A DNA stretch of 64,000 nucleotides from positions 1,013,162 through 1,077,161 of the forward strand of contig NZ_QYAB01000001.1 in assembly GCF_016758175.1 (NCBI RefSeq), written 5' to 3'. A program made the position numbers and the translations under genes. This document shows positions 1 to 64,000 of this stretch, piece after piece. This DNA comes from Leucobacter zeae. GTDB lineage: Bacteria > Actinomycetota > Actinomycetes > Actinomycetales > Microbacteriaceae. Every line of letters begins with the position of its first letter. Position 1 is the stretch's first letter. The notes below the pieces were generated by a model, which had not been told where the DNA came from, searched no databases, and saw only the letters and a program-made list of their open reading frames with translations.

Positions 1-161
1 CTGCAGGCTTCGGCGCGGGACAGCTCGGTGACACCGAAGCGCTCACTCAGGGGTACTCGGCGGCGTTCGTTGCGGCCGGGATCATTGCCCTCGCCGGTGC
101 GATCCTCGTCCCGATGTTCTTCCGCACCAAGCGACCTACTCGCGCACTGCCAGTCTCGTAA
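1..161 (+). CDS. MFS transporter, C-terminal fragment (5' end outside window)
   Basis: An open frame runs in from the left edge (third reading frame) to TAA at 159-161. Its 52 residues contain a hydrophobic helix (around FVAAGIIALAGAILVPMFF) followed by a basic cytoplasmic tail. A small-residue-rich last helix with a short polar tail is typical of the end of a major facilitator, probably a 12-14 helix drug or metabolite exporter. Only the last helix is visible, so the substrate cannot be inferred. The universal stress gene follows 45 bases downstream on the same strand and may be co-transcribed. Confidence 0.6.
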   Translation, partial: AGFGAGQLGDTEALTQGYSAAFVAAGIIALAGAILVPMFFRTKRPTRALPVS

Positions 162-206
162 CGCTGCATCGCGTCACATCCAACTACTGAACGAAAGAAG
201 AGCACC

Positions 207-704
207 ATGTCTGTACCGAGATTGCTGATCGCCTACGATGGCTCACCCAACGCGAAGTACGCCATCGAATCCGCCTCCTCTCTTTTCCCGGGCACGGAAG
301 CCGTCGTGTTCTACGCACGGCAGCCCATGGAAGGATTCGCCGCGCACCTCCAGGGTCATCCGGCACTGGAGAAGCTCGACGCACTCGACAGGGCCGCACT
401 CGACGCCTCCGAAAAGATCGCCGCCGAAGGGGCGGAACTGGCTCAGTCGAAGGGCCTCAAGGCCGAGTCGCTCGTATCCTCAACGGTTGCTACCGCCTCC
501 GAAGCGATCCTCGATGCCGCCGATCGGCTGAACGTCGAGCTCATCGTGATCGGCTCTCGAGGGCTACGCGGTCTCAAGGCCACTGTGCTTGGGAGCACCT
601 CAGCGAACGTGCTCCATCACGCCACGCTTCCGACTCTCGTAATTCCGTCGGATTCTGTGGCCCAGGCACGCTACGCACAACGGGCTGCAGCCCTTCCAAG
701 CTGA
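207..704 (+). CDS. Universal stress protein, UspA family
   Basis: The protein has 165 residues, the usual length of a single-domain UspA protein. It opens with the first beta strand and the adenine-binding aspartate (LLIAYDGS). Near the C-terminus it has the ATP-binding signature G-2x-G-9x-G-S (GSRG, nine residues, GS), followed by a final strand (PTLVIP). It is therefore probably an ATP-binding Usp, a cytoplasmic dimer that supports survival under stress or energy limitation. The ATG is preceded by a purine-rich GAAAGAAG stretch. It follows the end of an MFS transporter and is convergent with the CueP-like gene, with a strong hairpin between them. Confidence 0.9.
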   Translation: MSVPRLLIAYDGSPNAKYAIESASSLFPGTEAVVFYARQPMEGFAAHLQGHPALEKLDALDRAALDASEKIAAEGAELAQSKGLKAESLVSSTVATASEAILDAADRLNVELIVIGSRGLRGLKATVLGSTSANVLHHATLPTLVIPSDSVAQARYAQRAAALPS

Positions 705-758
705 GCTCGTCAGTGGTTGCCGGGCACGATACTCAACGGCAACCGATTCGATGCCACC

Positions 759-809
759 GCCTCGGTCGGCCTTCCCTGTCGCTCGCGGCATGGAATGGCC
801 GACCGAGGC
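759..809 (+). terminator. Terminator hairpin between convergent genes
   Basis: A perfect 13-bp inverted repeat (GCCTCGGTCGGCC at 759-771, complement at 797-809) is followed by ATCGTTTTAT, a short T tract on the plus strand. It fits a rho-independent terminator for the universal stress gene. A weaker 8-bp hairpin (715-722 with 737-744) precedes it. The CueP-like gene ends at 852 from the other side, so the stem may also stop opposing transcription. Confidence 0.7.
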
Positions 810-851
810 ATCGTTTTATGCGTGCGAAATAGCAGCATGGATGCTGTGCGA

Positions 852-1475
852 TCAGGTCAGTTGCACCGCGGTGATACAGGTCGGGTCGTCTTCGTTCATC
901 GTAGAGATGGTCGTGGTTCCCACCTGCCCTTCGTGTTCGACACTGAGAGTTGCTTTGATGTCGCGAGGCACCCAGATGCCGACGAACCCGTTGTCGTAGG
1001 TTTGCCGCACCTCGTCGAGGAACACGTCTCCGTCTTCGCCGGTGAGGGTAACCTGGACTTCGGTGTTGGCGAGTTCGCCGAGGCAGGTGGTCAGGCTGTG
1101 GAAGTAGCAGTCGTGGGTCTGTTCCCGGTAGGGGGCGACCGAGATGTACACCTCGTCTTCGGGCATCGGCAGACGTGTCTCGCGCTTCTGGTCGTCGGTG
1201 AGCACGAGCGCATCCGGCTGCACGGATGCGATCAGATCAGTGGGTCGGTCGGCGACGGGCATCGTGTCGAGCCGTTCGATGACCTGTGCGGCGTCCAGGC
1301 CGTCAAGGTCGTGGTCCGCCAGGAAGCCGGTGTCGACGGCCTGACTGTTGGTCGAGGGCGACGCGGGTTCGTGCGAGGGTGCAGTGGCGCATCCGGTGAG
1401 GACGAGGGCGGCGGCGAGCGTCGCGGCGGCGGCGACGATCAGTTTTCGCCGGTGAGGCGCGGCGGGGTGGGGCAT
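852..1475 (-). CDS. cueP: CueP-like periplasmic copper-binding lipoprotein
   Basis: This 207-residue lipoprotein has a type II signal: basic start, hydrophobic run and lipobox LTGC with Cys29. The mature part carries the CueP signature around YISVAPYREQTHDCYFHSL followed by TTC, with a Cys/His cluster like that of the Salmonella periplasmic copper chaperone that supplies copper to SodC. It is followed by a beta-rich domain. The ATG at 1475 was chosen because GAAGGA lies 7 bases upstream and the signal peptide starts directly after it. A longer upstream reading gives only low-complexity sequence. It lies 73 bases after the DUF305 lipoprotein on the same strand, in a metal-handling island. A role in binding or buffering copper outside the membrane is inferred from the family. 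Confidence 0.88.
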   Translation of the reverse strand: MPHPAAPHRRKLIVAAAATLAAALVLTGCATAPSHEPASPSTNSQAVDTGFLADHDLDGLDAAQVIERLDTMPVADRPTDLIASVQPDALVLTDDQKRETRLPMPEDEVYISVAPYREQTHDCYFHSLTTCLGELANTEVQVTLTGEDGDVFLDEVRQTYDNGFVGIWVPRDIKATLSVEHEGQVGTTTISTMNEDDPTCITAVQLT

Positions 1476-1501
1476 GGTGCGATCCTTCAAGAGTGTCGGA
1501 A

Positions 1502-1538
1502 GGGTCGGTGCCGGGCGCTCTCGCCGCGGCACCGACCC
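1502..1538 (-). terminator. Intergenic hairpin between DUF305 and CueP-like genes
   Basis: A perfect 11-bp inverted repeat (GGGTCGGTGCC at 1502-1512, complement at 1528-1538) has a 15-base loop. On the minus strand it lies just after the DUF305 stop and before the cueP ribosome site. It has no U tract, so it may be a leaky terminator or an mRNA-stabilising stem that sets the ratio of the two genes. Confidence 0.5.
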
Positions 1539-1548
1539 TGATGGTCGA

Positions 1549-2142
1549 TCAGAGGGTGGCCAGGAGGTCCTGCATCTGCTGGATCTCGGTGGTCTGCGCG
1601 TCGATGATGGTCTGCGCGAGCTCGATGGCGTCGGGGTTGCTGCCGTCATCGACCTGCGTCTGGGCCATCTCGACCGCTCCCTCGTGATGGACGATCATCT
1701 GCTCCAGGAACAGTCGCGAGGCCTCGGGGCCGTCGGCCGATTCGAGGGCGGCCATGTCGTCCTCAGTCATCATGCCGTCGCTGTGGTCCATCCCGTCCAT
1801 CTGCTGCTCCTCGGGGTCGACGCCCCAGTCGTCCAGCCACCCCTGGAGCTGTTCGATCTCGGGCACCTGGGCGGCCTTGATCGCTTCGGCCAGTTCGACC
1901 ACCTCGGGGTTGACATCCTGCTTGGCGAGGACGATGTCGCTCATCTCGATGGCCTGCTCGTGGTGCACGATCATCATCGAGGCGAACATCACGTCCGCGT
2001 CGTTGGCGTCGGCTGCCTGCTCGGACGAGCCGTGGTCCATGCCCGGCATCGAGTCCTCGTCTTCGCTTCCGGCCGAGCATCCGGCCAGGACCAGCGCGGC
2101 GGTGAGGGCGAGTGCGGCGGTCGCCGCGGTGCGAAACTTCAT
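1549..2142 (-). CDS. DUF305 family lipoprotein
   Basis: The protein has 197 residues with lipobox LAGC (Cys22) and an acidic Met/His-rich mature N-terminus (MPGMDHGSS). The DUF305 signature occurs twice (MMIVHHEQAIEM and QMIVHHEGAVEM). Between the two halves is another Met/His-rich linker (QQMDGMDHSDGMM). DUF305 proteins are four-helix, ferritin-like extracytoplasmic proteins often found in copper or silver resistance clusters. Met and His are the ligands expected for Cu(I)/Cu(II) binding. GGAG lies upstream of the ATG. Position between the CueP-like and DUF6153 genes, all on the minus strand, supports a periplasmic copper-handling operon. Confidence 0.88.
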   Translation of the reverse strand: MKFRTAATAALALTAALVLAGCSAGSEDEDSMPGMDHGSSEQAADANDADVMFASMMIVHHEQAIEMSDIVLAKQDVNPEVVELAEAIKAAQVPEIEQLQGWLDDWGVDPEEQQMDGMDHSDGMMTEDDMAALESADGPEASRLFLEQMIVHHEGAVEMAQTQVDDGSNPDAIELAQTIIDAQTTEIQQMQDLLATL

Positions 2143-2253
2143 GAGTGTTCTCCAATATCAACAGTCGCTTCAGTGGCGCGGCACCCGGGCGGGCACCGCG
2201 TGAATGAGAGAGGGGAACCGTCGGCGCTGGTGTGCGCCGGGTTCACCGCTCCA

Positions 2254-2709
2254 TCACGTGCGACTGATACAGAGAACGTGCAGCGACGGCGCCCGAGGCA
2301 ACAGCCGGTCGATGAAACGCGCCACGAGGGGCGGCCGGGGTGCGGTGTGCATCCATCCAGGCAGAAGCCGAGGCGGCACCAGGATGAGAAGGACGAGCAG
2401 TAATGCGAGCACGCATGCCATCGCCATGCCCAGATGGTCGCCACCCCCGCAGTCCGCACACGTACCACCGACATCACTGGCAGTGCCGCTGGACTCATGG
2501 GCGCCCGCCGTGGCGTGATGAGCGCCCACGGCGTCGCTGGCGGAGACCGAGATCGCCGCGGGCGCGTGGGCGGCCGCGGTGCCGTGCAGGTTCAGCGTGT
2601 GCATGGCCAGCAGGCCGAGGACAACCGCTGCCACCAGCAGCCCTCCGAGCACGACGCGCCGGAGGCCCTGAAGGCCCTTCCTGGATCGCGTTGCCGCCGT
2701 CACCGCCAT
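2254..2709 (-). CDS. DUF6153-like membrane protein with His/Cys-rich loop
   Basis: The 151-residue protein has a first helix near residues 20-40 and a second near 95-115. Between them is an extracytoplasmic loop rich in His, Cys and Asp (GAHHATAGAHES, then CADCGGGDH). After the second helix comes a basic proline-rich tail. Two-helix DUF6153-type proteins with such loops occur in actinobacterial copper clusters; function is unknown. The ATG at 2709 has CTCCGGAGT directly upstream; a longer start at 2766 is possible but adds only Pro/Gly-rich sequence. It is the first gene of the minus-strand set and diverges from the MFS exporter across the CsoR-type site. A metal-binding role is inferred from the loop and neighbours. 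Confidence 0.7.
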   Translation of the reverse strand: MAVTAATRSRKGLQGLRRVVLGGLLVAAVVLGLLAMHTLNLHGTAAAHAPAAISVSASDAVGAHHATAGAHESSGTASDVGGTCADCGGGDHLGMAMACVLALLLVLLILVPPRLLPGWMHTAPRPPLVARFIDRLLPRAPSLHVLCISRT

Positions 2710-2834
2710 ACTCCGGAGTTTACCGGGCCCGGGTGTGCATCCGCCGACGGCGGGAGTGATCGGCACGGCCGAGGCCGACTGGCTCCGTATCCCGCCGAGC
2801 AGCTCCGTGCTCCGCCATGCGCAGACTGACGGGA

Positions 2835-2851
2835 ATACCCCTAGGGGGTAT
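2835..2851. promoter_or_regulatory. CsoR-type copper operator in divergent promoter region
   Basis: ATACCCCTAGGGGGTAT is a near-perfect dyad of the TACCC-N-GGGTA class bound by CsoR/RcnR-type repressors; the Bacillus copZA operator is similar. It lies 185 bases ahead of the start of the minus-strand lipoprotein set's first gene region and 44 bases upstream of the MFS exporter start, so it could control both directions by Cu(I)-triggered derepression. No CsoR gene is present in the window, so the repressor would be encoded elsewhere. Confidence 0.75.
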
Positions 2852-2894
2852 ATGGTTGATGGTGGAGAGTTTCCACGAAGGTCAGGAGAACCCC

Positions 2895-4223
2895 ATGCGT
2901 TTGTTCGCGATCCGCGACTTCCGTCACTTGTTCAGCGCGCAGATCATCGCCCTGTTCGGGACGGGGTTGGCGACCGTCGCCCTCGGTCTGCTCGCTTACG
3001 AGCTCGCCGGCCCGAGCGCGGGGGCGGTGCTTGCGACGGCGCTGACGATCAAGATGGTCATGTACGTCTTGATCGCGCCGCTGGCTGCGGCCTATGCCGA
3101 CCGGCTCCCGAGGCGGATGTTCCTGACCCTGCTCGATGTGGTGCGCGCGGTCGTGGTGCTCGCTCTGCCGTTCGTCACGGAGATCTGGCAGATCTACGTT
3201 CTCATCGGGATGCTGCAGGCGGCTTCTGCGGCGTTCACGCCGACGTTCCAGGCGGTCATCCCCGATATCGTGGTCGAGGAGTCCGATTACACGCGGGCGC
3301 TGTCCGCGTCGCAGGTGGCCTACACGATGGAGAGCCTGCTCAGTCCGGTGCTCGCGGCGGTTGCTCTGACGTTCATGACGTTCAACTGGTTGTTCGTCGG
3401 CACCTCGGTGGGTTTCGTGCTCTCCGCCGTCCTGGTGCTCTCGACTCGCATCCCCAACGCGACGCCAAGTGGGCACGCGGGTGCGTGGAACCGGGTCACC
3501 TCAGGCGTGAAGGTCTTCTTCTCTACTCCTCGTCTGCGCGGCGTCATGGCACTGAATCTGGTGGTTGCCGCAGCCGGATCGATCGTGGTGGTCAATACGG
3601 TCAACTACGTCCGGGATCAACTGGGCGGCACGCAGGCCGACGTGGCATGGATGCTCGCAGCCTCCGGCGGTGGCACACTGCTGGTCGCTCTGTTCCTGCC
3701 ACGCGTACTCGATCGGATCGCCGAGCGGGTCGTGATGATGACCGGTGCCGTGGTCCTGCTTGCCGGCGTGCTGGCAGCCGTCGCGATGACCGCCAGCCAG
3801 GCGGCCTCCTGGATGATCACGGCGCCGATCTGGGTGGTCATCGGCGGCGGGATGGCCTTGATCGTCACGCCCACCGGACGTGTCATTCGAGGTTCGGTCG
3901 CGAAGCGCGAGCTCCCGGCGGCTTTCGCGGCACAGTTCTCGCTGTCTCACTTGGCCTGGCTGGTGACCTACCCGATCGCGGGATGGGTCGGCACAGCGTC
4001 CGGATTCACGCTCGCCTGGTCGATCCTCGCAGCGCTCGCCGTCGCTGGGGCCATCGCGGCGCCGATCCTGTGGCACCGCGAGAAGAAGACCGAGGCCATT
4101 GATGTTGCTAGCGACGCGGAACGGGAGACTGGTGACCACGTGCCTCGTGAGCTAGGTGAGGAGACAGAAGCCGTCGAGGGCACGCTTGCGGCCTCCCAGT
4201 GCGCCTGCGTGCGCCTGGCATGA
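2895..4223 (+). CDS. MFS transporter, probable metal or drug exporter
   Basis: The 442-residue protein has about 12 hydrophobic segments and the MFS loop 2-3 motif after helix 2 (AAAYADRLPRR), then a central loop around residue 200. ATG at 2895 is preceded by AGGAG at 2884-2888. The reading frame extends further upstream, but that stretch covers the CsoR-type operator. The C-terminal 35 residues are acidic and polar. Adjacent copper lipoproteins and the operator suggest Cu-regulated export, although MFS fold alone does not identify the substrate. This kind of enterobactin-exporter-like MFS is often found in actinobacterial copper islands. Confidence 0.85.
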   Translation: MRLFAIRDFRHLFSAQIIALFGTGLATVALGLLAYELAGPSAGAVLATALTIKMVMYVLIAPLAAAYADRLPRRMFLTLLDVVRAVVVLALPFVTEIWQIYVLIGMLQAASAAFTPTFQAVIPDIVVEESDYTRALSASQVAYTMESLLSPVLAAVALTFMTFNWLFVGTSVGFVLSAVLVLSTRIPNATPSGHAGAWNRVTSGVKVFFSTPRLRGVMALNLVVAAAGSIVVVNTVNYVRDQLGGTQADVAWMLAASGGGTLLVALFLPRVLDRIAERVVMMTGAVVLLAGVLAAVAMTASQAASWMITAPIWVVIGGGMALIVTPTGRVIRGSVAKRELPAAFAAQFSLSHLAWLVTYPIAGWVGTASGFTLAWSILAALAVAGAIAAPILWHREKKTEAIDVASDAERETGDHVPRELGEETEAVEGTLAASQCACVRLA

Positions 4224-4601
4224 ACACAAAGATGGGGCGGGTGCTTTGTTCCGTACGTCGCATGGTGAGCGCACCCCAAAACCGCGCTCAGAATCGTTCG
4301 GCAGTCGCGGTGGCGGATAGCGGGGTAGGTGCTGCACAGAGAATTGTCGTGTGGCGTGTGCGGCACGGAGACCGTTACCGAACACGATGACTTCGGTAAT
4401 CTCGCGGACGAAGACGACAGCGGCGCGCCCAGTATGCCGGTGATCTCAAACGGGAGCAGCGCGAGAATGATCGCGAACGAGAGGACGATGGGCAGGACTT
4501 TCAGATGATGGAGGTGCTGGACACGCCGCGTGGTTGAGCATGCGCGCACCTTCCGGATGAGGCGGCCGTTCCGCTGGCCCCGCTTCGGGAAGGAGCCGGT
4601 G
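4224..4601. other. Intergenic region with possible gene remnant
   Basis: No convincing gene lies between the MFS exporter and the next gene. On the minus strand near 4435-4510 a short hydrophobic stretch (VLPIVLSFAIILALLPFEIT) is readable but has no credible start, flanking domain or ribosome site. It may be the remains of a membrane protein gene. Confidence 0.4.
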
Positions 4602-5087
4602 ATGTCCACATCAACTGAGCTTGCTGACATTGCGCGCGCGATTGCTGAACAGGCTGAGAGGCTTGATGGTGGACGGAGCGTCCTGCGTGAGCATCCCGAG
4701 CTGGTCGTCGACGTGCTGGATCCTCTCATTCGCATGCTGGACTCTGTGGCTCGGGTGGTCGATGCGGCCAGTACTGCGTTCCAGGAGCACGGCTCGACGG
4801 CTGTCACGATGGGTGGGAATCAGGCTCGTGGCTCTGCCCAGGCTCTGCGTGCCGGCGGGCTGCTCAGCGCCGCGTCAGCCCAGGTGCAGAGCCTGCGGAA
4901 CACGCTGATGGACGCGGGGACTGAGTCGTCCCTGTTGGCGTGGCCCGAGCATGATCCGCTCGCCGCCGAAGAGCTCAGCAACTACCGGCGGTTCCTTGAG
5001 CAGCGTGAACGCCAGCTCGACCCGGATGCCGTGTCGCAGCCGACAGCCACCGATCCGCGATCGCACGGCCCGATCGACCGCTCCTAG
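4602..5087 (+). CDS. Hypothetical protein upstream of the relaxase
   Basis: I do not recognise this 161-residue soluble protein. It is mostly helical, acidic at the start, and has an Ala/Gln-rich middle (residues about 75-110). There is no signal peptide or membrane segment. ATG at 4602 was chosen because AGGAG lies at 4591-4595; the upstream in-frame extension is Arg-rich and looks non-coding. It ends 30 bases before the MobF relaxase on the same strand. That position is typical for a relaxosome accessory or mobilisation protein, but this is inference from context only. Confidence 0.65.
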   Translation: MSTSTELADIARAIAEQAERLDGGRSVLREHPELVVDVLDPLIRMLDSVARVVDAASTAFQEHGSTAVTMGGNQARGSAQALRAGGLLSAASAQVQSLRNTLMDAGTESSLLAWPEHDPLAAEELSNYRRFLEQRERQLDPDAVSQPTATDPRSHGPIDRS

Positions 5088-5117
5088 CTTCCCAGCCAAC
5101 CTGCTGGGCGGGTGCTC

Positions 5118-8100
5118 ATGACATTGTCAATCAGGGTGATGACGGCCGGTGACGGGTACCGGTACCTGCTGAACTCTGTCGTGATCGGTGACGGTGACCG
5201 TGACGCTGCTTCGGCGTTGACGAGGTACTACCTCGAAGCAGGCACCCCGCCGGGTTCCTGGCTCGGGGCTGGCCTTCCCGGTCTCACCGGGAACATCACC
5301 TCGGGAACTGTGGTGAGCGAGGAGCAGCTGCGACGGCTCATGGGGTACGGGCAGGATCCCAACACGGGTGAGCAGCTGGGGCGCCCGTACCGGAAGTTCG
5401 CCACCGCCACCGAACGCGCAGAACGCCGTATCGCGCTGCTCCCTAACTCGTTGGCGCCGGGTGAGCGGGCGGTGCAGCGGGCACTGATCGAGGCGGAGGA
5501 GGCGCAGAAGCCGACGAACGCCCCGGTGGCGGGGTTCGATCTGACGTTCTCGGTGCCGAAGTCGGTCTCGACGCTGTGGGCCGTCGCCGACGGTGGCACG
5601 CAGGCACTGATCGCGCAGGCCCATCACGCGGCGATCGAGGACGTGATCGCGGTGCTCGAGCGGGATGTCGCGATGACGCGGGTCGGTGCGAAAGGGCCGC
5701 GCGGCGCGGTCGCGCAGGTCGAGGTTCGGGGTGTGATCGCGACCGCCTACGATCACTACGATTCGCGAGCGTCCGACCCGCAGCTCCACACCCACGTCGT
5801 CGTCGCGAACCGTGTCCAGGCCGTCCAGGATGGGAAGTGGCGCACCCTCGATTCCCGTGCCCTGCATGCCGCGGTGACCGGGCTCTCGGAGCACTACAAC
5901 GCTGTCCTCTCCGACCACCTCACCCAGACCCTCGGCGTCGGCTGGGAGGCCCGCGACCGCGGCACGGGCCGGTCGACCGCGTGGGAGATCGCCGGAGTAC
6001 CGCAGGAACTCATGGACGAGTTCTCCTCCCGCACCCGCGATATCGAGCGGGTCAAGGATCGCCTCGTCGCCGAATACGTGGACAAGCACGGCCGGCAGCC
6101 GTCGGGGAAGCTGCTGTGGCAGTTCCGGCAGCAGGCCACCCTCGAGACCCGACCCCCGAAACAGCACCACTCGCTGAGCGACCTCACCACCGGCTGGCGG
6201 GAACGCGCCACCCGCATGCTCGGTGAAGACGCCCCGGCCTGGGCGACCGCACTCCTCGCTGAGGCTGCCGGGGAGCCGTTGCTACGGGCCGACGACCTCC
6301 CGCTCGACGTACTCGATCAGGTCGCCCAGGTCGTGGTGGAGCAGGTGGGCGATCGGTCGGCGACCTGGAAGCGGTGGAACCTGCACGCAGAAGCAGTACG
6401 GCAGACGATGGGGCTCCGCTTCGCCCACACCACCGACCGCGACCAGATCCTCCGCCGGATCGTCGACGCCGCCGAGCACGCCTCGCTCCGCCTCACCCCA
6501 CCCGAGCTCGCCTCAAGCCCGCCCGTGTTCCGTCGCCTGGATGGGACGAGCGTGTTTCGTCCGAAGGGCGGGATCGTGTTCTCCTCGGAGCAGGTGCTCG
6601 CCGCCGAAGACCGCCTCCTCACCGCCTCCCACGCGAGAACGGCGCCAACCGTGCCGCTGGCATGGGTAGAGCACGCGGCGCGGGAGCGGAACCGGGACGG
6701 GCACACCCTGTCTTCGGATCAGGAGCAGGCGATCGCGAAGATCGGGGTCTCCGGCCGCGCCCTCGACGTGCTCGTCGGCCCCGCAGGTACGGGGAAGACG
6801 ACCACGATGCGTGCGCTCCGGCGCGCATGGGAGCGCCGGTACGGGGCAGGATCGGTGATCGGTCTCGCACCGTCGGCCGCTGCCGCGGACGTCCTCGCCG
6901 AGGACTTGGAGATCGGTACGGAGAACACGGCGAAGTGGTTGCACGAGCACCGCCGCGGCACCTGGAACCTCACTCGCGGGCAGCTCGTGATCATCGACGA
7001 GGCGTCGCTCGCGGGCACGTTCGCGCTCGACGCGATCACCACCCACGCCCAGAGCGTCGGGGCGAAAGTGCTGCTCGTAGGAGATTGGGCGCAACTGGCC
7101 GCGGTGGACGCGGGCGGGGCGTTTGGGATGCTCGTCCGCGACCGCGGCGACGCCCCCGAGCTGGTGGATGTGCGCCGCTTCCGCAACGACTGGGAGAAGC
7201 ACGCCTCCCTGCAGCTGCGGGTCGGAGATACCGACGTCATCGACACCTACCTCGGGCACGGCCGGGTGGTGCCGGGTGGGTATGACGAGATCCTCGAAGC
7301 CGCCTACCAAGCCTGGCGGGCCGATCAAGAGGCCGGGAAGACGACGGTGCTGATCGCTGAAACCCTCGACACGGTCTCCGAGCTCAACACCCGCGCCCGC
7401 ACCGACCGCATCCTCGCCGGCCATGTCGCGCTCGACGGGGTGCGCCTCCACGACGGGAACGAAGCCTCCCGCGGCGACCTGATCATCACGCGCCGGAACG
7501 ATCGCCGTCTCACCTTGGGGCGGGGGTGGGTGAAGAACAGCGATCGGTGGGAAGTCGCCCGCGCGAACGAGGACGGATCCTTGACGGTGCGGAGGGCGAA
7601 GTCTCGGTGGCGCACCACGATCACGCTGCCCGCCGCCTACGTCGCCGAGCACGTCGAGCTCGGGTATGCCGTCACCGCGCACCGCGCCCAGGGCTCCACA
7701 GTCGACACCGCGCACGCGATCGTCCACTCCCCGGAAGTGACCCGCGAATCGCTGTACGTCGCAATGACGAGGGGCCGCGAATCCAACCAGGTGTATGTCG
7801 CGACCGATCAGCACCATCTCGAAGAGCACCAGCACCGCCAGGATCTGCAGCACACCGCCCGCAGCATCCTCTACGGAATCCTCCAGCACCCCGGCGCCGA
7901 GCTCTCCGCCCACGACACCATCACCGTCGAACAAGACATGTGGGGGTCGCTCGAGCAGCTCGCCGCCGAATATGACACCATCGCCCAGGCCGCCGGACAG
8001 GAACGGTGGATCCGGCTCCTCGAAACCGGCGGCCTCACCCCGGAGACGATCGATGAGCTCGTGGAGACGGACGCGTTTGGGATCCTCACGACCGAGTTGC

Positions 8101-8636
8101 GCAGGCTCGAAGCCGACGGCCATCACATCGATGACCTCCTGCCGCGCATCATCCACGCCGGTGGCCTGGACGATGTGCAGGATCTCGGATCGCTGCTGCG
8201 CTACCGACTCCACCGCATCACCACCACCTACCCGCCCTCGGCCCGCCGAGCGGCAGGACGCATCGCCGGCCTCGTCCCCCGCGCCACCGGGATCACCGAC
8301 CCCGACATGCGGCAGGCGCTTCAGGAACGCGAGCAGCTCATGGAGGAGCGCCTCGACGCCCTCGTCCAGCAGCACCTCACCCAGCCACCCTCCTGGGCTG
8401 CAGAGCTGGACGGGCTCACGCCGGAGGCCCGGGCGGTCGTGGTGCGCGCGGTGGCCGCGTACCGGGATCGATGGGGCATCACCGCGTCGAGCCCGCTCGG
8501 AACGATCCCGCTCGACGACGCGCAACGCATCGACTACGAACGCGTCCAAGCTCGACTCTCTGCGATGACCTCACAGGACGATGAGCCCGCCGCGACGATG
8601 CGTCCGGCGAGCCCGAGTTCACAGCGCCGGCTCTGA
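5118..8636 (+). CDS. MobF-family relaxase with RecD-like helicase (TrwC/TraA type)
   Basis: The 1172-residue conjugation protein nicks and covalently holds oriT, then unwinds the plasmid or element strand. The N-terminal TrwC domain (about residues 1-330) has catalytic tyrosine candidates near the start (GYRYLL) and the metal-binding histidine motif DPQLHTH with first His near residue 224. The helicase part has Walker A GPAGTGKT near 553, Walker B IIDEAS and the late SF1 motif VTAHRAQGST near 850. ATG at 5118 sits after GGGCGGG; GTG at 5112 is an alternative. This is full length for actinobacterial MobF relaxases. It shows that the surrounding DNA is, or derives from, a transmissible element. 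Confidence 0.93.
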   Translation: MTLSIRVMTAGDGYRYLLNSVVIGDGDRDAASALTRYYLEAGTPPGSWLGAGLPGLTGNITSGTVVSEEQLRRLMGYGQDPNTGEQLGRPYRKFATATERAERRIALLPNSLAPGERAVQRALIEAEEAQKPTNAPVAGFDLTFSVPKSVSTLWAVADGGTQALIAQAHHAAIEDVIAVLERDVAMTRVGAKGPRGAVAQVEVRGVIATAYDHYDSRASDPQLHTHVVVANRVQAVQDGKWRTLDSRALHAAVTGLSEHYNAVLSDHLTQTLGVGWEARDRGTGRSTAWEIAGVPQELMDEFSSRTRDIERVKDRLVAEYVDKHGRQPSGKLLWQFRQQATLETRPPKQHHSLSDLTTGWRERATRMLGEDAPAWATALLAEAAGEPLLRADDLPLDVLDQVAQVVVEQVGDRSATWKRWNLHAEAVRQTMGLRFAHTTDRDQILRRIVDAAEHASLRLTPPELASSPPVFRRLDGTSVFRPKGGIVFSSEQVLAAEDRLLTASHARTAPTVPLAWVEHAARERNRDGHTLSSDQEQAIAKIGVSGRALDVLVGPAGTGKTTTMRALRRAWERRYGAGSVIGLAPSAAAADVLAEDLEIGTENTAKWLHEHRRGTWNLTRGQLVIIDEASLAGTFALDAITTHAQSVGAKVLLVGDWAQLAAVDAGGAFGMLVRDRGDAPELVDVRRFRNDWEKHASLQLRVGDTDVIDTYLGHGRVVPGGYDEILEAAYQAWRADQEAGKTTVLIAETLDTVSELNTRARTDRILAGHVALDGVRLHDGNEASRGDLIITRRNDRRLTLGRGWVKNSDRWEVARANEDGSLTVRRAKSRWRTTITLPAAYVAEHVELGYAVTAHRAQGSTVDTAHAIVHSPEVTRESLYVAMTRGRESNQVYVATDQHHLEEHQHRQDLQHTARSILYGILQHPGAELSAHDTITVEQDMWGSLEQLAAEYDTIAQAAGQERWIRLLETGGLTPETIDELVETDAFGILTTELRRLEADGHHIDDLLPRIIHAGGLDDVQDLGSLLRYRLHRITTTYPPSARRAAGRIAGLVPRATGITDPDMRQALQEREQLMEERLDALVQQHLTQPPSWAAELDGLTPEARAVVVRAVAAYRDRWGITASSPLGTIPLDDAQRIDYERVQARLSAMTSQDDEPAATMRPASPSSQRRL

Positions 8637-8647
8637 ACGACTTCGTC

Positions 8648-8800
8648 TTACATGAGCCGGTCGACGGCGAGCCATGCGATGGCAGCAGGAGGGGCGAATG
8701 CGACCAGCATGATGACGGAGAGACGTAGCGTGCGCGGCCAACTGTCGAGCGCCGAGCGCACCGTCTTCCACCCGGCGTCGCTGAACCTGGGCCTGATCAT
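8648..8800 (-). CDS. Small single-helix membrane protein
   Basis: This 50-residue peptide has an amphipathic basic N-terminus (GWKTVRSALDSWPRTLRL) and one membrane helix near residues 28-47 (VIMLVAFAPPAAIAWLAV). The start at 8800 is supported by an excellent ribosome site, GGAGGTGG, ending 6 bases upstream. It lies 45 bases after the winged-helix gene on the same strand and is convergent with the relaxase. Function is unknown; such small membrane proteins are common next to replication genes on actinobacterial mobile elements. Confidence 0.6.
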   Translation of the reverse strand: MIRPRFSDAGWKTVRSALDSWPRTLRLSVIMLVAFAPPAAIAWLAVDRLM

Positions 8801-8845
8801 CCGTACCACCTCCTTCTGGTTTCGCATGTGCATTGCCGCCTTCTC

Positions 8846-9727
8846 CTACTTGCTCTTCTTCCGCTGTTTGGTGGGCTTCATTCGAACCTTCGGCGCAGCC
8901 GCCTTCTTGCGCTCGCGCGCCTGTGCTTCCTTCTGCGCGGTCTTCTGCCGTGCCGCCCGTGCCGTATAACTGAACTCGCCGGTCAGAGAGTAGTAGGTCC
9001 TTACAGTCTTGCCCGTGGGAGAAAGAGGAGCTTTGACAGTCTCCTCTCGTGACATCAAGAGCCCGCGGTCCCTGAGCTCACTTACGCCGGTCTGTACTGA
9101 TCTGGCTTTCAGGCCGTACCAGTCGTCCATGCGGTTGTAAGTGAACCAGCACTCATCCTGGTAGCTGGTTTCTTTCGCCACGACGAGCAGCACCGCAAGA
9201 GCAGGCAGGGACAGCTTCGCGAAGTGCTCCTGTGTCCAAAACTCATCGGGCAGAACGAAGTAGGTGTTCCAGCGGTCCTTCCGTCCGCCTGGAGCGGTAT
9301 ACGCCTCCGCACCGTCTTCTCGTCGAGGAACGACGCGAACCAGACGGTCGTCACGCTTCCGCTCTTCTATCAGCCCAAGTTCTTCGAGTCTCTTCCACGA
9401 TCGGGACAGGGTGGAGGGCGACCACGTCACGCCGTCTTTCGAGGTCAGCGCGCGAATCCAGGTAGCAGCCGCTAGCGGCTCATGGTTCTCCTCAAGCCAG
9501 TTCCAGCAGGACACCAGCAGCAGGTACAGCAGCAGCTCCCGGTGGCGACGCCCCGTCACCATCCGCGCGAGTGTGCTCGCGCGAGACTGCCCCTCCTCGG
9601 GAAGCTGCACGAGGATATGCCGGAATTGGGCATACCCACGTCCCGAGAGCTTGGTCATGTACTCCCGGGTCTCGGCAGGTGTTGCCGCATCTGACTTACC
9701 ACCCGATGCGGGCGTTGTGCTGTTCAT
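8846..9727 (-). CDS. Winged-helix DNA-binding protein, replication-initiator-like
   Basis: This 293-residue protein has two winged-helix-like segments. One is at about residues 85-125 (TWSPSTLSRSWKRLEELGLI) and the other at about 190-235, ending in RGLLMSREE. A strongly basic Lys/Arg/Ala tail follows (residues 255-293). Two tandem winged helices with a basic tail resemble iteron-binding initiators, although no initiator family can be named with certainty. Upstream in the divergent region lie four 13-bp direct repeats, the expected binding sites for such a protein. ATG at 9727 is weakly supported (GGAG close by); Met24 with GGGAG upstream is an alternative. Position between relaxase and integrase fits element maintenance or control. 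Confidence 0.6.
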   Translation of the reverse strand: MNSTTPASGGKSDAATPAETREYMTKLSGRGYAQFRHILVQLPEEGQSRASTLARMVTGRRHRELLLYLLLVSCWNWLEENHEPLAAATWIRALTSKDGVTWSPSTLSRSWKRLEELGLIEERKRDDRLVRVVPRREDGAEAYTAPGGRKDRWNTYFVLPDEFWTQEHFAKLSLPALAVLLVVAKETSYQDECWFTYNRMDDWYGLKARSVQTGVSELRDRGLLMSREETVKAPLSPTGKTVRTYYSLTGEFSYTARAARQKTAQKEAQARERKKAAAPKVRMKPTKQRKKSK

Positions 9728-9803
9728 GGCTCCATGAAATCACATCTGGCACCCGCAACCATTTCAGTCAAGATCCGGCCGATTGTCGGTTCGTGCTACG
9801 TTA

Positions 9804-9855
9804 TGCGACACCACCTTGCGACACTCCTCTGCGACATCAAGATGCAACGCCCTGC
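9804..9855. repeat. Four 13-bp direct repeats (iteron-like) upstream of winged-helix gene
   Basis: TGCGACA recurs at 9804, 9817 and 9830 with a degenerate fourth copy (TGCAACG) at 9843, exactly 13 bases apart. The array lies 77 bases ahead of the start of the winged-helix gene. It suits a replication origin or an autoregulatory operator of that protein. The rest of 9728-10188 shows no gene. Confidence 0.65.
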
Positions 9856-10188
9856 AATACCCGTTAGTGGCCGATCGGCAGGCACGGCTCGATCGGCGCA
9901 CAGGGGGAGGGCTGTCGATCAGGACTTCGCTCCGCTTCCTTTTCAGGTCTACTTTCGGCGTGTTGAGCCAACAGACCGACCGCTCGGTCCCGGTGTCACT
10001 ACTGAGCGCAAGAGCTCGCAACACCTACCGGATCGATGGGGTCAGACGTAGAATCGGGAACAGGCAGGAAGAACCACGCGCCGAACCCGTCGTTATCGGG
10101 CGAAGCAGACCGCTCGCCACCACGCGGGCACTCACCACACAGGGCCAGCCGCACCGATACAGCTCCCGTGTGAAAGTGAGACCCCACC

Positions 10189-10587
10189 ATGACGCTCTTC
10201 CATCGACTCTGGGACGACAGCATCCACACCCGTAGATTCCTGCGCCGCCAGATGCCCACGAACATCCTCCTCGACAAGATCCGCACCCGCCGAGGCCTCA
10301 AATGGGGCATCCCTGCAATGCTCATCCTCGGCGGCGGATACATCTTCGCTGCCGCGATGTGCATCACCCTTATCCGGCACGACTGGCACGAAAGTCTCTA
10401 CCTGCTGTTCGCCCTGCTGCTCTGGAACGGGTTCAAATTCCTCTGGATCGGCCCGATCAGCCTCGCCCTCCTCACCAGGGCGCGCCTCCGCGAACGACGC
10501 GCTTCGGCCTCCGCGCAGCGAGTAGGGACCTCGGGGACGAGCGGGACTTCTCCAGACTTGAAGGATGCATCCTTCACAACTCGATAA
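10189..10587 (+). CDS. Small membrane protein, often labelled sulfate permease in actinobacterial genomes
   Basis: The 132-residue protein starts with a basic cytoplasmic segment ([19 protein letters not shown]). Two membrane helices follow, near residues 42-62 and 70-95, then a basic, Ser/Thr-rich tail. Proteins with this N-terminal pattern are widespread in Microbacteriaceae mobile regions and are often named sulfate permease, but at this size transport of sulfate is not plausible and I do not endorse the name. It precedes the integrase by 56 bases on the same strand. Function unknown. Confidence 0.7.
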
Positions 10588-10643
10588 AGTCAGCAAAGCT
10601 ACCTCGCTACGCCACCACGTCCCGAGCGTGGAGGTGGCACCTC

Positions 10644-11825
10644 GTGGCTAGACCTCGCACCCCGATTGGCACCTTCGGCGTCATCGCGACCTCCCGCACC
10701 GCCCAGAAGCGGTACGTCGCCCGCACGAGATACCGCGATTGGGACGGCAGGAGCCGCCACGTCCAAGTCACCGCGGACACCCGCGCTGCAGCCGAACGCG
10801 CCCTGAAGAAGAAGCTCGCCGAGCGAGACCTCTTCCAACCAGGCTTCTCCGGCATGACCGCGGACAGCCCGTTCCCCGCGCTCGTCTCCTACTGGTTGGA
10901 AGACATGGAGCTCGAAGATCGGCTCTCCCGAACCACCCGGCTCCTGTACGAACGGAACATGCAGACTCTCGTCCTCCCGTTCTTCAGGAACGTCACACTC
11001 CGGGAAATCGGTGTCGCTCGCTGTGACTATTTCCTCAAACAGCTCGCGAAGCAGAGCTACAACCGTGCCCGACAAGCGCGCGTCGTCCTTCGACTCGCCC
11101 TCGCTCTCGCGGTCCGCCATGAGATCCTGCCGCGCAATCCGATGGATCACGTCTCGCGCCTCTGCCGCCCGGCGCGAACTCCGGACGTCTACTCTTGGGA
11201 AGAGGTCGCAGCAATCCGGTCCGGTATCAGGTCGTGGGAGCAGCGCGAGATCACGGCAGGCCCGCGCCCCGATGGGCAACTCGGGCAGATTGTGGAGGTG
11301 CTCCTCGGCACCTCGGCACGCATCGGTGAGGTACTCGCGGTCCGTCTCGGGGATCTCGATCTCGACGCGCCGATCCCCGCAGTGCGGATCTGCGGCACGA
11401 TCATCAGCAGAAAGGGGGAGCCCACTCATCGACAGGACCATCCGAAGACGGCCCGTTCGGTGCGTCGAGTCGCCCTTCCGAGCTTCGCGCTCCGTGCAGT
11501 CCGGGCAAGGCTGGAACGGATCCGTTTCACGCACCCTGACGCACTGCTGTTCTCGACTCGCATCGGTACTCCGCATACGACGAACAACGTCCGGAGGCAG
11601 CTCCGTGACGTCATGGAGCGGGCAGGCGTCCCAGACGTTACACCGCATCGGTTCCGCCGCACCGCAGCCACCGCAATCAATGAGATCGGGGGTCTCCAAC
11701 TCGCTTCCGAGTTGCTCGGGCACAGTGACCCCGCGATCACGCGAGAACACTACATCCGCCGCAACGAGACCGTGAACCCAGCGACGGCTGGGTACTTGGA
11801 GCAGGCCTTCGGGCGAGCGAGCTGA
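10644..11825 (+). CDS. int: Tyrosine recombinase / integrase
   Basis: The 393-residue site-specific recombinase has an N-terminal arm-binding segment and a core-binding domain (about residues 60-165). The C-terminal catalytic domain shows Arg226 (SARIGEV), HRFRR with His335 and Arg338, His360 (LLGHSD) and the nucleophile Tyr370 (REHYIRR). All catalytic residues are present, so it should be active. GTG at 10644 was chosen because GGAGGTGG ends 6 bases upstream; longer readings overlap the membrane-protein gene. It probably integrates the element at tRNA-Pro(GGG), whose 3' half lies at 18,522. Cargo genes lie between integrase and that end. Confidence 0.93.
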   Translation: MARPRTPIGTFGVIATSRTAQKRYVARTRYRDWDGRSRHVQVTADTRAAAERALKKKLAERDLFQPGFSGMTADSPFPALVSYWLEDMELEDRLSRTTRLLYERNMQTLVLPFFRNVTLREIGVARCDYFLKQLAKQSYNRARQARVVLRLALALAVRHEILPRNPMDHVSRLCRPARTPDVYSWEEVAAIRSGIRSWEQREITAGPRPDGQLGQIVEVLLGTSARIGEVLAVRLGDLDLDAPIPAVRICGTIISRKGEPTHRQDHPKTARSVRRVALPSFALRAVRARLERIRFTHPDALLFSTRIGTPHTTNNVRRQLRDVMERAGVPDVTPHRFRRTAATAINEIGGLQLASELLGHSDPAITREHYIRRNETVNPATAGYLEQAFGRAS

Positions 11826-11994
11826 GGGATCTGTCACATAGCCGGCGGATTCGATCTTGCGAAAGCAATCGTGAAGGCGTTGAGCGTGGGCTTCCACGTT
11901 GCGGCTCAACGCTCGTGACCTGGCCGTGAGGTGAACACGGTGGCAACAACAGATGTGGGTGCCACGACACGCCGGTCCACCCTCGAATGTCGGA

Positions 11995-12029
11995 CCTCGC
12001 CTGTACTCTCGAAGGAGTCACAGGCGAGG
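11995..12029 (+). promoter_or_regulatory. Strong hairpin just upstream of the HerA-type gene
   Basis: CCTCGCCTGT (11995-12004) pairs perfectly with ACAGGCGAGG (12020-12029), and the loop contains a second ACTC/GAGT stem separated by a bulge. It lies 32 bases before the HerA start and 170 bases after the integrase stop. With no T tract it may be a terminator, an operator dyad or a 5' UTR control stem for the defence-like operon. Confidence 0.5.
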
Positions 12030-12061
12030 CCGCGTGGACGGCGTGAGGCGGAGATTGCAGG

Positions 12062-14101
12062 ATGAGTCTAAGTTCAGTCATTATCGCGTCATCTCGCGCT
12101 GCGACACCGCTCGCATCGCTTATCAACAACGACTGTGCGGCCATTGGTGGCGTTTTTCGACTTGACTACTCCTCAGCTGTCGTGCTTACAGATGACTGGC
12201 GAAAAACTCAGGCAGGCGGTGTCCCACATGGCGCATTTCTGTTGGCGGCCGCCGGGAAGCAGACCGATGGAGGTTTCGCACTCGATGACCAAGAGCTGAT
12301 ACTCCTCAGAGTCCGAGGTACAAGCGCCCTCCCGAACGAAGCAGACCTGGTGCAGACGCGGCTAGCGGTGGTTCGTGACGCCAGTGACTCCGGAAAAGAT
12401 TTCGATGATGTCACCGACGAGCTCACCCGCAACGAGCTCCAGCAGTCTGCCTTCGATTGTGAAGTCATTGGAACGTTCTACACGGAACCGAACGCCGACA
12501 TAGTTGAGTTTGGCTCGGACATCGACAATGTGGTTTCTTCGGCTAGATATCAGGTGTTCCTGCCGTCGGAGAATGTGCTCTCCTGGATCGCTTCCTATCC
12601 TGAGCCTAGAGGCAACAATCTACTCACCCTCGGAGTGGTGCGCTTCTCGTCCACGCGCCGCCGCGCGCGGGCGGCGGGAGTCGACGCGGCACCTGTTCGC
12701 GTCCACATTGACGACTTCGTAGCCCGCAAGACAGCGGTCTTTGGTATGACGCGAACGGGCAAATCGAACACGATCAAGACTCTGGTGACGGCCGTTTATC
12801 AGCACGGTGCTGAAGCGGGTGCGATGGTGGGGCAGCTGATCTTTGACCCGCAGGGTGAATATGCCAATGTCAATGAGCAAGATCAGACTGGCTTGCGGCT
12901 GCTGGGTGATACTGCTGACCACGTGCGAGTGTACAAGGAGCGCCCTGACCCGTCGAAACCTGTCGAGCAGGCGCTCAGAATCAACTTCTTGGACCCAGCC
13001 ACTCTGTCCACAGTTTGGGCGATGGTTCAGCAGGAGATCGCGGAGTCTTCGTCTTCCGGTGCGCAGTACATGGCGGGATTTCGCGGCGTGATCATGGATG
13101 CTCCTGATCCCAGCGACTTCAGTGCTCTGAATCACTTTGAGCGCAACAGGCTCGCCTTCTACGCACTGCTTGAACGAGCAGGGATCTCCGGGGCGCTGTC
13201 GTCGACCCGAGTCACTCTATCCACTGCGCTGATCGCGGACCTGGGATCCACGATCCCTAATCTGACTGCCAACGGCAAGTACGTTTACCTCCAGCACACA
13301 TCTGCCGCGAAGTCGCTTCTGGAATGGCTCCAGCTGCAGAACGCAAGCAACAATTCGAATCTATCGAAATCGTGGGTGGACGACTTCAGCGCAGGTGAAC
13401 TGGCTGACATCATCAAGGCGATGGACGGCCGGGCGGGCGACGCTGCAATCAAACGGCTCAAGCCATTTCACGACCCGGCGGCCGTCGGCGACATTGGTGA
13501 GCTTGTGTGGAATGACATGGTCGCAGGTCGACTAGTCATTATCGATCTATCGCGAGGCAATGGAACCGTCGTTCGAACACTGTCGGAGCGGGTGGTAACT
13601 ACCTTGCTGAATCATGCTCAAGACGACTTCGCGGAGGGAAAAACGTCGACACCGTTCCAGATCGTCGTCGAAGAAGCTCACAATCTCTTTGAGCGCGGCA
13701 GCAAGGACGTTGCGGGCAACCCATGGGTTCGTCTCTCCAAGGAGGCTGCAAAGTACAAGATCGGCTTGCTCTACGCAACGCAAGAGGTCTCTAGCGTTGA
13801 TCAGCGGATCCTGTCGAACACCTCGAACTGGCTCGTGGCGCACCTCAACTCTGACAACGAAACTCGCGAACTTTCCCATTATTATGACTTCAAGACATGG
13901 GCCGACAGTATTCGCAGGGTTGAGGATCAGGGCTTCGTTCGGATGAAGACCTACTCTGGCAAGTACATTGTTCCCGTGCAGGTCGCAAAGTTCGATCATG
14001 AGATGATCAATAGTGCACGTGGAGCTGCTGGTCTTTCTCCTGTAGCCCCAGATCTGGATGGGGGAACGGCTCCTGCGGCTGCCTCGGGTGAGGTTTTGTA
14101 G
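12062..14101 (+). CDS. HerA-type DNA translocase ATPase
   Basis: The 679-residue protein belongs to the FtsK-HerA ATPase superfamily, hexameric motors that pump double-stranded DNA. An N-terminal HAS-barrel-like beta domain covers about residues 20-205. The ATPase core has Walker A GMTRTGKSNT (Lys234), the DPQGEY motif shortly after it, Walker B IVVEEAHNLF (Glu537-538) and the sensor region LYATQEVSSVDQRIL. HerA partners NurA to resect DNA in archaea; bacterial homologues drive several phage-defence complexes. It opens a five-gene block, with a NurA-type nuclease only 2 bases downstream. Codon use is less GC-rich than in the chromosomal part. Alone it could also act in repair. Confidence 0.93.
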   Translation: MSLSSVIIASSRAATPLASLINNDCAAIGGVFRLDYSSAVVLTDDWRKTQAGGVPHGAFLLAAAGKQTDGGFALDDQELILLRVRGTSALPNEADLVQTRLAVVRDASDSGKDFDDVTDELTRNELQQSAFDCEVIGTFYTEPNADIVEFGSDIDNVVSSARYQVFLPSENVLSWIASYPEPRGNNLLTLGVVRFSSTRRRARAAGVDAAPVRVHIDDFVARKTAVFGMTRTGKSNTIKTLVTAVYQHGAEAGAMVGQLIFDPQGEYANVNEQDQTGLRLLGDTADHVRVYKERPDPSKPVEQALRINFLDPATLSTVWAMVQQEIAESSSSGAQYMAGFRGVIMDAPDPSDFSALNHFERNRLAFYALLERAGISGALSSTRVTLSTALIADLGSTIPNLTANGKYVYLQHTSAAKSLLEWLQLQNASNNSNLSKSWVDDFSAGELADIIKAMDGRAGDAAIKRLKPFHDPAAVGDIGELVWNDMVAGRLVIIDLSRGNGTVVRTLSERVVTTLLNHAQDDFAEGKTSTPFQIVVEEAHNLFERGSKDVAGNPWVRLSKEAAKYKIGLLYATQEVSSVDQRILSNTSNWLVAHLNSDNETRELSHYYDFKTWADSIRRVEDQGFVRMKTYSGKYIVPVQVAKFDHEMINSARGAAGLSPVAPDLDGGTAPAAASGEVL

Positions 14102-14103
14102 GG

Positions 14104-15525
14104 ATGCCGTATCCGTCTGAGCGAGCCTCTCGCCTCGGCCACGTTCCTGTGGTGAATAGCCAGGCTGTCCACGATGCCTTCTCGCGATGGAAGGTAGCGC
14201 AGGCTTCCCCTGAAGACGAGAGTTTGGTTACGTCGCTCTGTAGGCCGATCACGGATCTACCCAATGGAGATACCTCAGAAGGGGTCCGATTCGCGATTAC
14301 CGTAGATGGTTCAGATGCTGAAGTTGAAGCGACTCGTGAGCATCCTACGGTCAAGGTTGGGTATGTTCGGGTGGCCGCTTCCTTCGTCGACTTGGAGAAG
14401 CTCCACCATGCAGGTGCGGGTGAGTTCGTCAATCCGCGGGAGCTCCGTGAAGCACATCAGCATGCGGCCTTCGATGGAGCGCTTCCTGGATCAGGATTGA
14501 TTATTCCTGGGCTTTCAGGCGTCGATACATGGAGGCAGGAGCTTGATAGGCTATTGGCCTCGACAACATTCGATGATGACTCGCCGTTAACACTCGCTGA
14601 CATGCTGTTGGCTCTGCATGGAGGGCCAGGAAGCCCGTCGGAAACAGCGCCCCTGCGTCGCTGCCCTAACTGTGGAGCAGGAGAAGACAACCTCCCTGAC
14701 GGGGTACTTTCCGTTCCAAAGCACGGGTGTTCGTGCCCGGTATGCGGGGGTCGCATCTATCTAGGTGATGTGCTTCGTACTCACGAAGAGTACATGCCGG
14801 AAGGATCTAACCAAAGCGCGCTCACCCGGATGATGCTGGTGGCAGAGAGACTCACCTCTCTCGGCTACATGCAGGTCCTTCACTCCGATCAGCATGGACT
14901 CGATGCGCTCGCGCAGACGATCTTTATTACAGACGGACCTCTGGCTCTCTTTGGCGTCGTCGCGCCCCTGAAACGCAGATTCCAGAGCTACCTCTCGGGC
15001 CTTGCAACACACTGCAATGTGAACAATCGCGCCGCCTCACCGTTGGTTGTGGGAGTCGAGAAGAGCGGTAGGTTCGTTGAACATGCGCAACTCGTCTCGC
15101 ATCTAATTCCACCCGGAAGCGTGATGGCATTATCGACTGCATACATCAATCGGATGACAGGACGCGCTCCGCAGCACCAATACGGTACAGACGAGTTCTA
15201 TGGACGCAGATTCATCTATAGGACAACGAGCGGTAACCCGCTTGTCATCACTGTGCCCCCGGCGCCCGGGATAGCGCCCTACGGCGATGTAGCGGGCGAA
15301 GACACCATGAACTACCCAACCTTGAGGCCTATCTGTGAAGTTCTCGACCGGGTTCAAACCCGATTGTATGCGAACGCGGTCATCCCGGTTGCACTCGCGC
15401 ACTCGGCCGCTTCGTTGCCACTCGGAGTTGGGCAGTCAGTGCTTCGGGCTCTCGGACAGCAACTCCTTGGACTGCCATCGCGCAGTCTGGTGACTCAGCG
15501 GGGCCCCTTCCCAGGTACTCACTGA
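14104..15525 (+). CDS. NurA-domain nuclease with zinc-ribbon insert
   Basis: The 473-residue protein carries NurA-type metal-binding motifs: ITVDGSDA with Asp68, TDGPLALFG with Asp277, and VGVEKSGRF, then the NurA-like C-terminal helix region with LAHSAASLPLG. NurA proteins are 5'-3' exo/endonucleases fed by HerA. Unlike the compact archaeal forms, it contains a CPNC/CPVC zinc ribbon (Cys187, 190, 211, 214). Its start is 2 bases after the HerA stop, so the two are probably translationally coupled and made in fixed ratio. Identification rests on motif order and the HerA partner. Confidence 0.85.
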   Translation: MPYPSERASRLGHVPVVNSQAVHDAFSRWKVAQASPEDESLVTSLCRPITDLPNGDTSEGVRFAITVDGSDAEVEATREHPTVKVGYVRVAASFVDLEKLHHAGAGEFVNPRELREAHQHAAFDGALPGSGLIIPGLSGVDTWRQELDRLLASTTFDDDSPLTLADMLLALHGGPGSPSETAPLRRCPNCGAGEDNLPDGVLSVPKHGCSCPVCGGRIYLGDVLRTHEEYMPEGSNQSALTRMMLVAERLTSLGYMQVLHSDQHGLDALAQTIFITDGPLALFGVVAPLKRRFQSYLSGLATHCNVNNRAASPLVVGVEKSGRFVEHAQLVSHLIPPGSVMALSTAYINRMTGRAPQHQYGTDEFYGRRFIYRTTSGNPLVITVPPAPGIAPYGDVAGEDTMNYPTLRPICEVLDRVQTRLYANAVIPVALAHSAASLPLGVGQSVLRALGQQLLGLPSRSLVTQRGPFPGTH

Positions 15526-15557
15526 CCCCGGCGCATGAGAAACTAGGACTGACAAGA

Positions 15558-16703
15558 TTGACGCAACAAGAGAGGTCGTGTGCGTTGCTTCAACCGGCAC
15601 CGTCGGCCCCTCTTGCCGTGTCCCGCCAGCTGGGCGTTGTTCACAACAACGAAGAAGCACCCACTCAGCCTAAGAGATTTCTGTCACCGCTCAGGTACCC
15701 GGGCGCGAAGTCGAAGCTCACACCGATCATCGCCGAGATGGTACAGCGTGCACGGCGTGCCCGACGACTTCGAGGGCCGCTTACGCTCATTGAGCCATTC
15801 GCTGGAGGCGCAGCCACCTCACTGCGACTCCTTACTGACGGCATTGTTGAACATGCCTTCATCGCTGATGGCGACCCAATGGTGGCGTCATTCTGGCGTG
15901 AAGCAGCTATGCGTCCATCTGCTCTGATTCAAGCAATGCGTGCAGAGTACCGGAACTACGTGAGTATCGGTGGTGCTACAGCCGTCGCTCGTTGGGACCA
16001 CTGGCGACAGCTCGACGTGCCCACTGGAAAGTTGGATGAGTCAGCTCAGCACCAGTTGGCGATGAAATGCCTATTCCTAAATCGCACAACGTTTTCAGGC
16101 ATCTTGCATGGTAGTGCGGGACCGATCGGCGGCCGTGCGCAGAAAGAAGGTGGTTACTCAATCTCGTGTCGATTCAATCCTGACGCGCTGGCGGAACGGA
16201 TTCAATGGATTGGCCACCTGTACGCAACTGGAAAGCTCCTCGAACCAAAGTGTCAGGACTGGCGTCAGTCGCTCATCGACTTTGCGTCGGCTGGGTCAGT
16301 TCGTGATGGAGTCATTGCGTATCTTGATCCGCCATACGTTGCGAAGTCGACCAAGCTCTATCGCAAATCGTTTAAGGCCGAAGCGCTGGATCGCTGGGGA
16401 GACATGACTGAGCACCTGAATCTCGCGGCATACCTGAGGCAGTCCACACCATTCCGCTGGATTCTTTCCTACGACTACAACCCAGAGCTCACGACCGACG
16501 TGATGCTCTATCGATCAGGGACCGTCACACCCACGGAGGCTACGGCCGCGCTCGGGGCAGGTAGGTATCGCATGGTCAAGGGGTTGATCGAACTCCAGCA
16601 CACCGCTTCCGTCAGCAACCGGCGGCGTCCAGTACAGGAATTGGTCATCTCAACTTTATCGGAGTCTGATACAGCCGGACTCATTACCCCACTTCCGCAG
16701 TAG
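15558..16703 (+). CDS. Dam-type DNA N6-adenine methyltransferase
   Basis: The 381-residue class alpha (D12) adenine methylase transfers methyl from S-adenosylmethionine to adenine N6. Motif X/N-terminal lobe is SPLRYPGAKSKL, motif I is IEPFAGGA (Glu79) and catalytic motif IV is DPPY (Asp257-Tyr260); the stretch between holds the target-recognition part. The start is TTG at 15,558 with a poor ribosome site, so expression may be low; GTG at 15,618 is an alternative. It lies 32 bases after the nuclease. In this setting it probably protects host DNA from the HerA/NurA pair, like a modification subunit. The recognition sequence cannot be read from the protein. Confidence 0.9.
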   Translation: MTQQERSCALLQPAPSAPLAVSRQLGVVHNNEEAPTQPKRFLSPLRYPGAKSKLTPIIAEMVQRARRARRLRGPLTLIEPFAGGAATSLRLLTDGIVEHAFIADGDPMVASFWREAAMRPSALIQAMRAEYRNYVSIGGATAVARWDHWRQLDVPTGKLDESAQHQLAMKCLFLNRTTFSGILHGSAGPIGGRAQKEGGYSISCRFNPDALAERIQWIGHLYATGKLLEPKCQDWRQSLIDFASAGSVRDGVIAYLDPPYVAKSTKLYRKSFKAEALDRWGDMTEHLNLAAYLRQSTPFRWILSYDYNPELTTDVMLYRSGTVTPTEATAALGAGRYRMVKGLIELQHTASVSNRRRPVQELVISTLSESDTAGLITPLPQ

Positions 16704-16751
16704 TGAAAACCTGCTTACATGGGCTCTAAGTGCTAGATAGATTGGAAACGT

Positions 16752-17621
16752 ATGGCTGGAAAACGTACTCGAACCAGAAGTATCGCGGCATACTCAATCC
16801 ACGGACGGGATGCTTCGGGCCTGATTGATTATGCGCAGTTTGTCGCGACGATCGCCAACTTCGCTTCGGCTCGCAAGAGTCGCAAGCGTGTACTGGGTCA
16901 GGTTGTGGCTGTTACGGAGTCAAGCCGCATCAGTGAAGACGTCATGGCTCTGAGATTCATCTCTGGAAACGAGGACGACGTCCCAGTCTTCTACAATGAG
17001 CAAACCGGCACCGAGGAATCGATAGAACGAGAAGAAGGTGTCTTCGCGGTTGCCGTATGGGCGATCTTCAACACGAGATCACGCCTGGTCGCGATCGAAC
17101 GAAAGCGCCCAGGGGTTTCAACGGCGCTCATTGAGCGGTATCTTCAAGCTCTAGGGCGCGACGCCGGATATGAGGGGCTGAGCATTGATCTCAACCAGGT
17201 CACATCCGACGAGTTCGACAAGGCCGTCAGCGAACTTGAAACCGTCAAGAAGGTGACAGTGGCGGTCAACCAGCCGAACCTGGACTGGTCGGACGATAGT
17301 AATGAGATCCATCGATATGCGGAAGAATCCAGTGCTGCAAGTGCCCGTGTCGAACTTATTGCGCCGCGAGGAGAAGGTCTCTCGAGGAGCAAGGGAATTG
17401 TACATGACATCTTGGGTCTCGCCCGCAAGAAGATCTCCTCGCTGAAGAACGTAATTGTCGTAGGTCAGGCCTATGGTGAAGCAGGAAACAAGACCATCAA
17501 CCTCGACCGATACGTGAGGAAGCGGCAGGTTGAGATTGATCGAGGTGCGTCTGCATTTGATGAGCTAGATGCCATCAAGGACGCCTCTATCGAAATGATC
17601 GCCGAGGACGAGACCGCATAG
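16752..17621 (+). CDS. Uncharacterised protein of the HerA/NurA/methylase operon
   Basis: I do not recognise this 289-residue soluble protein. It begins with a basic stretch and YSIHGRDASGL. An alternating beta region (residues about 40-125) includes FAVAVWAIFNTRSRLVAIER, and mixed alpha/beta with many acidic residues follows to the acidic end. No signal peptide, membrane helix or obvious nuclease or kinase motif is visible. ATG at 16,752 lies 48 bases after the methylase stop; the next gene is 39 bases downstream. Its placement suggests a dedicated regulator, sensor or effector of the putative defence operon. Confidence 0.75.
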   Translation: MAGKRTRTRSIAAYSIHGRDASGLIDYAQFVATIANFASARKSRKRVLGQVVAVTESSRISEDVMALRFISGNEDDVPVFYNEQTGTEESIEREEGVFAVAVWAIFNTRSRLVAIERKRPGVSTALIERYLQALGRDAGYEGLSIDLNQVTSDEFDKAVSELETVKKVTVAVNQPNLDWSDDSNEIHRYAEESSAASARVELIAPRGEGLSRSKGIVHDILGLARKKISSLKNVIVVGQAYGEAGNKTINLDRYVRKRQVEIDRGASAFDELDAIKDASIEMIAEDETA

Positions 17622-17660
17622 CTCTTTTCCAACGCCCGCCGCATAACCAGGAGGTGTGAA

Positions 17661-18317
17661 ATGGCGAAAAAGAGATCACTCGGGTTCTGGCGCGGCGAGG
17701 TATGGGGGCGGCGCAGGCAGATCTTGCTGGATCCGGCGTTCTGGCTGGCACTCGTCCTGGGCGCGGCGACGACTCTTCTGGCTCCTCTTATCCCGCTAGG
17801 TGCACTGAAAGTTGAAGAGCTGGCAAACTATGCGCTTCTCTATTCTGCTCTGAGCTTTGGCGCCGCAATTGCCGGGGCAGGTATCGCGCTGGGGGTGCCC
17901 GGTGATAAGCGCATTAAGAGATGGTCGACTTTGATCCCTAAGGGGGCAAAGTACTCATCGTTTCAAAACCTACTTTTCACATTTGCTTGGTCGGCTATGG
18001 CGCAGATTGGGCTCGTCTTAGTTTCATTTCTTTCGATCGCTATCGGAACTGGGTACAGGGTATTACCTCTCGGAATTACGGTCATGAGTGCACCTGCGCA
18101 TTATGCTGCAGCGTTTCTGTCCTTCTGGCTCTGGTGGTACGCGCTTCTTGAATTGACGGCGGTCGTCAGAATCTTTATGCAGGTGGCGGGCGCAATTGCA
18201 AAGGAAAACGTGATGAACGTAGATCCAGAGGGTGAAGAGGTTCGTGATCGTGAAGGAGGGGAGTCGGGGGTTGACCCTAACGCCGCAAAGCCTTCTCTCC
18301 TGTTGCTGGACGACTAG
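17661..18317 (+). CDS. Four-helix membrane protein at end of defence-like operon
   Basis: The 218-residue protein has a basic N-terminus. Hydrophobic segments lie near residues 27-47, 55-78, 107-132 and 142-172. A charged soluble C-terminal tail (about 178-218) includes acidic stretches and ends in DD. The ribosome site AGGAGGTG is perfect, so it should be well translated. No family is recognised. Four-helix membrane proteins at the ends of defence operons often act as membrane-disrupting effectors or anchors for the complex, but here that is only an analogy. It is the last gene before the attachment site. Confidence 0.75.
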   Translation: MAKKRSLGFWRGEVWGRRRQILLDPAFWLALVLGAATTLLAPLIPLGALKVEELANYALLYSALSFGAAIAGAGIALGVPGDKRIKRWSTLIPKGAKYSSFQNLLFTFAWSAMAQIGLVLVSFLSIAIGTGYRVLPLGITVMSAPAHYAAAFLSFWLWWYALLELTAVVRIFMQVAGAIAKENVMNVDPEGEEVRDREGGESGVDPNAAKPSLLLLDD

Positions 18318-18521
18318 AGGCCCTTCCTGAATCGTGCTTAGTAGGAGAGTTCTCCGGATGCAACCGAGAAGTGCTGCTGGTTGCAATCGGCTCCGTCAGC
18401 TTAGGGACAGGGACCAAACCGGGACCAGATTCATGCAATGGATGCAACTCATGAGATGAAGTGACGCGATTTGACGGGCAGAGACGCCCGGAGAATCAAG
18501 GAATCGGGTCGAACGGGATAC

Positions 18522-18565
18522 CTGGGGGTCAAGGGGTCGCAGGTTCAAATCCTGTCAGTCCGACT
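18522..18565 (+). other. Attachment site: 3' half of tRNA-Pro(GGG)
   Basis: The stretch reads as a tRNA 3' half. It contains anticodon loop CTGGGGG, the 3' anticodon stem TCAAG, T arm GCAGG-TTCAAAT-CCTGT (18,539-18,555), acceptor strand CAGTCCG and discriminator A (18,563). C1-G72 type acceptor and GGG anticodon mark it as proline tRNA. No 5' half is present here, so it is the duplicated end left by integrase-mediated insertion; the intact gene should lie at the other element end, outside the window. 18,318-18,521 contains no gene. Confidence 0.85.
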
Positions 18566-18571
18566 AAAAAG

Positions 18572-18599
18572 CCCTGATGAGAAGCAATTTTCACCAGGG
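18572..18599 (+). terminator. Terminator hairpin following the tRNA fragment
   Basis: CCCTGATGAGA pairs with TTTCACCAGGG apart from one mismatch, with a 6-base loop, 9 bases after the tRNA fragment. It was probably carried along as the original tRNA terminator. Nothing recognisable lies between 18,600 and 18,864. Confidence 0.55.
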
Positions 18600-18864
18600 T
18601 TGTGTCGTTTCTGGAGGCCCCGAAACGGGCCGATGTACACGCAAGTGTGTACGCGTGGTTCGATCGATTTGAATGACACGCGCGGGAGGTTTCTGCCCAT
18701 AGTGTCCTCAACGCGTAACTCAGCTATCCGGCAGTCACGCTTGATCGCGTTCGTTGCGATGCTGGGCACATTGTGCGTTCGCGTCCTAAAGCCTCGGATC
18801 TCGCAGGTTCAATTTGCTGTGCGCTCGATGGTCGGCATGTTGTTGAAGAACGAGGTGTCGGCGC

Positions 18865-20189
18865 TCAGCTTGACTCTCGAGCGCTTCCTCCACATCCACC
18901 GTCGCGTTCACGGCACGTTCGTGCGTAGGTGAACCAGACGGCTGCGCCCGAGGCGACAAGCGAGAGGAAAGCAAGGACCAGCGACCACCTCTGCGACCGG
19001 ATCCCTTCGATCGACGCCGTGAGACTACTCGCGAGGTCCAGAATCCCGAGAAGCTCACGGTCAAGGCCTGCGAGTCTCCTCGCTTCCTTTGCCGGTCGTT
19101 TCGCCCATTCTTTGAGGACACTGGTCTCGGATTTCGCCCATCCTTTGTCTGTGCGCTCACGGTTGGCCAGCGTGGGGACTTGCCACTCATGCACGTAGTC
19201 GTTGCCCGTCAGGGTTTCGATGTCATGAGCCATCGTGGCCACGTCGATGCTCGACCTGAGCACAGATCTTCTCGGCTTCTTCGCGCTGGTCCTGGGCGGC
19301 GAGAATGCAGCGAACTCGCCTGATCTCGCGCGATCGCTACAGCTTCTTGTTTGACACGAAGAAGCTCGAAAAGTCCGAATCGTGTGATCGGGCCCGGCAC
19401 GCCGAAGTTGAGCTCGCGCAGGATCGCGCCTTCAGTTCTTTGTTCTCCGTAGTTCCGGAAGCTCTTCCTCCTACCGAGAGCGGCATCGAACTTCGCGATC
19501 AGCGCGAGGCTCGAATCCCGGCGAACGCGATCGACGGTCTCGGGCTGGTGCTCCATGATCCGGAAGCGCTTCCACTCGGGCGCGCGCAACAAACTGAAGG
19601 GGTCCTGGCCCATGCCCAGTGCACGTTGGAAATTCGCCTCGCTGCGAGCTGGGTAGTCCAACTCGAAGGGATCGCGGCGCCGGGTGAAGAGCATGTCGAG
19701 TGCCGGGTGCGGAGCTTTGGCTTCCACTGCGAAGAGGCCGGGAAGCTCTTCTGCGAACCAATCGCGACCGGTCTGATGTAATTCCTCGCGCTTCTCTTTC
19801 ACAGCGTCGAGCGCGACGAACATGCGCTTCCGGGCCTGCAGTGTGCCCTTGTACCGATACAACCGCGGCTGGTGGTCTGTTCTCAGCAAGGCGTCAATCG
19901 CTTTCGAAGCCGTCTCCGTCAGTCTGAACTTGGCGACTACAGCCGTCGGCGCGGATCCCAGTGGGAGCAAAGTGAGGCTGATCGAGTCGAACTCTTCCGG
20001 AAACTTCCTTCGGACAGCCCAGGGTGCGCGAAATCAGCGTTGACCCACTTCCGGCCACGGACCCGCTGCATGAGCGCTTCAACATGACTTGGGGAGCAAT
20101 ACTCCACGAGCCAGAAGCCTGGCAGTGACACCCTCTCGTGTTCGGGTACGACGATGTTGTACCTCGTACTTTCGCGAACAGACTGGTCT
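18865..20189 (-). pseudogene. Decayed gene encoding a membrane-anchored protein
   Basis: Consecutive protein-like segments on the minus strand sit in different frames. The first (about 20,189-19,990) includes RYNIVVPEHERVSLPGFWLV. The long middle (19,970 to about 19,320) includes DWFAEELPGLFAVEAKAP. A short piece has AAQDQREEAEKICAQVE. The C-terminal piece (19,263-18,865) includes GNDYVHEWQVP and a membrane helix (LVLAFLSLVASGAAVWF). At least two, probably three, frameshifts and a missing start are needed to join them, so the gene is broken unless these are assembly errors. I do not recognise the family. It lies just outside the attachment site, on the chromosomal side. Confidence 0.6.
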
Positions 20190-20259
20190 CAGGTTCTGGG
20201 CTGGTTCCACCTGCTCGGGGCTTGTGGGTGGTGAGGTGGGTCGGGGTGGCGAGACTGCC

Positions 20260-21735
20260 TCAGTCGGTTCCCACTACAGTTTCGGGGCGGGTGAGCGCCC
20301 GAGCATCCATGTGGAGCGAGCGCTTCCGCATGGTGGCGTAGATCACGGTGCCGATGCCCGCGATGAGCAGGGTCGCGAGTACGGAGGACCAGTCGGCGAG
20401 CCAGCCACCGCCGCTCTCGCGGGGCCAGAGCACATTGATCGTTTCGAACACCAGCCACGCCAGTGCGATCCACGAGACCGGCCCGCCCCACCGGCCGAGG
20501 AAAAGCGGCTCGCCGCTCGGGGGTGTCCACCGCTTCGTCATCCTGGCGATCGCGAACCCGAGCACGGGGAAGGTGAACGCGAGGAAGAAGCCGATCACCG
20601 TGAACGCGATGAGGATGTTGTAGATACCCTCGCTCTGCAGCGGGATGAAGAGGAGCATCGGGATGATGCCGGCTACGAGTGTTGCCACGACCGGCAGTGA
20701 CTGTCGCCCGCGGAGCTTGCCGAGGGATCGGGCGAAGGGCAGCTTACCGTCGCGGCCATACACCCAGATCACTCGGGAGACAGCGGTGTGGATGCTCATC
20801 AGGCTGGCGAGGAACGCGATGATGAACATCGCGAGAATCACCTTGACCGCCTCGCCGGGGAGGTAGTGGGCAAGGATGGCGAGGACCGGGTCGGCCGCGG
20901 CCTCGGTGCTCGCAAGGAAATCGGCACTCGGGATTGCGAGGATGAAGGCCAGGCCAGTGAAGAGCACGGTGGCGGCGATGAGGACGATCGACCAGACGAT
21001 CGCGCGGGGAACCGCCAGGCGTGGCTCCTGCACCTCTTCGGCGATGGTGCTCGCGCTTTCGAACCCGAGTGCCGACCAGCCCGCGAAGACGAGCGCGAGC
21101 ACGAACGGGGCCGAGAGTAGGGCACCGCCCGTCGGGAGATCGAGGCCCTCGAATAGGATCGCCGGGCTGTTGTGGCGCTCGAAGATGAGCAGGTACACGC
21201 CAATGCCGATCGATGCCACGAGCTCTGCTGCGACGCAGGCATACGCGATCGCCTTCACCACCCAGCGCCCGGCGAGGTTCAGCGTGGTCGTCACGGCGAG
21301 CATGCCAATCGCCAGCAGTGTGACAAGGGCGACGTTGCCGGTGTCGAGGTCGAAGAGGGTCGCGACGAAGATCGCCGCGCTGTACGAAACCGAGGTCAGT
21401 GCGATGAGGAGAGCGCAGATGTAAGTCCAGCCGGCGAACCAGCCGTAGCGCTCTCCGAGTAAGCGGCGTGACCACTGGTAGACGCCGCCAGCATCCGACC
21501 AGCGGGAAGCCAATACTCCGAGGGTCAGGGCGACGAAGGTCTGGCCGATGAATACCGCCACCCAGCCCCACCAGAAGCCTGGCCCCACGGCCTGCAGACC
21601 GACGCCGAAGACGCTGTAGATCGCGACGATGGGCGAGATGAAGACGAACGCCATCGACAGAGCGGAGCCCGTCGTGAACTCGCGCTTCATTGCTTTGCCC
21701 GGCTCGGGCGTCGCCAGCGTGCCTGATTGGCTCAT
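20260..21735 (-). CDS. APC-superfamily amino acid/polyamine permease
   Basis: The 491-residue integral membrane protein has about 12 hydrophobic segments. The first is broken by a Gly/Ala-rich stretch typical of APC carriers. Later cues are a conserved Glu-rich loop (STIAEEVQEPRLAVPRAI) after helix 6 and VYGRDGKLPFAR in the loop after helix 8. It probably imports an amino acid, agmatine or another guanidino compound by proton symport, because it diverges across 160 bases from a ureohydrolase and lies near an Lrp regulator. The substrate is inferred from context. Confidence 0.9.
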   Translation of the reverse strand: MSQSGTLATPEPGKAMKREFTTGSALSMAFVFISPIVAIYSVFGVGLQAVGPGFWWGWVAVFIGQTFVALTLGVLASRWSDAGGVYQWSRRLLGERYGWFAGWTYICALLIALTSVSYSAAIFVATLFDLDTGNVALVTLLAIGMLAVTTTLNLAGRWVVKAIAYACVAAELVASIGIGVYLLIFERHNSPAILFEGLDLPTGGALLSAPFVLALVFAGWSALGFESASTIAEEVQEPRLAVPRAIVWSIVLIAATVLFTGLAFILAIPSADFLASTEAAADPVLAILAHYLPGEAVKVILAMFIIAFLASLMSIHTAVSRVIWVYGRDGKLPFARSLGKLRGRQSLPVVATLVAGIIPMLLFIPLQSEGIYNILIAFTVIGFFLAFTFPVLGFAIARMTKRWTPPSGEPLFLGRWGGPVSWIALAWLVFETINVLWPRESGGGWLADWSSVLATLLIAGIGTVIYATMRKRSLHMDARALTRPETVVGTD

Positions 21736-21895
21736 GTGAACTCCAATGTTCCTATTCTCAACGCTACAGCACCAAGAGGCTACCCTTATCTGTGCCTAGT
21801 GTGCAATACTGGCGACGAAGTACGGCACTTCTTGGGAACAGGAAGGCCGTTATTCGTACCCTAGTGATCGATTCGGAAGACTTGAGGGAAGTATC

Positions 21896-22870
21896 GTGAG
21901 TGCGCACAACCAGATCAGTAACTTCGCGGCCATCTCGAGCGGGGTGATCTCGCTGCTCGGTGCTCCGCACGTACCCACCGACGGACTGCGGGACCGGCGG
22001 CCGAGAGCCGCGTTCCTCGGTTTCCCCTACGAGGGAGGCAACGCCGCGATCGAGCGGCCGGGGAGTTCAAACGGGCCGCGGGGGCTCCGCATCGCCTCGA
22101 ATATGACGTTCCCCTGGTCGTTCGAGTGGGACGTTGACCTCTTCGAGAGCTACGATCTCGTTGACTGCGGTGACAGCCCGGTCGCGATCGGCAATCTGGA
22201 ACGCACGCACGAGATAGTGCAGGCTGAGATCGCTAAGATCCTGGATGCCGGCGCCATGCCGATCATCGTCGGCGGCGACCACTCCGTGTGCGTGCCGGGA
22301 ACCCGCGCGCTGTCGGAGCACCTGGGTAACGGCCGCAAGATGGGATATGTGCACCTCGACGCCCACCTCGATGCGGGAGAGGATATCGGCGGCGAGTACC
22401 AGACGAACTGCAGCGGGCTCGTGCGGGCCGCCGATCTCCCCAACGTGAGCCCCGAGAACGTCGTCGCCATCGGCGCGCGTGGCACGATTAACGTGCCCGA
22501 TTGGTGGGAGGCCGTGAAGCGGCGGGAGATCAATGTAGTCACGATGTCCGACGTGCGCCGAGGGGGATTCGAGAACACCATCTCCGAAGCGCTCGACAAG
22601 GCCTGGGACGGCGTCGACGGCGTCTACGTCTCCTTCGACTGCGACGTGATCGACTCCGCCTACGCCCCGGGCACGACCGGCCCCGAGCCGGGCGGCTTTA
22701 CCGGCCCCGAGATTATCCGAATCGGACAGATGATCGGGGAGCGGGGGCCCAGTGCCGTCGACAACGTCGAACTCGCCCCGCTGTACGATCCCAGCAACAT
22801 CACCGCAAGGCTCGTCTGGGAGGTGCTCAGCCAGATGCTGTTCGCCAACGCGAAGTACAACCTGCGATAG
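21896..22870 (+). CDS. Ureohydrolase, agmatinase/guanidino-acid hydrolase family
   Basis: The 324-residue Mn-dependent hydrolase splits urea from a guanidino substrate. All six metal ligands are present: His129 (GGDHS), Asp155/His157/Asp159 (DAHLD) and Asp248/Asp250 (SFDCDVID). The substrate loop differs enough among agmatinase, guanidinobutyrase and guanidinopropionase that the exact substrate is open. GTG at 21,896 has GAGGGA a few bases upstream. Together with the divergent APC permease it makes a guanidino-compound uptake and breakdown unit; the nearby Lrp protein is a plausible regulator. Confidence 0.9.
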   Translation: MSAHNQISNFAAISSGVISLLGAPHVPTDGLRDRRPRAAFLGFPYEGGNAAIERPGSSNGPRGLRIASNMTFPWSFEWDVDLFESYDLVDCGDSPVAIGNLERTHEIVQAEIAKILDAGAMPIIVGGDHSVCVPGTRALSEHLGNGRKMGYVHLDAHLDAGEDIGGEYQTNCSGLVRAADLPNVSPENVVAIGARGTINVPDWWEAVKRREINVVTMSDVRRGGFENTISEALDKAWDGVDGVYVSFDCDVIDSAYAPGTTGPEPGGFTGPEIIRIGQMIGERGPSAVDNVELAPLYDPSNITARLVWEVLSQMLFANAKYNLR

Positions 22871-22916
22871 CGCGGAGATCAGGACCCGAATCCTCCTGAG
22901 TTGATTCGGCCTGCCC

Positions 22917-22950
22917 ATCGGGGCTTCCGAGTGACCGCGGGAGCCCCGAT
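22917..22950. terminator. Bidirectional terminator between convergent genes
   Basis: ATCGGGGCT (22,917-22,925) pairs with AGCCCCGAT (22,942-22,950), extended inward by three more pairs including one G-T. It sits between the ureohydrolase stop and the Lrp stop, so it can terminate both transcripts. Confidence 0.6.
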
Positions 22951-22955
22951 CCCTG

Positions 22956-23468
22956 CTAATCCTCGGGGTGCGCGATGCTGTGCTCGGGCAGGTGTTCCTT
23001 GCTCGCGTCGGGCACCTCCCACTCGTAACCGAACTTCGCGATCCTGAGCACGTTGATGGTCTCAGTCGAGGTTACGCCCTCTAGCTCGCCGATCTCCTTG
23101 AGTAGGAAGTCGGCGAGGTGCTCCCTCGAGCCAAGGAAGGCCTCCGCGAGCAGATCCCAGGGGCCGGCAACATGGGCCAGATAGCGCACCTCCGGCATTG
23201 CGGCGACCCGGGCCGCGACCTGTTGCAACTTTGACCGATCGACATTGAAACCGACGTAGATGCATGTGTCGAGCCCGATGAGATCTGGGTCGATCACGGG
23301 CAGCACCTTCAGTCCCTGATCCTGCGTCAGGCGCTGTAGCCGCTTCCGCACGGTTCGCTCGGTCAGGCCGACCCGCTCTGCGATGCGGGTGTTGGGCATG
23401 CGGCCGTCCTCGCGAAGACAGGCGAGGATCATGCGATCCTTTTCGTCCATGGATCGCACTCTGCTCAT
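22956..23468 (-). CDS. Lrp/AsnC family transcriptional regulator
   Basis: The 170-residue protein has an N-terminal helix-turn-helix with the Lrp pattern (MDEKDRMILACLREDGRMPN, then RVGLTERTVRKRL). A C-terminal RAM ligand-binding domain (about residues 75-150) has AGPWDLL. The ATG at 23,468 has GAGGGG 7 bases upstream; a longer start exists but adds no domain. It probably senses an amino acid or nitrogen compound and may regulate the adjacent permease/ureohydrolase pair. The gene is convergent with the ureohydrolase. Confidence 0.9.
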   Translation of the reverse strand: MSRVRSMDEKDRMILACLREDGRMPNTRIAERVGLTERTVRKRLQRLTQDQGLKVLPVIDPDLIGLDTCIYVGFNVDRSKLQQVAARVAAMPEVRYLAHVAGPWDLLAEAFLGSREHLADFLLKEIGELEGVTSTETINVLRIAKFGYEWEVPDASKEHLPEHSIAHPED

Positions 23469-23675
23469 TTTCGACCCCTCATCGAGATTCCAGGCCGTGA
23501 TTCGACCCATCCGACCCGAATATAGCGCATGAGAGAAGCTCAAAGGGTGAACCGGTCGATTGCGGCGTCCGTACTCGTTCCAAAGTCTGTACCGCATCGA
23601 GCGTGTAGCCCCGATTGCCAGCACCTGGGCTCTGGTCGACTGAAGGCGTCAACACGACGACCGATCCCGAACTCA

Positions 23676-24098
23676 TCACCGATTCGTGACGTCGAGACCG
23701 CCGCCGCTCGAGCCGAGCGAAGCGTCATAGCGGTGCAGCCCGACCTCGAAGAGCTGGCCATCGAAGACGAGTTCGCCGACGCCGATGCCGACCGCGCTCG
23801 CAACCGCCACGGCGAGCGCGCCGAACGCGATCCCCCTCCCGCGCCAGATCTCCCAGCCCAGGGGGAGCAGCATCGCGGCGCCAACGATGTGGGCGAGGAT
23901 CAGCGGGACTCCTCCCATCCAGAACGCGGTTCCCGCCATCGTGGTTCCGGCCGCGAGCGCCTTGCCCTGTTCGGTCTCGGCCTCGAGCTGCGCAAGGCCG
24001 TACCAGCACCAGAACACGGGCATCACCACGACACCGATTCCGGCGAACGTCCAGAACCTCGGGGCGCGCTCGGGCGCCGTCGCGCGGTGGGAGGCCAT
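23676..24098 (-). CDS. Four-helix membrane protein
   Basis: The 140-residue protein has four hydrophobic segments (about residues 16-32, 52-70, 75-90 and 92-112) and a polar C-terminus. There is no recognised family or active-site motif. ATG at 24,098 was chosen because it precedes a short basic cytoplasmic end and the first helix. It diverges from the 24,183 membrane gene. The 207-base gap to the Lrp gene has nothing notable. Confidence 0.65.
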   Translation of the reverse strand: MASHRATAPERAPRFWTFAGIGVVVMPVFWCWYGLAQLEAETEQGKALAAGTTMAGTAFWMGGVPLILAHIVGAAMLLPLGWEIWRGRGIAFGALAVAVASAVGIGVGELVFDGQLFEVGLHRYDASLGSSGGGLDVTNR

Positions 24099-24182
24099 GT
24101 CCACAGGGTAGTCGGTGGCGGGCCACGTCCGTCCCACCGCATCTGAGCACCCGTTCCAACACATCGCATAGGGTGGAAGGAC

Positions 24183-25040
24183 ATGGCGGAACACCCATCA
24201 CCGACGACGATCCGCGCGGCCCAGACCCTGCAGGCCGCCGGCCGCGTGAGCCTGCCCGGTGCCCCGTCGCCCGGATCGGGCCTGATGCGCGGGCTGCTGG
24301 CGGTGATGCTGGGGCTCCTGTGCCTCGTGGCCGTCGGCGGCGTCGGCGCGGCCGTGTTCGCCGCGGCGATGGGCGCGCGGGTGATCGTTCCGATGTTCGC
24401 GGGCCTGGGCGCGGTGCTCGTACTGGTCGCCCTGCTCTTCCTGCTGCTGCGCCGCGCTCGCCGCAGGCAGACGGCCTACGCCGACGCCGAACACTTGCCC
24501 GTCGAGATCGACGCCCGCGGGCTCACGCTGCGCGGTGTCGGCCCGGTGCCCTGGCACCACTTCGCCCCGCCGCGCGTCGAGTCGCTCGTACCCCGGGGCG
24601 CCGGCGCCTCCCGGAGCCGCGCGGTCATGCGGCTCACGGACGCCGGACTGGCCACGGTGAACGAGCATCTCGCGCCGGATCTCCGCGGTCGCCTTGGTCC
24701 GGCGCAGGGGCTCGGCGCCGGCCGGATCCACCGGTGGATCGAACTGCCGAACGCCGCGGGCATGAACGAGGCGGAGATGATCCAGCTGCTCACTGAGGCG
24801 CAACGGGCGTTCCTCGCCCGGCCGGTCGAGCAGCCCGGGCCGAGTGATCTCCCCGGATCGAGCCGACCGCTGCGCCGGAAGACCCTCGCAGAAGCCCCGG
24901 TCCCACCGCCGCAGGGCCCGGTGGGACCGCCGGATCGACGGCTGCGGCCCGGGATCGTCGCGATCCTGGTCGGGGCGGGCGTCGCCCTCCTCATCCCCGT
25001 GGCCGTGCTGCTGGCCGTGCTGATCGGAGGCGGAGCATGA
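24183..25040 (+). CDS. Membrane protein, paralogue of the next gene
   Basis: The 285-residue protein has two helices near residues 35-60 and 70-93. A soluble domain follows with the motif RGLTLRGVGPVPWHHF (about residues 113-128), and a third helix lies at the end (about 262-283). The same soluble motif occurs in the following gene, so the two arose by tandem duplication. The domain looks like a bacterial PH-like fold, which is a guess. ATG is preceded by GGAAGGAC. Its stop overlaps the next start (ATGA at 25,037-25,040), giving translational coupling. Function unknown. Confidence 0.8.
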   Translation: MAEHPSPTTIRAAQTLQAAGRVSLPGAPSPGSGLMRGLLAVMLGLLCLVAVGGVGAAVFAAAMGARVIVPMFAGLGAVLVLVALLFLLLRRARRRQTAYADAEHLPVEIDARGLTLRGVGPVPWHHFAPPRVESLVPRGAGASRSRAVMRLTDAGLATVNEHLAPDLRGRLGPAQGLGAGRIHRWIELPNAAGMNEAEMIQLLTEAQRAFLARPVEQPGPSDLPGSSRPLRRKTLAEAPVPPPQGPVGPPDRRLRPGIVAILVGAGVALLIPVAVLLAVLIGGGA

Positions 25041-25687
25041 CGATCGGCGCCGAGGGAGCACCCACCGCACTGCAGGACGCCCTGCGACAGCTCGAGCAGC
25101 ACGGCGCGGCGTCGCTGCCGGGGCGGCGCTCGGACACCGTGTTGCGCTGGAAGCGCCGCAGGCGCGTGCTCACGGGCACGATGCTCGCGATGGGCGGGGC
25201 GGGCGTGCTCGCGTGCATCGTCGGGCTCGCGCTGCGCGAGGTGGGCGTCTGGGCGCTGCTGATCCCGATCGGGTTCCTGCTCGCGTTCGCGGGCCTGCTC
25301 TCGGGGGCGCTGACGGTCCTGGCCGGTCGACTCATGGCCGGACGGCTGCGCGCGGAGGATCAGCCGGTGATGATCGATCCGCGGGGGATCGCCCTGCGCG
25401 GCATCGGCCCCATCCCGTGGAACTGGGTGGGGCCGCCCGAGCGTCGGCACGTGCGCGTGAAGAACGACATCGGCGGCGCGTGCACCATCATGCCGCTCAC
25501 GCCCGAGGGGCGCGCCGCCGTGAACGCGCAGGCGGGCTGGTGGATGCGCTTCGTGGGGCCCAAGCCCTACCTGCGGTTCGACGTGCCCTACCTGCTGCTG
25601 CCCGGCATCGCCGGCCTCGGCGAGAACGAGACCCTCCAGCTCTTCCGGGTCGCGCACGAGCGGTTCGGCGCCGGGCCGGGACGGTGA
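25037..25687 (+). CDS. Membrane protein, paralogue of the preceding gene
   Basis: The 216-residue protein has two helices (about residues 44-66 and 70-95). Its soluble C-terminal domain carries RGIALRGIGPIPWNWVGPPE, matching the preceding protein. It lacks that protein's C-terminal helix. It is coupled to the preceding gene by a 4-base overlap. The pair probably forms a membrane complex of unknown function. Confidence 0.8.
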   Translation: MTIGAEGAPTALQDALRQLEQHGAASLPGRRSDTVLRWKRRRRVLTGTMLAMGGAGVLACIVGLALREVGVWALLIPIGFLLAFAGLLSGALTVLAGRLMAGRLRAEDQPVMIDPRGIALRGIGPIPWNWVGPPERRHVRVKNDIGGACTIMPLTPEGRAAVNAQAGWWMRFVGPKPYLRFDVPYLLLPGIAGLGENETLQLFRVAHERFGAGPGR

Positions 25688-25715
25688 GCGCCGCGCCGGG
25701 ACGGTGAGCGCCGGT

Positions 25716-25844
25716 CGGCCGGCTTCGCTCCGGCCGGCCTCGGTGTACCGGTATCGGGCGAGGGTGCGGAGATTCGGGCGGGTGCCGTGATGCGAACGGC
25801 GAGGAGCGTCGAATCCGTTGCGCGTTGCCCGTTGCGCGTTGCCC
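25716..25844. repeat. Hairpin and 14-bp tandem repeat in gap after paralogue pair
   Basis: CGGCCGG (25,716-25,722) pairs with CCGGCCG (25,730-25,736), a likely terminator for the paralogue operon. At 25,817-25,844 the unit GTTGCGCGTTGCCC occurs twice in tandem. The gap 25,688-25,983 has no gene. Confidence 0.5.
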
Positions 25845-25983
25845 GCGGCCTGCGATCCGGGGCGTTCACGACGGCCGTGGCCGAAGACGTGGATCAAGCG
25901 GATCCCGGCAAGCTCACTGCCCAGTCCGACTCATCCGCCACCGCCCAACAAGTCCAGCGCGGTCCATCGCAGTGACTACGCCG

Positions 25984-26406
25984 TCATGCGAGAGCCAGCA
26001 TGGTGAACGCGCATCCCGCGACGGCGCAGACGACGCCGGCCGCGATGAGCACGCCGCCGTTCCATCGGAGCTGGGCTGGCTGAGATCGGGACGGATCGGC
26101 GGGGTCGTACGCGACGATGCAGGTGCCGCCGTGCGGCGGACGGAACATCACCCGCACTCTGGCGACGCCGGAGTGGCCGACTCCCTCGGCGGTGACGTAG
26201 TCGTAGCGGGCGGGCGACCAGCGCAGCGAAGGTCCGATCCACCGCCCTTCGACGCGCGTCCAATGCGACGGCACGAGCGCCCGGACGCGGAAGCCCGCGA
26301 ATGCGACGAGGCCGCCCGTGAGCACGAGCATGCAGGCGGCGATGAACAAGTGCCCCCCCCGATCGGTCGTGCTGCGCCAGTCAAGTCTAGAGCGCGCCCG
26401 GTGCAT
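25984..26406 (-). CDS. DUF3592 membrane protein
   Basis: The 140-residue protein has an N-terminal helix (about 20-40), a beta-rich extracytoplasmic domain and a C-terminal helix (about 117-138). The domain shows the DUF3592 pattern VRVMFRPP then VAYDPADPSRS. Family function is unknown. ATG at 26,406 was chosen over a longer reading that runs through the divergent VOC gene. Convergent partner is the repeat-containing gap. Confidence 0.78.
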   Translation of the reverse strand: MHRARSRLDWRSTTDRGGHLFIAACMLVLTGGLVAFAGFRVRALVPSHWTRVEGRWIGPSLRWSPARYDYVTAEGVGHSGVARVRVMFRPPHGGTCIVAYDPADPSRSQPAQLRWNGGVLIAAGVVCAVAGCAFTMLALA

Positions 26407-26454
26407 GCCGACCACCGACGCCGCCGCCGCGACGCGATCTGGCAGACTGACGCC

Positions 26455-26889
26455 ATGCCCCTCTTCGACCACCTCGGCGTCACCGTGGCGGATCTCGACC
26501 GCGCGTTCGCGCAGTGGGATCCGGTGCTCTCCGCGCTCGGCTGCGTCACGGACGGCGTCGAGCTCGAGGGCGGGATCGCGTGGGGGAGCGACGGCGAGAC
26601 GGAGCTGATCCTGTTCCGAGCTCTGGATCCCGGGCCAGACGCGCACCCGGACCGCGCGCCCGAGCGCGAGCGGCACCGCGCGGGGCGGATGGGCTGGCAG
26701 CACCTGGCCTTCGCCGTCGACTCGCGCGCCGAGGTGGATCGGCTGCACGCGATCGCCCTGGGCGCCGGCTGGACGTCCGTGCGCGCCCCGAAAGTGTTCC
26801 GCCGGTTCTCGGACGGGTACTACGCCTCGTTCGTCGAGGACGACAACGGGATCCGGATCGAGTTCATGCACCAGCCGCCGCGCGCGTGA
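26455..26889 (+). CDS. VOC (glyoxalase/dioxygenase fold) family protein
   Basis: The 144-residue protein has paired beta-alpha-beta-beta-beta modules typical of VOC. It starts DHLGVTVADLDRA, has GWQHLAFAV in the middle and ends with VEDDNGIRIEFMH. Candidate metal ligands are His6, the His of WQHLAF and Glu in RIEFM. Glyoxalase, antibiotic-resistance and isomerase roles are all possible. ATG at 26,455; its 3' end overlaps the convergent GNAT gene by 26 bases. Confidence 0.85.
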   Translation: MPLFDHLGVTVADLDRAFAQWDPVLSALGCVTDGVELEGGIAWGSDGETELILFRALDPGPDAHPDRAPERERHRAGRMGWQHLAFAVDSRAEVDRLHAIALGAGWTSVRAPKVFRRFSDGYYASFVEDDNGIRIEFMHQPPRA

Positions 26890-27763
26890 GGTCGGCGACG
26901 GGGGCGCCCGCGCGGAAGCCCGCCGCGAGGTAGGTGTTGAGCGCGCCCGGGTTGGCCTGCTCGGCCGCGACGCCGGCGGTGGCTGCTCCGAGCCGCCGCA
27001 GCGCACGCGCGCCGGCGAGGGTCATCTCCCTGCCGTACCCGCGTCCGCGGTGGTCGCTGTGGACGCCGAGCGGCTCGATGAGTCCGGTGCGACCGACGCC
27101 CGCGCTCCAGACCGTGGTCGCCGCGACGGGCGCATCGGCGCGGTCGTAGCCGATGAGGTGCCGGGCCAGTCGCCCGAACGGACCGGCCGCGATCCCGGTC
27201 CAGCGGTCGACGTGCTTCCGCAGCTCTTCGGCGGATGGCACCGTGCCGCGAAAGGCCGACCAGTGCACGGCGGCCCACGCCTCGGCCTCGTCGGGACCGA
27301 CCTCCGCGATGCGCAGGTCGACGCCCGCGCGAGCTTCCGGGATCGGGGCTTCGAGGTCGAGCTGCAGCGCCGTCCACGCGTCGCCCGGTTCCCACCCCGC
27401 CGCGCGCAGATGGTCCCGCAGCGCGTGCGCCCCGCGGGCCTCGAGCGTCGCCGCCCCCGGAGGCAGCAGCCGGTCGCCCGCGAGGTCTGCGGCGATCCCG
27501 CGGGCGAGGTCGTCGTCCCCGAGCGCGGTCGGTGCCATCGCCAGGCGGAGGAGGTCGTCCCCGTCGAACATGCCGATCGCGAGGACCCTTCCCGCGTCGC
27601 TCCAGCAGCGCAGGTCGGCGGCGACGCGCTCGGCGCCGGCCGTCGAGTGCCAGCCCAGATCGCCGGGGTGCAGGAAGCCGACCCACTCGGGGGTCTGCCA
27701 CGCGCCGAGCGTCTCGGTGATTTCGGCGAGCTGCGCCATCGTCGGGGTCGTGAGCGTGATCAT
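26864..27763 (-). CDS. GNAT family acetyltransferase
   Basis: The 299-residue protein appears to hold two GNAT modules. The N-terminal half is degenerate. The C-terminal half has the acetyl-CoA loop HSDHRGRGYGREMT and a following helix, then AEQANPGALNTYLAAGF, the usual GNAT end. It should acetylate a small molecule or protein amine. ATG at 27,763 begins a good first strand; a longer start would read through three 19-bp repeats. Substrate unknown. Confidence 0.85.
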   Translation of the reverse strand: MITLTTPTMAQLAEITETLGAWQTPEWVGFLHPGDLGWHSTAGAERVAADLRCWSDAGRVLAIGMFDGDDLLRLAMAPTALGDDDLARGIAADLAGDRLLPPGAATLEARGAHALRDHLRAAGWEPGDAWTALQLDLEAPIPEARAGVDLRIAEVGPDEAEAWAAVHWSAFRGTVPSAEELRKHVDRWTGIAAGPFGRLARHLIGYDRADAPVAATTVWSAGVGRTGLIEPLGVHSDHRGRGYGREMTLAGARALRRLGAATAGVAAEQANPGALNTYLAAGFRAGAPVADLTRAAAGA

Positions 27764-27775
27764 CGCGTCCTCCGC

Positions 27776-27832
27776 TTGCCGTTCCGCTGCGCGTTTGCCG
27801 TTCCGCTGCGCGCTTGCCATTCCGCTGCGCGT
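27776..27832. repeat. Three tandem 19-bp direct repeats
   Basis: The unit TTGCCGTTCCGCTGCGCGT recurs with minor changes at 27,776, 27,795 and 27,814. It lies in the divergent promoter region between the GNAT and DUF1990 genes, so it may be a multi-site operator or a simple slippage repeat. Confidence 0.7.
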
Positions 27833-27900
27833 CCCCGGCTCAGCGGAGCGCTTGCGCCGCGCGACGGGCGCCCCACAGGCTCCGACCCTACCCTGGAAGC

Positions 27901-28410
27901 ATGTTCGGGGTGACGTATGCGGAGATCGGCGCGACCGCCGGCGAGCTGCCCGAGGGATACCATCACGTGCGCGTCGAGCGTGTCATCGGGCGCGGGCGGA
28001 CCGACTTCGACCGCGCCTGCGATGAGCTGCTCGCCGGCGAGGTGCAGCGGCGGGCCGGCGTCGAGGTGCGGGTGTCGGATGCGCCGCTGCGCCGGGGCAG
28101 CAGCGTGCGGATGCGGATCCGGCTCGGGCCGCTCGTGGTCACCGCTCCGTGCATCGTGGTGTGGGCCGAGCGGAGTGCGACGCTCTGCGGCTTCGCCTAC
28201 GGCACCCTGCCCGGTCATCCGGAACGCGGCGAGGAGCGGTTCGAGATCCGCCTCGAGGGCTCGGGGCGGGTCGTCTTCCGCATCATCGCGTTCTCGCAGC
28301 CCGCTCGCTGGTTCACGCGGCTCGGCGGCCCCGTCGCCCGGCTCGTGCAGGCGCGCATGACGCGCCGCTATCTGCGCGCGCTCGATCGGTCGGCGGCCCC
28401 TGCTCGGTGA
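27901..28410 (+). CDS. DUF1990 family protein
   Basis: The 169-residue protein has the DUF1990 pattern: VTYAEIGA near the start, a Gly/Arg middle, FAYGTLPGHPERGEERF, then FSQPARWFTRLGGPVARL. The fold is steroidogenic acute regulatory-like in related proteins, suggesting binding of a hydrophobic ligand, but no function is known. ATG at 27,901 starts the conserved region; upstream is repeat DNA. Confidence 0.85.
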   Translation: MFGVTYAEIGATAGELPEGYHHVRVERVIGRGRTDFDRACDELLAGEVQRRAGVEVRVSDAPLRRGSSVRMRIRLGPLVVTAPCIVVWAERSATLCGFAYGTLPGHPERGEERFEIRLEGSGRVVFRIIAFSQPARWFTRLGGPVARLVQARMTRRYLRALDRSAAPAR

Positions 28411-28502
28411 GGGAGCCCGCCCGCGCGGATCGCGCCGCGGACCTCACGGGAGATCCCGAGCGGACCTCGCGCGGATCCCCGAACGGATCCCGCGCGGATC
28501 CC

Positions 28503-28564
28503 CGGACGGAACTCGATTCGGCCCCGTTCCGGGCTCTGAAGGGGGCCGAATCGAGTTCCGTCCG
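28503..28564. repeat. Intergenic hairpin repeat, copy 1
   Basis: A perfect 23-bp stem (28,503-28,525 with 28,542-28,564) holds a 16-base loop. Its core CGGAACTCGATTCGGCCCC recurs at 36.4 and 37.8 kb. The element lies between the convergent DUF1990 and DUF2262 genes, so it can serve as a bidirectional terminator. The rest of 28,411-28,630 has no gene. Confidence 0.85.
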
Positions 28565-28630
28565 AGCATTCGAGCCGGTCGGGAACGCAGGAGCGCGCGC
28601 CCGCGGCTCCCGCGCGCCGCGCGCCCGCGC

Positions 28631-29509
28631 TCAGCCCGCGATCGACGCGTCGGTGGGGACGCCGTCCGCCCCGATGTCGAGCACGATCACGTGGCCCCAG
28701 AAGAGATCGTCGTCATCGTAGTAGGGGGTGATGTCCCCCTCGCAGTCGATGGTCAGCTCGCCGAGCCGGATGCGCCCGGCGAAGGATTCGTGCGTGATCG
28801 GCTCGGGATCCGCCTCGCCTTCCTCGTCCTCGGCGTCCGCCTGCCAGTCCCGGGCGAGCTCGGTCAGCTTCCCGGCGGCGTACGACCGCCACTCGGCGTC
28901 GATCGCCTCGGCTCGCGCCACGCACTCCTCGAGGCGGCGGAGCGATGCGTCACAGGTCTCGGACCCCTCGGTCGCCCCGGAATCGACATCGAGCGAGACC
29001 CCGACGGCCCGACCGCACCACTCCACTGCTCCGGTGAAGTGGCCGAACGAGCGGTCGAGCGCGAACGTTCCGAGCTCGTTCGTGATGCTCACGGGCTCGA
29101 GCCTCCGCGCGAGCCTGGCGTCGAGCTCGGGGACATGGACGTCGCGCTCGACGACCTCGTCGAGGGCGAAATGATGCGTCAGATCGGGCACCGGCATGCC
29201 GTACTTCTCGTACTCGGCGGGGTCGGGCGTCGCTCGGCGCACGCGCACGACGTACTGGGTCAGCGACCGGATCCCGTGGATCCAGCCGTCGCGCTGCTCC
29301 TCCGTCGCGAGCCAGCTGAGGCGTCCGGCCTCGGCGACGACCTCGCCGTGCTCGTCGACGTAGGCGAGCAGGTTCGCCGACGGCGTCCACAGGATCTCGC
29401 CGCCCGCCTTCCCCGCGCCGCCCGCGTGCTCGCCGGTGAGCACCGTGATCTGCATCGCATCGGACGCGTGCCGCTCATCGAACTTCCGTCGCTCCTGCGT
29501 TTCGCTCAC
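28631..29509 (-). CDS. DUF2262 domain protein
   Basis: The 292-residue soluble protein has a DUF2262 domain over about residues 140-285. Its marks are NELGTFALDRSFGHFTGAVEW early and DLFWGHVIVLDI at the end, with an acidic stretch (YYDDDD) before it. The N-terminal part is unassigned. The start is GTG at 29,509 with poor ribosome signal; ATG at 29,455 (Met19) is an alternative. No catalytic function is known. Confidence 0.8.
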   Translation of the reverse strand: MSETQERRKFDERHASDAMQITVLTGEHAGGAGKAGGEILWTPSANLLAYVDEHGEVVAEAGRLSWLATEEQRDGWIHGIRSLTQYVVRVRRATPDPAEYEKYGMPVPDLTHHFALDEVVERDVHVPELDARLARRLEPVSITNELGTFALDRSFGHFTGAVEWCGRAVGVSLDVDSGATEGSETCDASLRRLEECVARAEAIDAEWRSYAAGKLTELARDWQADAEDEEGEADPEPITHESFAGRIRLGELTIDCEGDITPYYDDDDLFWGHVIVLDIGADGVPTDASIAG

Positions 29510-29523
29510 AGGGCGAGCCTAGC

Positions 29524-29577
29524 CGCAACTCGGCTTCGCCCACTCGGCTCCGCAACTCGGCTCCGCCCACTCGCTCG
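29524..29577. repeat. Two imperfect 27-bp direct repeats
   Basis: The unit starting CGCAACTCGGCT occurs at 29,524 and 29,551 in the divergent region between the DUF2262 and ankyrin genes. It may affect the promoters; no palindrome is obvious. Confidence 0.55.
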
Positions 29578-29644
29578 CCCACCCGGATCGGGTAGTCTGC
29601 CGGCCATCGGCGGCGCCCGGGCCGCCCCGAGCGAAGGAGCGGCC

Positions 29645-30703
29645 GTGGCCAAGCGCAAGACCCTGCCGAAGGACTTCGGCGACCTGCTCGGCACCGCTTC
29701 GCTCGAGGAGCTGCAGGCGATCTTCGCGAAGACCCTCCTCGACGCCAGGGGCGGGTACGGCAAGCAGACCGCGATCGGGTTCGTCAACTGTCCCGATGAG
29801 CTCATCGTCTGGCTCGCGGGGCAGGGGCTCGACGTCGACGCCGCCGACGCGTACGACCGCTCGCCGCTGTGGGAACGGGCCTCCCTCGGGCGCGACGCCC
29901 AGATCCAGCTCCTGCGGTCGCTCGGCGCCGACGTCGAGCGCCCCGATTGCTACGGCGACACCCCGCTGCACGCCGCCGCGGGAAACCAGCGCGCGGCCGC
30001 GGTCCGCACGCTGCTCGCGCACGGGGCCGACCCGCACCGTGTGAACCAGCGGGGGATGGCACCGCTCCTCGCCGGGCTGAGCCGCACGCAGAACATCGGC
30101 ATCTCCGCAATGGCCGATGTCGCCCGCGCGCTCCTCGAAGCGGGTGCGCCGGTGACGGAGGAGGCCCGCGCGCAGGTCACGCGGATCGGTGAGGGGTTCG
30201 AGTTCCACCGCGCAGGCTTCCACCGCGACTTCCTCCCGGACACCGACGCCGGACTCGCGGCGCTGTACGAGCTCTTCGACGTCGCGCCCGTGCCGCGCCG
30301 AACGATGCACGACGGGGTCTCGCCGATCGCGGTTCCCGAGGGATCGTGGCAGGAGCAGCACGAAGCGCTCTGGGAGCTGCTGGTCCCGTCGAGCGGGCCG
30401 GCGGCGACGCTGCAGGGGGAGGTCGTCAGGCTGACCGGCAAGATCTCGCGCGAGATCCTCGACAACGGCAGCCCGAACTGGGGCCGCGATTTCACGCGCA
30501 TGCTCGATGCGCTCCCCGAGGCCGTCGGTCGGGGGAGTGCGCTCCCCATGCCAGAGCTCGATGAGGTGCGCTCGCTCGCCCGCGGGCTCCGGTCGGGGAA
30601 CGACGACGGCGAGCGGGTGCACCGGCTGAGCGAGCTCGTGGTCGCCTGGGTGTCGCTGAACCCGGATCCGATCCCGCTCGGCGAGGTGCCCTACCGCCGC
30701 TGA
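29645..30703 (+). CDS. Ankyrin repeat protein
   Basis: The 352-residue cytoplasmic protein has ankyrin repeats over about residues 40-165 (for example GDTPLHAAAGNQRAAAVRTL and the matching LLAHGADPHRVNQRG). A helical C-terminal region of unknown type follows. The start is GTG with AAGGAG 8 bases upstream. Ankyrin stacks bind protein partners. Its last 13 bases overlap the convergent LysR gene. Confidence 0.85.
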   Translation: MAKRKTLPKDFGDLLGTASLEELQAIFAKTLLDARGGYGKQTAIGFVNCPDELIVWLAGQGLDVDAADAYDRSPLWERASLGRDAQIQLLRSLGADVERPDCYGDTPLHAAAGNQRAAAVRTLLAHGADPHRVNQRGMAPLLAGLSRTQNIGISAMADVARALLEAGAPVTEEARAQVTRIGEGFEFHRAGFHRDFLPDTDAGLAALYELFDVAPVPRRTMHDGVSPIAVPEGSWQEQHEALWELLVPSSGPAATLQGEVVRLTGKISREILDNGSPNWGRDFTRMLDALPEAVGRGSALPMPELDEVRSLARGLRSGNDDGERVHRLSELVVAWVSLNPDPIPLGEVPYRR

Positions 30704-31641
30704 TCCCGTCCCGGCGCATCCCGTCCCGGCGCATCGCGCCCGTGGCCGCCGAGGCGCTCGCCCGCGAAGTCGAGCAGCGCCGACGCGCGGGGGGTGAGGG
30801 TCAGATCCTCGGGCCAGATCCCCACGACGTGGGAGACCGTCACCGGAGGGTCGAGCGGTCGGACGACCACCGGCCGCCCCTCGACGCTCGTGCGGATCGC
30901 ATTCGGCCGCGACATGAGCAGGCCGTAGCCGAGGCCCCGTCCGACGAGGGCCTCGACGAGGCCGACCTCGGTCACGCTCGCCGCGATCGTCGGCGCGAGC
31001 CCGCGCGCAGCGAAGGCGTCCGTGACGTTGACGGTGCCCGGCGTCGCGTGGAACTGGATATAGGGCTCGCCGGCGAGGTCCGGGAGGTCGACGGTGTCGG
31101 CCTCGGCGAGCGGGTGGTCGGGGTGGAAGTGCGCCTCGAGCTCGGTCGCGTAGATCCTGCGCTTGCGGTACCCCGCGGGCAGGGAGACGTCGTACACGAG
31201 CGCGACGTCGAGTCTGCCCGCCTCGAGCGCGGAGAACAGCTCCTCATTCGTGCCCACCATGACCTCGATCCGCACGCCGGGATGCCGTTCGGGGAACCCC
31301 TCGAGCAGTTCGGGGAGCACGTTCGCGGCGAAGGTCGAGTAGCAGCCGAGCTTCACGGGGCCGCGGAGCTCGTCGCCGCGGCGGGCGTCGAGCACGAGCT
31401 CCCGGGTGTCGGCGACGATCTGGCGGGCCTGCCGGGCGAACTGCTGCCCCGTGGGCGTCAGCGTCAGGCCGCGGGCCTTGCGGCGCACGCACAACTGCTC
31501 GCCGACGGCGCGTTCGAGGCTCGTGATGGCCTGCGAGAGCGCGGACTCGGAGAGGTGCAGATGCGCGGCCGCCGCGCTGAGGGTGGCGAAGTTCGGCAGC
31601 GCGGCGAAGAGCTCGAGCTGCCGCAGGCTCACGTCCGCCAT
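30691..31641 (-). CDS. LysR family transcriptional regulator
   Basis: The 316-residue LTTR has an N-terminal winged HTH (LRQLELFAALPNFATLSAAA, then LHLSESALSQAI). A C-terminal periplasmic-binding-like effector domain spans about residues 90-295, with GPVKLGCYSTFAANVLPELL. It is divergent from the MHS transporter/monooxygenase operon and probably activates it on binding the substrate. The C-terminus has a short repeated GRDAPGRD tail. Confidence 0.92.
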   Translation of the reverse strand: MADVSLRQLELFAALPNFATLSAAAAHLHLSESALSQAITSLERAVGEQLCVRRKARGLTLTPTGQQFARQARQIVADTRELVLDARRGDELRGPVKLGCYSTFAANVLPELLEGFPERHPGVRIEVMVGTNEELFSALEAGRLDVALVYDVSLPAGYRKRRIYATELEAHFHPDHPLAEADTVDLPDLAGEPYIQFHATPGTVNVTDAFAARGLAPTIAASVTEVGLVEALVGRGLGYGLLMSRPNAIRTSVEGRPVVVRPLDPPVTVSHVVGIWPEDLTLTPRASALLDFAGERLGGHGRDAPGRDAPGRDQRR

Positions 31642-31691
31642 GTCGGGCCTCGTCCCAGTAATTCAGAAGCATCGAAGAACATCCTCATATT

Positions 31692-31710
31692 ACTGTGATT
31701 TACACGTAGT
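31692..31710. promoter_or_regulatory. Imperfect dyad in LysR/MHS divergent region
   Basis: ACTGTGATTTACACGTAGT is an imperfect inverted repeat (ACTGTG / CAC-AGT) in the AT-richer 147-base space between the LysR and MHS starts. It is a candidate LysR box, with low certainty. Confidence 0.35.
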
Positions 31711-31788
31711 GACGGGACCGGCAGCATAGGGGGAGCAGATTCCCCCGTCCCCTCCGCGGAGGGGCGACAATGACGTTAGGGACCCACG

Positions 31789-33168
31789 ATGACCTCCTCC
31801 ACGACCGCGGGCGCACGCGCCTCGCAACGCCGGATCGCCTTCGCGACGATCATCGGCACCACGATCGAGTGGTACGACTTCTTCATCTACGCGACGAGCG
31901 CCGGGCTCGTGTTCGCCCAGCTCTTCTTCGAGCCGGCCGGCACGGAGATCGGCCTCCTGCTCTCCTTCGCGACCGTCGGCATCTCGTTCCTCTTCCGCCC
32001 GCTCGGGGCCTTCCTCGCCGGGCACTTCGGCGACGTCATCGGCCGGCGCGCGATGCTCGTCATCACGCTCGTGCTCATGGGCGCCGCGACGACGCTCATC
32101 GGTCTGCTGCCGACCTACGCGCAGATCGGCATCGCCGCGCCGATCCTGCTCCTGCTCCTGCGCATCCTCCAGGGCCTCTCGGCCGGCGGCGAGTGGGGCG
32201 GAGCGGTGCTCATGGCCGTCGAGCACGCCCCCGCGAACCGCCGCGGACGCGCCGGTTCCTGGCCCCAGCTCGGGGTGCCGCTCGGCTTCCTGCTCGCATC
32301 GGGCATGACCGCGCTCATGACCGGCGTCATCTCGCCCGGCGCCGCGTACCTCGCATGGGGCTGGCGCGTGCCGTTCCTGCTCAGCATCGTGCTCATCGTG
32401 GTCGGCTTCGTGATCCGCCGCTCGGTCGAGGAGAGCCCGGTCTTCGCGGAGATCGCGAAGCGCGGCAAGCAGCGGAGCGTGCCGATCGTCGAGCTCTTCA
32501 AGCACCACTGGGTGCTCGTGATCCTCGCCGCGGTCGTGTTCGCCGGCAACGGCACGCTCGGCTACATGACCACGGGCGGCTTCCTCAACAACTACGCCAT
32601 CACCCAGCAGGGCATGGACACGACGGCGGTGCTCGTCGCCGCAGCGGTCGCGGCAGCGGTGTGGTTCTGCTCGACGCTCGTCGCGGGCATCCTCTCGGAT
32701 GCGATCGGCAGGCGCACCACCTTCCTCATCGGCTTCGCGCTCCAGGCCGCCGTCGTCTTCCCCATCTTCTGGCTCGTCGACACCGGCACCCTGCCCGGTC
32801 TGTACGCGGCGCTCGCGCTCATCTCGCTCGGCCTCGGCCTCACCTACGGCCCGCTGGCCGCGTGGTACTCCGAGATCTTCCCGGCGTCGATCCGCTTCTC
32901 GGGCGTCTCCATCAGCTACGCCATCGGCGCGATCCTCGGCGGCGCGTTCGCGCCCATGATCGCGCAGATGCTGCTCGAGGCCACCGGTTCGACCACCGCG
33001 ATCTCGCTCTACCTGCTCACGGCCTCCGTGCTCGGCGGCGTCGCGACGCTCTGCCTGCGCGACCGGAGCGGGATCCCGCTCGGTCCGGATCACGAGGCCG
33101 AGCAGGCCAGCGGGGCGACCGTGTTCACGGCGCGCGCAGACGCCCCTGCGCTCGCGACGAGCCGCTAG
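31789..33168 (+). CDS. MHS-type major facilitator (carboxylate/aromatic acid symporter)
   Basis: The 459-residue protein has about 12 helices and MHS hallmarks: TIEWYDFFIYATSAG in helix 1, FRPLGAFLAGHFGDVIGRR after helix 2 and LLRILQGLSAGGEWGGA in helix 4. Related carriers import shikimate, proline/betaine, ketoglutarate or aromatic acids by proton symport. With a flavoprotein hydroxylase 75 bases downstream and a divergent LysR gene, an aromatic acid is most likely. ATG at 31,789. Confidence 0.92.
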   Translation: MTSSTTAGARASQRRIAFATIIGTTIEWYDFFIYATSAGLVFAQLFFEPAGTEIGLLLSFATVGISFLFRPLGAFLAGHFGDVIGRRAMLVITLVLMGAATTLIGLLPTYAQIGIAAPILLLLLRILQGLSAGGEWGGAVLMAVEHAPANRRGRAGSWPQLGVPLGFLLASGMTALMTGVISPGAAYLAWGWRVPFLLSIVLIVVGFVIRRSVEESPVFAEIAKRGKQRSVPIVELFKHHWVLVILAAVVFAGNGTLGYMTTGGFLNNYAITQQGMDTTAVLVAAAVAAAVWFCSTLVAGILSDAIGRRTTFLIGFALQAAVVFPIFWLVDTGTLPGLYAALALISLGLGLTYGPLAAWYSEIFPASIRFSGVSISYAIGAILGGAFAPMIAQMLLEATGSTTAISLYLLTASVLGGVATLCLRDRSGIPLGPDHEAEQASGATVFTARADAPALATSR

Positions 33169-33193
33169 CCGCGAGCCGCGAGCCGCGAGTCGC
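33159..33193. repeat. Five 7-bp tandem repeats over the MHS stop codon
   Basis: GAGCCGC-type heptamers recur five times, one reading TAGCCGC and so providing the MHS stop at 33,166-33,168, and the last GAGTCGC. A change in copy number would shift the C-terminal frame only trivially. Confidence 0.6.
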
Positions 33194-33242
33194 AGGCGCA
33201 CCCCAGAACCCGCCCGTACCCAGGATCAGTCAAGGAGAAGCA

Positions 33243-34463
33243 ATGGTCAGTCGCACCACGAGGATCGCGATCATCGGCGGGGGGATGGGCGGACTCACCG
33301 CCGCGATCGCCCTCACCCGGATCGCCGGCGTCCGGGTGACGGTGTTCGAGCAGGCGAGCCGGCTCGGAGAGGTCGGCGCCGGCGTCACGGTCGCGCCGAA
33401 CGCGGCGCGGGTGCTCGACCGGCTCGGCGTGCTGGAGAAGATCCGCGCCGTCGGCGCCGTGCCAGACGGCCACGGCGTCTACCTGGACGCTATGGGCAAC
33501 ATGGTCACCGATGCCGCCTGGGAGGACTCGGCGCGGCGATACCAGAACATCGGCATGTACCGGCCCGACCTCATCGACGCGCTCGCGGGGGAGGTCGATC
33601 CCGACACCGTGTGCCTGGGGCATCGGCTGACCTCGGTCGAGGCGCTCGATCCGGGCGTGCGCGTGGCGTTCGAGAACGGCGTGGAAGAGGTCTTCGACGC
33701 CGTGATCGGCGCCGACGGCATCCACTCGGTCGTGCGACGGGCCGTCGGCCAGCATCCCGAGCCGGTCTACTCGGGGTACATCGTCTACCGCGGCGTCGTC
33801 GACGCCTCGCGCCTGCCGGGCGACTGGCCCATGATCAGCCAGGTCTGGATGGGCGACAGCCGGCACTTCATGTGCTATCCGCTCCAGCAGCGCAAGCTGT
33901 TCAACTTCGTCGCGGGCATCCCGAGCGACCGGCCGCTGAACGGGCCGTGGTCGGGGCCGGCGGAGGTCGCCGAGCTCGCCGCGGAGTTCGCGGGCGACGG
34001 GTGGGATCCGCGTCTGCACCGCTTCATCGAGGCGATCGATCAGACCTTCTGGTGGGGGCTGTTCGACCACGAGCCGCTCACCAACTGGTCGCGCGGACCG
34101 ATCACGCTGCTGGGCGACGCGGCGCACACGATGCTGCCGCACCAGGGCCAGGGCGTGAACCAGGCGATCGAGGACAGCATGGCCCTCGCCACGTTCCTCG
34201 CCGCGGCCGACGGTGTCGCAGACATTCCCGAGGCGTTCCGGCGCTACACGGCCGTGCGCATGCAGCGCACCGCGATCCTGCAGCACGGTTCGCGCCGGGC
34301 GGGGGCGATGTTCGACGCCCAGTACGAGTTCGCGAACCTCGCGAAGCGCGACGCGGATATCCGGGTCGGGCGCGACTTCAGGCGGGGCGCGGTGTTCGAC
34401 TACGACGCCCAGAAGGTCGCCGAACAGGCGCTCACTCGATTCCGAAAGGTCCAGGTCGCATGA
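33243..34463 (+). CDS. FAD-dependent aromatic hydroxylase (salicylate/3-hydroxybenzoate hydroxylase type)
   Basis: The 406-residue group A flavoprotein monooxygenase uses NAD(P)H and oxygen to hydroxylate an aromatic ring. It has the Rossmann motif IIGGGMGGLTAAIAL, DG motif VIGADGIHSVVRR and GD motif LLGDAAHTMLPHQGQG. Sequence style matches salicylate hydroxylase, 3-hydroxybenzoate 6-hydroxylase or 6-hydroxynicotinate 3-monooxygenase; exact substrate is unknown. AAGGAG precedes ATG. Its stop overlaps the start of the next gene (ATGA). Confidence 0.9.
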   Translation: MVSRTTRIAIIGGGMGGLTAAIALTRIAGVRVTVFEQASRLGEVGAGVTVAPNAARVLDRLGVLEKIRAVGAVPDGHGVYLDAMGNMVTDAAWEDSARRYQNIGMYRPDLIDALAGEVDPDTVCLGHRLTSVEALDPGVRVAFENGVEEVFDAVIGADGIHSVVRRAVGQHPEPVYSGYIVYRGVVDASRLPGDWPMISQVWMGDSRHFMCYPLQQRKLFNFVAGIPSDRPLNGPWSGPAEVAELAAEFAGDGWDPRLHRFIEAIDQTFWWGLFDHEPLTNWSRGPITLLGDAAHTMLPHQGQGVNQAIEDSMALATFLAAADGVADIPEAFRRYTAVRMQRTAILQHGSRRAGAMFDAQYEFANLAKRDADIRVGRDFRRGAVFDYDAQKVAEQALTRFRKVQVA

Positions 34464-35080
34464 CATCGGTCAGCATCATCGGCAGCGGCAAGATGGGAGC
34501 CGCGATCGCGGAGGTCGCCTCGCGCGCCGGCGCGAGCGTGCAGATCCTCAAGCGCAGCGCCACGAGCCCCTCGGCCGCCCGCCCCGGCTTCGACTACGGC
34601 GTCGTGGGGGATCCGATCGCGGGCGACCTCGTCGTGCTCGCCGTGCCGTACACCGCGTACCCGAGCCTGCTCGAGCACTACCGGGAGCAGCTCGCCGCGC
34701 GGGTCGTCATCGACATCAGCAACCCCATCGACTTCTCGACGTACGATGAGCTCCGCTCGCCGTCGGACTCGTCCACCGCGGCCGAACTCGCCCGGCTGCT
34801 GCCCGAGGGCTCCGCGGTCGTCAAGGCGTTCAACGTGAACCTGGGGGACACCCTCACCTCGGGCACCAACGGTACGACGGTCACGACGGTGCTGTTCGCC
34901 GGCGACTACGCCGACGCGAAGGAGTCGGTCGCCGGGCTGATCGAGGCCGCGGGCATGCGGGCGGTCGACGTCGGTCCGCTCACGCGCGCGCGGGAGCTCG
35001 AGGCGATGGGCTTCCTGCAGATCATCATGGCGGCTCTCGGCAAGACGCGCTACGAGTCGGGGTTCGCGCTGCTGCCGTGA
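34460..35080 (+). CDS. NADP-binding reductase, F420-dependent NADP reductase-like
   Basis: The 206-residue protein has a Rossmann fold with GSGKMGAAIAEVASRAG, then VVLAVPYTAYPSL and DISNPIDF. These are marks of the F420H2:NADP oxidoreductase-like (NADP_Rossmann/F420_oxidored) family. Coupled by a 4-base overlap to the monooxygenase, it may supply reducing equivalents or process a pathway intermediate. Family members vary, so a direct F420 role is not proven. Confidence 0.85.
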   Translation: MTSVSIIGSGKMGAAIAEVASRAGASVQILKRSATSPSAARPGFDYGVVGDPIAGDLVVLAVPYTAYPSLLEHYREQLAARVVIDISNPIDFSTYDELRSPSDSSTAAELARLLPEGSAVVKAFNVNLGDTLTSGTNGTTVTTVLFAGDYADAKESVAGLIEAAGMRAVDVGPLTRARELEAMGFLQIIMAALGKTRYESGFALLP

Positions 35081-35136
35081 GCGCGGCGCGCGGCGCCCTG
35101 CGGCGATGCGGATCGCAGCGCGGGCCGGAGGCCGCG

Positions 35137-35403
35137 TCAGCCGGCCCGGCCGCCGAGCTCGATGCTGCGGCCGACCGGGGGCAGGCCGGCGTGCGCCTGG
35201 AGGTCCATCCGGCGTGCGCCGCAGTCCGCGCAGCGCACGTAGACGCAGACGCCCTCGGAGGTGCGGTGGCGGGACTCCGCGATCCAGCCGTGCTCGTGCG
35301 CGGGCTCGGGCGGAGCGGCGGGCGCCTGGCGTGCGGGAGGAGCGTTGCGCGGGGTACGCGGGACGGGGGACGGGCGGGCCGATCGGTGCGATGAGAACAA
35401 CAT
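35137..35403 (-). CDS. Small Cys-containing protein
   Basis: The 88-residue basic, Pro-rich protein has a conserved-looking core HGWIAESRHRTSEGVCVYVR followed by CADCGARRMDL, a possible zinc knuckle. Start ATG at 35,403. It is divergent from the CGNR gene and overlaps nothing. No function known. Confidence 0.55.
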   Translation of the reverse strand: MLFSSHRSARPSPVPRTPRNAPPARQAPAAPPEPAHEHGWIAESRHRTSEGVCVYVRCADCGARRMDLQAHAGLPPVGRSIELGGRAG

Positions 35404-35428
35404 GTCTCCACTGTGATGTAATGGTGTT

Positions 35429-36007
35429 ATGCATCTCAACCCTTACGGTGAGTACGCCGTGCTGCTCGCCGCGTCGCTCGCGAACGAGCCCGCCCGGAAC
35501 CGCACCGAGATATTCGCGCGCACCCGCGAGTTCGGCATGACCATGGACTTCCCCGAGCTGCCCGACGACGCGGAGCGCGTGGGCGAGGTCGTCGACGCCT
35601 GGCTGGAGGTCGTGGACGCCGACGATCCGTCGGAGCGGGCGCGCATCCTCAACTCGCAGATGGCCGCGGTCGCCGCCTACCCGCGGATGACGGATCACGA
35701 CGGCGAGGGCTGGCACCTGCACTACCGCGACGACATCCGGTCCATGCCCGGTGTCATCTCCGCGGTGGTCTGCGTCGGCACCGCGCTGCACCTGACCGCC
35801 AGGGGCATGCATCGGCTGCACCGCTGCGCCGCGGGGGAGTACCCGGGCGATCCGTGCACGGCCGTGGTCGTCGACGTCACGCGGAACGGGCGTCAGCGCT
35901 ACTGCTCGGTGCGGTGCGCCAACCGGGCGGCCGTGCGCCGGCACCGGGAACGCGCCGGAGGGCGTGCGACGGTGGCTGCCACCGCACCGCACGGGGCCGA
36001 TCGATGA
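35429..36007 (+). CDS. CGNR zinc-finger / ABATE domain protein
   Basis: The 192-residue protein has an N-terminal helical ABATE-like domain. The C-terminal zinc finger reads HRCAAGEY ... YCSVRCANRAAVRRHRER, that is Cys pairs followed by the CxxRCxNR-type basic helix typical of CGNR proteins, regulators linked to stress in actinobacteria. It probably binds DNA. Start follows an AT-richer promoter stretch. Its stop overlaps the next start (ATGA). Confidence 0.85.
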   Translation: MHLNPYGEYAVLLAASLANEPARNRTEIFARTREFGMTMDFPELPDDAERVGEVVDAWLEVVDADDPSERARILNSQMAAVAAYPRMTDHDGEGWHLHYRDDIRSMPGVISAVVCVGTALHLTARGMHRLHRCAAGEYPGDPCTAVVVDVTRNGRQRYCSVRCANRAAVRRHRERAGGRATVAATAPHGADR

Positions 36008-36348
36008 GCGAGGAGGCCGGCCGGCAGCAGGCGATGGAGCAGGTGCGCGGGATCCGGCTCGCCGCACGCGGCCTCGCCGGGGCGATGCATCACGCCTACG
36101 CGACCCCCGAGGGCTCGGTGGAGCGGGCCGCGGCGATGCTCGCCCTCGACGAGCGCATCGCCGACTTCCTCTCGCTGCCGGGCAACTCGCCCGCGGTGGC
36201 GATGCTCGCGGTGGGGCGGATCGCGTTCGAGGTCACCCGCTCGCTCGGCGAGAAGCTCGGGCTCGATCCCGAACGCCTCGCCGCGCAGGTCGACCAGTAC
36301 CTGCTCGCGGCGCAGTTCGGGGAGGAGCGGAGCGGGAGCGGGGCCTGA
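36004..36348 (+). CDS. Hypothetical protein coupled to the CGNR regulator
   Basis: The 114-residue, wholly helical soluble protein shows no recognised family. It includes GIRLAARGLAGAMHHAYATP and a Leu-rich C-terminal half. It is translationally coupled to the CGNR gene by a 4-base overlap, so the two products probably act together. Confidence 0.6.
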   Translation: MSEEAGRQQAMEQVRGIRLAARGLAGAMHHAYATPEGSVERAAAMLALDERIADFLSLPGNSPAVAMLAVGRIAFEVTRSLGEKLGLDPERLAAQVDQYLLAAQFGEERSGSGA

Positions 36349-36403
36349 GCGCTCGCCCCTGCGCCGCTGTCGCTGCCACTGCTCGCGATCTCGAACCGGC
36401 CCG

Positions 36404-36457
36404 CGGAACTCGATTCGGCCCCGATCCCGCGCCTGAACGGGGCCGAATCGAGTTCCG
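36404..36457. repeat. Intergenic hairpin repeat, copy 2
   Basis: A perfect 19-bp stem (36,404-36,422 with 36,439-36,457) has a 16-base loop and the same core CGGAACTCGATTCGGCCCC as copies at 28.5 and 37.8 kb. It lies between convergent genes, with stops at 36,348 and 36,472. Confidence 0.85.
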
Positions 36458-36471
36458 TGCGCCAGTTCCCC

Positions 36472-37632
36472 TCAGGACGCCGGCGGATACAGGGGGTTGT
36501 GCCCGGCTGCGATCCGTTCCTCGGGTCGCACGGGATCGGGCGGCGTTCCCTCGCCGAAGGGAGAGCCGCCGAGGCGCTCGCGGTCGTGCGGGTCGAGCCA
36601 CGTCGAGAGGTCGGGGCCTGCGGGCACGATGCCCGTGGGGTTGATGTCCTCGTGCGTCACGTAGTAGTGGCGCTTGATCTGCACGAAGTCGATCGTGTCC
36701 CCGAATCCCGGCGTCTGGAACAGGTCGCGCGCGTACCCCCAGAGATGATCCATCTCGGTGAGCCGGTTGCGGTTCGTCTTGAAGTGCCCGTGGTACACGG
36801 GATCGAACCGGGCCAGCGTCGTGAAGAGCCGCACGTCGGCCTCGGTGATCGTGCCGCCCATGAGGTACCGGCGGGTGGAGAGGCGGTCCTCGAGCCAGTC
36901 CATCGCCTCCCACAATCGGGCGTACGCCGCGTCGTAGGCGTCCTGGGATCCGGCGAACCCGCAGCGGTAGACGCCGTTGTTCACCTCGGTGAAGACGCGG
37001 GTGATGACGGCCAGCATCTCGTCGAGGCCGCCCGGCTCGCCGCGGCCGGGCAGCAGATCCGGCGCCCCCTCGCGGTGGAAGTCGCGCCACTCCGTCGAGA
37101 AATCGAGTGTGATCTGCGGGTAGTCGTTCGTGACGACCCCGCCGCTCGCGATGTCGACGATGGCGGGCACGGTGATCCCGCGCGGGTATCCGGGGAACCG
37201 TGCGAAGTAGTGCTCCTGGAGCCGTTCGGTGCCGAGCACGGGATCGCGGTCCCCGACGTTCTGGGCCTGCCCCTCGTGGTCGAAGGTCCACGAGCGCACA
37301 TCGTGCACGGGGCCGGGCCTGCCGAGCGAGATCGCGTCCTCGAGGCCGAGCAGGCGGCGCACGATCACCGTGCGGTTCGCCCAGGGGCAGGCGTTCGCGG
37401 CCACGAGGCGATAGCGCCCCGCCTCGACCGGCCAGGCCTGCGCGCCCGAGCTCAACCCGAAGCCGACCGAGCCGACCTGCGAGGGCGGAGGGGCCGGGAG
37501 CGCGCGCACCGCTTCGGGATCGGCGACGATCCGGTCCTCGATGTAGTTCGTGTCCCGGTCGAACTCCGCGCCGCTCGTCACGTACGCTCCGCGGGTCGAG
37601 TACTCGTCCGCTCCGCGCTCGTCGTCGCTCAT
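36472..37632 (-). CDS. Glutathionyl-hydroquinone reductase-like enzyme (YqjG/Ecm4 family)
   Basis: The 386-residue protein of the GST-like xi class has active-site Cys82 in the motif NACPWANR. It reduces thiol-hydroquinone conjugates, releasing quinol. The C-terminal helical GST domain includes EVNNGVYRCGFAGSQDAYD. Actinobacteria use mycothiol rather than glutathione, so the natural conjugate may be a mycothiol one. ATG at 37,632 has GGAAGGCGG upstream. It could detoxify quinones made by aromatic catabolism in this region; that link is inference. Confidence 0.9.
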   Translation of the reverse strand: MSDDERGADEYSTRGAYVTSGAEFDRDTNYIEDRIVADPEAVRALPAPPPSQVGSVGFGLSSGAQAWPVEAGRYRLVAANACPWANRTVIVRRLLGLEDAISLGRPGPVHDVRSWTFDHEGQAQNVGDRDPVLGTERLQEHYFARFPGYPRGITVPAIVDIASGGVVTNDYPQITLDFSTEWRDFHREGAPDLLPGRGEPGGLDEMLAVITRVFTEVNNGVYRCGFAGSQDAYDAAYARLWEAMDWLEDRLSTRRYLMGGTITEADVRLFTTLARFDPVYHGHFKTNRNRLTEMDHLWGYARDLFQTPGFGDTIDFVQIKRHYYVTHEDINPTGIVPAGPDLSTWLDPHDRERLGGSPFGEGTPPDPVRPEERIAAGHNPLYPPAS

Positions 37633-37767
37633 GCCGTCCGCCTTCCGTCGCGCTGTTGCTGTTGCAGCCGTCCGTTCGCGATCGAGTCTACGTGCGGCGT
37701 ATCGGGGTCGGGACGATGCGGCCCCCGGAATCCGCCCGACGATGTCCGGGTTCAGCGCCCCGGCCGA

Positions 37768-37829
37768 CTCACGGAACTCGATCCGGCCCCGTTCATCCGT
37801 CTGAACGGGGCCGAATCGAGTTCCGTGAG
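37768..37829. repeat. Intergenic hairpin repeat, copy 3
   Basis: A 28-bp stem with one G-T pair (37,768-37,795 with 37,802-37,829) has a 6-base loop and shares the GGAACTCGAT-CGGCCCC core with copies 1 and 2. It lies between the stop of the FtsX-type permease and the start of the reductase gene, both minus strand. The rest of 37,633-37,969 has no gene. Confidence 0.85.
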
Positions 37830-37969
37830 AGATTCCGGTGCAGTGGGAGAGGGTCGGGTCGGTGCGGGTCGGTGCGGTGCAGCGGGAGAGGATCGGGCCG
37901 GGGTCGGTGCGGTGGGAGGCCCGGATCGGTGGGGGGCCGGATCGGGCCGGGCCGCGATCGGCTGCGGCG

Positions 37970-39298
37970 TCACTCGCCGCGGGCGGCATCGGTGATGACC
38001 CGGCGCAGCGCGGGGCCCGTCGCCGCAGCGGCCGTTCCCACGAGCAGCAGGCCGAGGGCGAGCACGGCGGCGATCGCGACGACGAAGAGCGGTGCGACCG
38101 CGATCGCGATGCCCACGAGCGGGAACACGAGCACGGTCGCGACCGCCGCTGCCCCGACCACGGCGATGACCGCCGGCAGCGTCGCGCGCAGGCGACGGGC
38201 GCGCAGCGCCGTCGCGAAGGGCACGCCGATGCGGTCCAGCGCGACGTGGAGCGCGCGGTCCTCGAGCACCGCCGCGGTCTGCGCGATGGCGACCTGGCAG
38301 GCGACCACCATGCAGGAGACGGCGACCAGCGCGAGCAGCATGGCCCGGGCGTCGGCGAACAGCAGCAGCTGCTCGCGGGTCATGATCTCCCGGCTCGAGC
38401 TGCGACCGATGGTGTCGAGGTAGCCCAGCAGCGACCCGGCCGGGATCAGCACGAAGGTCGCCAGCGCCAGCGCCGACACGGAGCGCCACGCTGCGCGGGG
38501 GTCGTCGTGCACTCCGCGCGCCGCGATGAGGCGAGCGGGGTCCGAGGTGCGTGCGGCCGAACGTCTCGAGACGCGGGAGATCACGAACGGCCCCGCGACG
38601 CCGAGCACGCCCATGGCCGCGAGTACGACGGCGCCGAGCACCGCGACGACGACGGTCGCGCCCCATCCGGGGGAGACGAGCTGGATCGAGGCGACGGCCG
38701 CGCCGAGCACGCCGACCGCTCCGACCAGCCGCAGCCTGCTCAGCCGTGGCGCATCCTGCCTGAGGCGTACACCGAGCGGGGTGAGTGCGACGCGCCGCAG
38801 ACCGGCGAGGGCGCTGCCCGCGGCAACCGCGACGAGGACGAGCGGGAGCGCAGCGGCACCCCACCAGGGCAGCAGGAGTTCGGCGGGGGAGAGCCGTTCC
38901 CCGTGCACCGGGAGCACGCCCAGCGCGAGCGGCAGCACCAGCGCGAGCCCGCTGCCCGCGGCGACGCCGACCGCTGCGACGATCGTCACCTCGGCAACCG
39001 CGATCCGGCGCACCCGCGACGCGGAGGCTCCCAGGAGCCGCAGCGTCGCGAGCCGCTCGTCGCGGCTGCGCGCGGCGAGTCGCGCGCTCGCCGCACCGAG
39101 CGAGAGGAGCGGCACGACGACGAGGCCGACGGCGAGCACCCGGTATCCGACTTCCGCGGAGTCCACGCGCCAGTACGCCCGGGCGAGGATCGCGACGGCG
39201 AATGCGAGGACCGTGGTGACCGTCGCGGCGACGACCTGGAGCGCCATGATCGCCCCCGAGGCGGATCGCGGCCGGATCAGCAGTGCGGCCGCGGTCAT
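37970..39298 (-). CDS. FtsX-like ABC transporter permease
   Basis: The 442-residue membrane protein has about 8-10 hydrophobic segments. It resembles MacB/FtsX-type permeases, with four helices in each half around extracytoplasmic segments (RLAARSRDERLATLRLLGAS, then ASRVRRIAVAE). It pairs with the ATPase whose gene overlaps it by 4 bases. ATG at 39,298. The pair probably exports or removes a peptide or lipid-acting antibiotic; the divergent NarL-type system is the likely sensor. Confidence 0.85.
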   Translation of the reverse strand: MTAAALLIRPRSASGAIMALQVVAATVTTVLAFAVAILARAYWRVDSAEVGYRVLAVGLVVVPLLSLGAASARLAARSRDERLATLRLLGASASRVRRIAVAEVTIVAAVGVAAGSGLALVLPLALGVLPVHGERLSPAELLLPWWGAAALPLVLVAVAAGSALAGLRRVALTPLGVRLRQDAPRLSRLRLVGAVGVLGAAVASIQLVSPGWGATVVVAVLGAVVLAAMGVLGVAGPFVISRVSRRSAARTSDPARLIAARGVHDDPRAAWRSVSALALATFVLIPAGSLLGYLDTIGRSSSREIMTREQLLLFADARAMLLALVAVSCMVVACQVAIAQTAAVLEDRALHVALDRIGVPFATALRARRLRATLPAVIAVVGAAAVATVLVFPLVGIAIAVAPLFVVAIAAVLALGLLLVGTAAAATGPALRRVITDAARGE

Positions 39299-40050
39299 CG
39301 GGTCGCCGCGCTTTCGGCATCCTGCACGATCAGGCCGTCCTGCAGACGGACGACGCGATCGCATCGCGCGGCGACGCGCTCGTCATGGGTCACGACGAGC
39401 AGCGCGCGGTCCGGCGCTCGTCCGGCCGCCAGCAGCACATCGAGTACGGCGTCGGCCGTACGCGAGTCGAGCGCTCCCGTCGGCTCGTCCGCGAAGACGA
39501 CGCTCGGGCCGGTGACGATCGCGCGGGCGATCGCGACCCGCTGTGCCTGCCCTCCCGAGAGCTGACCGATGCGGCGCGGGCCGAGGTCCGCGAGGCCCAG
39601 TCGCGACAGGCCGTCATCGGCGAGCCGCATCGCCGCGGTTCGTCCGCGACCCGCGAGCAGGAGCGGCAGCGCCACGTTCTCCGCCGCCGTGAGCTCGGGC
39701 AGGAGCAGGCCCTGCTGGAAGACGAAGCCGAAGCGCCGCAGCCGCAGCTCGGAACGCGCGTCGTCGGGGAGGGCCGCGATGTCGTCGAGGCCCGTCGCGC
39801 CCGGCCTGCGCAGGATCACGGTCCCGGTGTCGGCGGCGATGATGCCGGCGAGCACGTGCAGCAGCGTCGACTTGCCCGAGCCGCTCGGACCCATGATCGC
39901 CACGGCCTCGCCCGCGCCGATCGAGAGGTCCGCCCCGGCCAGCGCCCGGGTGGCGCCGTAGGATTTGCCGGCTCCCTCGGCGCGGAGCAGCCAGGGGCGA
40001 CCGGCCGTCGAGTCTCGGCCGGGCGAGGGGCCGGGGGCTGCAGGGTGCAT
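39295..40050 (-). CDS. ABC transporter ATP-binding protein
   Basis: The 251-residue LolD/MacB-class ATPase has Walker A GPSGSGKST, Q-loop FVFQQGLLLPELT, signature LSGGQAQRVAIARAI, Walker B VVFADEPTGALDS and H-loop VVTHDE. All are intact. ATG at 40,050 has GAAAGGAATC upstream. It overlaps the permease gene by 4 bases. Confidence 0.93.
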   Translation of the reverse strand: MHPAAPGPSPGRDSTAGRPWLLRAEGAGKSYGATRALAGADLSIGAGEAVAIMGPSGSGKSTLLHVLAGIIAADTGTVILRRPGATGLDDIAALPDDARSELRLRRFGFVFQQGLLLPELTAAENVALPLLLAGRGRTAAMRLADDGLSRLGLADLGPRRIGQLSGGQAQRVAIARAIVTGPSVVFADEPTGALDSRTADAVLDVLLAAGRAPDRALLVVTHDERVAARCDRVVRLQDGLIVQDAESAATR

Positions 40051-40231
40051 CGGGATTCCTTTCGTCGCGCGGGATCGGCCGAGGCCGTTGTGTACCACGC
40101 TAGGAAGGGCCCAGGGCCCGGCGACACCGCCCCAGGGTGGATCGGTTCGCGGGCCTGCGGGAGAGTCTCCACCCCTGGGTGGTGGCCGAGTCTCCGGCTC
40201 ATGCGAGACGATGGGACGGAGAGGAGGCGCC

Positions 40232-41536
40232 ATGGAGCACCATGCGGCCATGCCGGCGGTGCTCGACGAGCCCCTGCTGCGGCGTCCGGCCATCGTACGG
40301 TGGTTCGCGGCGCGCCCGCGTATCGGCGACATCGCCGTCATCGCCGTGTGCACGGCGCCGACCGCTGCGGCACTGATCGTGGTCCCGCCGCCGCACCTCT
40401 GGCTGGGCGTGCTGTGCGCGCTCGGGGTCGCCGTCGCGCTCTGGTGGCGACGGGAGCATCCGATGGCGGTGCTGCTCGTCGCCGTTGCGCTCGCGACGCT
40501 CAACCCGGTCGCCGCGAACAGTGCGACGCCGGCCTTCTTCGAGAGCGCACTGACGCTGTTCGCGCTCGCCGCACGTTCCCGCCTCCGCATCGCGATCCTC
40601 GGGTACGTGCTGAGCACCCTCGTCGTCATCGGGATGGCGTGGTGCGGACTCCTGCTCGGCATCCGGGAGGAGTGGCCGATGACGCCGCTCCAGCCCGCGG
40701 CGCTCGCAGCGATCGCGTTCGGCGTGGCGGCCCGGGCGGGCGGCGCCAGACGCGACGCACTCGCCGAGCTGGTCGCGCTCCGGGAGGACCGCGCTGCGGC
40801 GGCCGAACGAGCGAGGATCACCGCCGAGATGCACGACGTCGTCGCGCACTCGGTCACGGTCATGGTCTCCCTCGCCGGGGGAGCGGCCGTCGGCTGGGAG
40901 AAGCACCCCGAACGCGCTCGCGCCGCGCTCGCGCAGCTCGGCGTCGTCGGCGGGCGCACGCTCGAGGACATGCAGCGGATCCTGCGGGTGCTGCGCACGC
41001 ACGACCGCGTCCTCGATCGCGACCTCGAGGCCTCGGGGCACAACCTCCCGTCGCTCGACGAGCTCGCCGACACGTTCCGCGCGACGGGTCTCGCGGTGTC
41101 GCTCCGGGTCGCACCGGAGATCGCGGGCGACCGCGCCGACACGGCCGGGCTCGATCCGGCGCTGCGCACGACCGTCTACCGGGTCGTCCAGGAGTCCTTG
41201 ACCAACGTCGTGCGCCACGCGCGCGACGCCACGTTCGTCGAGGTCGAGGTCGACGTGCTGCCGGGCGGCGCTGGCTCGACCGGCGGCGCAGATCCCGATC
41301 CCGATCCCGATGGGTCCCGTCTCGTCGTGACGGTGACGGACAACGGGGCAGGACCCCGCCGGGGCCCGAGCCCGGGCAGCGGAACCGGACTTCGGGCCAT
41401 GCGCGAGCGCGCGCGGGCGTTCGGCGGGGATCTCGATGCCGGACCCGTCCCGTGCTCCGCCGGCGCCCCAGAATCGGGGTGGCGCACGCGCGTCGCGATT
41501 CCGCTCGATGCGCGCGGCGGGAGGAGCGGCGCATGA
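40232..41536 (+). CDS. NarL-type sensor histidine kinase
   Basis: The 434-residue kinase has five to six N-terminal helices (about residues 30-165), the phosphoacceptor HisKA_3 motif EMHDVVAHSVTVMVSLAG and a HATPase domain (SLTNVVRHARDA, VTDNGAGPRRG, GTGLRAMRERA). GAGGAGG lies upstream of ATG. It is coupled to the regulator (ATGA) and divergent from the ABC exporter across 181 bases, so it probably controls that exporter, as in antibiotic-sensing modules. Confidence 0.92.
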   Translation: MEHHAAMPAVLDEPLLRRPAIVRWFAARPRIGDIAVIAVCTAPTAAALIVVPPPHLWLGVLCALGVAVALWWRREHPMAVLLVAVALATLNPVAANSATPAFFESALTLFALAARSRLRIAILGYVLSTLVVIGMAWCGLLLGIREEWPMTPLQPAALAAIAFGVAARAGGARRDALAELVALREDRAAAAERARITAEMHDVVAHSVTVMVSLAGGAAVGWEKHPERARAALAQLGVVGGRTLEDMQRILRVLRTHDRVLDRDLEASGHNLPSLDELADTFRATGLAVSLRVAPEIAGDRADTAGLDPALRTTVYRVVQESLTNVVRHARDATFVEVEVDVLPGGAGSTGGADPDPDPDGSRLVVTVTDNGAGPRRGPSPGSGTGLRAMRERARAFGGDLDAGPVPCSAGAPESGWRTRVAIPLDARGGRSGA

Positions 41537-42291
41537 GCGCGCCGCGCGCCGGCGTCCCGATCCGAGTGGTCGTGGTGGACGACCAGCCGCTCGAGCGGAC
41601 GGGCAACGCGCTGATCCTCGACTCCGATGACGGCATCGAGGTGATCGGCGAGGCCGGGGACGGCGCGGTCGCGGTCGAGCTCATCGACCGCGACCCGCCC
41701 GATGTCGTGCTGATGGACGTGCGGATGCCGGTGATGGACGGGCTCGAGGCGACGCGGATCATCACCGAGAGGCACCCCGGGGTGCGCGTGGTCGTGCTCA
41801 CCACCTTCGACCTCGACGCGTACGCGTTCGGGGCCCTGCGCGCCGGAGCCAGCGCGTTCCTGCTAAAGAGCACGCGGCCCCAGGCGCTCATCGACGCCGT
41901 CCGCACGGTCGCCGAGGGCGATGCGGTCGCCGCGCCGGGCCTGACGTCGCGGTTGATCGAGCACTACCTCGGCTCCGCAGGGGCTCCGGCGCCCGGCGCT
42001 CCGGGCGAGAGCGATCACGCCGGAGACGGCCCAGCGGGCCCAGGTGGCCCGGCGGCCGCCCGCGCGGGCGCCGCTTCCGACCGGCTCGCGGCGCTCGCGG
42101 CTCTCAGCCCGCGCGAGCGGGACGTGTTCACGGCGATCGTGCGCGGGCTGACGAACTCCGAGATCGCCGAGACGCTCTTCGTCGCGCCGTCGACCGTCAA
42201 GTCGCACGTGAACGCGGTCTTCGCCAAGCTCGGCCTGCGCGATCGGGTGCACGCCGTGATCCTCGGGTACGAACTCGGCCTCGCGCCCTGA
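41533..42291 (+). CDS. NarL/LuxR-type response regulator
   Basis: The 252-residue protein has a receiver domain (VVVDDQPLERTGN, phosphoacceptor Asp in DVVLMDVRMP), a Pro/Gly/Ala-rich linker of about 40 residues and a C-terminal LuxR HTH (LSPRERDVFTAIVRGLTNSE, then STVKSHVNAVFAKL). The linker is unusually long. It is partner to the preceding kinase. Confidence 0.93.
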   Translation: MSAPRAGVPIRVVVVDDQPLERTGNALILDSDDGIEVIGEAGDGAVAVELIDRDPPDVVLMDVRMPVMDGLEATRIITERHPGVRVVVLTTFDLDAYAFGALRAGASAFLLKSTRPQALIDAVRTVAEGDAVAAPGLTSRLIEHYLGSAGAPAPGAPGESDHAGDGPAGPGGPAAARAGAASDRLAALAALSPRERDVFTAIVRGLTNSEIAETLFVAPSTVKSHVNAVFAKLGLRDRVHAVILGYELGLAP

Positions 42292-42388
42292 CCCGATGCC
42301 GTCGGCTGCGCAGTGCCGCGCGGTCGACGGCGCGCCGATGCCCCGACTGCCGTGCGCGCTTGCACGGGGCGAGTCGCGGAGCGCGGGG

Positions 42389-44182
42389 CTACTCCCGGCG
42401 CTTGCGCCGCGGGAACAGGCGGTCCCGGGTCTCGCGGGGCAGCTCCTCAGCCGCCTTCGCGACGCCCATCACGATCGCCTGCTGGCGCTTGCTGCTGAGG
42501 CCGTCCCACCAGGTGTCTGCGCTGCGCGGCCCCGACTCGATGGCGTCGTCGTCGGACTCGAGGCCGAACTTCTCGGAGAGGTCCGAGATGAGGGCCTCGC
42601 GCCGCAGCCGATCGGCGCGCCGCACGTTCCGCTGCAGCGCCTTGAAGGTCGCGACGCACATCAGCACCATGATGACGCTGAACGGCAGGGCGATCGTGAT
42701 CGCGAGGGTCTGGATCGCCGACAGACCGCCCGCGAGGAGCAGGGCCGCGGCGAGCGCGGCGGTCGCGAGGGTGAAGAACACGCGGATCCAGTTGCGCGGC
42801 TCCGCGTCGCCCCCCGTCGCGAGCATCGCCATGACGAGCGACCCGGAATCGGAGGAGGTGATGAAGAAGATGGCCGAGAGCACGATCGCGCCCACGACGA
42901 GCAGACCGCCAGCCGGCAGCTGCTCGAGCACCTGGAAGAGCGCCGCGTTCGAGTCGACCGACCCGTCGGTGCCGATCACCGAGGTGTATCCGGAGGGCAG
43001 CGTCATCTCGTTGAAGAGGGCGGTGCCGCCCAGGATCCCGAACCAGACGAAGGTGACGAGCGCGGGCACGAGCGTCACGCCGAGGATGAACTCGCGCACC
43101 GTGCGGCCGCGCGAGATGCGGGCGATGAAGACGCCGACGAAGGGCGCCCAGCTCATCCACCAGCCCCAGTAGAACGTGGACCACGACGCCTGCCACTCCG
43201 CGCCGGCCTCGCCCGCGAATGCGGACGCATCGGTCGACATGCCGAGCCAGTTCTGCAGGTAGTGGCCGATCGACTGCACGAGCTCCTTCGCGATGAACTG
43301 CGTGGGGCCGGCGATGAGGATGAAGAGGAGGAGTCCGCCGGCGAGGACGAGGTTGATGTTCGACAGCCACTTCATGCCGCGGGAGACGCCCGAGAGCACG
43401 GACCACAGCACGAAGCAGGTGACGACCGCGATGATCACGTACTCGATCCAGTGGTTGTCCTCGGGGATGACGCCGAGGGACTGCAGACCCGCGCTGATCT
43501 GGGTGACGCCGAGCCCGAGCGACGTGGCGACGCCGAAGACGGTGCCGACGAGCGCGATCACGTCGATCGTGTGCCCCCAGCCGCCCTGCACCCGCTTCTC
43601 GCCGATGAGCGGCTCGAGCGCCCAGCGGACCGCGAGCGGGCGACCGCGGCGGTGGATCGCGTGGGCGAGGGCGATGCCGACGACCACGTAGATCGCCCAG
43701 GGCTGGAAGCCCCAGTGCAGGAACGTCGTCGCCAGCGCCTCCTGAGCCTGCGCGCCCGGCTGCAGCTGCAGGTCGGCGATCGAGGGCTTCGGGTTCGCGA
43801 AGTGGGTGAGGGGCTCGGTGACGCCGTAGAACACGAGGCCGATGCCCATGCCCGCTGCGAAGAGCAGCGCGAACCAGCTCATGAGCGAGAACTCGGGGGC
43901 GTGCTCGGGCCTGCCGAGCTTGACCCGCCCCATGCGCGAGAACCCGAGGGCCGCGCAGAAGAGGACGAAGCCGAACGAGAGCAGCACGTACCACCAGCTG
44001 AAGTTGCTGACGATGGCGCCCTGCACCGCGCCGATGCCGGCGTTCATGGCGTCCGGGCTGATGAGCGTGGCGACGACGAAGCCGACGACGACGACCGCGG
44101 TCGGCCAGAACACCCACCGCGCGATGCCGTTGGAGGAGGCCCGAACGGGCGGTGCGGGCGGGGTGCTGGGCTCGGAAGTCAC
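42389..44182 (-). CDS. BCCT family betaine/choline/carnitine transporter
   Basis: The 597-residue protein has about 12 helices. BCCT marks are GMGIGLVFYGVTEPL, TFYWGWWMSWAPFVGVFIAR and ISRGRT. It probably takes up glycine betaine, choline or carnitine by Na+ or H+ symport for osmoprotection. The basic/acidic C-terminal extension of about 60 residues may sense osmotic or K+ signals, as in BetP. No adjacent regulator is visible. Confidence 0.93.
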   Translation of the reverse strand: MTSEPSTPPAPPVRASSNGIARWVFWPTAVVVVGFVVATLISPDAMNAGIGAVQGAIVSNFSWWYVLLSFGFVLFCAALGFSRMGRVKLGRPEHAPEFSLMSWFALLFAAGMGIGLVFYGVTEPLTHFANPKPSIADLQLQPGAQAQEALATTFLHWGFQPWAIYVVVGIALAHAIHRRGRPLAVRWALEPLIGEKRVQGGWGHTIDVIALVGTVFGVATSLGLGVTQISAGLQSLGVIPEDNHWIEYVIIAVVTCFVLWSVLSGVSRGMKWLSNINLVLAGGLLLFILIAGPTQFIAKELVQSIGHYLQNWLGMSTDASAFAGEAGAEWQASWSTFYWGWWMSWAPFVGVFIARISRGRTVREFILGVTLVPALVTFVWFGILGGTALFNEMTLPSGYTSVIGTDGSVDSNAALFQVLEQLPAGGLLVVGAIVLSAIFFITSSDSGSLVMAMLATGGDAEPRNWIRVFFTLATAALAAALLLAGGLSAIQTLAITIALPFSVIMVLMCVATFKALQRNVRRADRLRREALISDLSEKFGLESDDDAIESGPRSADTWWDGLSSKRQQAIVMGVAKAAEELPRETRDRLFPRRKRRE

Positions 44183-44237
44183 CTTCCGACGGTATCCAGG
44201 CCGGAAGCGGCTGGCAAGCTCGCGACCGCTTCGGGTG

Positions 44238-44930
44238 CTAGGCGATTGCGGCGACGAGCAGCTCGGCGAGGCGCTCGGGAGCCGAGAACTGGGGCCAGTG
44301 GCCCGAGCCGATCGTGCGCACCTCGGCGTCGCGGATGCGCCCGAACTCCTCGCCGTACGGCCCCCACTGCTCCAGGGCGCGCTCGACCCCCGAACGGTCG
44401 AGGCCGCCCATGAGCAGGGTCACGGGCACGTCGAACCGGCGCGGATCGGCGAGGCGCACGGGATCGCTCGTCGCGCGCGCCGGAACGGAGCGCATGAGCG
44501 CCGACGTGCGCGCCCGCACGGCGGCGTCGAGATCGCGCACGTCCTCGTCCGGGAAGAAGTCCCAGCCCGGGAACGGCACGAGCCCGTCGACGGCGTCGAA
44601 CTCGTTGATCCCGAACCCGTCTGGCGGGGGCACCGTATCCACGAACACGGCGCGGGCGATCCGATCGGGGCGCGCATCGGCAGCGCCCCAGATCACGTTG
44701 CCGCCGCCGGAATGACCCACGAGCACGACGTCGCCCGCTGCGCCGTCGATCTCGTCGACGACGGCGTCGATCCAGTCGCGGATCCCGATGCCGCTCGCCT
44801 CGGTCGCCCGCGCCCCGAGGCCCGGCATCGTTAGCGCGCGCGGCGCGTGCCCGGCGGCGCGCAGCGGGTCGAGCACCGGCTCCCACGAGGCGCCGTCGAG
44901 CCAGAGACCGGGGACGAGGAGGATGTCCAT
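44238..44930 (-). CDS. Alpha/beta hydrolase
   Basis: The 230-residue alpha/beta-fold protein has nucleophile elbow GHSGGG, an acid near the strand after MGGLDRS and the catalytic histidine in GSGHWPQFSAPE. Esterase or lactonase activity is likely. It is divergent from the FMN reductase gene and shares its promoter region with the palindrome at 45,063. Confidence 0.9.
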   Translation of the reverse strand: MDILLVPGLWLDGASWEPVLDPLRAAGHAPRALTMPGLGARATEASGIGIRDWIDAVVDEIDGAAGDVVLVGHSGGGNVIWGAADARPDRIARAVFVDTVPPPDGFGINEFDAVDGLVPFPGWDFFPDEDVRDLDAAVRARTSALMRSVPARATSDPVRLADPRRFDVPVTLLMGGLDRSGVERALEQWGPYGEEFGRIRDAEVRTIGSGHWPQFSAPERLAELLVAAIA

Positions 44931-45062
44931 GGCCCGATGCTAGCCGCGGCCGCCGACATGCTCCAGACCGCGAACAGGCACCCGAGCCCGGCAGGCGGGA
45001 TCACCCAGAGGATTTCCAGGCGGCGGACGGAATGCGCCGCGGACCCCGCCGGTTACGTGTCC

Positions 45063-45083
45063 GTGCAGGCGCAGCGCCTGCAC
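45063..45083. promoter_or_regulatory. Perfect 10-bp inverted repeat operator upstream of FMN reductase
   Basis: GTGCAGGCGC and GCGCCTGCAC, one base apart, form a perfect dyad ending 24 bases before the FMN reductase start. The 1-base spacer suits repressor binding more than an RNA hairpin. The repressor is not apparent. Confidence 0.6.
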
Positions 45084-45107
45084 GACCCCATCGGAAGGAC
45101 CAGCTCC

Positions 45108-45674
45108 ATGACCGTCTACAACGTCGGCTTCCTCGTCGGCAGCATCTCCTCGACCTCGATCAACCGTCGCCTCTCGAAGGCGCTCGTGAAGCTCGCGCCC
45201 CAGGCCGATCTGTCCCTCGCCGAGATCCCGATCGCGGGCCTTCCCTTCTATTCGGCTGACCACGACGCGTCGATCCCCGCCGAAGCCGCCGAGTTCAAGC
45301 GCGCCATCGAGGCCGTCGACGGCGTCGTCCTCGTCACGCCCGAGTACAACCGGTCGGTGCCCGGCGTGCTGAAGAACGCGCTCGACACCGCGAGCCGCCC
45401 GTGGGGCCAGAACAGCTTCGCCGGCAAGCCGTCCGCCGTCATCGGCACCTCCATCGGCGCCATCGGCACCGCGGTCGCCCAGCAGCACCTGCGTTCGATC
45501 CTGTCGTTCCTGGCGTCGCCCGAGCTCGCTCAGCCCGAGGCCTACCTGCACATGACCGAGGGGCTCATCACCGAAGACGGCGACGTGACCAACGACGACA
45601 CCGCCGCCTTCCTGCTCTCCTGGCTGCGCGCCTTCCACACCCACATCGCGAAGACCCTCAGCCCGGTCAGCTGA
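45108..45674 (+). CDS. NADPH-dependent FMN reductase
   Basis: The 188-residue flavodoxin-fold quinone/azo/chromate-type reductase has VGSISSTSINRRL for phosphate binding near the start and VTPEYNRSVPGVLKNALD, the SsuE/YieF-type motif. It transfers electrons to FMN, quinones or metals. ATG has GGAAGGA upstream. The perfect palindrome before it suggests repressor control, perhaps redox or quinone-responsive. Confidence 0.9.
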   Translation: MTVYNVGFLVGSISSTSINRRLSKALVKLAPQADLSLAEIPIAGLPFYSADHDASIPAEAAEFKRAIEAVDGVVLVTPEYNRSVPGVLKNALDTASRPWGQNSFAGKPSAVIGTSIGAIGTAVAQQHLRSILSFLASPELAQPEAYLHMTEGLITEDGDVTNDDTAAFLLSWLRAFHTHIAKTLSPVS

Positions 45675-45740
45675 CGGGGGAGCGGTCCGCGGTCGCGCGC
45701 TCGGTCCCTCCCGGGTGACCGTCGCGCGCGGCCGCGGCGC

Positions 45741-47342
45741 TCATGCGTCGGCGACGGTCACTTCGATCGCGTGCCACCCGGTCGCGCCATCGGGTGCGGG
45801 GAACGCGCGCCGCCCGGTCTGCACCTCGCGGGTCGCGCTGATGGCGCGGCACGCGATGCGGTGCGGCCCGGGTGCCGCGCGCCACGGCAGCCGCCACTGC
45901 ACCCAGGTGTCCTGCGAGATCGCCGGCGCGAGCTCGGCGCGCTGCCATGGGAGGTCGTCGATCCGCACCTCGACCGCGGCGACGCCCGTGCCCGGCTGCC
46001 ACGCGACGCCCGCGATCACGGCATCGCCCGGTGGCACTGCGGCCCCCGCGCGCGGCACGTCGATGCGCGACTGGAGCTTGATCGGCCCGCGCGCCGACCA
46101 GCCGCGGTCGGTCCAGTAGGCGCGCGCACGGTCGAAGCGCGTGACCTCGATGTCGACGACCCACTTCGTCGCCGAGACGTAGCCGTACAGGCCGGGCACG
46201 ACCATGCGCACGGGGAACCCGTGCTGCCGCGGCAGCGGCTCGCCGTTCATGCCGACGGCCAGCAGCGCTCCGCGGTCGTCGGTGAGCGCCTCGAGCGGCG
46301 TGCCCGCCGTGAACCCGTCGACCGAGCGCGAGAGGGCCATGTCCGCGCGCGGCAGCGGCCGCGCTCGCGCGAGCAGCTCGCGGATCGGGTATCCGAGCCA
46401 GAGCGCGTTGCCCACGAGGTCGCCGCCGACCTCGTTCGACACGCAGCTCAGGGTTGCGGCGGACTCGACGAGCGGCAGCGCGAGCAGTTCGTCCCAGGTC
46501 AGCCGGACCTCCTGCTCCACCATGCCGTGGATGCGCAGTTCCCAGTCGGCCGGGTCGACGTCCGGCACCGTCAGCGCGGTGTCGATGCGGTAGAAGTCCC
46601 CATTCGGCGTGACGAGCGGGGCGAGCCCGTCGATCGCCAGTTCCGCGCCGGCGGGGATCGGCGGCGCGGGAACCGCCGGGCGGGGGAGCCGGATCGCCTC
46701 GCGCACCGCGGTCGCGGCGGCGGTTCCTGCGCGCAGCAGGGTGCCGCCGACCGCGGCCAGCGCTCCGACCGCAGCGGCCGAACCGGCGAACAGGATGAAG
46801 CTGCGCCGCGAGGGGGTCGATGCGGATCCGGAGCCCGGGGCGCCGTCGGGATCGCCGGCGGCGACCGCGGCACTGGTCGGTGACGCGGCCCCGGCGGGGA
46901 CGGCCAGCCGCACGAGCGGGCCGAGCGCGAGCGCGGCGACGGCGCCCGCGACCGCCGACGGCGCCCACGCGAGCGCCCCGGCGTCCGGGCGCGTGAGCGC
47001 GAGCGCCCCGATGAGCAGCCCGAGTGCGAGCGCCGTCACCGCGCCCGCGCGCCTGCGGCGCGACTCCCAGACGCCGGCGCCCGCCGCGGCGAGCGCCACG
47101 ACGAGGCCGATGGCGCCGAGCAGGGCGGCCTTGTCGCCCGTGCCGAAGAGGGCGATCATCAGGTCCTTCGCCCACGACGGAGCGAGGTCGATGATCCACC
47201 CGCCGATCACGGTGAACGGGCCGGATTGCGCGGCGACGAGGCCGGCGCCGAGTTCGCCGATCCCGGCTCCGAGCGCGACCGCGGCGATCCCGGCGATCGC
47301 GGCGGCGCCTGCGACCGCGGCTCCGGTGCGCTGCCGTCTCAT
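45741..47342 (-). CDS. Membrane-fused molybdopterin oxidoreductase, sulfite-oxidase family
   Basis: The 533-residue protein has four to five N-terminal helices (about residues 8-150) and a linker with a further helix near 183-203. The periplasmic sulfite-oxidase/YedY-type Mo domain has the Mo ligand Cys300 (ATLSCVSNEVGG) and VVPGLYGYVSATKWV. A C-terminal Ig-like dimerisation domain has the core WQPGTGVAAVEVRIDD. Substrate could be sulfite or methionine sulfoxide. It overlaps the DoxX gene by 4 bases. Confidence 0.88.
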   Translation of the reverse strand: MRRQRTGAAVAGAAAIAGIAAVALGAGIGELGAGLVAAQSGPFTVIGGWIIDLAPSWAKDLMIALFGTGDKAALLGAIGLVVALAAAGAGVWESRRRRAGAVTALALGLLIGALALTRPDAGALAWAPSAVAGAVAALALGPLVRLAVPAGAASPTSAAVAAGDPDGAPGSGSASTPSRRSFILFAGSAAAVGALAAVGGTLLRAGTAAATAVREAIRLPRPAVPAPPIPAGAELAIDGLAPLVTPNGDFYRIDTALTVPDVDPADWELRIHGMVEQEVRLTWDELLALPLVESAATLSCVSNEVGGDLVGNALWLGYPIRELLARARPLPRADMALSRSVDGFTAGTPLEALTDDRGALLAVGMNGEPLPRQHGFPVRMVVPGLYGYVSATKWVVDIEVTRFDRARAYWTDRGWSARGPIKLQSRIDVPRAGAAVPPGDAVIAGVAWQPGTGVAAVEVRIDDLPWQRAELAPAISQDTWVQWRLPWRAAPGPHRIACRAISATREVQTGRRAFPAPDGATGWHAIEVTVADA

Positions 47343-47827
47343 GGTCGCCAGCCTAGGCTCGTCGACTGCGCGTTCGCTCCGGAGCGCCGCGCGCGCCTCC
47401 ATGCGTCCCAGCCGAAGCGCTGCGCGGCGGGGAACGCGAGCACGACGGCGGAGAGCGCCACCATGACGGGGTACTGCGCGATGAGCTGATCCGAGGCCCA
47501 GTAGAGCATGAGCGTGGCGATCGACGCCGCTGCGGCCCACCTCGTGCACGCCCCCAGCACGAGCGCGAGCCCGATCGCGCACTCGAGCAGCGGGATCCCG
47601 AAGCCGAGCAGGGCGGGTGCCGCGTGCATCGATGAGGCGACCGGGCCGAACCAGCCCGGGACGCGCGAGTTGTCGGCTGCGCCGTCGGCGACCAGGAGGA
47701 TGTCGGCCGCTCCGAAGCCGGCGCGGTACTTCACGACGCCCTCGGCGACCCACATGGCGCCGACTGCGACCCTGGCGGCGACGGAGACTCCCGTCATCGC
47801 CAGGGTCGCGACGGCGGCGCGGGTCAT
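47339..47827 (-). CDS. DoxX family membrane protein
   Basis: The 162-residue protein has four helices and DoxX features: RVAVGAMWVAEGVVKYRAGF in the first part and PLLECAIGLALVLG in helix 3. DoxX proteins associate with quinone- or thiosulfate-linked electron transfer. Its ends overlap the Mo enzyme (47,339-47,342) and DM13 (47,824-47,827) genes by 4 bases each, so the three products are made together and may form one membrane redox complex. Confidence 0.85.
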   Translation of the reverse strand: MTRAAVATLAMTGVSVAARVAVGAMWVAEGVVKYRAGFGAADILLVADGAADNSRVPGWFGPVASSMHAAPALLGFGIPLLECAIGLALVLGACTRWAAAASIATLMLYWASDQLIAQYPVMVALSAVVLAFPAAQRFGWDAWRRARRSGANAQSTSLGWRP

Positions 47828-48315
47828 GACAGCTTCGCCGCCCCGAACACGGCCTTCGCCTTGTCGCAGTGGATCACGACATCGGTGTAGCCGGAGACGT
47901 CGAGGCCCTCGAGCGAGAATGTCTGCTCCTCGGCGTCGAACGAGACCGCGTCGATGCGCTCGCCCGCCGAGACCGCGGCCTCGTCGGTGCCCGAGGCGAG
48001 GTAGACGTGCAGGTCGGGGCCCTCGTCAGAGGAGAACCCGGTCAGGCGGAGCTCGTCGCCCTCGATCGTCGCCGTGCCCGAGACGGCCTTGCTGTTCAAG
48101 CCGGCGAAGGAACCCGACATCATCGCGTCCGACATGTCGTCGGTCGTCCCGTCGGTCGTCGCGTCGGTCATCCCGTCGTCGGTCATCCCGTCGGCCTGCT
48201 GGCTCTGCGCGGCGGGCGGGTCGGCCATCGTGTCGTCCGGGCCGGCGCTGCACGCGCTCAGCCCGACCGCCAGGATGAGCGCTGCCAGCGCACCGGATAC
48301 GGCTCGTACTCGCAT
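47824..48315 (-). CDS. DM13 domain lipoprotein
   Basis: The 163-residue lipoprotein has lipobox LSAC (Cys22), an acidic Met/Asp/Thr-rich repeat linker (MTDDGMTDATTDGTTDD) and a C-terminal DM13 domain with LRLTGFSSDEGPDLHVYLAS. A single Cys near VVIHCDKA is the conserved DM13 cysteine, proposed to carry a redox or metal cofactor. It leads the overlapping three-gene redox operon. GGAGAG precedes ATG. Confidence 0.88.
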   Translation of the reverse strand: MRVRAVSGALAALILAVGLSACSAGPDDTMADPPAAQSQQADGMTDDGMTDATTDGTTDDMSDAMMSGSFAGLNSKAVSGTATIEGDELRLTGFSSDEGPDLHVYLASGTDEAAVSAGERIDAVSFDAEEQTFSLEGLDVSGYTDVVIHCDKAKAVFGAAKLS

Positions 48316-48468
48316 GGGATCTCTCCATATTCTTCTCGTCGGTTGGCGGGAGGCCCCGGCGGGACCGCCCACTCGCCAGCATCGTGCGCCGCGACACGCA
48401 GCGGGGGAGTCCTTTCAAGACCGTAAGATCTGCGGGCGGACACGGGCGGGCGGGGCTAGGGTCGGCGT

Positions 48469-49167
48469 ATGGGTGCTCCGGATCGGATCATGGTCGTCGA
48501 GGACGACCCGGCGGTCCGTGCCGCCGTCGCGGTCTCCCTCAGCAGGCTCGGCTTCGACGTCGAGGCGCACGACAACGGCGTCTCGGCCGCCCGCGCGCTC
48601 GCGGAGCGGACCCCGGACGTCCTCATCGTCGACCGGATGCTGCCGGGCCGGAGCGGCGACGAACTGTGCCGCGAGGTGCGGTCCGCAGGCGGGACCCCGA
48701 TCCTCATGCTCACCGCGCTGGCCGAGGTCGAGGACCGGATCGAGGGTCTCGAGCTCGGTGCGGACGACTACCTCGCGAAGCCGTTCTCGCTGCGCGAGCT
48801 CGCCCTGCGGGTGCGGGCGCTGCTGCGCCGGTCTCGCGCCGCCGCCGCGGCGGCCGATCTGCTGACGGTCGGACGCTTCTCGTGCGATGCGGCGCACCGG
48901 AGGGTCTGGGTCGACGGGCGGGAGACGGTGCTGACGGGGCGCGAGTACGAGCTGCTGCACTATTTCATGCGGCATCCGGGGGAGACCGTCTCCCGCGACG
49001 CGCTCCTCGAGGACGCCTGGGGCTGGAGCATCGGCGACGCCGCGACGGTCACCGTGCACGTGCGCCGGCTGCGCGAGAAGGTCGAGCCGGATCCCGGAGA
49101 CCCGCGCTATCTGCGCACCGTCTGGGGTGCCGGGTACCGCTTCACGCCGGACGGGGTCGACCGATGA
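48469..49167 (+). CDS. OmpR-type response regulator
   Basis: The 232-residue protein has a receiver (MVVEDDPAVRAAV; Asp in VLIVDRMLPG; Lys in LAKPFSLREL) and a winged-helix effector (LTGREYELLHYF ... TVTVHVRRLREKVE). Coupled to the next kinase by overlap (ATGATG). It is divergent from the DM13/DoxX/Mo operon across 153 bases and is its likely controller. Confidence 0.93.
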   Translation: MGAPDRIMVVEDDPAVRAAVAVSLSRLGFDVEAHDNGVSAARALAERTPDVLIVDRMLPGRSGDELCREVRSAGGTPILMLTALAEVEDRIEGLELGADDYLAKPFSLRELALRVRALLRRSRAAAAAADLLTVGRFSCDAAHRRVWVDGRETVLTGREYELLHYFMRHPGETVSRDALLEDAWGWSIGDAATVTVHVRRLREKVEPDPGDPRYLRTVWGAGYRFTPDGVDR

Positions 49168-50321
49168 TGCCGCTCGCGCCAGCCGATGTGCTCGTCATCG
49201 TGGCGACGTGCCTCGGCTGCTCGACAGTCGTGGCACTGATCGCGCTCCTGCTGCTGCGGCGTCTGCGGCACCGGCCGCTGTTCGTGCAGCTGCTGGTGGC
49301 GACGATCGCGGCGGTGCTCGCCGTGGCGACCTCGGTGCTGGCGATCTCGGTGCAGATGTACCTCTCCGAGCACGATCTGACCGTGCTCGTCTGGGTCCTG
49401 CTGACCGCGTGCGTGTGCGGGGCGCTCGTCGCCTGGGCGCTCGCGCGCTCCGTCCGTGCGACGGTGGGCGCGCTCACCGCCGCCGCCCAGCGGATCGGAT
49501 CGGGCGAGCAGCTGGATCGCGGCGAGGCGGGCGCCGACGAGTTCTCGAAGCTCTCGCGCGAACTCGTCGACGTGTCGGACCGCGTGCGGGAGGCCAGGGA
49601 GGAGCTCGAGCAGCTCGATTCCGCGCGGCGGAGATTCTTCGCCTGGATCTCGCACGACCTGCGGACGCCGCTCGCCGCGCTCCGGGTGACCGCGGAGGCG
49701 GCATCGGCGGAGCACGACGCCCGCACGCGCGAGCTCGCAGCCGAGGTCGAGGGGCGCGTGCGCTCCATGACACGGCTCGTCGACGACCTCTTCGAGCTCT
49801 CGCAACTGAGCTCGGGTGCGCTCCGTCTGCGCCCCGAGCACCTCGACCTGCTCGACCTCGTGTCGGACGGCGTGGCCGACCTCCGGGCAGCGGCAGACGA
49901 ACGCGGGGTCAGGATCGTCGCCGAGGGTGTCGCCGGTCAGATGCTCTGGGCGGATCCGCGCCGGCTGAGCCGCATCGTCGCGAACCTCCTCTCGAACGCG
50001 ATCCGGCACGCCCCGCCCGCGAGCGACGTCGTGATCACCGTGGAGCGGCTGCCCGAGGGACGGGTCGTCCTTGGCGTGCTCGACGCGGGCGCCGGGGTCG
50101 CGACCGCCGATCTCGATCGGATGTTCGACGTCGGCTGGCGCGACGAGCGCGCGCCGCGCGCTCCTGCCCCGGAGGCGATCGCCCCGGGGGCCGGACTCGG
50201 GCTCGCGATCGCGCGCGGACTCGCTCGAGCGCACGGGGGCGACCTGATCGCGGAGCGCCTGGAAGCGGGATTCCGCATGAACGTGGTGCTCCCGGTCGGG
50301 GAGCGAAGGGAAAACGGCTGA
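49164..50321 (+). CDS. OmpR-partner sensor histidine kinase
   Basis: The 385-residue kinase has two helices (about residues 6-30 and 42-95, with little periplasmic sequence), a HAMP-like linker, the phosphoacceptor in WISHDLRTPLAALR and HATPase motifs (NLLSNAIRHAPP, GLGLAIARGLARAHGG). A short sensor loop suggests detection of a membrane or envelope signal. Confidence 0.92.
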   Translation: MMPLAPADVLVIVATCLGCSTVVALIALLLLRRLRHRPLFVQLLVATIAAVLAVATSVLAISVQMYLSEHDLTVLVWVLLTACVCGALVAWALARSVRATVGALTAAAQRIGSGEQLDRGEAGADEFSKLSRELVDVSDRVREAREELEQLDSARRRFFAWISHDLRTPLAALRVTAEAASAEHDARTRELAAEVEGRVRSMTRLVDDLFELSQLSSGALRLRPEHLDLLDLVSDGVADLRAAADERGVRIVAEGVAGQMLWADPRRLSRIVANLLSNAIRHAPPASDVVITVERLPEGRVVLGVLDAGAGVATADLDRMFDVGWRDERAPRAPAPEAIAPGAGLGLAIARGLARAHGGDLIAERLEAGFRMNVVLPVGERRENG

Positions 50322-50467
50322 TCGGCACCCGGTGAGCGCCTCCTGTGCGCGGATGTGCGGAAGGCTCCCTCACCGGCTATGAGGTTTCTGGGTTCCTCGG
50401 TTACCCTGGATGACTGTTAGGGAACTGCAGGGCGCGGGGGCGCGCTGCGCACAACCAGGGGAGAAGC

Positions 50468-53400
50468 GTGGCTTCGTGGTCTGAATCGTCCGTGTTCAAG
50501 GGAATCGCGGCGAGTGTGAGCGCACTGCTGCTCGCGAGCGGGTTGACTGTGGTGAGCGAGGTCGTGGCGCCTGAGCCGGCCCAGGCCGCCGTCACGGCGC
50601 CGGCCGAGCCCGCTGCGTGCGTCGGCGCCGTCTCGCTCGTCAACGGCGGATTCGAGCAGCCGACGGTGCCCGCGGGCGGATACGCGATGCTCGCCGAGTC
50701 GGCGGTTCCCGGCTGGCTGACGAACGACAGCAAGAACCAGATCGAGATCTGGAGCAACGGGTTCCAGGGCGTTCCCGCTGCGGCGGGCAAGCAGTTCGCG
50801 GAGCTCAACGCCAACTCCGCGAGCCGTCTCTATCAGGACGTCGCGACGACCCCCGGCCAGACCCTGACCTGGTCCCTCAAGCATCGTGGGCGCAGCGGCG
50901 TCGACACCATGCGCGTGCTCATCGGCCCGCCGTCCGGTACGCTCCAGGACGTCAGCGGCCCGCTCTCCGACGGCACGTCGGCGTGGGGCACGCACCCCGG
51001 CACCTACACGGTTCCCGCCGGGCAGACGACGACCCGCTTCGCGTTCGAGGCCGTCGGCGGCAGCAGCGTCGGCAACTTCCTCGACGACATCACCTTCGGC
51101 ACCGAGGCCTGCCTCATCACGAACAAGTCGGTCACGAACCTCTCGCGCTCGGGCGAGACCGCCGAGGTCGGCGACACCCTCCGCTACACGGTGAACGTGC
51201 GCAACGGCGGCGGGAGCACGGCCCGCGAGGTCATCGGCACGGACGCGATCCAGGCGGGCCTCGACTACGTCCCCGGCTCACTGCGCGTGCTCACCGGAGC
51301 CGGCGCCGGGGCCCTCACCGACGCCGCGGGAGACGACCGTGGCGAGTTCGTCGCCGGTGAGAAGAAGGTCGCCGTGCGCCTGGGGACGGGCGCCACAGCG
51401 TCCGCCAAGGGCACGCTCGCGCCAGGTGACAGCACGAGCTACAGCTTCGACGCGAAGGTCACCACGGAGCGCGCGGGCAGCACGGTGGTCAACCGCGCCT
51501 CGACCGAGTTCTTCAACTCCGTCGCGAACGCGACCCGCACCTCGCTCTCCGAGGAGATCGAGACCCCAGTGGCGCAGGCGGCCGACCTCTCGGTGGTGAA
51601 GACCCTGAACACCTCGCCGCTCGTCGCAGGCGAGCCCATCAGCTACACGATCCGCGCGAAGAACGCCGGGCCGGGAACGGCGACCGGAGTGCGGGTCGCC
51701 GACCCGATCCCGACCGGCGTCGGATCGGTCACCGCCGAGTCGAGCGCCGGAAGCTGCGAGGTCGCCGGGGGACAGGTGACGTGCGAGCTGCCGGACCTCG
51801 CCGTGGGCGCGGAGACGGAGATCACCGTCGAGGGCGTGCTCTCACCGGCGCTCGCTCCGGGCGCCGGCATCAGCAACACGGCCGTCGTCTCGGGAACGCT
51901 GACCGACCCCGTCCCGTCGAACAACACCTCGACGGCGACCGGCACGATCACCACGTCGGCCGATCTGTCGATCGAGAAGACGTTCGCCCCCGACGCACCG
52001 GTTGCGGGCGAGCCGCTCACGTACACCCTCGAGGTCACGAACCACGGCCCGTCCGAGGCCCGCGACGTCAGCGTGGTCGACCCCCTCGATCCCGAGACCG
52101 AGTTCGTCTCGGCGAGCGTCGACGGCGGCACCTGCACCGGAACGACCGAGGTCCGCTGCGCCCTCGGTACGCTCGCACCCGGGGCGACCAAGCGGATCGA
52201 GATCACGGTCATGCTCGCCGCGGGCGCCGGAACCGATGAGGGCGTCGTGCAGAACACCGCTGCGGTCTCGTCGTCGACGAGCGATCCCGACCCGACGAAC
52301 AACGTGTCGTCGACGAGCTTCCGCCCCGAGATCGAGGCGGACCTCGCCATCGAGAAGTCGGCGTCGCGCCAGACCGTGAGCGCTGGCGACACCGTGGACT
52401 TCGACCTCGTCGTGACGAACAACGGCCCGTCGGACGCGGTGAACGTCTCCGTCTCCGACGTGCTGCCCGCGGGGTTCGTCGTCGAGTCGATCGCCACGGG
52501 GGCGGGCACGACGTGCTCGAGCCCCGGCGACTCCGAGGTCCGATGCACGATCACCGCACTCGCCTCCGGCGCGACGGCCGCCACGATCACGGTGACCGCA
52601 CGCGTCGCGTCGGACGCCCCCGAGGGGACCGTGACGAACACCGCCGCGGTCGCCGCTCCCGCCGAGGACCGCGACATCACGAACAACGCCTCATCGGCCG
52701 ACGTGGAGGTCGTGCAGAGCGCCGATGTGCGCATCCAGAAACTGGGCGCGGGCGATCCGGTGCCCGGAGGCCAGTACGTCTACACGTTGAACATCGAGAA
52801 CGCCGGGCCGTCGGTCGCGCGCGACGTGATCGTCGTCGACCGGCTGCCCGATGGGTTCACCTACGTCACCGACGACGGCGAGTGCGCGGTGACCGACGGC
52901 GTGCTCCGTTGCACGCTCGGAGATCTCCCGCCAGGCGGGCCCCAGCAGGTGTCGATCCACGTCTCGGGCGTCTGGGACGCCGGCGTCTCGGGGACCGCCG
53001 CGAACACGGCCTCCGTGTCCACCGCGACGACGGATCCCGACCTCTCGAACAACGAGTCGACGACGGAGAAGGACTTCGCTCCGAGCGCCGACGTCTCGGT
53101 TGCCAAGAAGATCGTCGATCCGGATCCGCGCGGCGACTACTACCTGGGGCAGGAGATCAAATACGAGGTGGTCGTGCGGAACGACGGTCCGTCGGTCGCG
53201 CACGGGGTGCTCGTGACCGAGCAGCCCGAGCCCGGCCTCACGATCACCTCGGCCGAGCCCTCGGCGGGCAACTGGTCGAACGAGGGCATGCAGTGGGCCG
53301 TCGGCTCGCTCGAGCCCGGCGCGAGCGCGACGCTCATCGTGACCGCGGTGCTCGGCGCCATCCCCGAGGACGGGAAGCTCACGAACGCCGTGGAAGCGAC

Positions 53401-56400
53401 CGCCGATACCCCTGATCCCGAGCCGGAGAACAACACGACCGGAGTCGACGTCCCGGTCTCGCCCGCGGCCGACATGGCGATCGAGAAGGTCGTCGACCTG
53501 TGGAGGGCGGCTCCCGGAGCCACCCTGACCTACACTCTGACCGTCACGAACCACGGCCCGAGCACCGCGGAGATCGTCAACGTGCACGACCTCCTGCCGT
53601 CGGAGCTGACCGATGTCGCGACGACGACTCCCGGCTGCTCGGTCCACAACGGCTCGAACGTCGACTGCACCTTCACCCAGTTCGAGGTGGGGGCGGAGCG
53701 CACCGTCACGATCACCGCGAAGGTCCCTGCGGCGACGACCGAGGACGCGTTCCTCAACCGCGCCGATGTCCTGTCGCCGGTGACGCGCGATCTGAACCCG
53801 CGCAACGACACCTCCGATGCCGTCACTGTCGTGACCCGCTCGCCGGGCATCTCGCTCGAGAAGACGGCGGGCACCCCGAAGGACCTGGACGGCGACGGGC
53901 GCATCGGCGCCGGCGACGCCGTACCGTTCACGTTCACCGCGACGAACACGGGCGATGTGCCGCTCAGCGGAGCGGTGCTGACCGATGAGCTGCTCGGCGG
54001 CGCCCCGGACTGCGCGATCCAGGGCGCAGGGATCCCCGTCGGCGGTTCGGTCGAGTGCACGGTCGAGTACACGCTGACGCAGGCGGACGTCGACCGCGGC
54101 ACCGTGCACAACGAGGCCTCGGTCACGGCGAAGGACCCGGTCGGCACCGAGGTCGACGACGCTGCGGAGACCGATGCGGTCGTCCCGACGGCGAACGGGA
54201 TCAGCCTGACCAAGACCGCGGGCGACGTCGAGGATGTCGACGGCGATGGCCGGCTCGGCGCCGGCGACCGCGTCACCTACACCTTCTCGGTGCGCAACAC
54301 CGGAACGACCACGCTGTCGAACGCGGTGATCACCGACGAGATGCTGGGCGGCACGGTCGCCTGCTCGGCCATGCCCGAGCAGCTCGCTCCGGGGGCCGAA
54401 GCGACCTGCGCCGCGGTCGAGTACACGCTGACTCAGGCCGACATCGACGCGGGCACCGTGCACAACGAGGCGTCGGTGATCGCCGATGCACCGCGCGGTA
54501 CCGTCACGGACACCGCGTCCGCCGACGTCGACGCCGAGGGGGTCGACGCGCTCGAGCTCGTGAAGCACGCCTCCGAGGTCGTCGACACGACCGAGGACGG
54601 CCGGATCGGAGCAGGCGACACCATCGAGTACACCTTCGAGGCGTTCAACCGCGGCACGACCACGCTGCGCGACGTGCAGATTCTCGATCCGAAGCTCGGC
54701 GACGACGCGCTCTGCACGATCGACGAGATCGCGCCGGGGGCCTCGGCCGAGTGCAAGACGTTCGCCTACACGCTCACGCAGGACGACGTCGAGGCGGGCC
54801 TCGTGCACAACACCGCCTCGGCCACCGGCACCGGGTCCACCGGCACCGTCACCGATGAGAGCGGCGTCGACGTGATCATCACGGGCTTCAACGCGCTCGA
54901 GCTGCGCAAGACGGCGGGCGACCCGGTCGACGCGAATGGCGACGGCGTGATCGGCGCGGGCGACACGGTCGCGTTCGGCTTCGAGATCGAGAACACCGGC
55001 ACGACCGTGCTGCGCGAGCTCGAGATCGACGACCCGCTGCTCGGCGGCGCGCTCGACTGCCCCGCGCTCGCTGGCGCCGCGCTGCAGCCGGGCGACACGC
55101 TCGAGTGCGGCCCCGTGACCTACGAGCTCACGCAGCGCGATATCGACCGGGGAGCGGTGCACAACGCCGCGACGGCCACGGGCTCGTCGACGAGCGGCCC
55201 GGCGACGGATCGCGATACCGCCGATGTCGAGATCATCGGCTCCGACGCCCTCGCGCTCGAGAAGACGGCGGGCGCCCCGGTCGACGCGAACGGCGACGGC
55301 ATGATCGGCGCGGGCGACACCGTGGACTACTCGTTCACGGTGCGCAACACGGGCACGACGACCCTGCGCAACGCGCGGATCTCGGACGAGCTCCTCGGCG
55401 GGGGGCTGGACTGCCCAGCACTCGCGGACGCCGTGCTCGCCCCGGGCGACGCGGCCGAGTGCGGCCCCGTGCCGTACACCCTCACGCAGGAGGACATCGA
55501 GCGCGGCACCGTGCACAACGAGGCGACGGCGACGGCGGATGCGCCGCAGGACCGCACCGCCACCGGTACCGACGACGCCGACGCGGCGATCACCGGAGCC
55601 TCGGGCATCTCGCTCGAGAAGGTGGCGGGCGACCCCGTCGACGCGAACCAGGACGGCCGGATCGGCGCGGGCGACACCGTGTCGTACCGGTTCACGGTGA
55701 CGAACACCGGCACCGTGCGGATCGGCGCGATCGAGATCGTCGACGAGATGCTGGGCGGTGCGCTGGACTGCCCGGCGCTCGACGGTGCCACGCTCGCGCC
55801 CGGCGCCTCGCTCGACTGCGGCCCGATCGAGCACGTGCTCGAGCAGGGGGAGGTCGACGGCGGCGTCGTGCACAACACGGCCGCGGTGACCGGCGATACC
55901 GCGCTCGGCGAGGTGACCGACACGGCGCAGGCCGACGTGACCGTCGACGGCGCGAGCTCCATCGGGCTCGAGAAGCGGGTCTCCGCCACCGTCGACGTGA
56001 ACGACGACGGGATGATCGGGGCCGGAGACGCGGTCGAGTACGCGTTCGTGGTCCGCAACCTCGGCACGACGACGCTCGCGAACGCGTCGATCGTCGATGA
56101 GAAGCTGGGCGGCGCGCTCGACTGCCCGGCGCTCGACGGGGCGACGCTCGCGCCGGGCGACGCGCTCGAGTGCGGTCCCGTGCGCTACACGCTCACGCAG
56201 GCGGATGTCGACCGCGGGTCGCTGGTGAACACGGCAACGGTCACCGCCGATGCGCCCTCCGGCGAGGTGTCCGACGAGGCATCGATCGAGACCGGGATCT
56301 CGGGGACCGACGGCATCGCGCTCGTGAAGCGCGCGGCCGAGCCGGTCGACGCGAACCGCTCCGGACGCGTCGACGCCGGCGACACCGTCGAATTCTCGTT

Positions 56401-57097
56401 CGAGGTCGCCAACACGGGCACGACGACGCTCACGGACATCGCGATCGACGATCCGCGCCTCGACGGGCCGGTCGTCTGCGATCCCACGACGCTCGCGCCG
56501 GGCGAGCGCGTCACGTGCACGGGCCCGGTCGCCGAGCTCACGCAGGCCGAGATCGATGCGCGTGCGATCGTGAACACCGCGACGGTCGCGGGCGAGGGGA
56601 CCGCGCGGGTCACCGCGGAGGACTCCGTCACCGTGGCGCTGGACGCCGCGCCAGGCGTGCGTCTCGAGAAGTCGGGCGGCGACTACGCCGACACGAACCG
56701 CTCGGGCGAGGTCGACGCGGGCGACACGGTGGCCTTCCGCTTCACCGTCGAGAACACCGGTGCCACGACCCTCACCGGCGTCGTGATCGACGACGCGCTG
56801 CTCGGCGGCCGCCTCGACTGCGGCATCGCGGATCTCGCCCCGGGCGAGCGGGCGGAGTGCGGCCCGATCCGGTACGTGCTCACGCAGCAGGACGTGAAGC
56901 GCGGGTACGTCGACAACGAGGCGTTCGCGACCGGCACCGACGGCACCGACACGACGACCGGATCCGACGAGGTGCGGGTCAAGATCCCGACGCTCGCGGT
57001 GACGGGAGCCGCGGGTACCGTGCTGCCGTGGGCGGCCGGGCTGCTGCTCGCGGGTGCCGCCGTGCTGCTCGTGCGGCGGAAGCGCCGCGAGGCGTAG
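50468..57097 (+). CDS. Giant cell-surface repeat protein with LAVTG anchor
   Basis: The 2209-residue secreted protein has a signal peptide ending near AQA (about residue 43) and an N-terminal carbohydrate-binding-like beta domain (NGGFEQPTVPAGG). Then come about seven DUF11-type repeats (to residue about 1125) and nine DUF7507-type repeats. Each of the nine opens with an EF-hand-like loop such as DANGDGVIGAGD; the last two lack position 5 Asp. At the end LAVTG (2176-2180), a helix and RRKRREA form a class E sortase signal, so it should be linked to peptidoglycan. GTG start has GGGGAG upstream. It probably acts in adhesion or as a stalk; the Ca2+ role is inferred from the loops. Confidence 0.93.
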   Translation: MASWSESSVFKGIAASVSALLLASGLTVVSEVVAPEPAQAAVTAPAEPAACVGAVSLVNGGFEQPTVPAGGYAMLAESAVPGWLTNDSKNQIEIWSNGFQGVPAAAGKQFAELNANSASRLYQDVATTPGQTLTWSLKHRGRSGVDTMRVLIGPPSGTLQDVSGPLSDGTSAWGTHPGTYTVPAGQTTTRFAFEAVGGSSVGNFLDDITFGTEACLITNKSVTNLSRSGETAEVGDTLRYTVNVRNGGGSTAREVIGTDAIQAGLDYVPGSLRVLTGAGAGALTDAAGDDRGEFVAGEKKVAVRLGTGATASAKGTLAPGDSTSYSFDAKVTTERAGSTVVNRASTEFFNSVANATRTSLSEEIETPVAQAADLSVVKTLNTSPLVAGEPISYTIRAKNAGPGTATGVRVADPIPTGVGSVTAESSAGSCEVAGGQVTCELPDLAVGAETEITVEGVLSPALAPGAGISNTAVVSGTLTDPVPSNNTSTATGTITTSADLSIEKTFAPDAPVAGEPLTYTLEVTNHGPSEARDVSVVDPLDPETEFVSASVDGGTCTGTTEVRCALGTLAPGATKRIEITVMLAAGAGTDEGVVQNTAAVSSSTSDPDPTNNVSSTSFRPEIEADLAIEKSASRQTVSAGDTVDFDLVVTNNGPSDAVNVSVSDVLPAGFVVESIATGAGTTCSSPGDSEVRCTITALASGATAATITVTARVASDAPEGTVTNTAAVAAPAEDRDITNNASSADVEVVQSADVRIQKLGAGDPVPGGQYVYTLNIENAGPSVARDVIVVDRLPDGFTYVTDDGECAVTDGVLRCTLGDLPPGGPQQVSIHVSGVWDAGVSGTAANTASVSTATTDPDLSNNESTTEKDFAPSADVSVAKKIVDPDPRGDYYLGQEIKYEVVVRNDGPSVAHGVLVTEQPEPGLTITSAEPSAGNWSNEGMQWAVGSLEPGASATLIVTAVLGAIPEDGKLTNAVEATADTPDPEPENNTTGVDVPVSPAADMAIEKVVDLWRAAPGATLTYTLTVTNHGPSTAEIVNVHDLLPSELTDVATTTPGCSVHNGSNVDCTFTQFEVGAERTVTITAKVPAATTEDAFLNRADVLSPVTRDLNPRNDTSDAVTVVTRSPGISLEKTAGTPKDLDGDGRIGAGDAVPFTFTATNTGDVPLSGAVLTDELLGGAPDCAIQGAGIPVGGSVECTVEYTLTQADVDRGTVHNEASVTAKDPVGTEVDDAAETDAVVPTANGISLTKTAGDVEDVDGDGRLGAGDRVTYTFSVRNTGTTTLSNAVITDEMLGGTVACSAMPEQLAPGAEATCAAVEYTLTQADIDAGTVHNEASVIADAPRGTVTDTASADVDAEGVDALELVKHASEVVDTTEDGRIGAGDTIEYTFEAFNRGTTTLRDVQILDPKLGDDALCTIDEIAPGASAECKTFAYTLTQDDVEAGLVHNTASATGTGSTGTVTDESGVDVIITGFNALELRKTAGDPVDANGDGVIGAGDTVAFGFEIENTGTTVLRELEIDDPLLGGALDCPALAGAALQPGDTLECGPVTYELTQRDIDRGAVHNAATATGSSTSGPATDRDTADVEIIGSDALALEKTAGAPVDANGDGMIGAGDTVDYSFTVRNTGTTTLRNARISDELLGGGLDCPALADAVLAPGDAAECGPVPYTLTQEDIERGTVHNEATATADAPQDRTATGTDDADAAITGASGISLEKVAGDPVDANQDGRIGAGDTVSYRFTVTNTGTVRIGAIEIVDEMLGGALDCPALDGATLAPGASLDCGPIEHVLEQGEVDGGVVHNTAAVTGDTALGEVTDTAQADVTVDGASSIGLEKRVSATVDVNDDGMIGAGDAVEYAFVVRNLGTTTLANASIVDEKLGGALDCPALDGATLAPGDALECGPVRYTLTQADVDRGSLVNTATVTADAPSGEVSDEASIETGISGTDGIALVKRAAEPVDANRSGRVDAGDTVEFSFEVANTGTTTLTDIAIDDPRLDGPVVCDPTTLAPGERVTCTGPVAELTQAEIDARAIVNTATVAGEGTARVTAEDSVTVALDAAPGVRLEKSGGDYADTNRSGEVDAGDTVAFRFTVENTGATTLTGVVIDDALLGGRLDCGIADLAPGERAECGPIRYVLTQQDVKRGYVDNEAFATGTDGTDTTTGSDEVRVKIPTLAVTGAAGTVLPWAAGLLLAGAAVLLVRRKRREA

Positions 57098-57108
57098 CGT
57101 CTCGGATC

Positions 57109-57147
57109 GCGTGCGCCCGGCAGGCCCTCGGCCTGCCGGGCGCACGC
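57109..57147 (+). terminator. Strong terminator after the surface protein
   Basis: GCGTGCGCCCGGCAGGCC (57,109-57,126) pairs perfectly with its complement (57,130-57,147) around a 3-base loop, starting 11 bases after the stop. No T tract follows, which is common in high-GC actinobacteria. It also isolates the next operon. Confidence 0.85.
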
Positions 57148-57258
57148 GTGTCGGCGCCATGCCGTATCTTGGGAATCGGGTTCCGGTCGTTCGCGGCGGA
57201 GGGCCCGAGCATCCGGTGCGGCTCGCGCATCGGCGGCCCGACCGAATGGAGAGGACCA

Positions 57259-59085
57259 GTGACGGTGTTCGACGGAGTGCTCACGCGCAGGCTCACGGCG
57301 GTTGCCGCGGCGACGGGAGCGGCCGCGCTGCTGCTCGTCGCATGCGCACCGGGCGGGATCTCGGGCGGCGAGGCCGGCGCGGGTGACGACGGGTGCACCG
57401 CGGTGGTCGTGGCGACCTCCTCCGAGAAGGTGAACCTCATGGAGGATCTGGGCGAGCAGTTCCAGAAGTCGGCGGAGCACGAGGGACTCGACGCCTGCGC
57501 CACGGTGCGACCCGTGAACGTCGCTTCGGGGAAGGCGGCCGAGTACCTCTCCGAGTCGACGAAGGACTGGGCGCTCGGAGCCGACACCGCCCCGACGGTC
57601 TGGTCCCCGGCCTCGACCGTCTGGACCGACCGCGTGGCCTCCATCTCGGGCGAGCAGGTCGTCGCGGGAGCCGAGAGCTTCGCGAAGACCCCGGTGGTCT
57701 TCGGCATGCCCGAGTCGATGGCGAAGGCGCTCGGATACCCGGGCAAGCCGGTGAGCCTGCAGCAGATCGAGAAGCTCATCGCCGACCCCAAGGGATGGGG
57801 CGCCGTCGGCAAGCCGATCTGGGGCTCCTTCAAGATCGCGAAGACCAACCCCAACAGCTCGACCACCGGCCTCTCGATGCTGCTCATGCAGGCCTATGCG
57901 GCCTCGGGCAAGAGCGACGGCCTGACGACGGCCGACGTGACCGCGGCCGAGTCCTTCTCGAAGGCCTTCGAGTCCGGCGCGATCCACTACGGCGACACGA
58001 CGGGCAAGGTGCTGCAGAACCTCGCCGACAAGACCTCCGGTTCGGGCTCCTCGTACGTCAGCGCGATCGCGCTCGAGGAGACCTCGCTCTACAACTACAA
58101 CATCGGCAACCCCGACTCGCACACCGTGCAGCCGGGCGAGACGCTCACCCCGCCCGACGAGAAGCTCGTCGCCGTCTACCCCTCCGAGGGGTCGATGTGG
58201 AGCGACAACCCCGCGGTGGTGCTCGGCGCCGACTGGGTGACGCCCGAGCAGCGCACGGCGGCGGAGGCCTTCGTGGAGTTCCTGCACACGAAGCCGGCGC
58301 AGGAGACGCTGCCGAAGTACGGGTTCCGTCCGACCGACGACTCGATCGACGTGAGCGCCACGCTGAACGCCGACGTCGGCATCGACCCGAAGCAGCCGGG
58401 CGCCTCGCTCCCGCAGCCCGACCCCGAGGTGGTGTCGGCCGCGATCGACCAGTGGGCGGCGATCCGCAAACCGTCGGCCGTGCTGCAGCTCATCGATATC
58501 TCGGGATCGATGGACGAGGGCATCGGCGACGGGAAGACCCGCCTCGACGGCGCGATCGAGGGCTCGACCACGACCCTCGGGCAGGTGCGCCCCACCGACG
58601 AGATCGGCGTCTGGGCGTTCACCACGGGGGTCGCGTCGGAGATCGACGGTGCCGATGTGCCCGGCATCGCCGTCGTGCGCGAGTTCTCGACCCTCGGCGG
58701 CGACAAGGAAGGGCTGAAGACGAGCGTCGAGGACCTCGCCAACAGCCAGCGCGCTGGCACGCCGATGTACGACGCCATCTCGTCGGCGTACGACTACATG
58801 CAGCAGCACGCCGAGACGGGGCGCATCAACGCGATCGTCGTGCTCTCGGACGGCGAGGACACGGACTCGACGACGCGCATCGACACGCTGATCCAGAAGA
58901 TCAACGCCGACCAGAAGGAGGGCGGCAACGACAAGCCCGTGCGCATCTTCGCGATCGCCTACTCGGGCAACGCGGACGTCGAATCGCTGCAGCGCCTCGC
59001 GACGGCGTCGGGCGGGCAGGTATTCGACGCGACCGACCCGAAGAAGATCCAGGACACGTTCCAGTCGGTCATGAACAACTTCTAG
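57259..59085 (+). CDS. Binding-protein/von Willebrand factor A lipoprotein
   Basis: The 608-residue lipoprotein has lipobox LVAC (Cys29). Residues about 45-370 resemble a periplasmic solute-binding protein, and about 405-605 are a VWA domain with MIDAS DISGS (Asp413, Ser415, Ser417) and a later DGEDT. It probably binds a ligand and a protein partner with divalent metal at the surface. GTG start has GAGAGGA upstream. It is the first gene of a three-gene set ending in TelA; similar VWA-TelA pairings occur in tellurite/stress clusters. Confidence 0.9.
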   Translation: MTVFDGVLTRRLTAVAAATGAAALLLVACAPGGISGGEAGAGDDGCTAVVVATSSEKVNLMEDLGEQFQKSAEHEGLDACATVRPVNVASGKAAEYLSESTKDWALGADTAPTVWSPASTVWTDRVASISGEQVVAGAESFAKTPVVFGMPESMAKALGYPGKPVSLQQIEKLIADPKGWGAVGKPIWGSFKIAKTNPNSSTTGLSMLLMQAYAASGKSDGLTTADVTAAESFSKAFESGAIHYGDTTGKVLQNLADKTSGSGSSYVSAIALEETSLYNYNIGNPDSHTVQPGETLTPPDEKLVAVYPSEGSMWSDNPAVVLGADWVTPEQRTAAEAFVEFLHTKPAQETLPKYGFRPTDDSIDVSATLNADVGIDPKQPGASLPQPDPEVVSAAIDQWAAIRKPSAVLQLIDISGSMDEGIGDGKTRLDGAIEGSTTTLGQVRPTDEIGVWAFTTGVASEIDGADVPGIAVVREFSTLGGDKEGLKTSVEDLANSQRAGTPMYDAISSAYDYMQQHAETGRINAIVVLSDGEDTDSTTRIDTLIQKINADQKEGGNDKPVRIFAIAYSGNADVESLQRLATASGGQVFDATDPKKIQDTFQSVMNNF

Positions 59086-59094
59086 GCTGAAGGC

Positions 59095-60201
59095 GTGAAG
59101 AGGCAACAGATCCCCGTGCGGTCGCGGGCGCTCCGCGCGGCCGCGGCCGGAGCCGCGTTCGCGGCGTCCATCGCGCTCCTGCCCGCCGGACTCGGAGTCG
59201 CGCAGGCGCACGCCGTGACCGGGGTCGAGCAGATCGCGGAGCACTGCGGCGCGCAGACCGTATGCCTGTTCGATGGCGCATCGATCTCGAACGCGAGCGA
59301 GCTGACCGGTGCGCTGCCCGAAGGCGTGCGCGTGGTGGTCATCCCGCGACCCGACCAGGCCGAGAGCGTGCAGTCGAGCGAGATCGCCGCCGGCCTCAAG
59401 AGCGCGACCGGCGCGGAGACCGTGATCGTGATCGAGGACCACGCCAAGGACCGCTTCGCAGTCGCATCCGACGGCGACGCGACCGCGATCACCGAGTCGC
59501 TGTACTCGCAGAACCAAGCGGATGGCGGCGTCGCGGTCGCGGCCGTCGCCGAGACCCTGGTCCCCGGGCCGGGCGATGCGCCCGCCGCACCGGCCGGGGG
59601 CGGCGTCGCCGTGATCGGCGGTGTCGCGCTCGTGATCGCCGCCGTCGCGGCGGGCGGGGTCTGGCTGGCCCTGCGCTCCCGACGACGCGCGGCAGGCCGA
59701 GCGGGAGCCGTCTCGGCGAAGCTCGAGCGCGAGCTCGACGCGGCACTGGACGGGCCGGACGGCGAGTACGTCTCGGACGCGGTCGAGCTGCTCGATCGGC
59801 GCGCGGCGGCCTACCCCGACCTCGCGGAACGGATCCGCACCCTGCGCCAGCACGTCGCCGAGCTCTTCGTGCGCGTGCGCAAGCGCGGCACCGATCAGCA
59901 GATCCGCCTGCTGCAGTCGCAGTACAAGGACACGCTCTCGAAGCTCCTGAAGGCCCTCGACGACGACTACTACGGCGATATCCTGCGCAACCCGCAGTAC
60001 TGGAGCCAGCCGAGCGAGCGCCTCGCCGAGGTGCGGCGCGCCGTCGACTCGGTCGACCAGCAGGCGGTCGAGAACATCCGCCAGGTCAACGAGTCGCGCG
60101 ACCTCGAATTCAAGGTCGCACTCGACTCCCTCATCCGCACGGTCTCCGAGGCCAAGCTCTCGGACGTGTACCGCGACCGCGACGACTCCGCTGGCGGTTG
60201 A
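59095..60201 (+). CDS. Membrane protein with secreted N-terminal domain, partner of VWA and TelA proteins
   Basis: The 368-residue protein has a signal (to about residue 40), an extracytoplasmic domain with VVVIPRPDQ and IVIEDHAKDRFAV, and one helix near 170-193. A cytoplasmic coiled-coil-like part (about 205-360) follows. The start is GTG 10 bases after the VWA stop. It could transmit a signal from the surface VWA protein to the TelA-like protein; the family is not named with certainty. Confidence 0.75.
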   Translation: MKRQQIPVRSRALRAAAAGAAFAASIALLPAGLGVAQAHAVTGVEQIAEHCGAQTVCLFDGASISNASELTGALPEGVRVVVIPRPDQAESVQSSEIAAGLKSATGAETVIVIEDHAKDRFAVASDGDATAITESLYSQNQADGGVAVAAVAETLVPGPGDAPAAPAGGGVAVIGGVALVIAAVAAGGVWLALRSRRRAAGRAGAVSAKLERELDAALDGPDGEYVSDAVELLDRRAAAYPDLAERIRTLRQHVAELFVRVRKRGTDQQIRLLQSQYKDTLSKLLKALDDDYYGDILRNPQYWSQPSERLAEVRRAVDSVDQQAVENIRQVNESRDLEFKVALDSLIRTVSEAKLSDVYRDRDDSAGG

Positions 60202-60275
60202 CGCCGGCGAGCCGTCCGGACAGCGCCCGTACCCCGATCCACACCCGATCCGAACCCCACACCCGAGGAGCACCG

Positions 60276-61643
60276 ATGTCAGACGAGCAGGAGACCGTGG
60301 CCATCGACTTCGCCGCGCTGATCGAACCGGGCGACGTGCAGAGCCCCGAGGTGCCCGGCACGCCGCTCGAAGCCGCGATCGCCGAGGCGCCGCAGACCGA
60401 GGTCGCCGTGCAGCGCCCCGAGGACGCCGCATTCCAGTTCCGCAGTCTGCTGACCGAGAAGCAGCGGGGCGACCTCGAGCGGGGCGCTCCGGTGCTCGCC
60501 CGGAAGTTCTCCGACGACGTCAACCAGATCGTCACCTTCGGCGGTCCGATCATGCAGAAGATGAACAGCGCCTCGGTGCAGCTGCTCGAGGCCCAGCGCC
60601 AGATCAGGATCCCCGAGGCCGACGCCGTCGTCAACGACATGCTCCGCACGATGGACGGCTTCGAGAAGAAGTGGCGCTCCCAGAAGCTCGAGGACGCCGT
60701 GAACTCGGTCGTCGGGTGGTTCAAGAAGGGCAAGTACACGCTGTCGACCATGGTGCGCGAGTCGAAGCCGATCTCCGACAAGATCGATCTCGCCGAGGTG
60801 AAGCTGCAGGAGATGGAGTCGTCGCTCGCCGACAACATCTCGCGCGGCCAGCTGCTCCACAAGCAGACGCTCGAGCATATGGATGACGTCGTCGCCGTGC
60901 TCGCCGCGCTCGAACAGGTCATTGAGGTGCTGCGGGCCGACTTCGACGCGGTCGACGGCGAGCTGCGCCGAGCCGAGGCTTCCGGTGCCGAGTCCGTCAC
61001 CTACCGGGGCGAGGCGACCTCGGTGAGCGAGCTGCGCGAGATCCACGCCAACCTCTCGTTCGTGCTCTCCGAGACCGAGAAGTCGTGGGCCGACTGGCGC
61101 TCGCAGTTCTTCCTCGGATTCGCCCACGCTCCGGCGACGCGGAACCTCATCGTCACCACCTTCGCCCTGCGCAGACGCCTCGCCACGTTCCGCACCATGG
61201 GTCTGCCCTCGGCGCGGCGATCGCTCGCGATGTGGCAGCAGGCGGCCTTCGCGCGGGAGGGCGCCGAGCTCGGGCAGGCCGTGCAGGACGGCACGAACAA
61301 ACTGATCCAGGGAGCGTTCGCCGAGACCGCCAAGTCGGTCGAGGCCGTCGCGAACGCCGCGCAGGCCCCCGTCATCACGGAGGAGACGATCTGGGCCGTC
61401 ATCGACTCCGTGAAGGCGCAGTGCAGTTCGATCGTGGCGGCCGACAAGGCCGGAAGGGCGCTGCGTGCGCGCAACCTCCAGGCGCTCGAGCGCGGCGAGT
61501 CCTCGATCGAGGATGCGGTCGTCGCGTCGCAGCGGGCGCTCGCCGACGCGAGCCGCCCCGGCGCGCCCGCGGCGGAGCCCGCAGCGGGATCCACCGCGAC
61601 CGGCCACGCCGGCGACGACCTGCTCGGCAAGCTCACCAGCTAG
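60276..61643 (+). CDS. TelA family toxic anion resistance protein
   Basis: The 455-residue cytoplasmic helical protein has TelA marks: LARKFSDDVNQIVTFGGPIM, ESKPISDKIDLAEVKLQEME and WQQAAFAREGAELGQAVQDG. TelA proteins give tellurite or cell-wall antibiotic tolerance and bind membrane remodelling factors. ATG has GAGGAGC upstream. Preceded by the VWA and membrane genes, it probably forms part of an envelope-stress module. Confidence 0.9.
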   Translation: MSDEQETVAIDFAALIEPGDVQSPEVPGTPLEAAIAEAPQTEVAVQRPEDAAFQFRSLLTEKQRGDLERGAPVLARKFSDDVNQIVTFGGPIMQKMNSASVQLLEAQRQIRIPEADAVVNDMLRTMDGFEKKWRSQKLEDAVNSVVGWFKKGKYTLSTMVRESKPISDKIDLAEVKLQEMESSLADNISRGQLLHKQTLEHMDDVVAVLAALEQVIEVLRADFDAVDGELRRAEASGAESVTYRGEATSVSELREIHANLSFVLSETEKSWADWRSQFFLGFAHAPATRNLIVTTFALRRRLATFRTMGLPSARRSLAMWQQAAFAREGAELGQAVQDGTNKLIQGAFAETAKSVEAVANAAQAPVITEETIWAVIDSVKAQCSSIVAADKAGRALRARNLQALERGESSIEDAVVASQRALADASRPGAPAAEPAAGSTATGHAGDDLLGKLTS

Positions 61644-61690
61644 CGGATCGGGGGCTCCCGCGGCGCGACGCATCGGCGTAGCCTGGGGGT

Positions 61691-62851
61691 ATGGCTCCTC
61701 GGACCGGCCCCGGCCGCAGGGGACGAGTGCGGGCCGCAGGGCTGGTCGCCCGGGGCGTCGTGCTCGTCTGCGCCGTGCAGCTCGCGGGGTGCGCGGGCGG
61801 GCTGCCACCCCGCGACGGCCCCTCGAACGGGGCGATCGGTTCGGGCGGCGCCGATGCGCCGCGCACGATCGCGACCGGCCTCGAAGCGCCGTGGTCGATC
61901 GCCTTCCACGGGGAGATCGCGCTCATCAGCGAGCGCGACTCTGGCCGGATCCTCGAGGTGGTGAACGGCGGGTCGGGTGACGACGGCACGCCTCGGAGCG
62001 GTGCGGTGCGCGAGGTCGGAACCGTCCCCGGCGTCGCGGCGCAGGGGGAGGGCGGGCTGCTCGGCATCGCAGTGCGGGAGGGGCAGTTGTACACCTTCCT
62101 GTCCGCGACGGACGAGAATCGGATCGTGCGATTCCCGGTGACGGGCGATGCGGGCGGGCTGGGGCTCGGCGATCCCGAGACGGTCCTCGCGGGAATCCCG
62201 GTCGCCGCCGTGCACAACGGCGGACGGATCGCCTTCGGTCCCGACGGGATGCTCTACGCGACCACGGGCGACGGGGGCGTCCCGCAGCGCGCCCAGGATC
62301 CGGCCTCGCTCGCGGGGAAGATCCTCCGGATGACGCCCGACGGCGGGGTCCCCGGGGACAACCCCTTCGCCGGCTCGCCCGTCTACACGCTCGGGCACCG
62401 CAATCCGCAGGGGATCGCCTGGGCCGAGGACGGAACGATGTACGCGAGCGAGTTCGGTCAGAACACCTGGGACGAGCTCAACCTGATCGAGGCCGGGCAG
62501 AACTACGGGTGGCCCGAGGCCGAGGGGATCGCCGGCGTGCCCGGGTTCGTCGACCCCGTGCAGCAGTGGGCGCCGGCCGAGGCGAGTCCGAGCGGCATCG
62601 CGATCCAGGGCGGTGCGATCAGCATCGCCAATCTGCGCGGGGAGCGGTTGCGCTCGGTGCCGCTCGCAGACCCGGGCGCAACCGCGGTCGAGCGGTTCGC
62701 TGGGGAGCTCGGGCGGCTCCGCGACGCGGTCGCCGCACCCGACGGCTCGCTGTGGATCCTGACGAACAACACCGACGGCCGGGGCGACCCCGGGCCTGGC
62801 GACGACCGACTCCTCGCCGTCGAGCCGGGGTCGCCGCCGTCTGCCGGCTGA
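61691..62851 (+). CDS. PQQ-dependent sugar dehydrogenase-like lipoprotein
   Basis: The 386-residue lipoprotein has lipobox LAGC (Cys34). The beta-propeller has glucose/sorbosone dehydrogenase signatures: GLEAPWSIAF, QGEGGLLGIAV, AVHNGGRIAFGPDGMLYATT and LGHRNPQGIAW. These fit soluble PQQ sugar dehydrogenases, with conserved His and Arg residues near the cofactor site. Whether PQQ is made by the host is not shown. Confidence 0.88.
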   Translation: MAPRTGPGRRGRVRAAGLVARGVVLVCAVQLAGCAGGLPPRDGPSNGAIGSGGADAPRTIATGLEAPWSIAFHGEIALISERDSGRILEVVNGGSGDDGTPRSGAVREVGTVPGVAAQGEGGLLGIAVREGQLYTFLSATDENRIVRFPVTGDAGGLGLGDPETVLAGIPVAAVHNGGRIAFGPDGMLYATTGDGGVPQRAQDPASLAGKILRMTPDGGVPGDNPFAGSPVYTLGHRNPQGIAWAEDGTMYASEFGQNTWDELNLIEAGQNYGWPEAEGIAGVPGFVDPVQQWAPAEASPSGIAIQGGAISIANLRGERLRSVPLADPGATAVERFAGELGRLRDAVAAPDGSLWILTNNTDGRGDPGPGDDRLLAVEPGSPPSAG

Positions 62852-62964
62852 TGGGCGCGGCGCGGTCCACGGAGGGCGGTGCGGCGGCGCTGGGCGGTGC
62901 GGCGGCGCGCCGCTCGGGGGCGCTCGCAGGTTCGGTGCAGCGTCGGGCCGATACGCTGGGTCGC

Positions 62965-63420
62965 ATGTCGCCCCGCCTGCTGTTCCGCGTGTTCGCATTC
63001 GCCGAGGTCGTCACCTGGGCGGGGCTGATCACGGCGCTCATCCTGCGCGCCACCGGCGTCACCGACGCCGCGGTGCCGGTCGCCGGCGGGATCCACGGGT
63101 TCGTGTTCCTCTGCTACGGCGTGACGACGGTGTTCGTGTGGGTCAACCAGAAGTGGAGCGCCGGGCGCGGCATCCTCGGGCTCGTCTGCGCGGTGATCCC
63201 GTTCGCGACGGTGCCGTTCGAGCTCGCGACCGATCGGCGCGGCCTGCTCGCGGGGCCGTGGCGCCTCGCGCCAGGCGGGGAGGAACCGCGCGGCTTCGTC
63301 GAGCACGTCCAGGCGTGGATCCTGCGTCACCCCTGGTGGTCGATCGCCGCGCTCGTGGTACTGGTGACGGTCGTATTCGTCGTGCTGCTGCAGCTCGGCC
63401 CGCCCGTCCCGCGCGACTGA
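62965..63420 (+). CDS. DUF3817 membrane protein
   Basis: The 151-residue protein has three to four helices with the DUF3817 pattern FAFAEVVTWAGLITALIL near the start and HGFVFLCYG in helix 2. Function unknown. ATG at 62,965 was chosen because the conserved domain starts here; ATG at 62,851, overlapping the previous stop, would add a low-complexity 38 residues. Confidence 0.85.
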   Translation: MSPRLLFRVFAFAEVVTWAGLITALILRATGVTDAAVPVAGGIHGFVFLCYGVTTVFVWVNQKWSAGRGILGLVCAVIPFATVPFELATDRRGLLAGPWRLAPGGEEPRGFVEHVQAWILRHPWWSIAALVVLVTVVFVVLLQLGPPVPRD

Positions 63421-64000
63421 TCCCGAGGCGCCCCCGCGGGCTCCGGTCCGGGAGGAGGGCTCAAGTCCGGGAAGCGGTTCGCGGATTGCGGATCCCGGAG
63501 CGCCGGAGCGCGGATCCCGCAGCGCCGGTCCTGGATCCCGCAGCGGCGGCATGAGCCCATTCGCGAGTGAGTTGGTGCGGGTTCGTGCCGGCGCAGTTCG
63601 CAGGAACTCACTCGCGAGTGAGTTGGTGCAGGGCCGGGGCCTGGGCCCGGGTCCGGCTCCGGATCGCGGAGCGCCGGAGCGCGGATCCCGCAGCGCCGGC
63701 ACGAGCCCATTCGCGAGTGAGTTGGTGCGGGTTCGTGCCGGCGCAGTTCGCAGGAACTCACTCGCGAGTGAGTTGGTGCAGGGTCGGGGTCTGGGTTCGG
63801 GTCCGGATCCCGCAGCGCCGATCCCGGATCCCGCAGCGCCGGTATGAGCCCATTCGCGAGTGAGTTGGTGCGGGTTCGTGCCGGTGCAGCTCGCCGGAAC
63901 TCACTCGCGAGTGAGTTGGTGCGAGCGCTGAGAGGGGCCTGCTGAAACGGATCTGCCGAAGCGTGCGCGCCGGAGCGTGCGCGCCGGGATGCGCCCCGCA
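63421..64000. repeat. Palindrome array at right edge: three copies of a 77-bp unit
   Basis: Units at 63,553, 63,703 and 63,846 each contain the perfect 20-bp palindrome AACTCACTCGCGAGTGAGTT (63,605-63,624, 63,755-63,774, 63,898-63,917). A second upstream GCGAGTGAGTT copy allows an alternative stem-loop. Spacers share GGATCCCGCAGCGCCGG. Apparent open frames here are repeat artefacts. No gene is seen in 63,421-64,000. Confidence 0.85.

What the first reader, a model, noticed from the sequence alone, without database searches (positions are those of the whole stretch)
12062..18317. Candidate new restriction-type defence system: HerA-NurA-adenine methylase-unknown-membrane protein
Five co-directional genes with gaps of 2, 32, 48 and 39 bases combine a DNA translocase, a nuclease, a DNA methylase, an orphan protein and a four-helix membrane protein. 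They sit in the cargo slot of an integrative element, between integrase and attachment site. HerA homologues work in several known phage-defence complexes (with SIR2 or DUF4297 partners), but a NurA plus Dam-type methylase plus these two unknown genes is not a combination I can match to a named system. The model: the methylase marks self DNA and HerA/NurA degrades unmarked DNA.
Basis: partly seen in the sequence, partly recalled or inferred. Interest (0 to 1): 0.88.

Follow-up and report, generated by a model that had tools for sequence, protein, structure and literature searches.

The report
Methylase-paired HerA–NurA DNA restriction system
Three of the five genes form a widespread, apparently unnamed bacterial and archaeal immune system in which a DNA pump and a nuclease seem to destroy DNA that lacks the cell's own methyl marks, while the other two genes look like a separate passenger pair.

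Summary
The five genes are there as described, but they are not one system. HerA–NurA–methylase is a conserved triad; genes 4–5 are an independent pair. Of 75 HerA–NurA loci with full flanks (window included), 69 carry an amino-methyltransferase within two genes, against 4 of 815 other ORFs. Methylase class changes at least 3 times and position at least 6 times along a quick NurA tree, yet it stays adjacent. Hosts include Actinobacteria, Chloroflexi, Clostridia, Helicobacter, methanogens, a haloarchaeal plasmid and a Vibrio phage, beside its integrase. Flanks look defence-rich. The nearest solved HerA is TdpA, of a phosphorothioation-linked system. Best reading: an R-M-like system whose restriction part is a ring translocase feeding an unspecific nuclease, held off by self-methylation; unproven. 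Genes 4–5 occur together in 4 of 4 places found, twice without HerA–NurA nearby; they fail a sequence-level Kiwa test. No complete named system matched PADLOC; no paper listed describes it.

The parts
12062..14101 (+). HerA-type ring DNA translocase (679 aa), core of the triad
   Evidence: Pfam DUF87 2.1e-13; nearest solved chain TdpA 8wet, 5.9e-19 alone, 1.8e-37 with a 31-row profile; Walker A GMTRTGKS and VVEEAH intact
14104..15525 (+). NurA-family nuclease with an inserted four-cysteine zinc-ribbon-like segment (473 aa), core of the triad
   Evidence: Pfam NurA in 9 of 45 aligned family members, not in the window protein itself; D68, D277, E248, K320 and C187/C190/C211/C214 invariant in 45 of 45
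15558..16703 (+). D12-class adenine DNA methyltransferase (381 aa, TTG start uncertain), core of the triad
   Evidence: Pfam MethyltransfD12 1.8e-11; PADLOC PD-Lambda-5_B 2.8e-50; DPPY at residue 257; amino-methylase adjacent in 69 of 75 loci
16752..17621 (+). Unknown soluble protein (289 aa), first gene of a separate two-gene module
   Evidence: no significant family hit; paired with the next gene in 4 of 4 loci found
17661..18317 (+). Membrane protein with four hydrophobic regions (218 aa), second gene of the separate module
   Evidence: no significant family hit; hydropathy; found beside the previous gene in all 4 loci
10302..11825 (+). Tyrosine recombinase (integrase) upstream of the operon; the true start is probably inside this ORF
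   Evidence: Pfam Phage_integrase 2.1e-17, residues 330-488
18524..18583 (+). 3' remnant of a tRNA-Pro gene plus its downstream stretch, candidate attachment site
   Evidence: 53 of 60 bases identical to intact tRNA-Pro(GGG) at G000:C1 965347-965421

Best explanation
HerA-NurA-methylase is a modification-gated restriction system. The methylase adds amino-methyl marks (m6A by family here) at its site across the host DNA. HerA, a hexameric ring translocase, loads on incoming DNA, probably at a free end, and feeds it into a NurA dimer that digests both strands. On host DNA the methyl marks stop loading, translocation or cutting. Specificity thus lies in the methylase mark and not in the nuclease, which would explain why one HerA-NurA pair works with unrelated amino-methylases. 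Shown: the genes, their motifs, the recurrent triad, methylase swapping, the mobile and defence-rich setting. Inferred: hexamer and dimer from homologues; self-protection by methylation; the block step. Genes 4-5 are a separate two-gene, membrane-linked module carried in the same operon here; that it is also defensive is a guess from its setting.
For: 69 of 75 full-flank HerA-NurA loci have an amino-methylase within 2 genes, against 4 of 815 other ORFs. Same strand in 64 of 65, gap of 120 bases or less in 61 of 65. Methylase class needs at least 3 changes and position at least 6 on the NurA tree, so adjacency seems re-established rather than merely inherited. The 10 partner proteins scanned fall in D12 or N6_N4 families, but for L101, which PADLOC calls a type II methylase. 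Of 73 loci with complete HerA and NurA, 66 have a complete methylase, 2 are cut by a contig end and 5 have none; no inner one has a partial methylase, whereas 5 of 9 methylase-bearing inner loci with an incomplete effector do (for L101). Patchy: 9 of 396 genomes of the phylum, own included. Borne by plasmids and by a Vibrio phage between integrase and excisionase. 120 sampled flanking ORFs hit 136 PADLOC models at 1e-20, 120 control ORFs hit 4. The closest solved HerA is TdpA, by a wide margin (1.8e-37 against 5.2e-18). A characterised archaeal HerA-NurA digests both strands of dsDNA exonucleolytically, and its NurA does not cut circular dsDNA (PMC12977600, abstract and passages).
Against: No experiment shows defence, methylation or methylation-sensitive cleavage. 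Five cyanobacterial loci have HerA-NurA with no recognised methylase within two genes. NurA-to-TdpB similarity is not significant (E 0.68-0.82). In the SPPF group methylase and NurA distances agree only weakly (rho 0.32, 13 of 500 shuffles as high) and HerA-methylase not at all (-0.09). Decay of effector and methylase together may just be decay of whole loci or assembly error in metagenome bins. HMMs for the second-type methylases were seeded from adjacent genes. The tree is a quick one with long-branch warnings. The PADLOC models hit by flanking ORFs overlap (of the 25 shown, none hits more than 3 of 120 proteins), one of the 120 flanking ORFs is the adjacent methylase of L101, and the control came from 6 genomes only.
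Confidence: 0.7

Rival explanations
1. All five genes form one defence complex, with genes 4-5 as sensor and membrane anchor of HerA-NurA.
For: Same strand, gaps of 48 and 39 bases in the window; L055 holds the pair and the triad in one island.
Against: Only the window has the pair in the operon among the NurA-bearing loci. The pair occurs without the triad in 2 of 2 places found by searching gene 4 itself (neighbourhoods), and G092 is not among the genomes with a NurA match at 1e-5. The nearest relatives at about 75% identity lack the pair. L055 came from a NurA search, so it is biased towards the triad.
Confidence: 0.08
2. A DNA-repair HerA-NurA with an unrelated methylase beside it.
For: Canonical archaeal HerA-NurA has been assigned to end resection (PMC12977600, which itself doubts this); same Pfam families.
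Against: Patchy presence (9 of 396), mobile elements and defence-rich flanks; the methylase link recurs in 69 of 75 loci with class swaps; no Mre11 or Rad50 hit among the 9 window proteins scanned.
Confidence: 0.1
3. Inverse logic: HerA-NurA attacks methylated or otherwise marked invader DNA, or the methylase only tunes HerA-NurA expression or phage genes.
For: Methylation-dependent (type IV) restriction exists (recalled); 5 cyanobacterial loci lack an adjacent methylase. The window methylase resembles PD-Lambda-5_B, part of a system whose authors call it a compacted prophage version of an RM+Abi system (PMC9519451, passages).
Against: A methylase marking the host would make the host a target; none of the inner loci with complete effector has a partial methylase.
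Confidence: 0.08
4. Genes 4-5 are a divergent Kiwa (KwaA membrane protein plus KwaB).
For: Same ground plan of a membrane protein of about 200 aa and a soluble protein of about 300 aa; Kiwa described in PMC12904381 (passage).
Against: No KwaA or KwaB model hit in PADLOC or Pfam for the two proteins and no KwaB hit in the window genome; HMM-HMM comparison with KwaB of L125-L126 and their upstream membrane proteins (KwaA by position only) plus one of L127 gives probability under 1%; gene order reversed relative to L125 and L126.
Confidence: 0.1

Closest known systems
Tdp system (TdpA-TdpB, PDB 8wet; An et al. 2025, seen only as a citation in PMC12345140, and as PDB names)
   Same: TdpA is the closest solved HerA (1.8e-37); modification-linked translocase-nuclease logic (function recalled, paper not held)
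   Different: Mark is phosphorothioate rather than a methyl group; TdpB is 375 aa with no significant match to this NurA (E 0.68-0.82); here the partner is an amino-methylase
Archaeal HerA-NurA (T. kodakarensis, PMC12977600, abstract and passages)
   Same: HerA plus NurA; exonucleolytic digestion of both dsDNA strands; authors suggest a defence role
   Different: No methylase mentioned in that text ('methyl' 0 occurrences); the family here has an inserted four-cysteine segment in NurA (its absence in the archaeal protein was not compared)
SIR2-HerA and DUF4297-HerA defence complexes (named in passages of PMC12345140, and PMC12977600)
   Same: HerA ring paired with an effector enzyme
   Different: No SIR2 or DUF4297 domain among the five genes; a methylase is part of the set
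HerA/FtsK capture systems (PMC10853773 section 22; PMC12839542 passages)
   Same: HerA/FtsK pump paired with nucleases in mobile anti-invader loci
   Different: NurA has 0 occurrences in either main text; the systems described use Orc/Cdc6, REase, PglZ, TGT and others
PD-Lambda-5 (PADLOC; PMC9519451 passages)
   Same: Window methylase matches the PD-Lambda-5_B model at 2.8e-50
   Different: No PD-Lambda-5_A hit among the five genes
Type I, II and III restriction-modification
   Same: DNA methylase next to a DNA-degrading enzyme
   Different: No specificity subunit, SF2 helicase or site-specific endonuclease model hit among the five genes

Membership tests
Restriction-modification in the broad sense | A DNA methylase genetically linked to a DNA-degrading enzyme | tested here: met
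   69 of 75 loci; methylase families D12 and N6_N4
Restriction-modification in the broad sense | Methylation protects DNA from the enzyme | not testable with these tools
   needs biochemistry; only indirect genetic signs
Type I, II or III R-M | HsdR/Res SF2 helicase or site-specific restriction endonuclease | tested here: not met
   no such domain among the five genes in Pfam, PADLOC or NCBIfam
Tdp | TdpA-like HerA | tested here: met
   best solved match 1.8e-37, next 5.2e-18
Tdp | TdpB nuclease | tested here: inconclusive
   E 0.72, 0.82 and 0.68 with three profiles
Tdp | Phosphorothioate-forming enzyme | tested here: inconclusive
   no such hit among genes 2-5, but a model of the Tdp sulphur enzyme may not be in these libraries; in most triad loci a methylase stands there
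Canonical HerA-NurA | HerA central domain (DUF87) | tested here: met
   2.1e-13
Canonical HerA-NurA | NurA domain (PF09376) | tested here: met
   by family: 9 of 45 members, best 5.6e-31; window protein itself has no hit
Canonical HerA-NurA repair operon | Mre11 and Rad50 neighbours (recalled) | tested here: not met
   none among 9 window proteins scanned; not in the 25 Pfam families shown of 122 for 120 flanking ORFs
SIR2-HerA / DUF4297-HerA | SIR2 or DUF4297 partner | tested here: not met
   no such domain in the operon
PD-Lambda-5 | Both PD-Lambda-5_A and _B | tested here: not met
   B-type methylase at 2.8e-50, no A
Kiwa (genes 4-5) | KwaB (PF16162) and KwaA by sequence | tested here: not met
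   no model hit; HMM-HMM probability under 1% with small alignments
Kiwa (genes 4-5) | KwaB fold | not tested
   structure prediction was interrupted and then switched off

The most novel reading that the evidence does not exclude
HerA-NurA-methylase is a distinct, domain-spanning type of restriction-modification. The restriction part is a site-unspecific ring translocase-exonuclease that enters at DNA ends, and the host's methyl mark acts as a roadblock or brake. Because it reads a bulky or amino-methyl mark rather than one sequence, the same chassis accepts unrelated methylases (m6A, m4C) and, in the related Tdp system, phosphorothioate.
Probability: 0.4. Interest if true: 0.86.

Novelty: new variant of a known kind. 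Interest (0 to 1): 0.72.

Why it matters
If true, restriction-modification has a further architecture spread over bacteria, archaea, plasmids and phages, which DNA-repair labels (NurA, HerA) hide in annotation. It would explain what many bacterial HerA-NurA pairs are for. It would also make testable how a ring translocase tells self from non-self DNA without a site-specific nuclease, and why its modification enzyme can be swapped. The Vibrio phage and actinobacterial copies offer ready material.

Tried and rejected
One five-gene system: rejected on distribution. Kiwa for genes 4-5: model search and HMM-HMM comparison negative; small alignments, so only sequence-level. Direct NurA-TdpB homology: three profiles, none significant. 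Gene 4 in genome contigs and viral contigs: no relative. Gene 4 and NurA in plasmids: 0 and 5 records. Close DNA relatives of the operon in plasmids: none. Attachment repeat: none found at the remnant within window 1-24000; the other copies in the genome with up to 3 mismatches are two tRNA-Pro genes, 2 mismatches in 22 bases. Rfam: nothing at gathering score in window 1-24000. Papers PMC521647, 10.1128/JB.05535-11, 10.1038/s41589-024-01832-w and 10.1093/nar/gkt157 were not held, so earlier predictions in them cannot be excluded. No tool here searches DefenseFinder or REBASE.

15 of the 90 are not in the 75: 5 pairs without and 3 with a methylase near a contig end, and 7 without a recognised HerA-NurA pair. 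The 90 loci leave the window out and add L146. Of the 66 complete methylases there, 62 cover at least 85% of a model, 3 cover 84% (L029, L031, L032) and one (L101) rests on PADLOC. Flanking ORFs: 120 of 362 eligible were scanned, control 120 of 169 from 18 regions of 6 genomes. The NurA scan kept 80 of 82 relatives. Of the two Vibrio phage records only one (H6) was opened. Listings were cut (20 of 584; 25 of 117).
Full report
What is there. The five ORFs, their order and their gaps are as reported. Gene 1 is a HerA-type translocase, gene 3 a D12-class adenine methylase. Gene 2 is NurA by family: the window protein alone hits no Pfam model significantly, but 9 of 45 aligned relatives hit PF09376, best 5.6e-31. 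D68, D277 and four cysteines (C187, C190, C211, C214) are invariant in all 45 rows, so the family carries a zinc-ribbon-like insert. Genes 4 and 5 have no significant match in four libraries.

The triad is conserved. A scan of the species-genome collection with one peptide pattern from a 13-row NurA alignment gave 82 relatives, 80 kept, from Actinobacteria, Chloroflexi, Clostridia, Cyanobacteria, Helicobacter, Patescibacteria, Bacteroidales, Planctomycetota, Gemmatimonadota, Acidobacteriota and methanogens (titles, phyla). Plasmid copies lie in Halorarius, Deferribacter and cyanobacteria. After dropping second copies there were 90 loci with the window. Of 75 with a HerA-NurA pair away from contig ends, 69 have an amino-methylase within two genes; among 815 other ORFs of the same loci, 4 match those methylase models. 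Of the six exceptions, L101 has a PADLOC type II methylase upstream (4.4e-52); the other five (L022, L023, L077, L080, L100) form one cyanobacterial group. HerA-NurA gaps lie within -120 to +60 bases in 71 of 73, and the methylase is on the same strand in 64 of 65.

The methylase is exchangeable. Among 10 partners scanned in Pfam, D12 is the best hit of L018, L027, L107 and L108, N6_N4 of five with SPPY or SPPF motifs, and L101 hits neither. That SPP[YF] suggests N4-cytosine methylation is recalled, not tested. On the NurA tree (84 rows, quick method, long-branch warnings) the methylase class needs at least 3 changes, its position 6, both together 8. The window itself shows this: its nearest HerA and NurA (74.5-76.4% identity) are in Cellulosimicrobium and Cellulomonas with the methylase upstream, while its own methylase is downstream, and the 13 best-scoring other methylases share only 43-48% with it. 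Distances of NurA and methylase agree in the D12 group (40 loci, rho 0.61, 0 of 500 shuffles as high) and the SPPY group (11 loci, 0.96, 0 of 500), but weakly in the SPPF group (14 loci, 0.32, 13 of 500), where HerA and methylase do not agree (-0.09).

Signs of function. Of 73 loci with complete HerA and NurA (window not counted), 66 carry a complete methylase, 2 are cut by a contig end and 5 are the cyanobacteria; no inner locus has a partial methylase. Of 10 inner loci with an incomplete effector (the split HerA of the Vibrio phage included), 4 keep the methylase, 5 have a partial one and 1 has none (for L101). This is what a toxic effector that needs its methylase would leave, but shared decay of loci or assembly error would look similar. 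Presence is patchy (9 of 396 genomes of the phylum, own included). Flanking ORFs hit 136 PADLOC models at 1e-20 in a sample of 120, control ORFs 4 in 120. The tool gives no number of proteins with a hit; of the 25 models shown, none hits more than 3 proteins, and most are overlapping models of type I and II methylases and AbiEi. Two Vibrio phage records carry a NurA relative. The one opened has HerA, NurA and a convergent type II methylase between integrase and excisionase, a slot like that of the window; that it is temperate is inferred from those genes.

Mechanism. The closest solved HerA is TdpA (1.8e-37, next 5.2e-18), from a system that a cited title links to DNA phosphorothioation (citation only). 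Archaeal HerA-NurA of T. kodakarensis digests both strands of dsDNA exonucleolytically, and its NurA does not cut circular dsDNA; its authors suggest antiviral defence (PMC12977600, abstract and passages). Together with the methylase this gives the model: mark self, pump and digest what is unmarked. The block by methylation is inference. Whether entry needs a free end here is inference from the archaeal complex.

Genes 4-5. In 396 genomes each gene occurs only in the window genome and G092, side by side there; 325 genomes of the class add G457, again side by side. With L055 this is 4 of 4 as a pair, in the same order. G092 and G457 show no HerA-NurA within the 18 kb read, and G092 is not among the NurA-bearing genomes. 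The pair is a module of its own, joined to the triad only in the window as far as seen. Kiwa was tested and not met at sequence level; no fold could be predicted.

Known or new. In PADLOC 2.0.0 the window NurA hits no model and no complete named system fits. Searches combining HerA and NurA or HerA with methyltransferase, methylase, defence or anti-phage terms listed no paper that describes this combination by title or abstract start (one search showed 25 of 117). Papers looked at in passages or single sections: PMC10855626, PMC11291478, PMC9519451, PMC12839542, PMC12345140, PMC7159879, PMC10853773, PMC12904381, PMC12977600. The library holds only open-licence papers, and four likely sources were not held, so an earlier mention is possible. 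I rate it a new variant of modification-gated restriction, not a wholly new kind, because Tdp already pairs a HerA relative with a DNA mark (function recalled).

Noticed in passing
L146 (Vibrio phage PQ189353.1) 1309-4871: HerA is split into two overlapping reading frames in this phage, upstream of a complete NurA and a convergent type II methylase; two subunits or a broken gene, not resolved.
   Followed up: partly
L024 (Deferribacter megaplasmid) 2961-6759: HerA is interrupted by an IS200/IS605 element with TnpB while NurA and the methylase look complete.
   Followed up: no
L022, L023, L077, L080, L100: Cyanobacterial HerA-NurA pairs have a small ORF (82 aa; annotated as an HTH regulator in L022 and L023) upstream instead of a methylase; L077 and L100 hold large NPPY-motif ORFs further downstream.
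   Followed up: no
window 18524-18583 and G000:C1 965347-965421: tRNA-Pro remnant and intact tRNA-Pro(GGG) lie 66 kb apart on one strand with a tRNA-Cys between; the bounds of the mobile element stay open.
   Followed up: partly
window 5112-8636: MobF-family relaxase/helicase (Pfam TrwC 1.8e-89), so the element may be conjugative or mobilisable; the gene 4-5 pair of L124 also lies near an ORF of similar size and N-terminus (by eye).
   Followed up: no
L055 8837-13509: Defence island: triad, then an ORF that looks like an m5C methylase by its N-terminus (recalled motif), then the gene 4-5 pair.
   Followed up: no
window 19209-19970 (-): 253-aa ORF beyond the tRNA remnant with no hit in PADLOC, Pfam or NCBIfam.
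   Followed up: no
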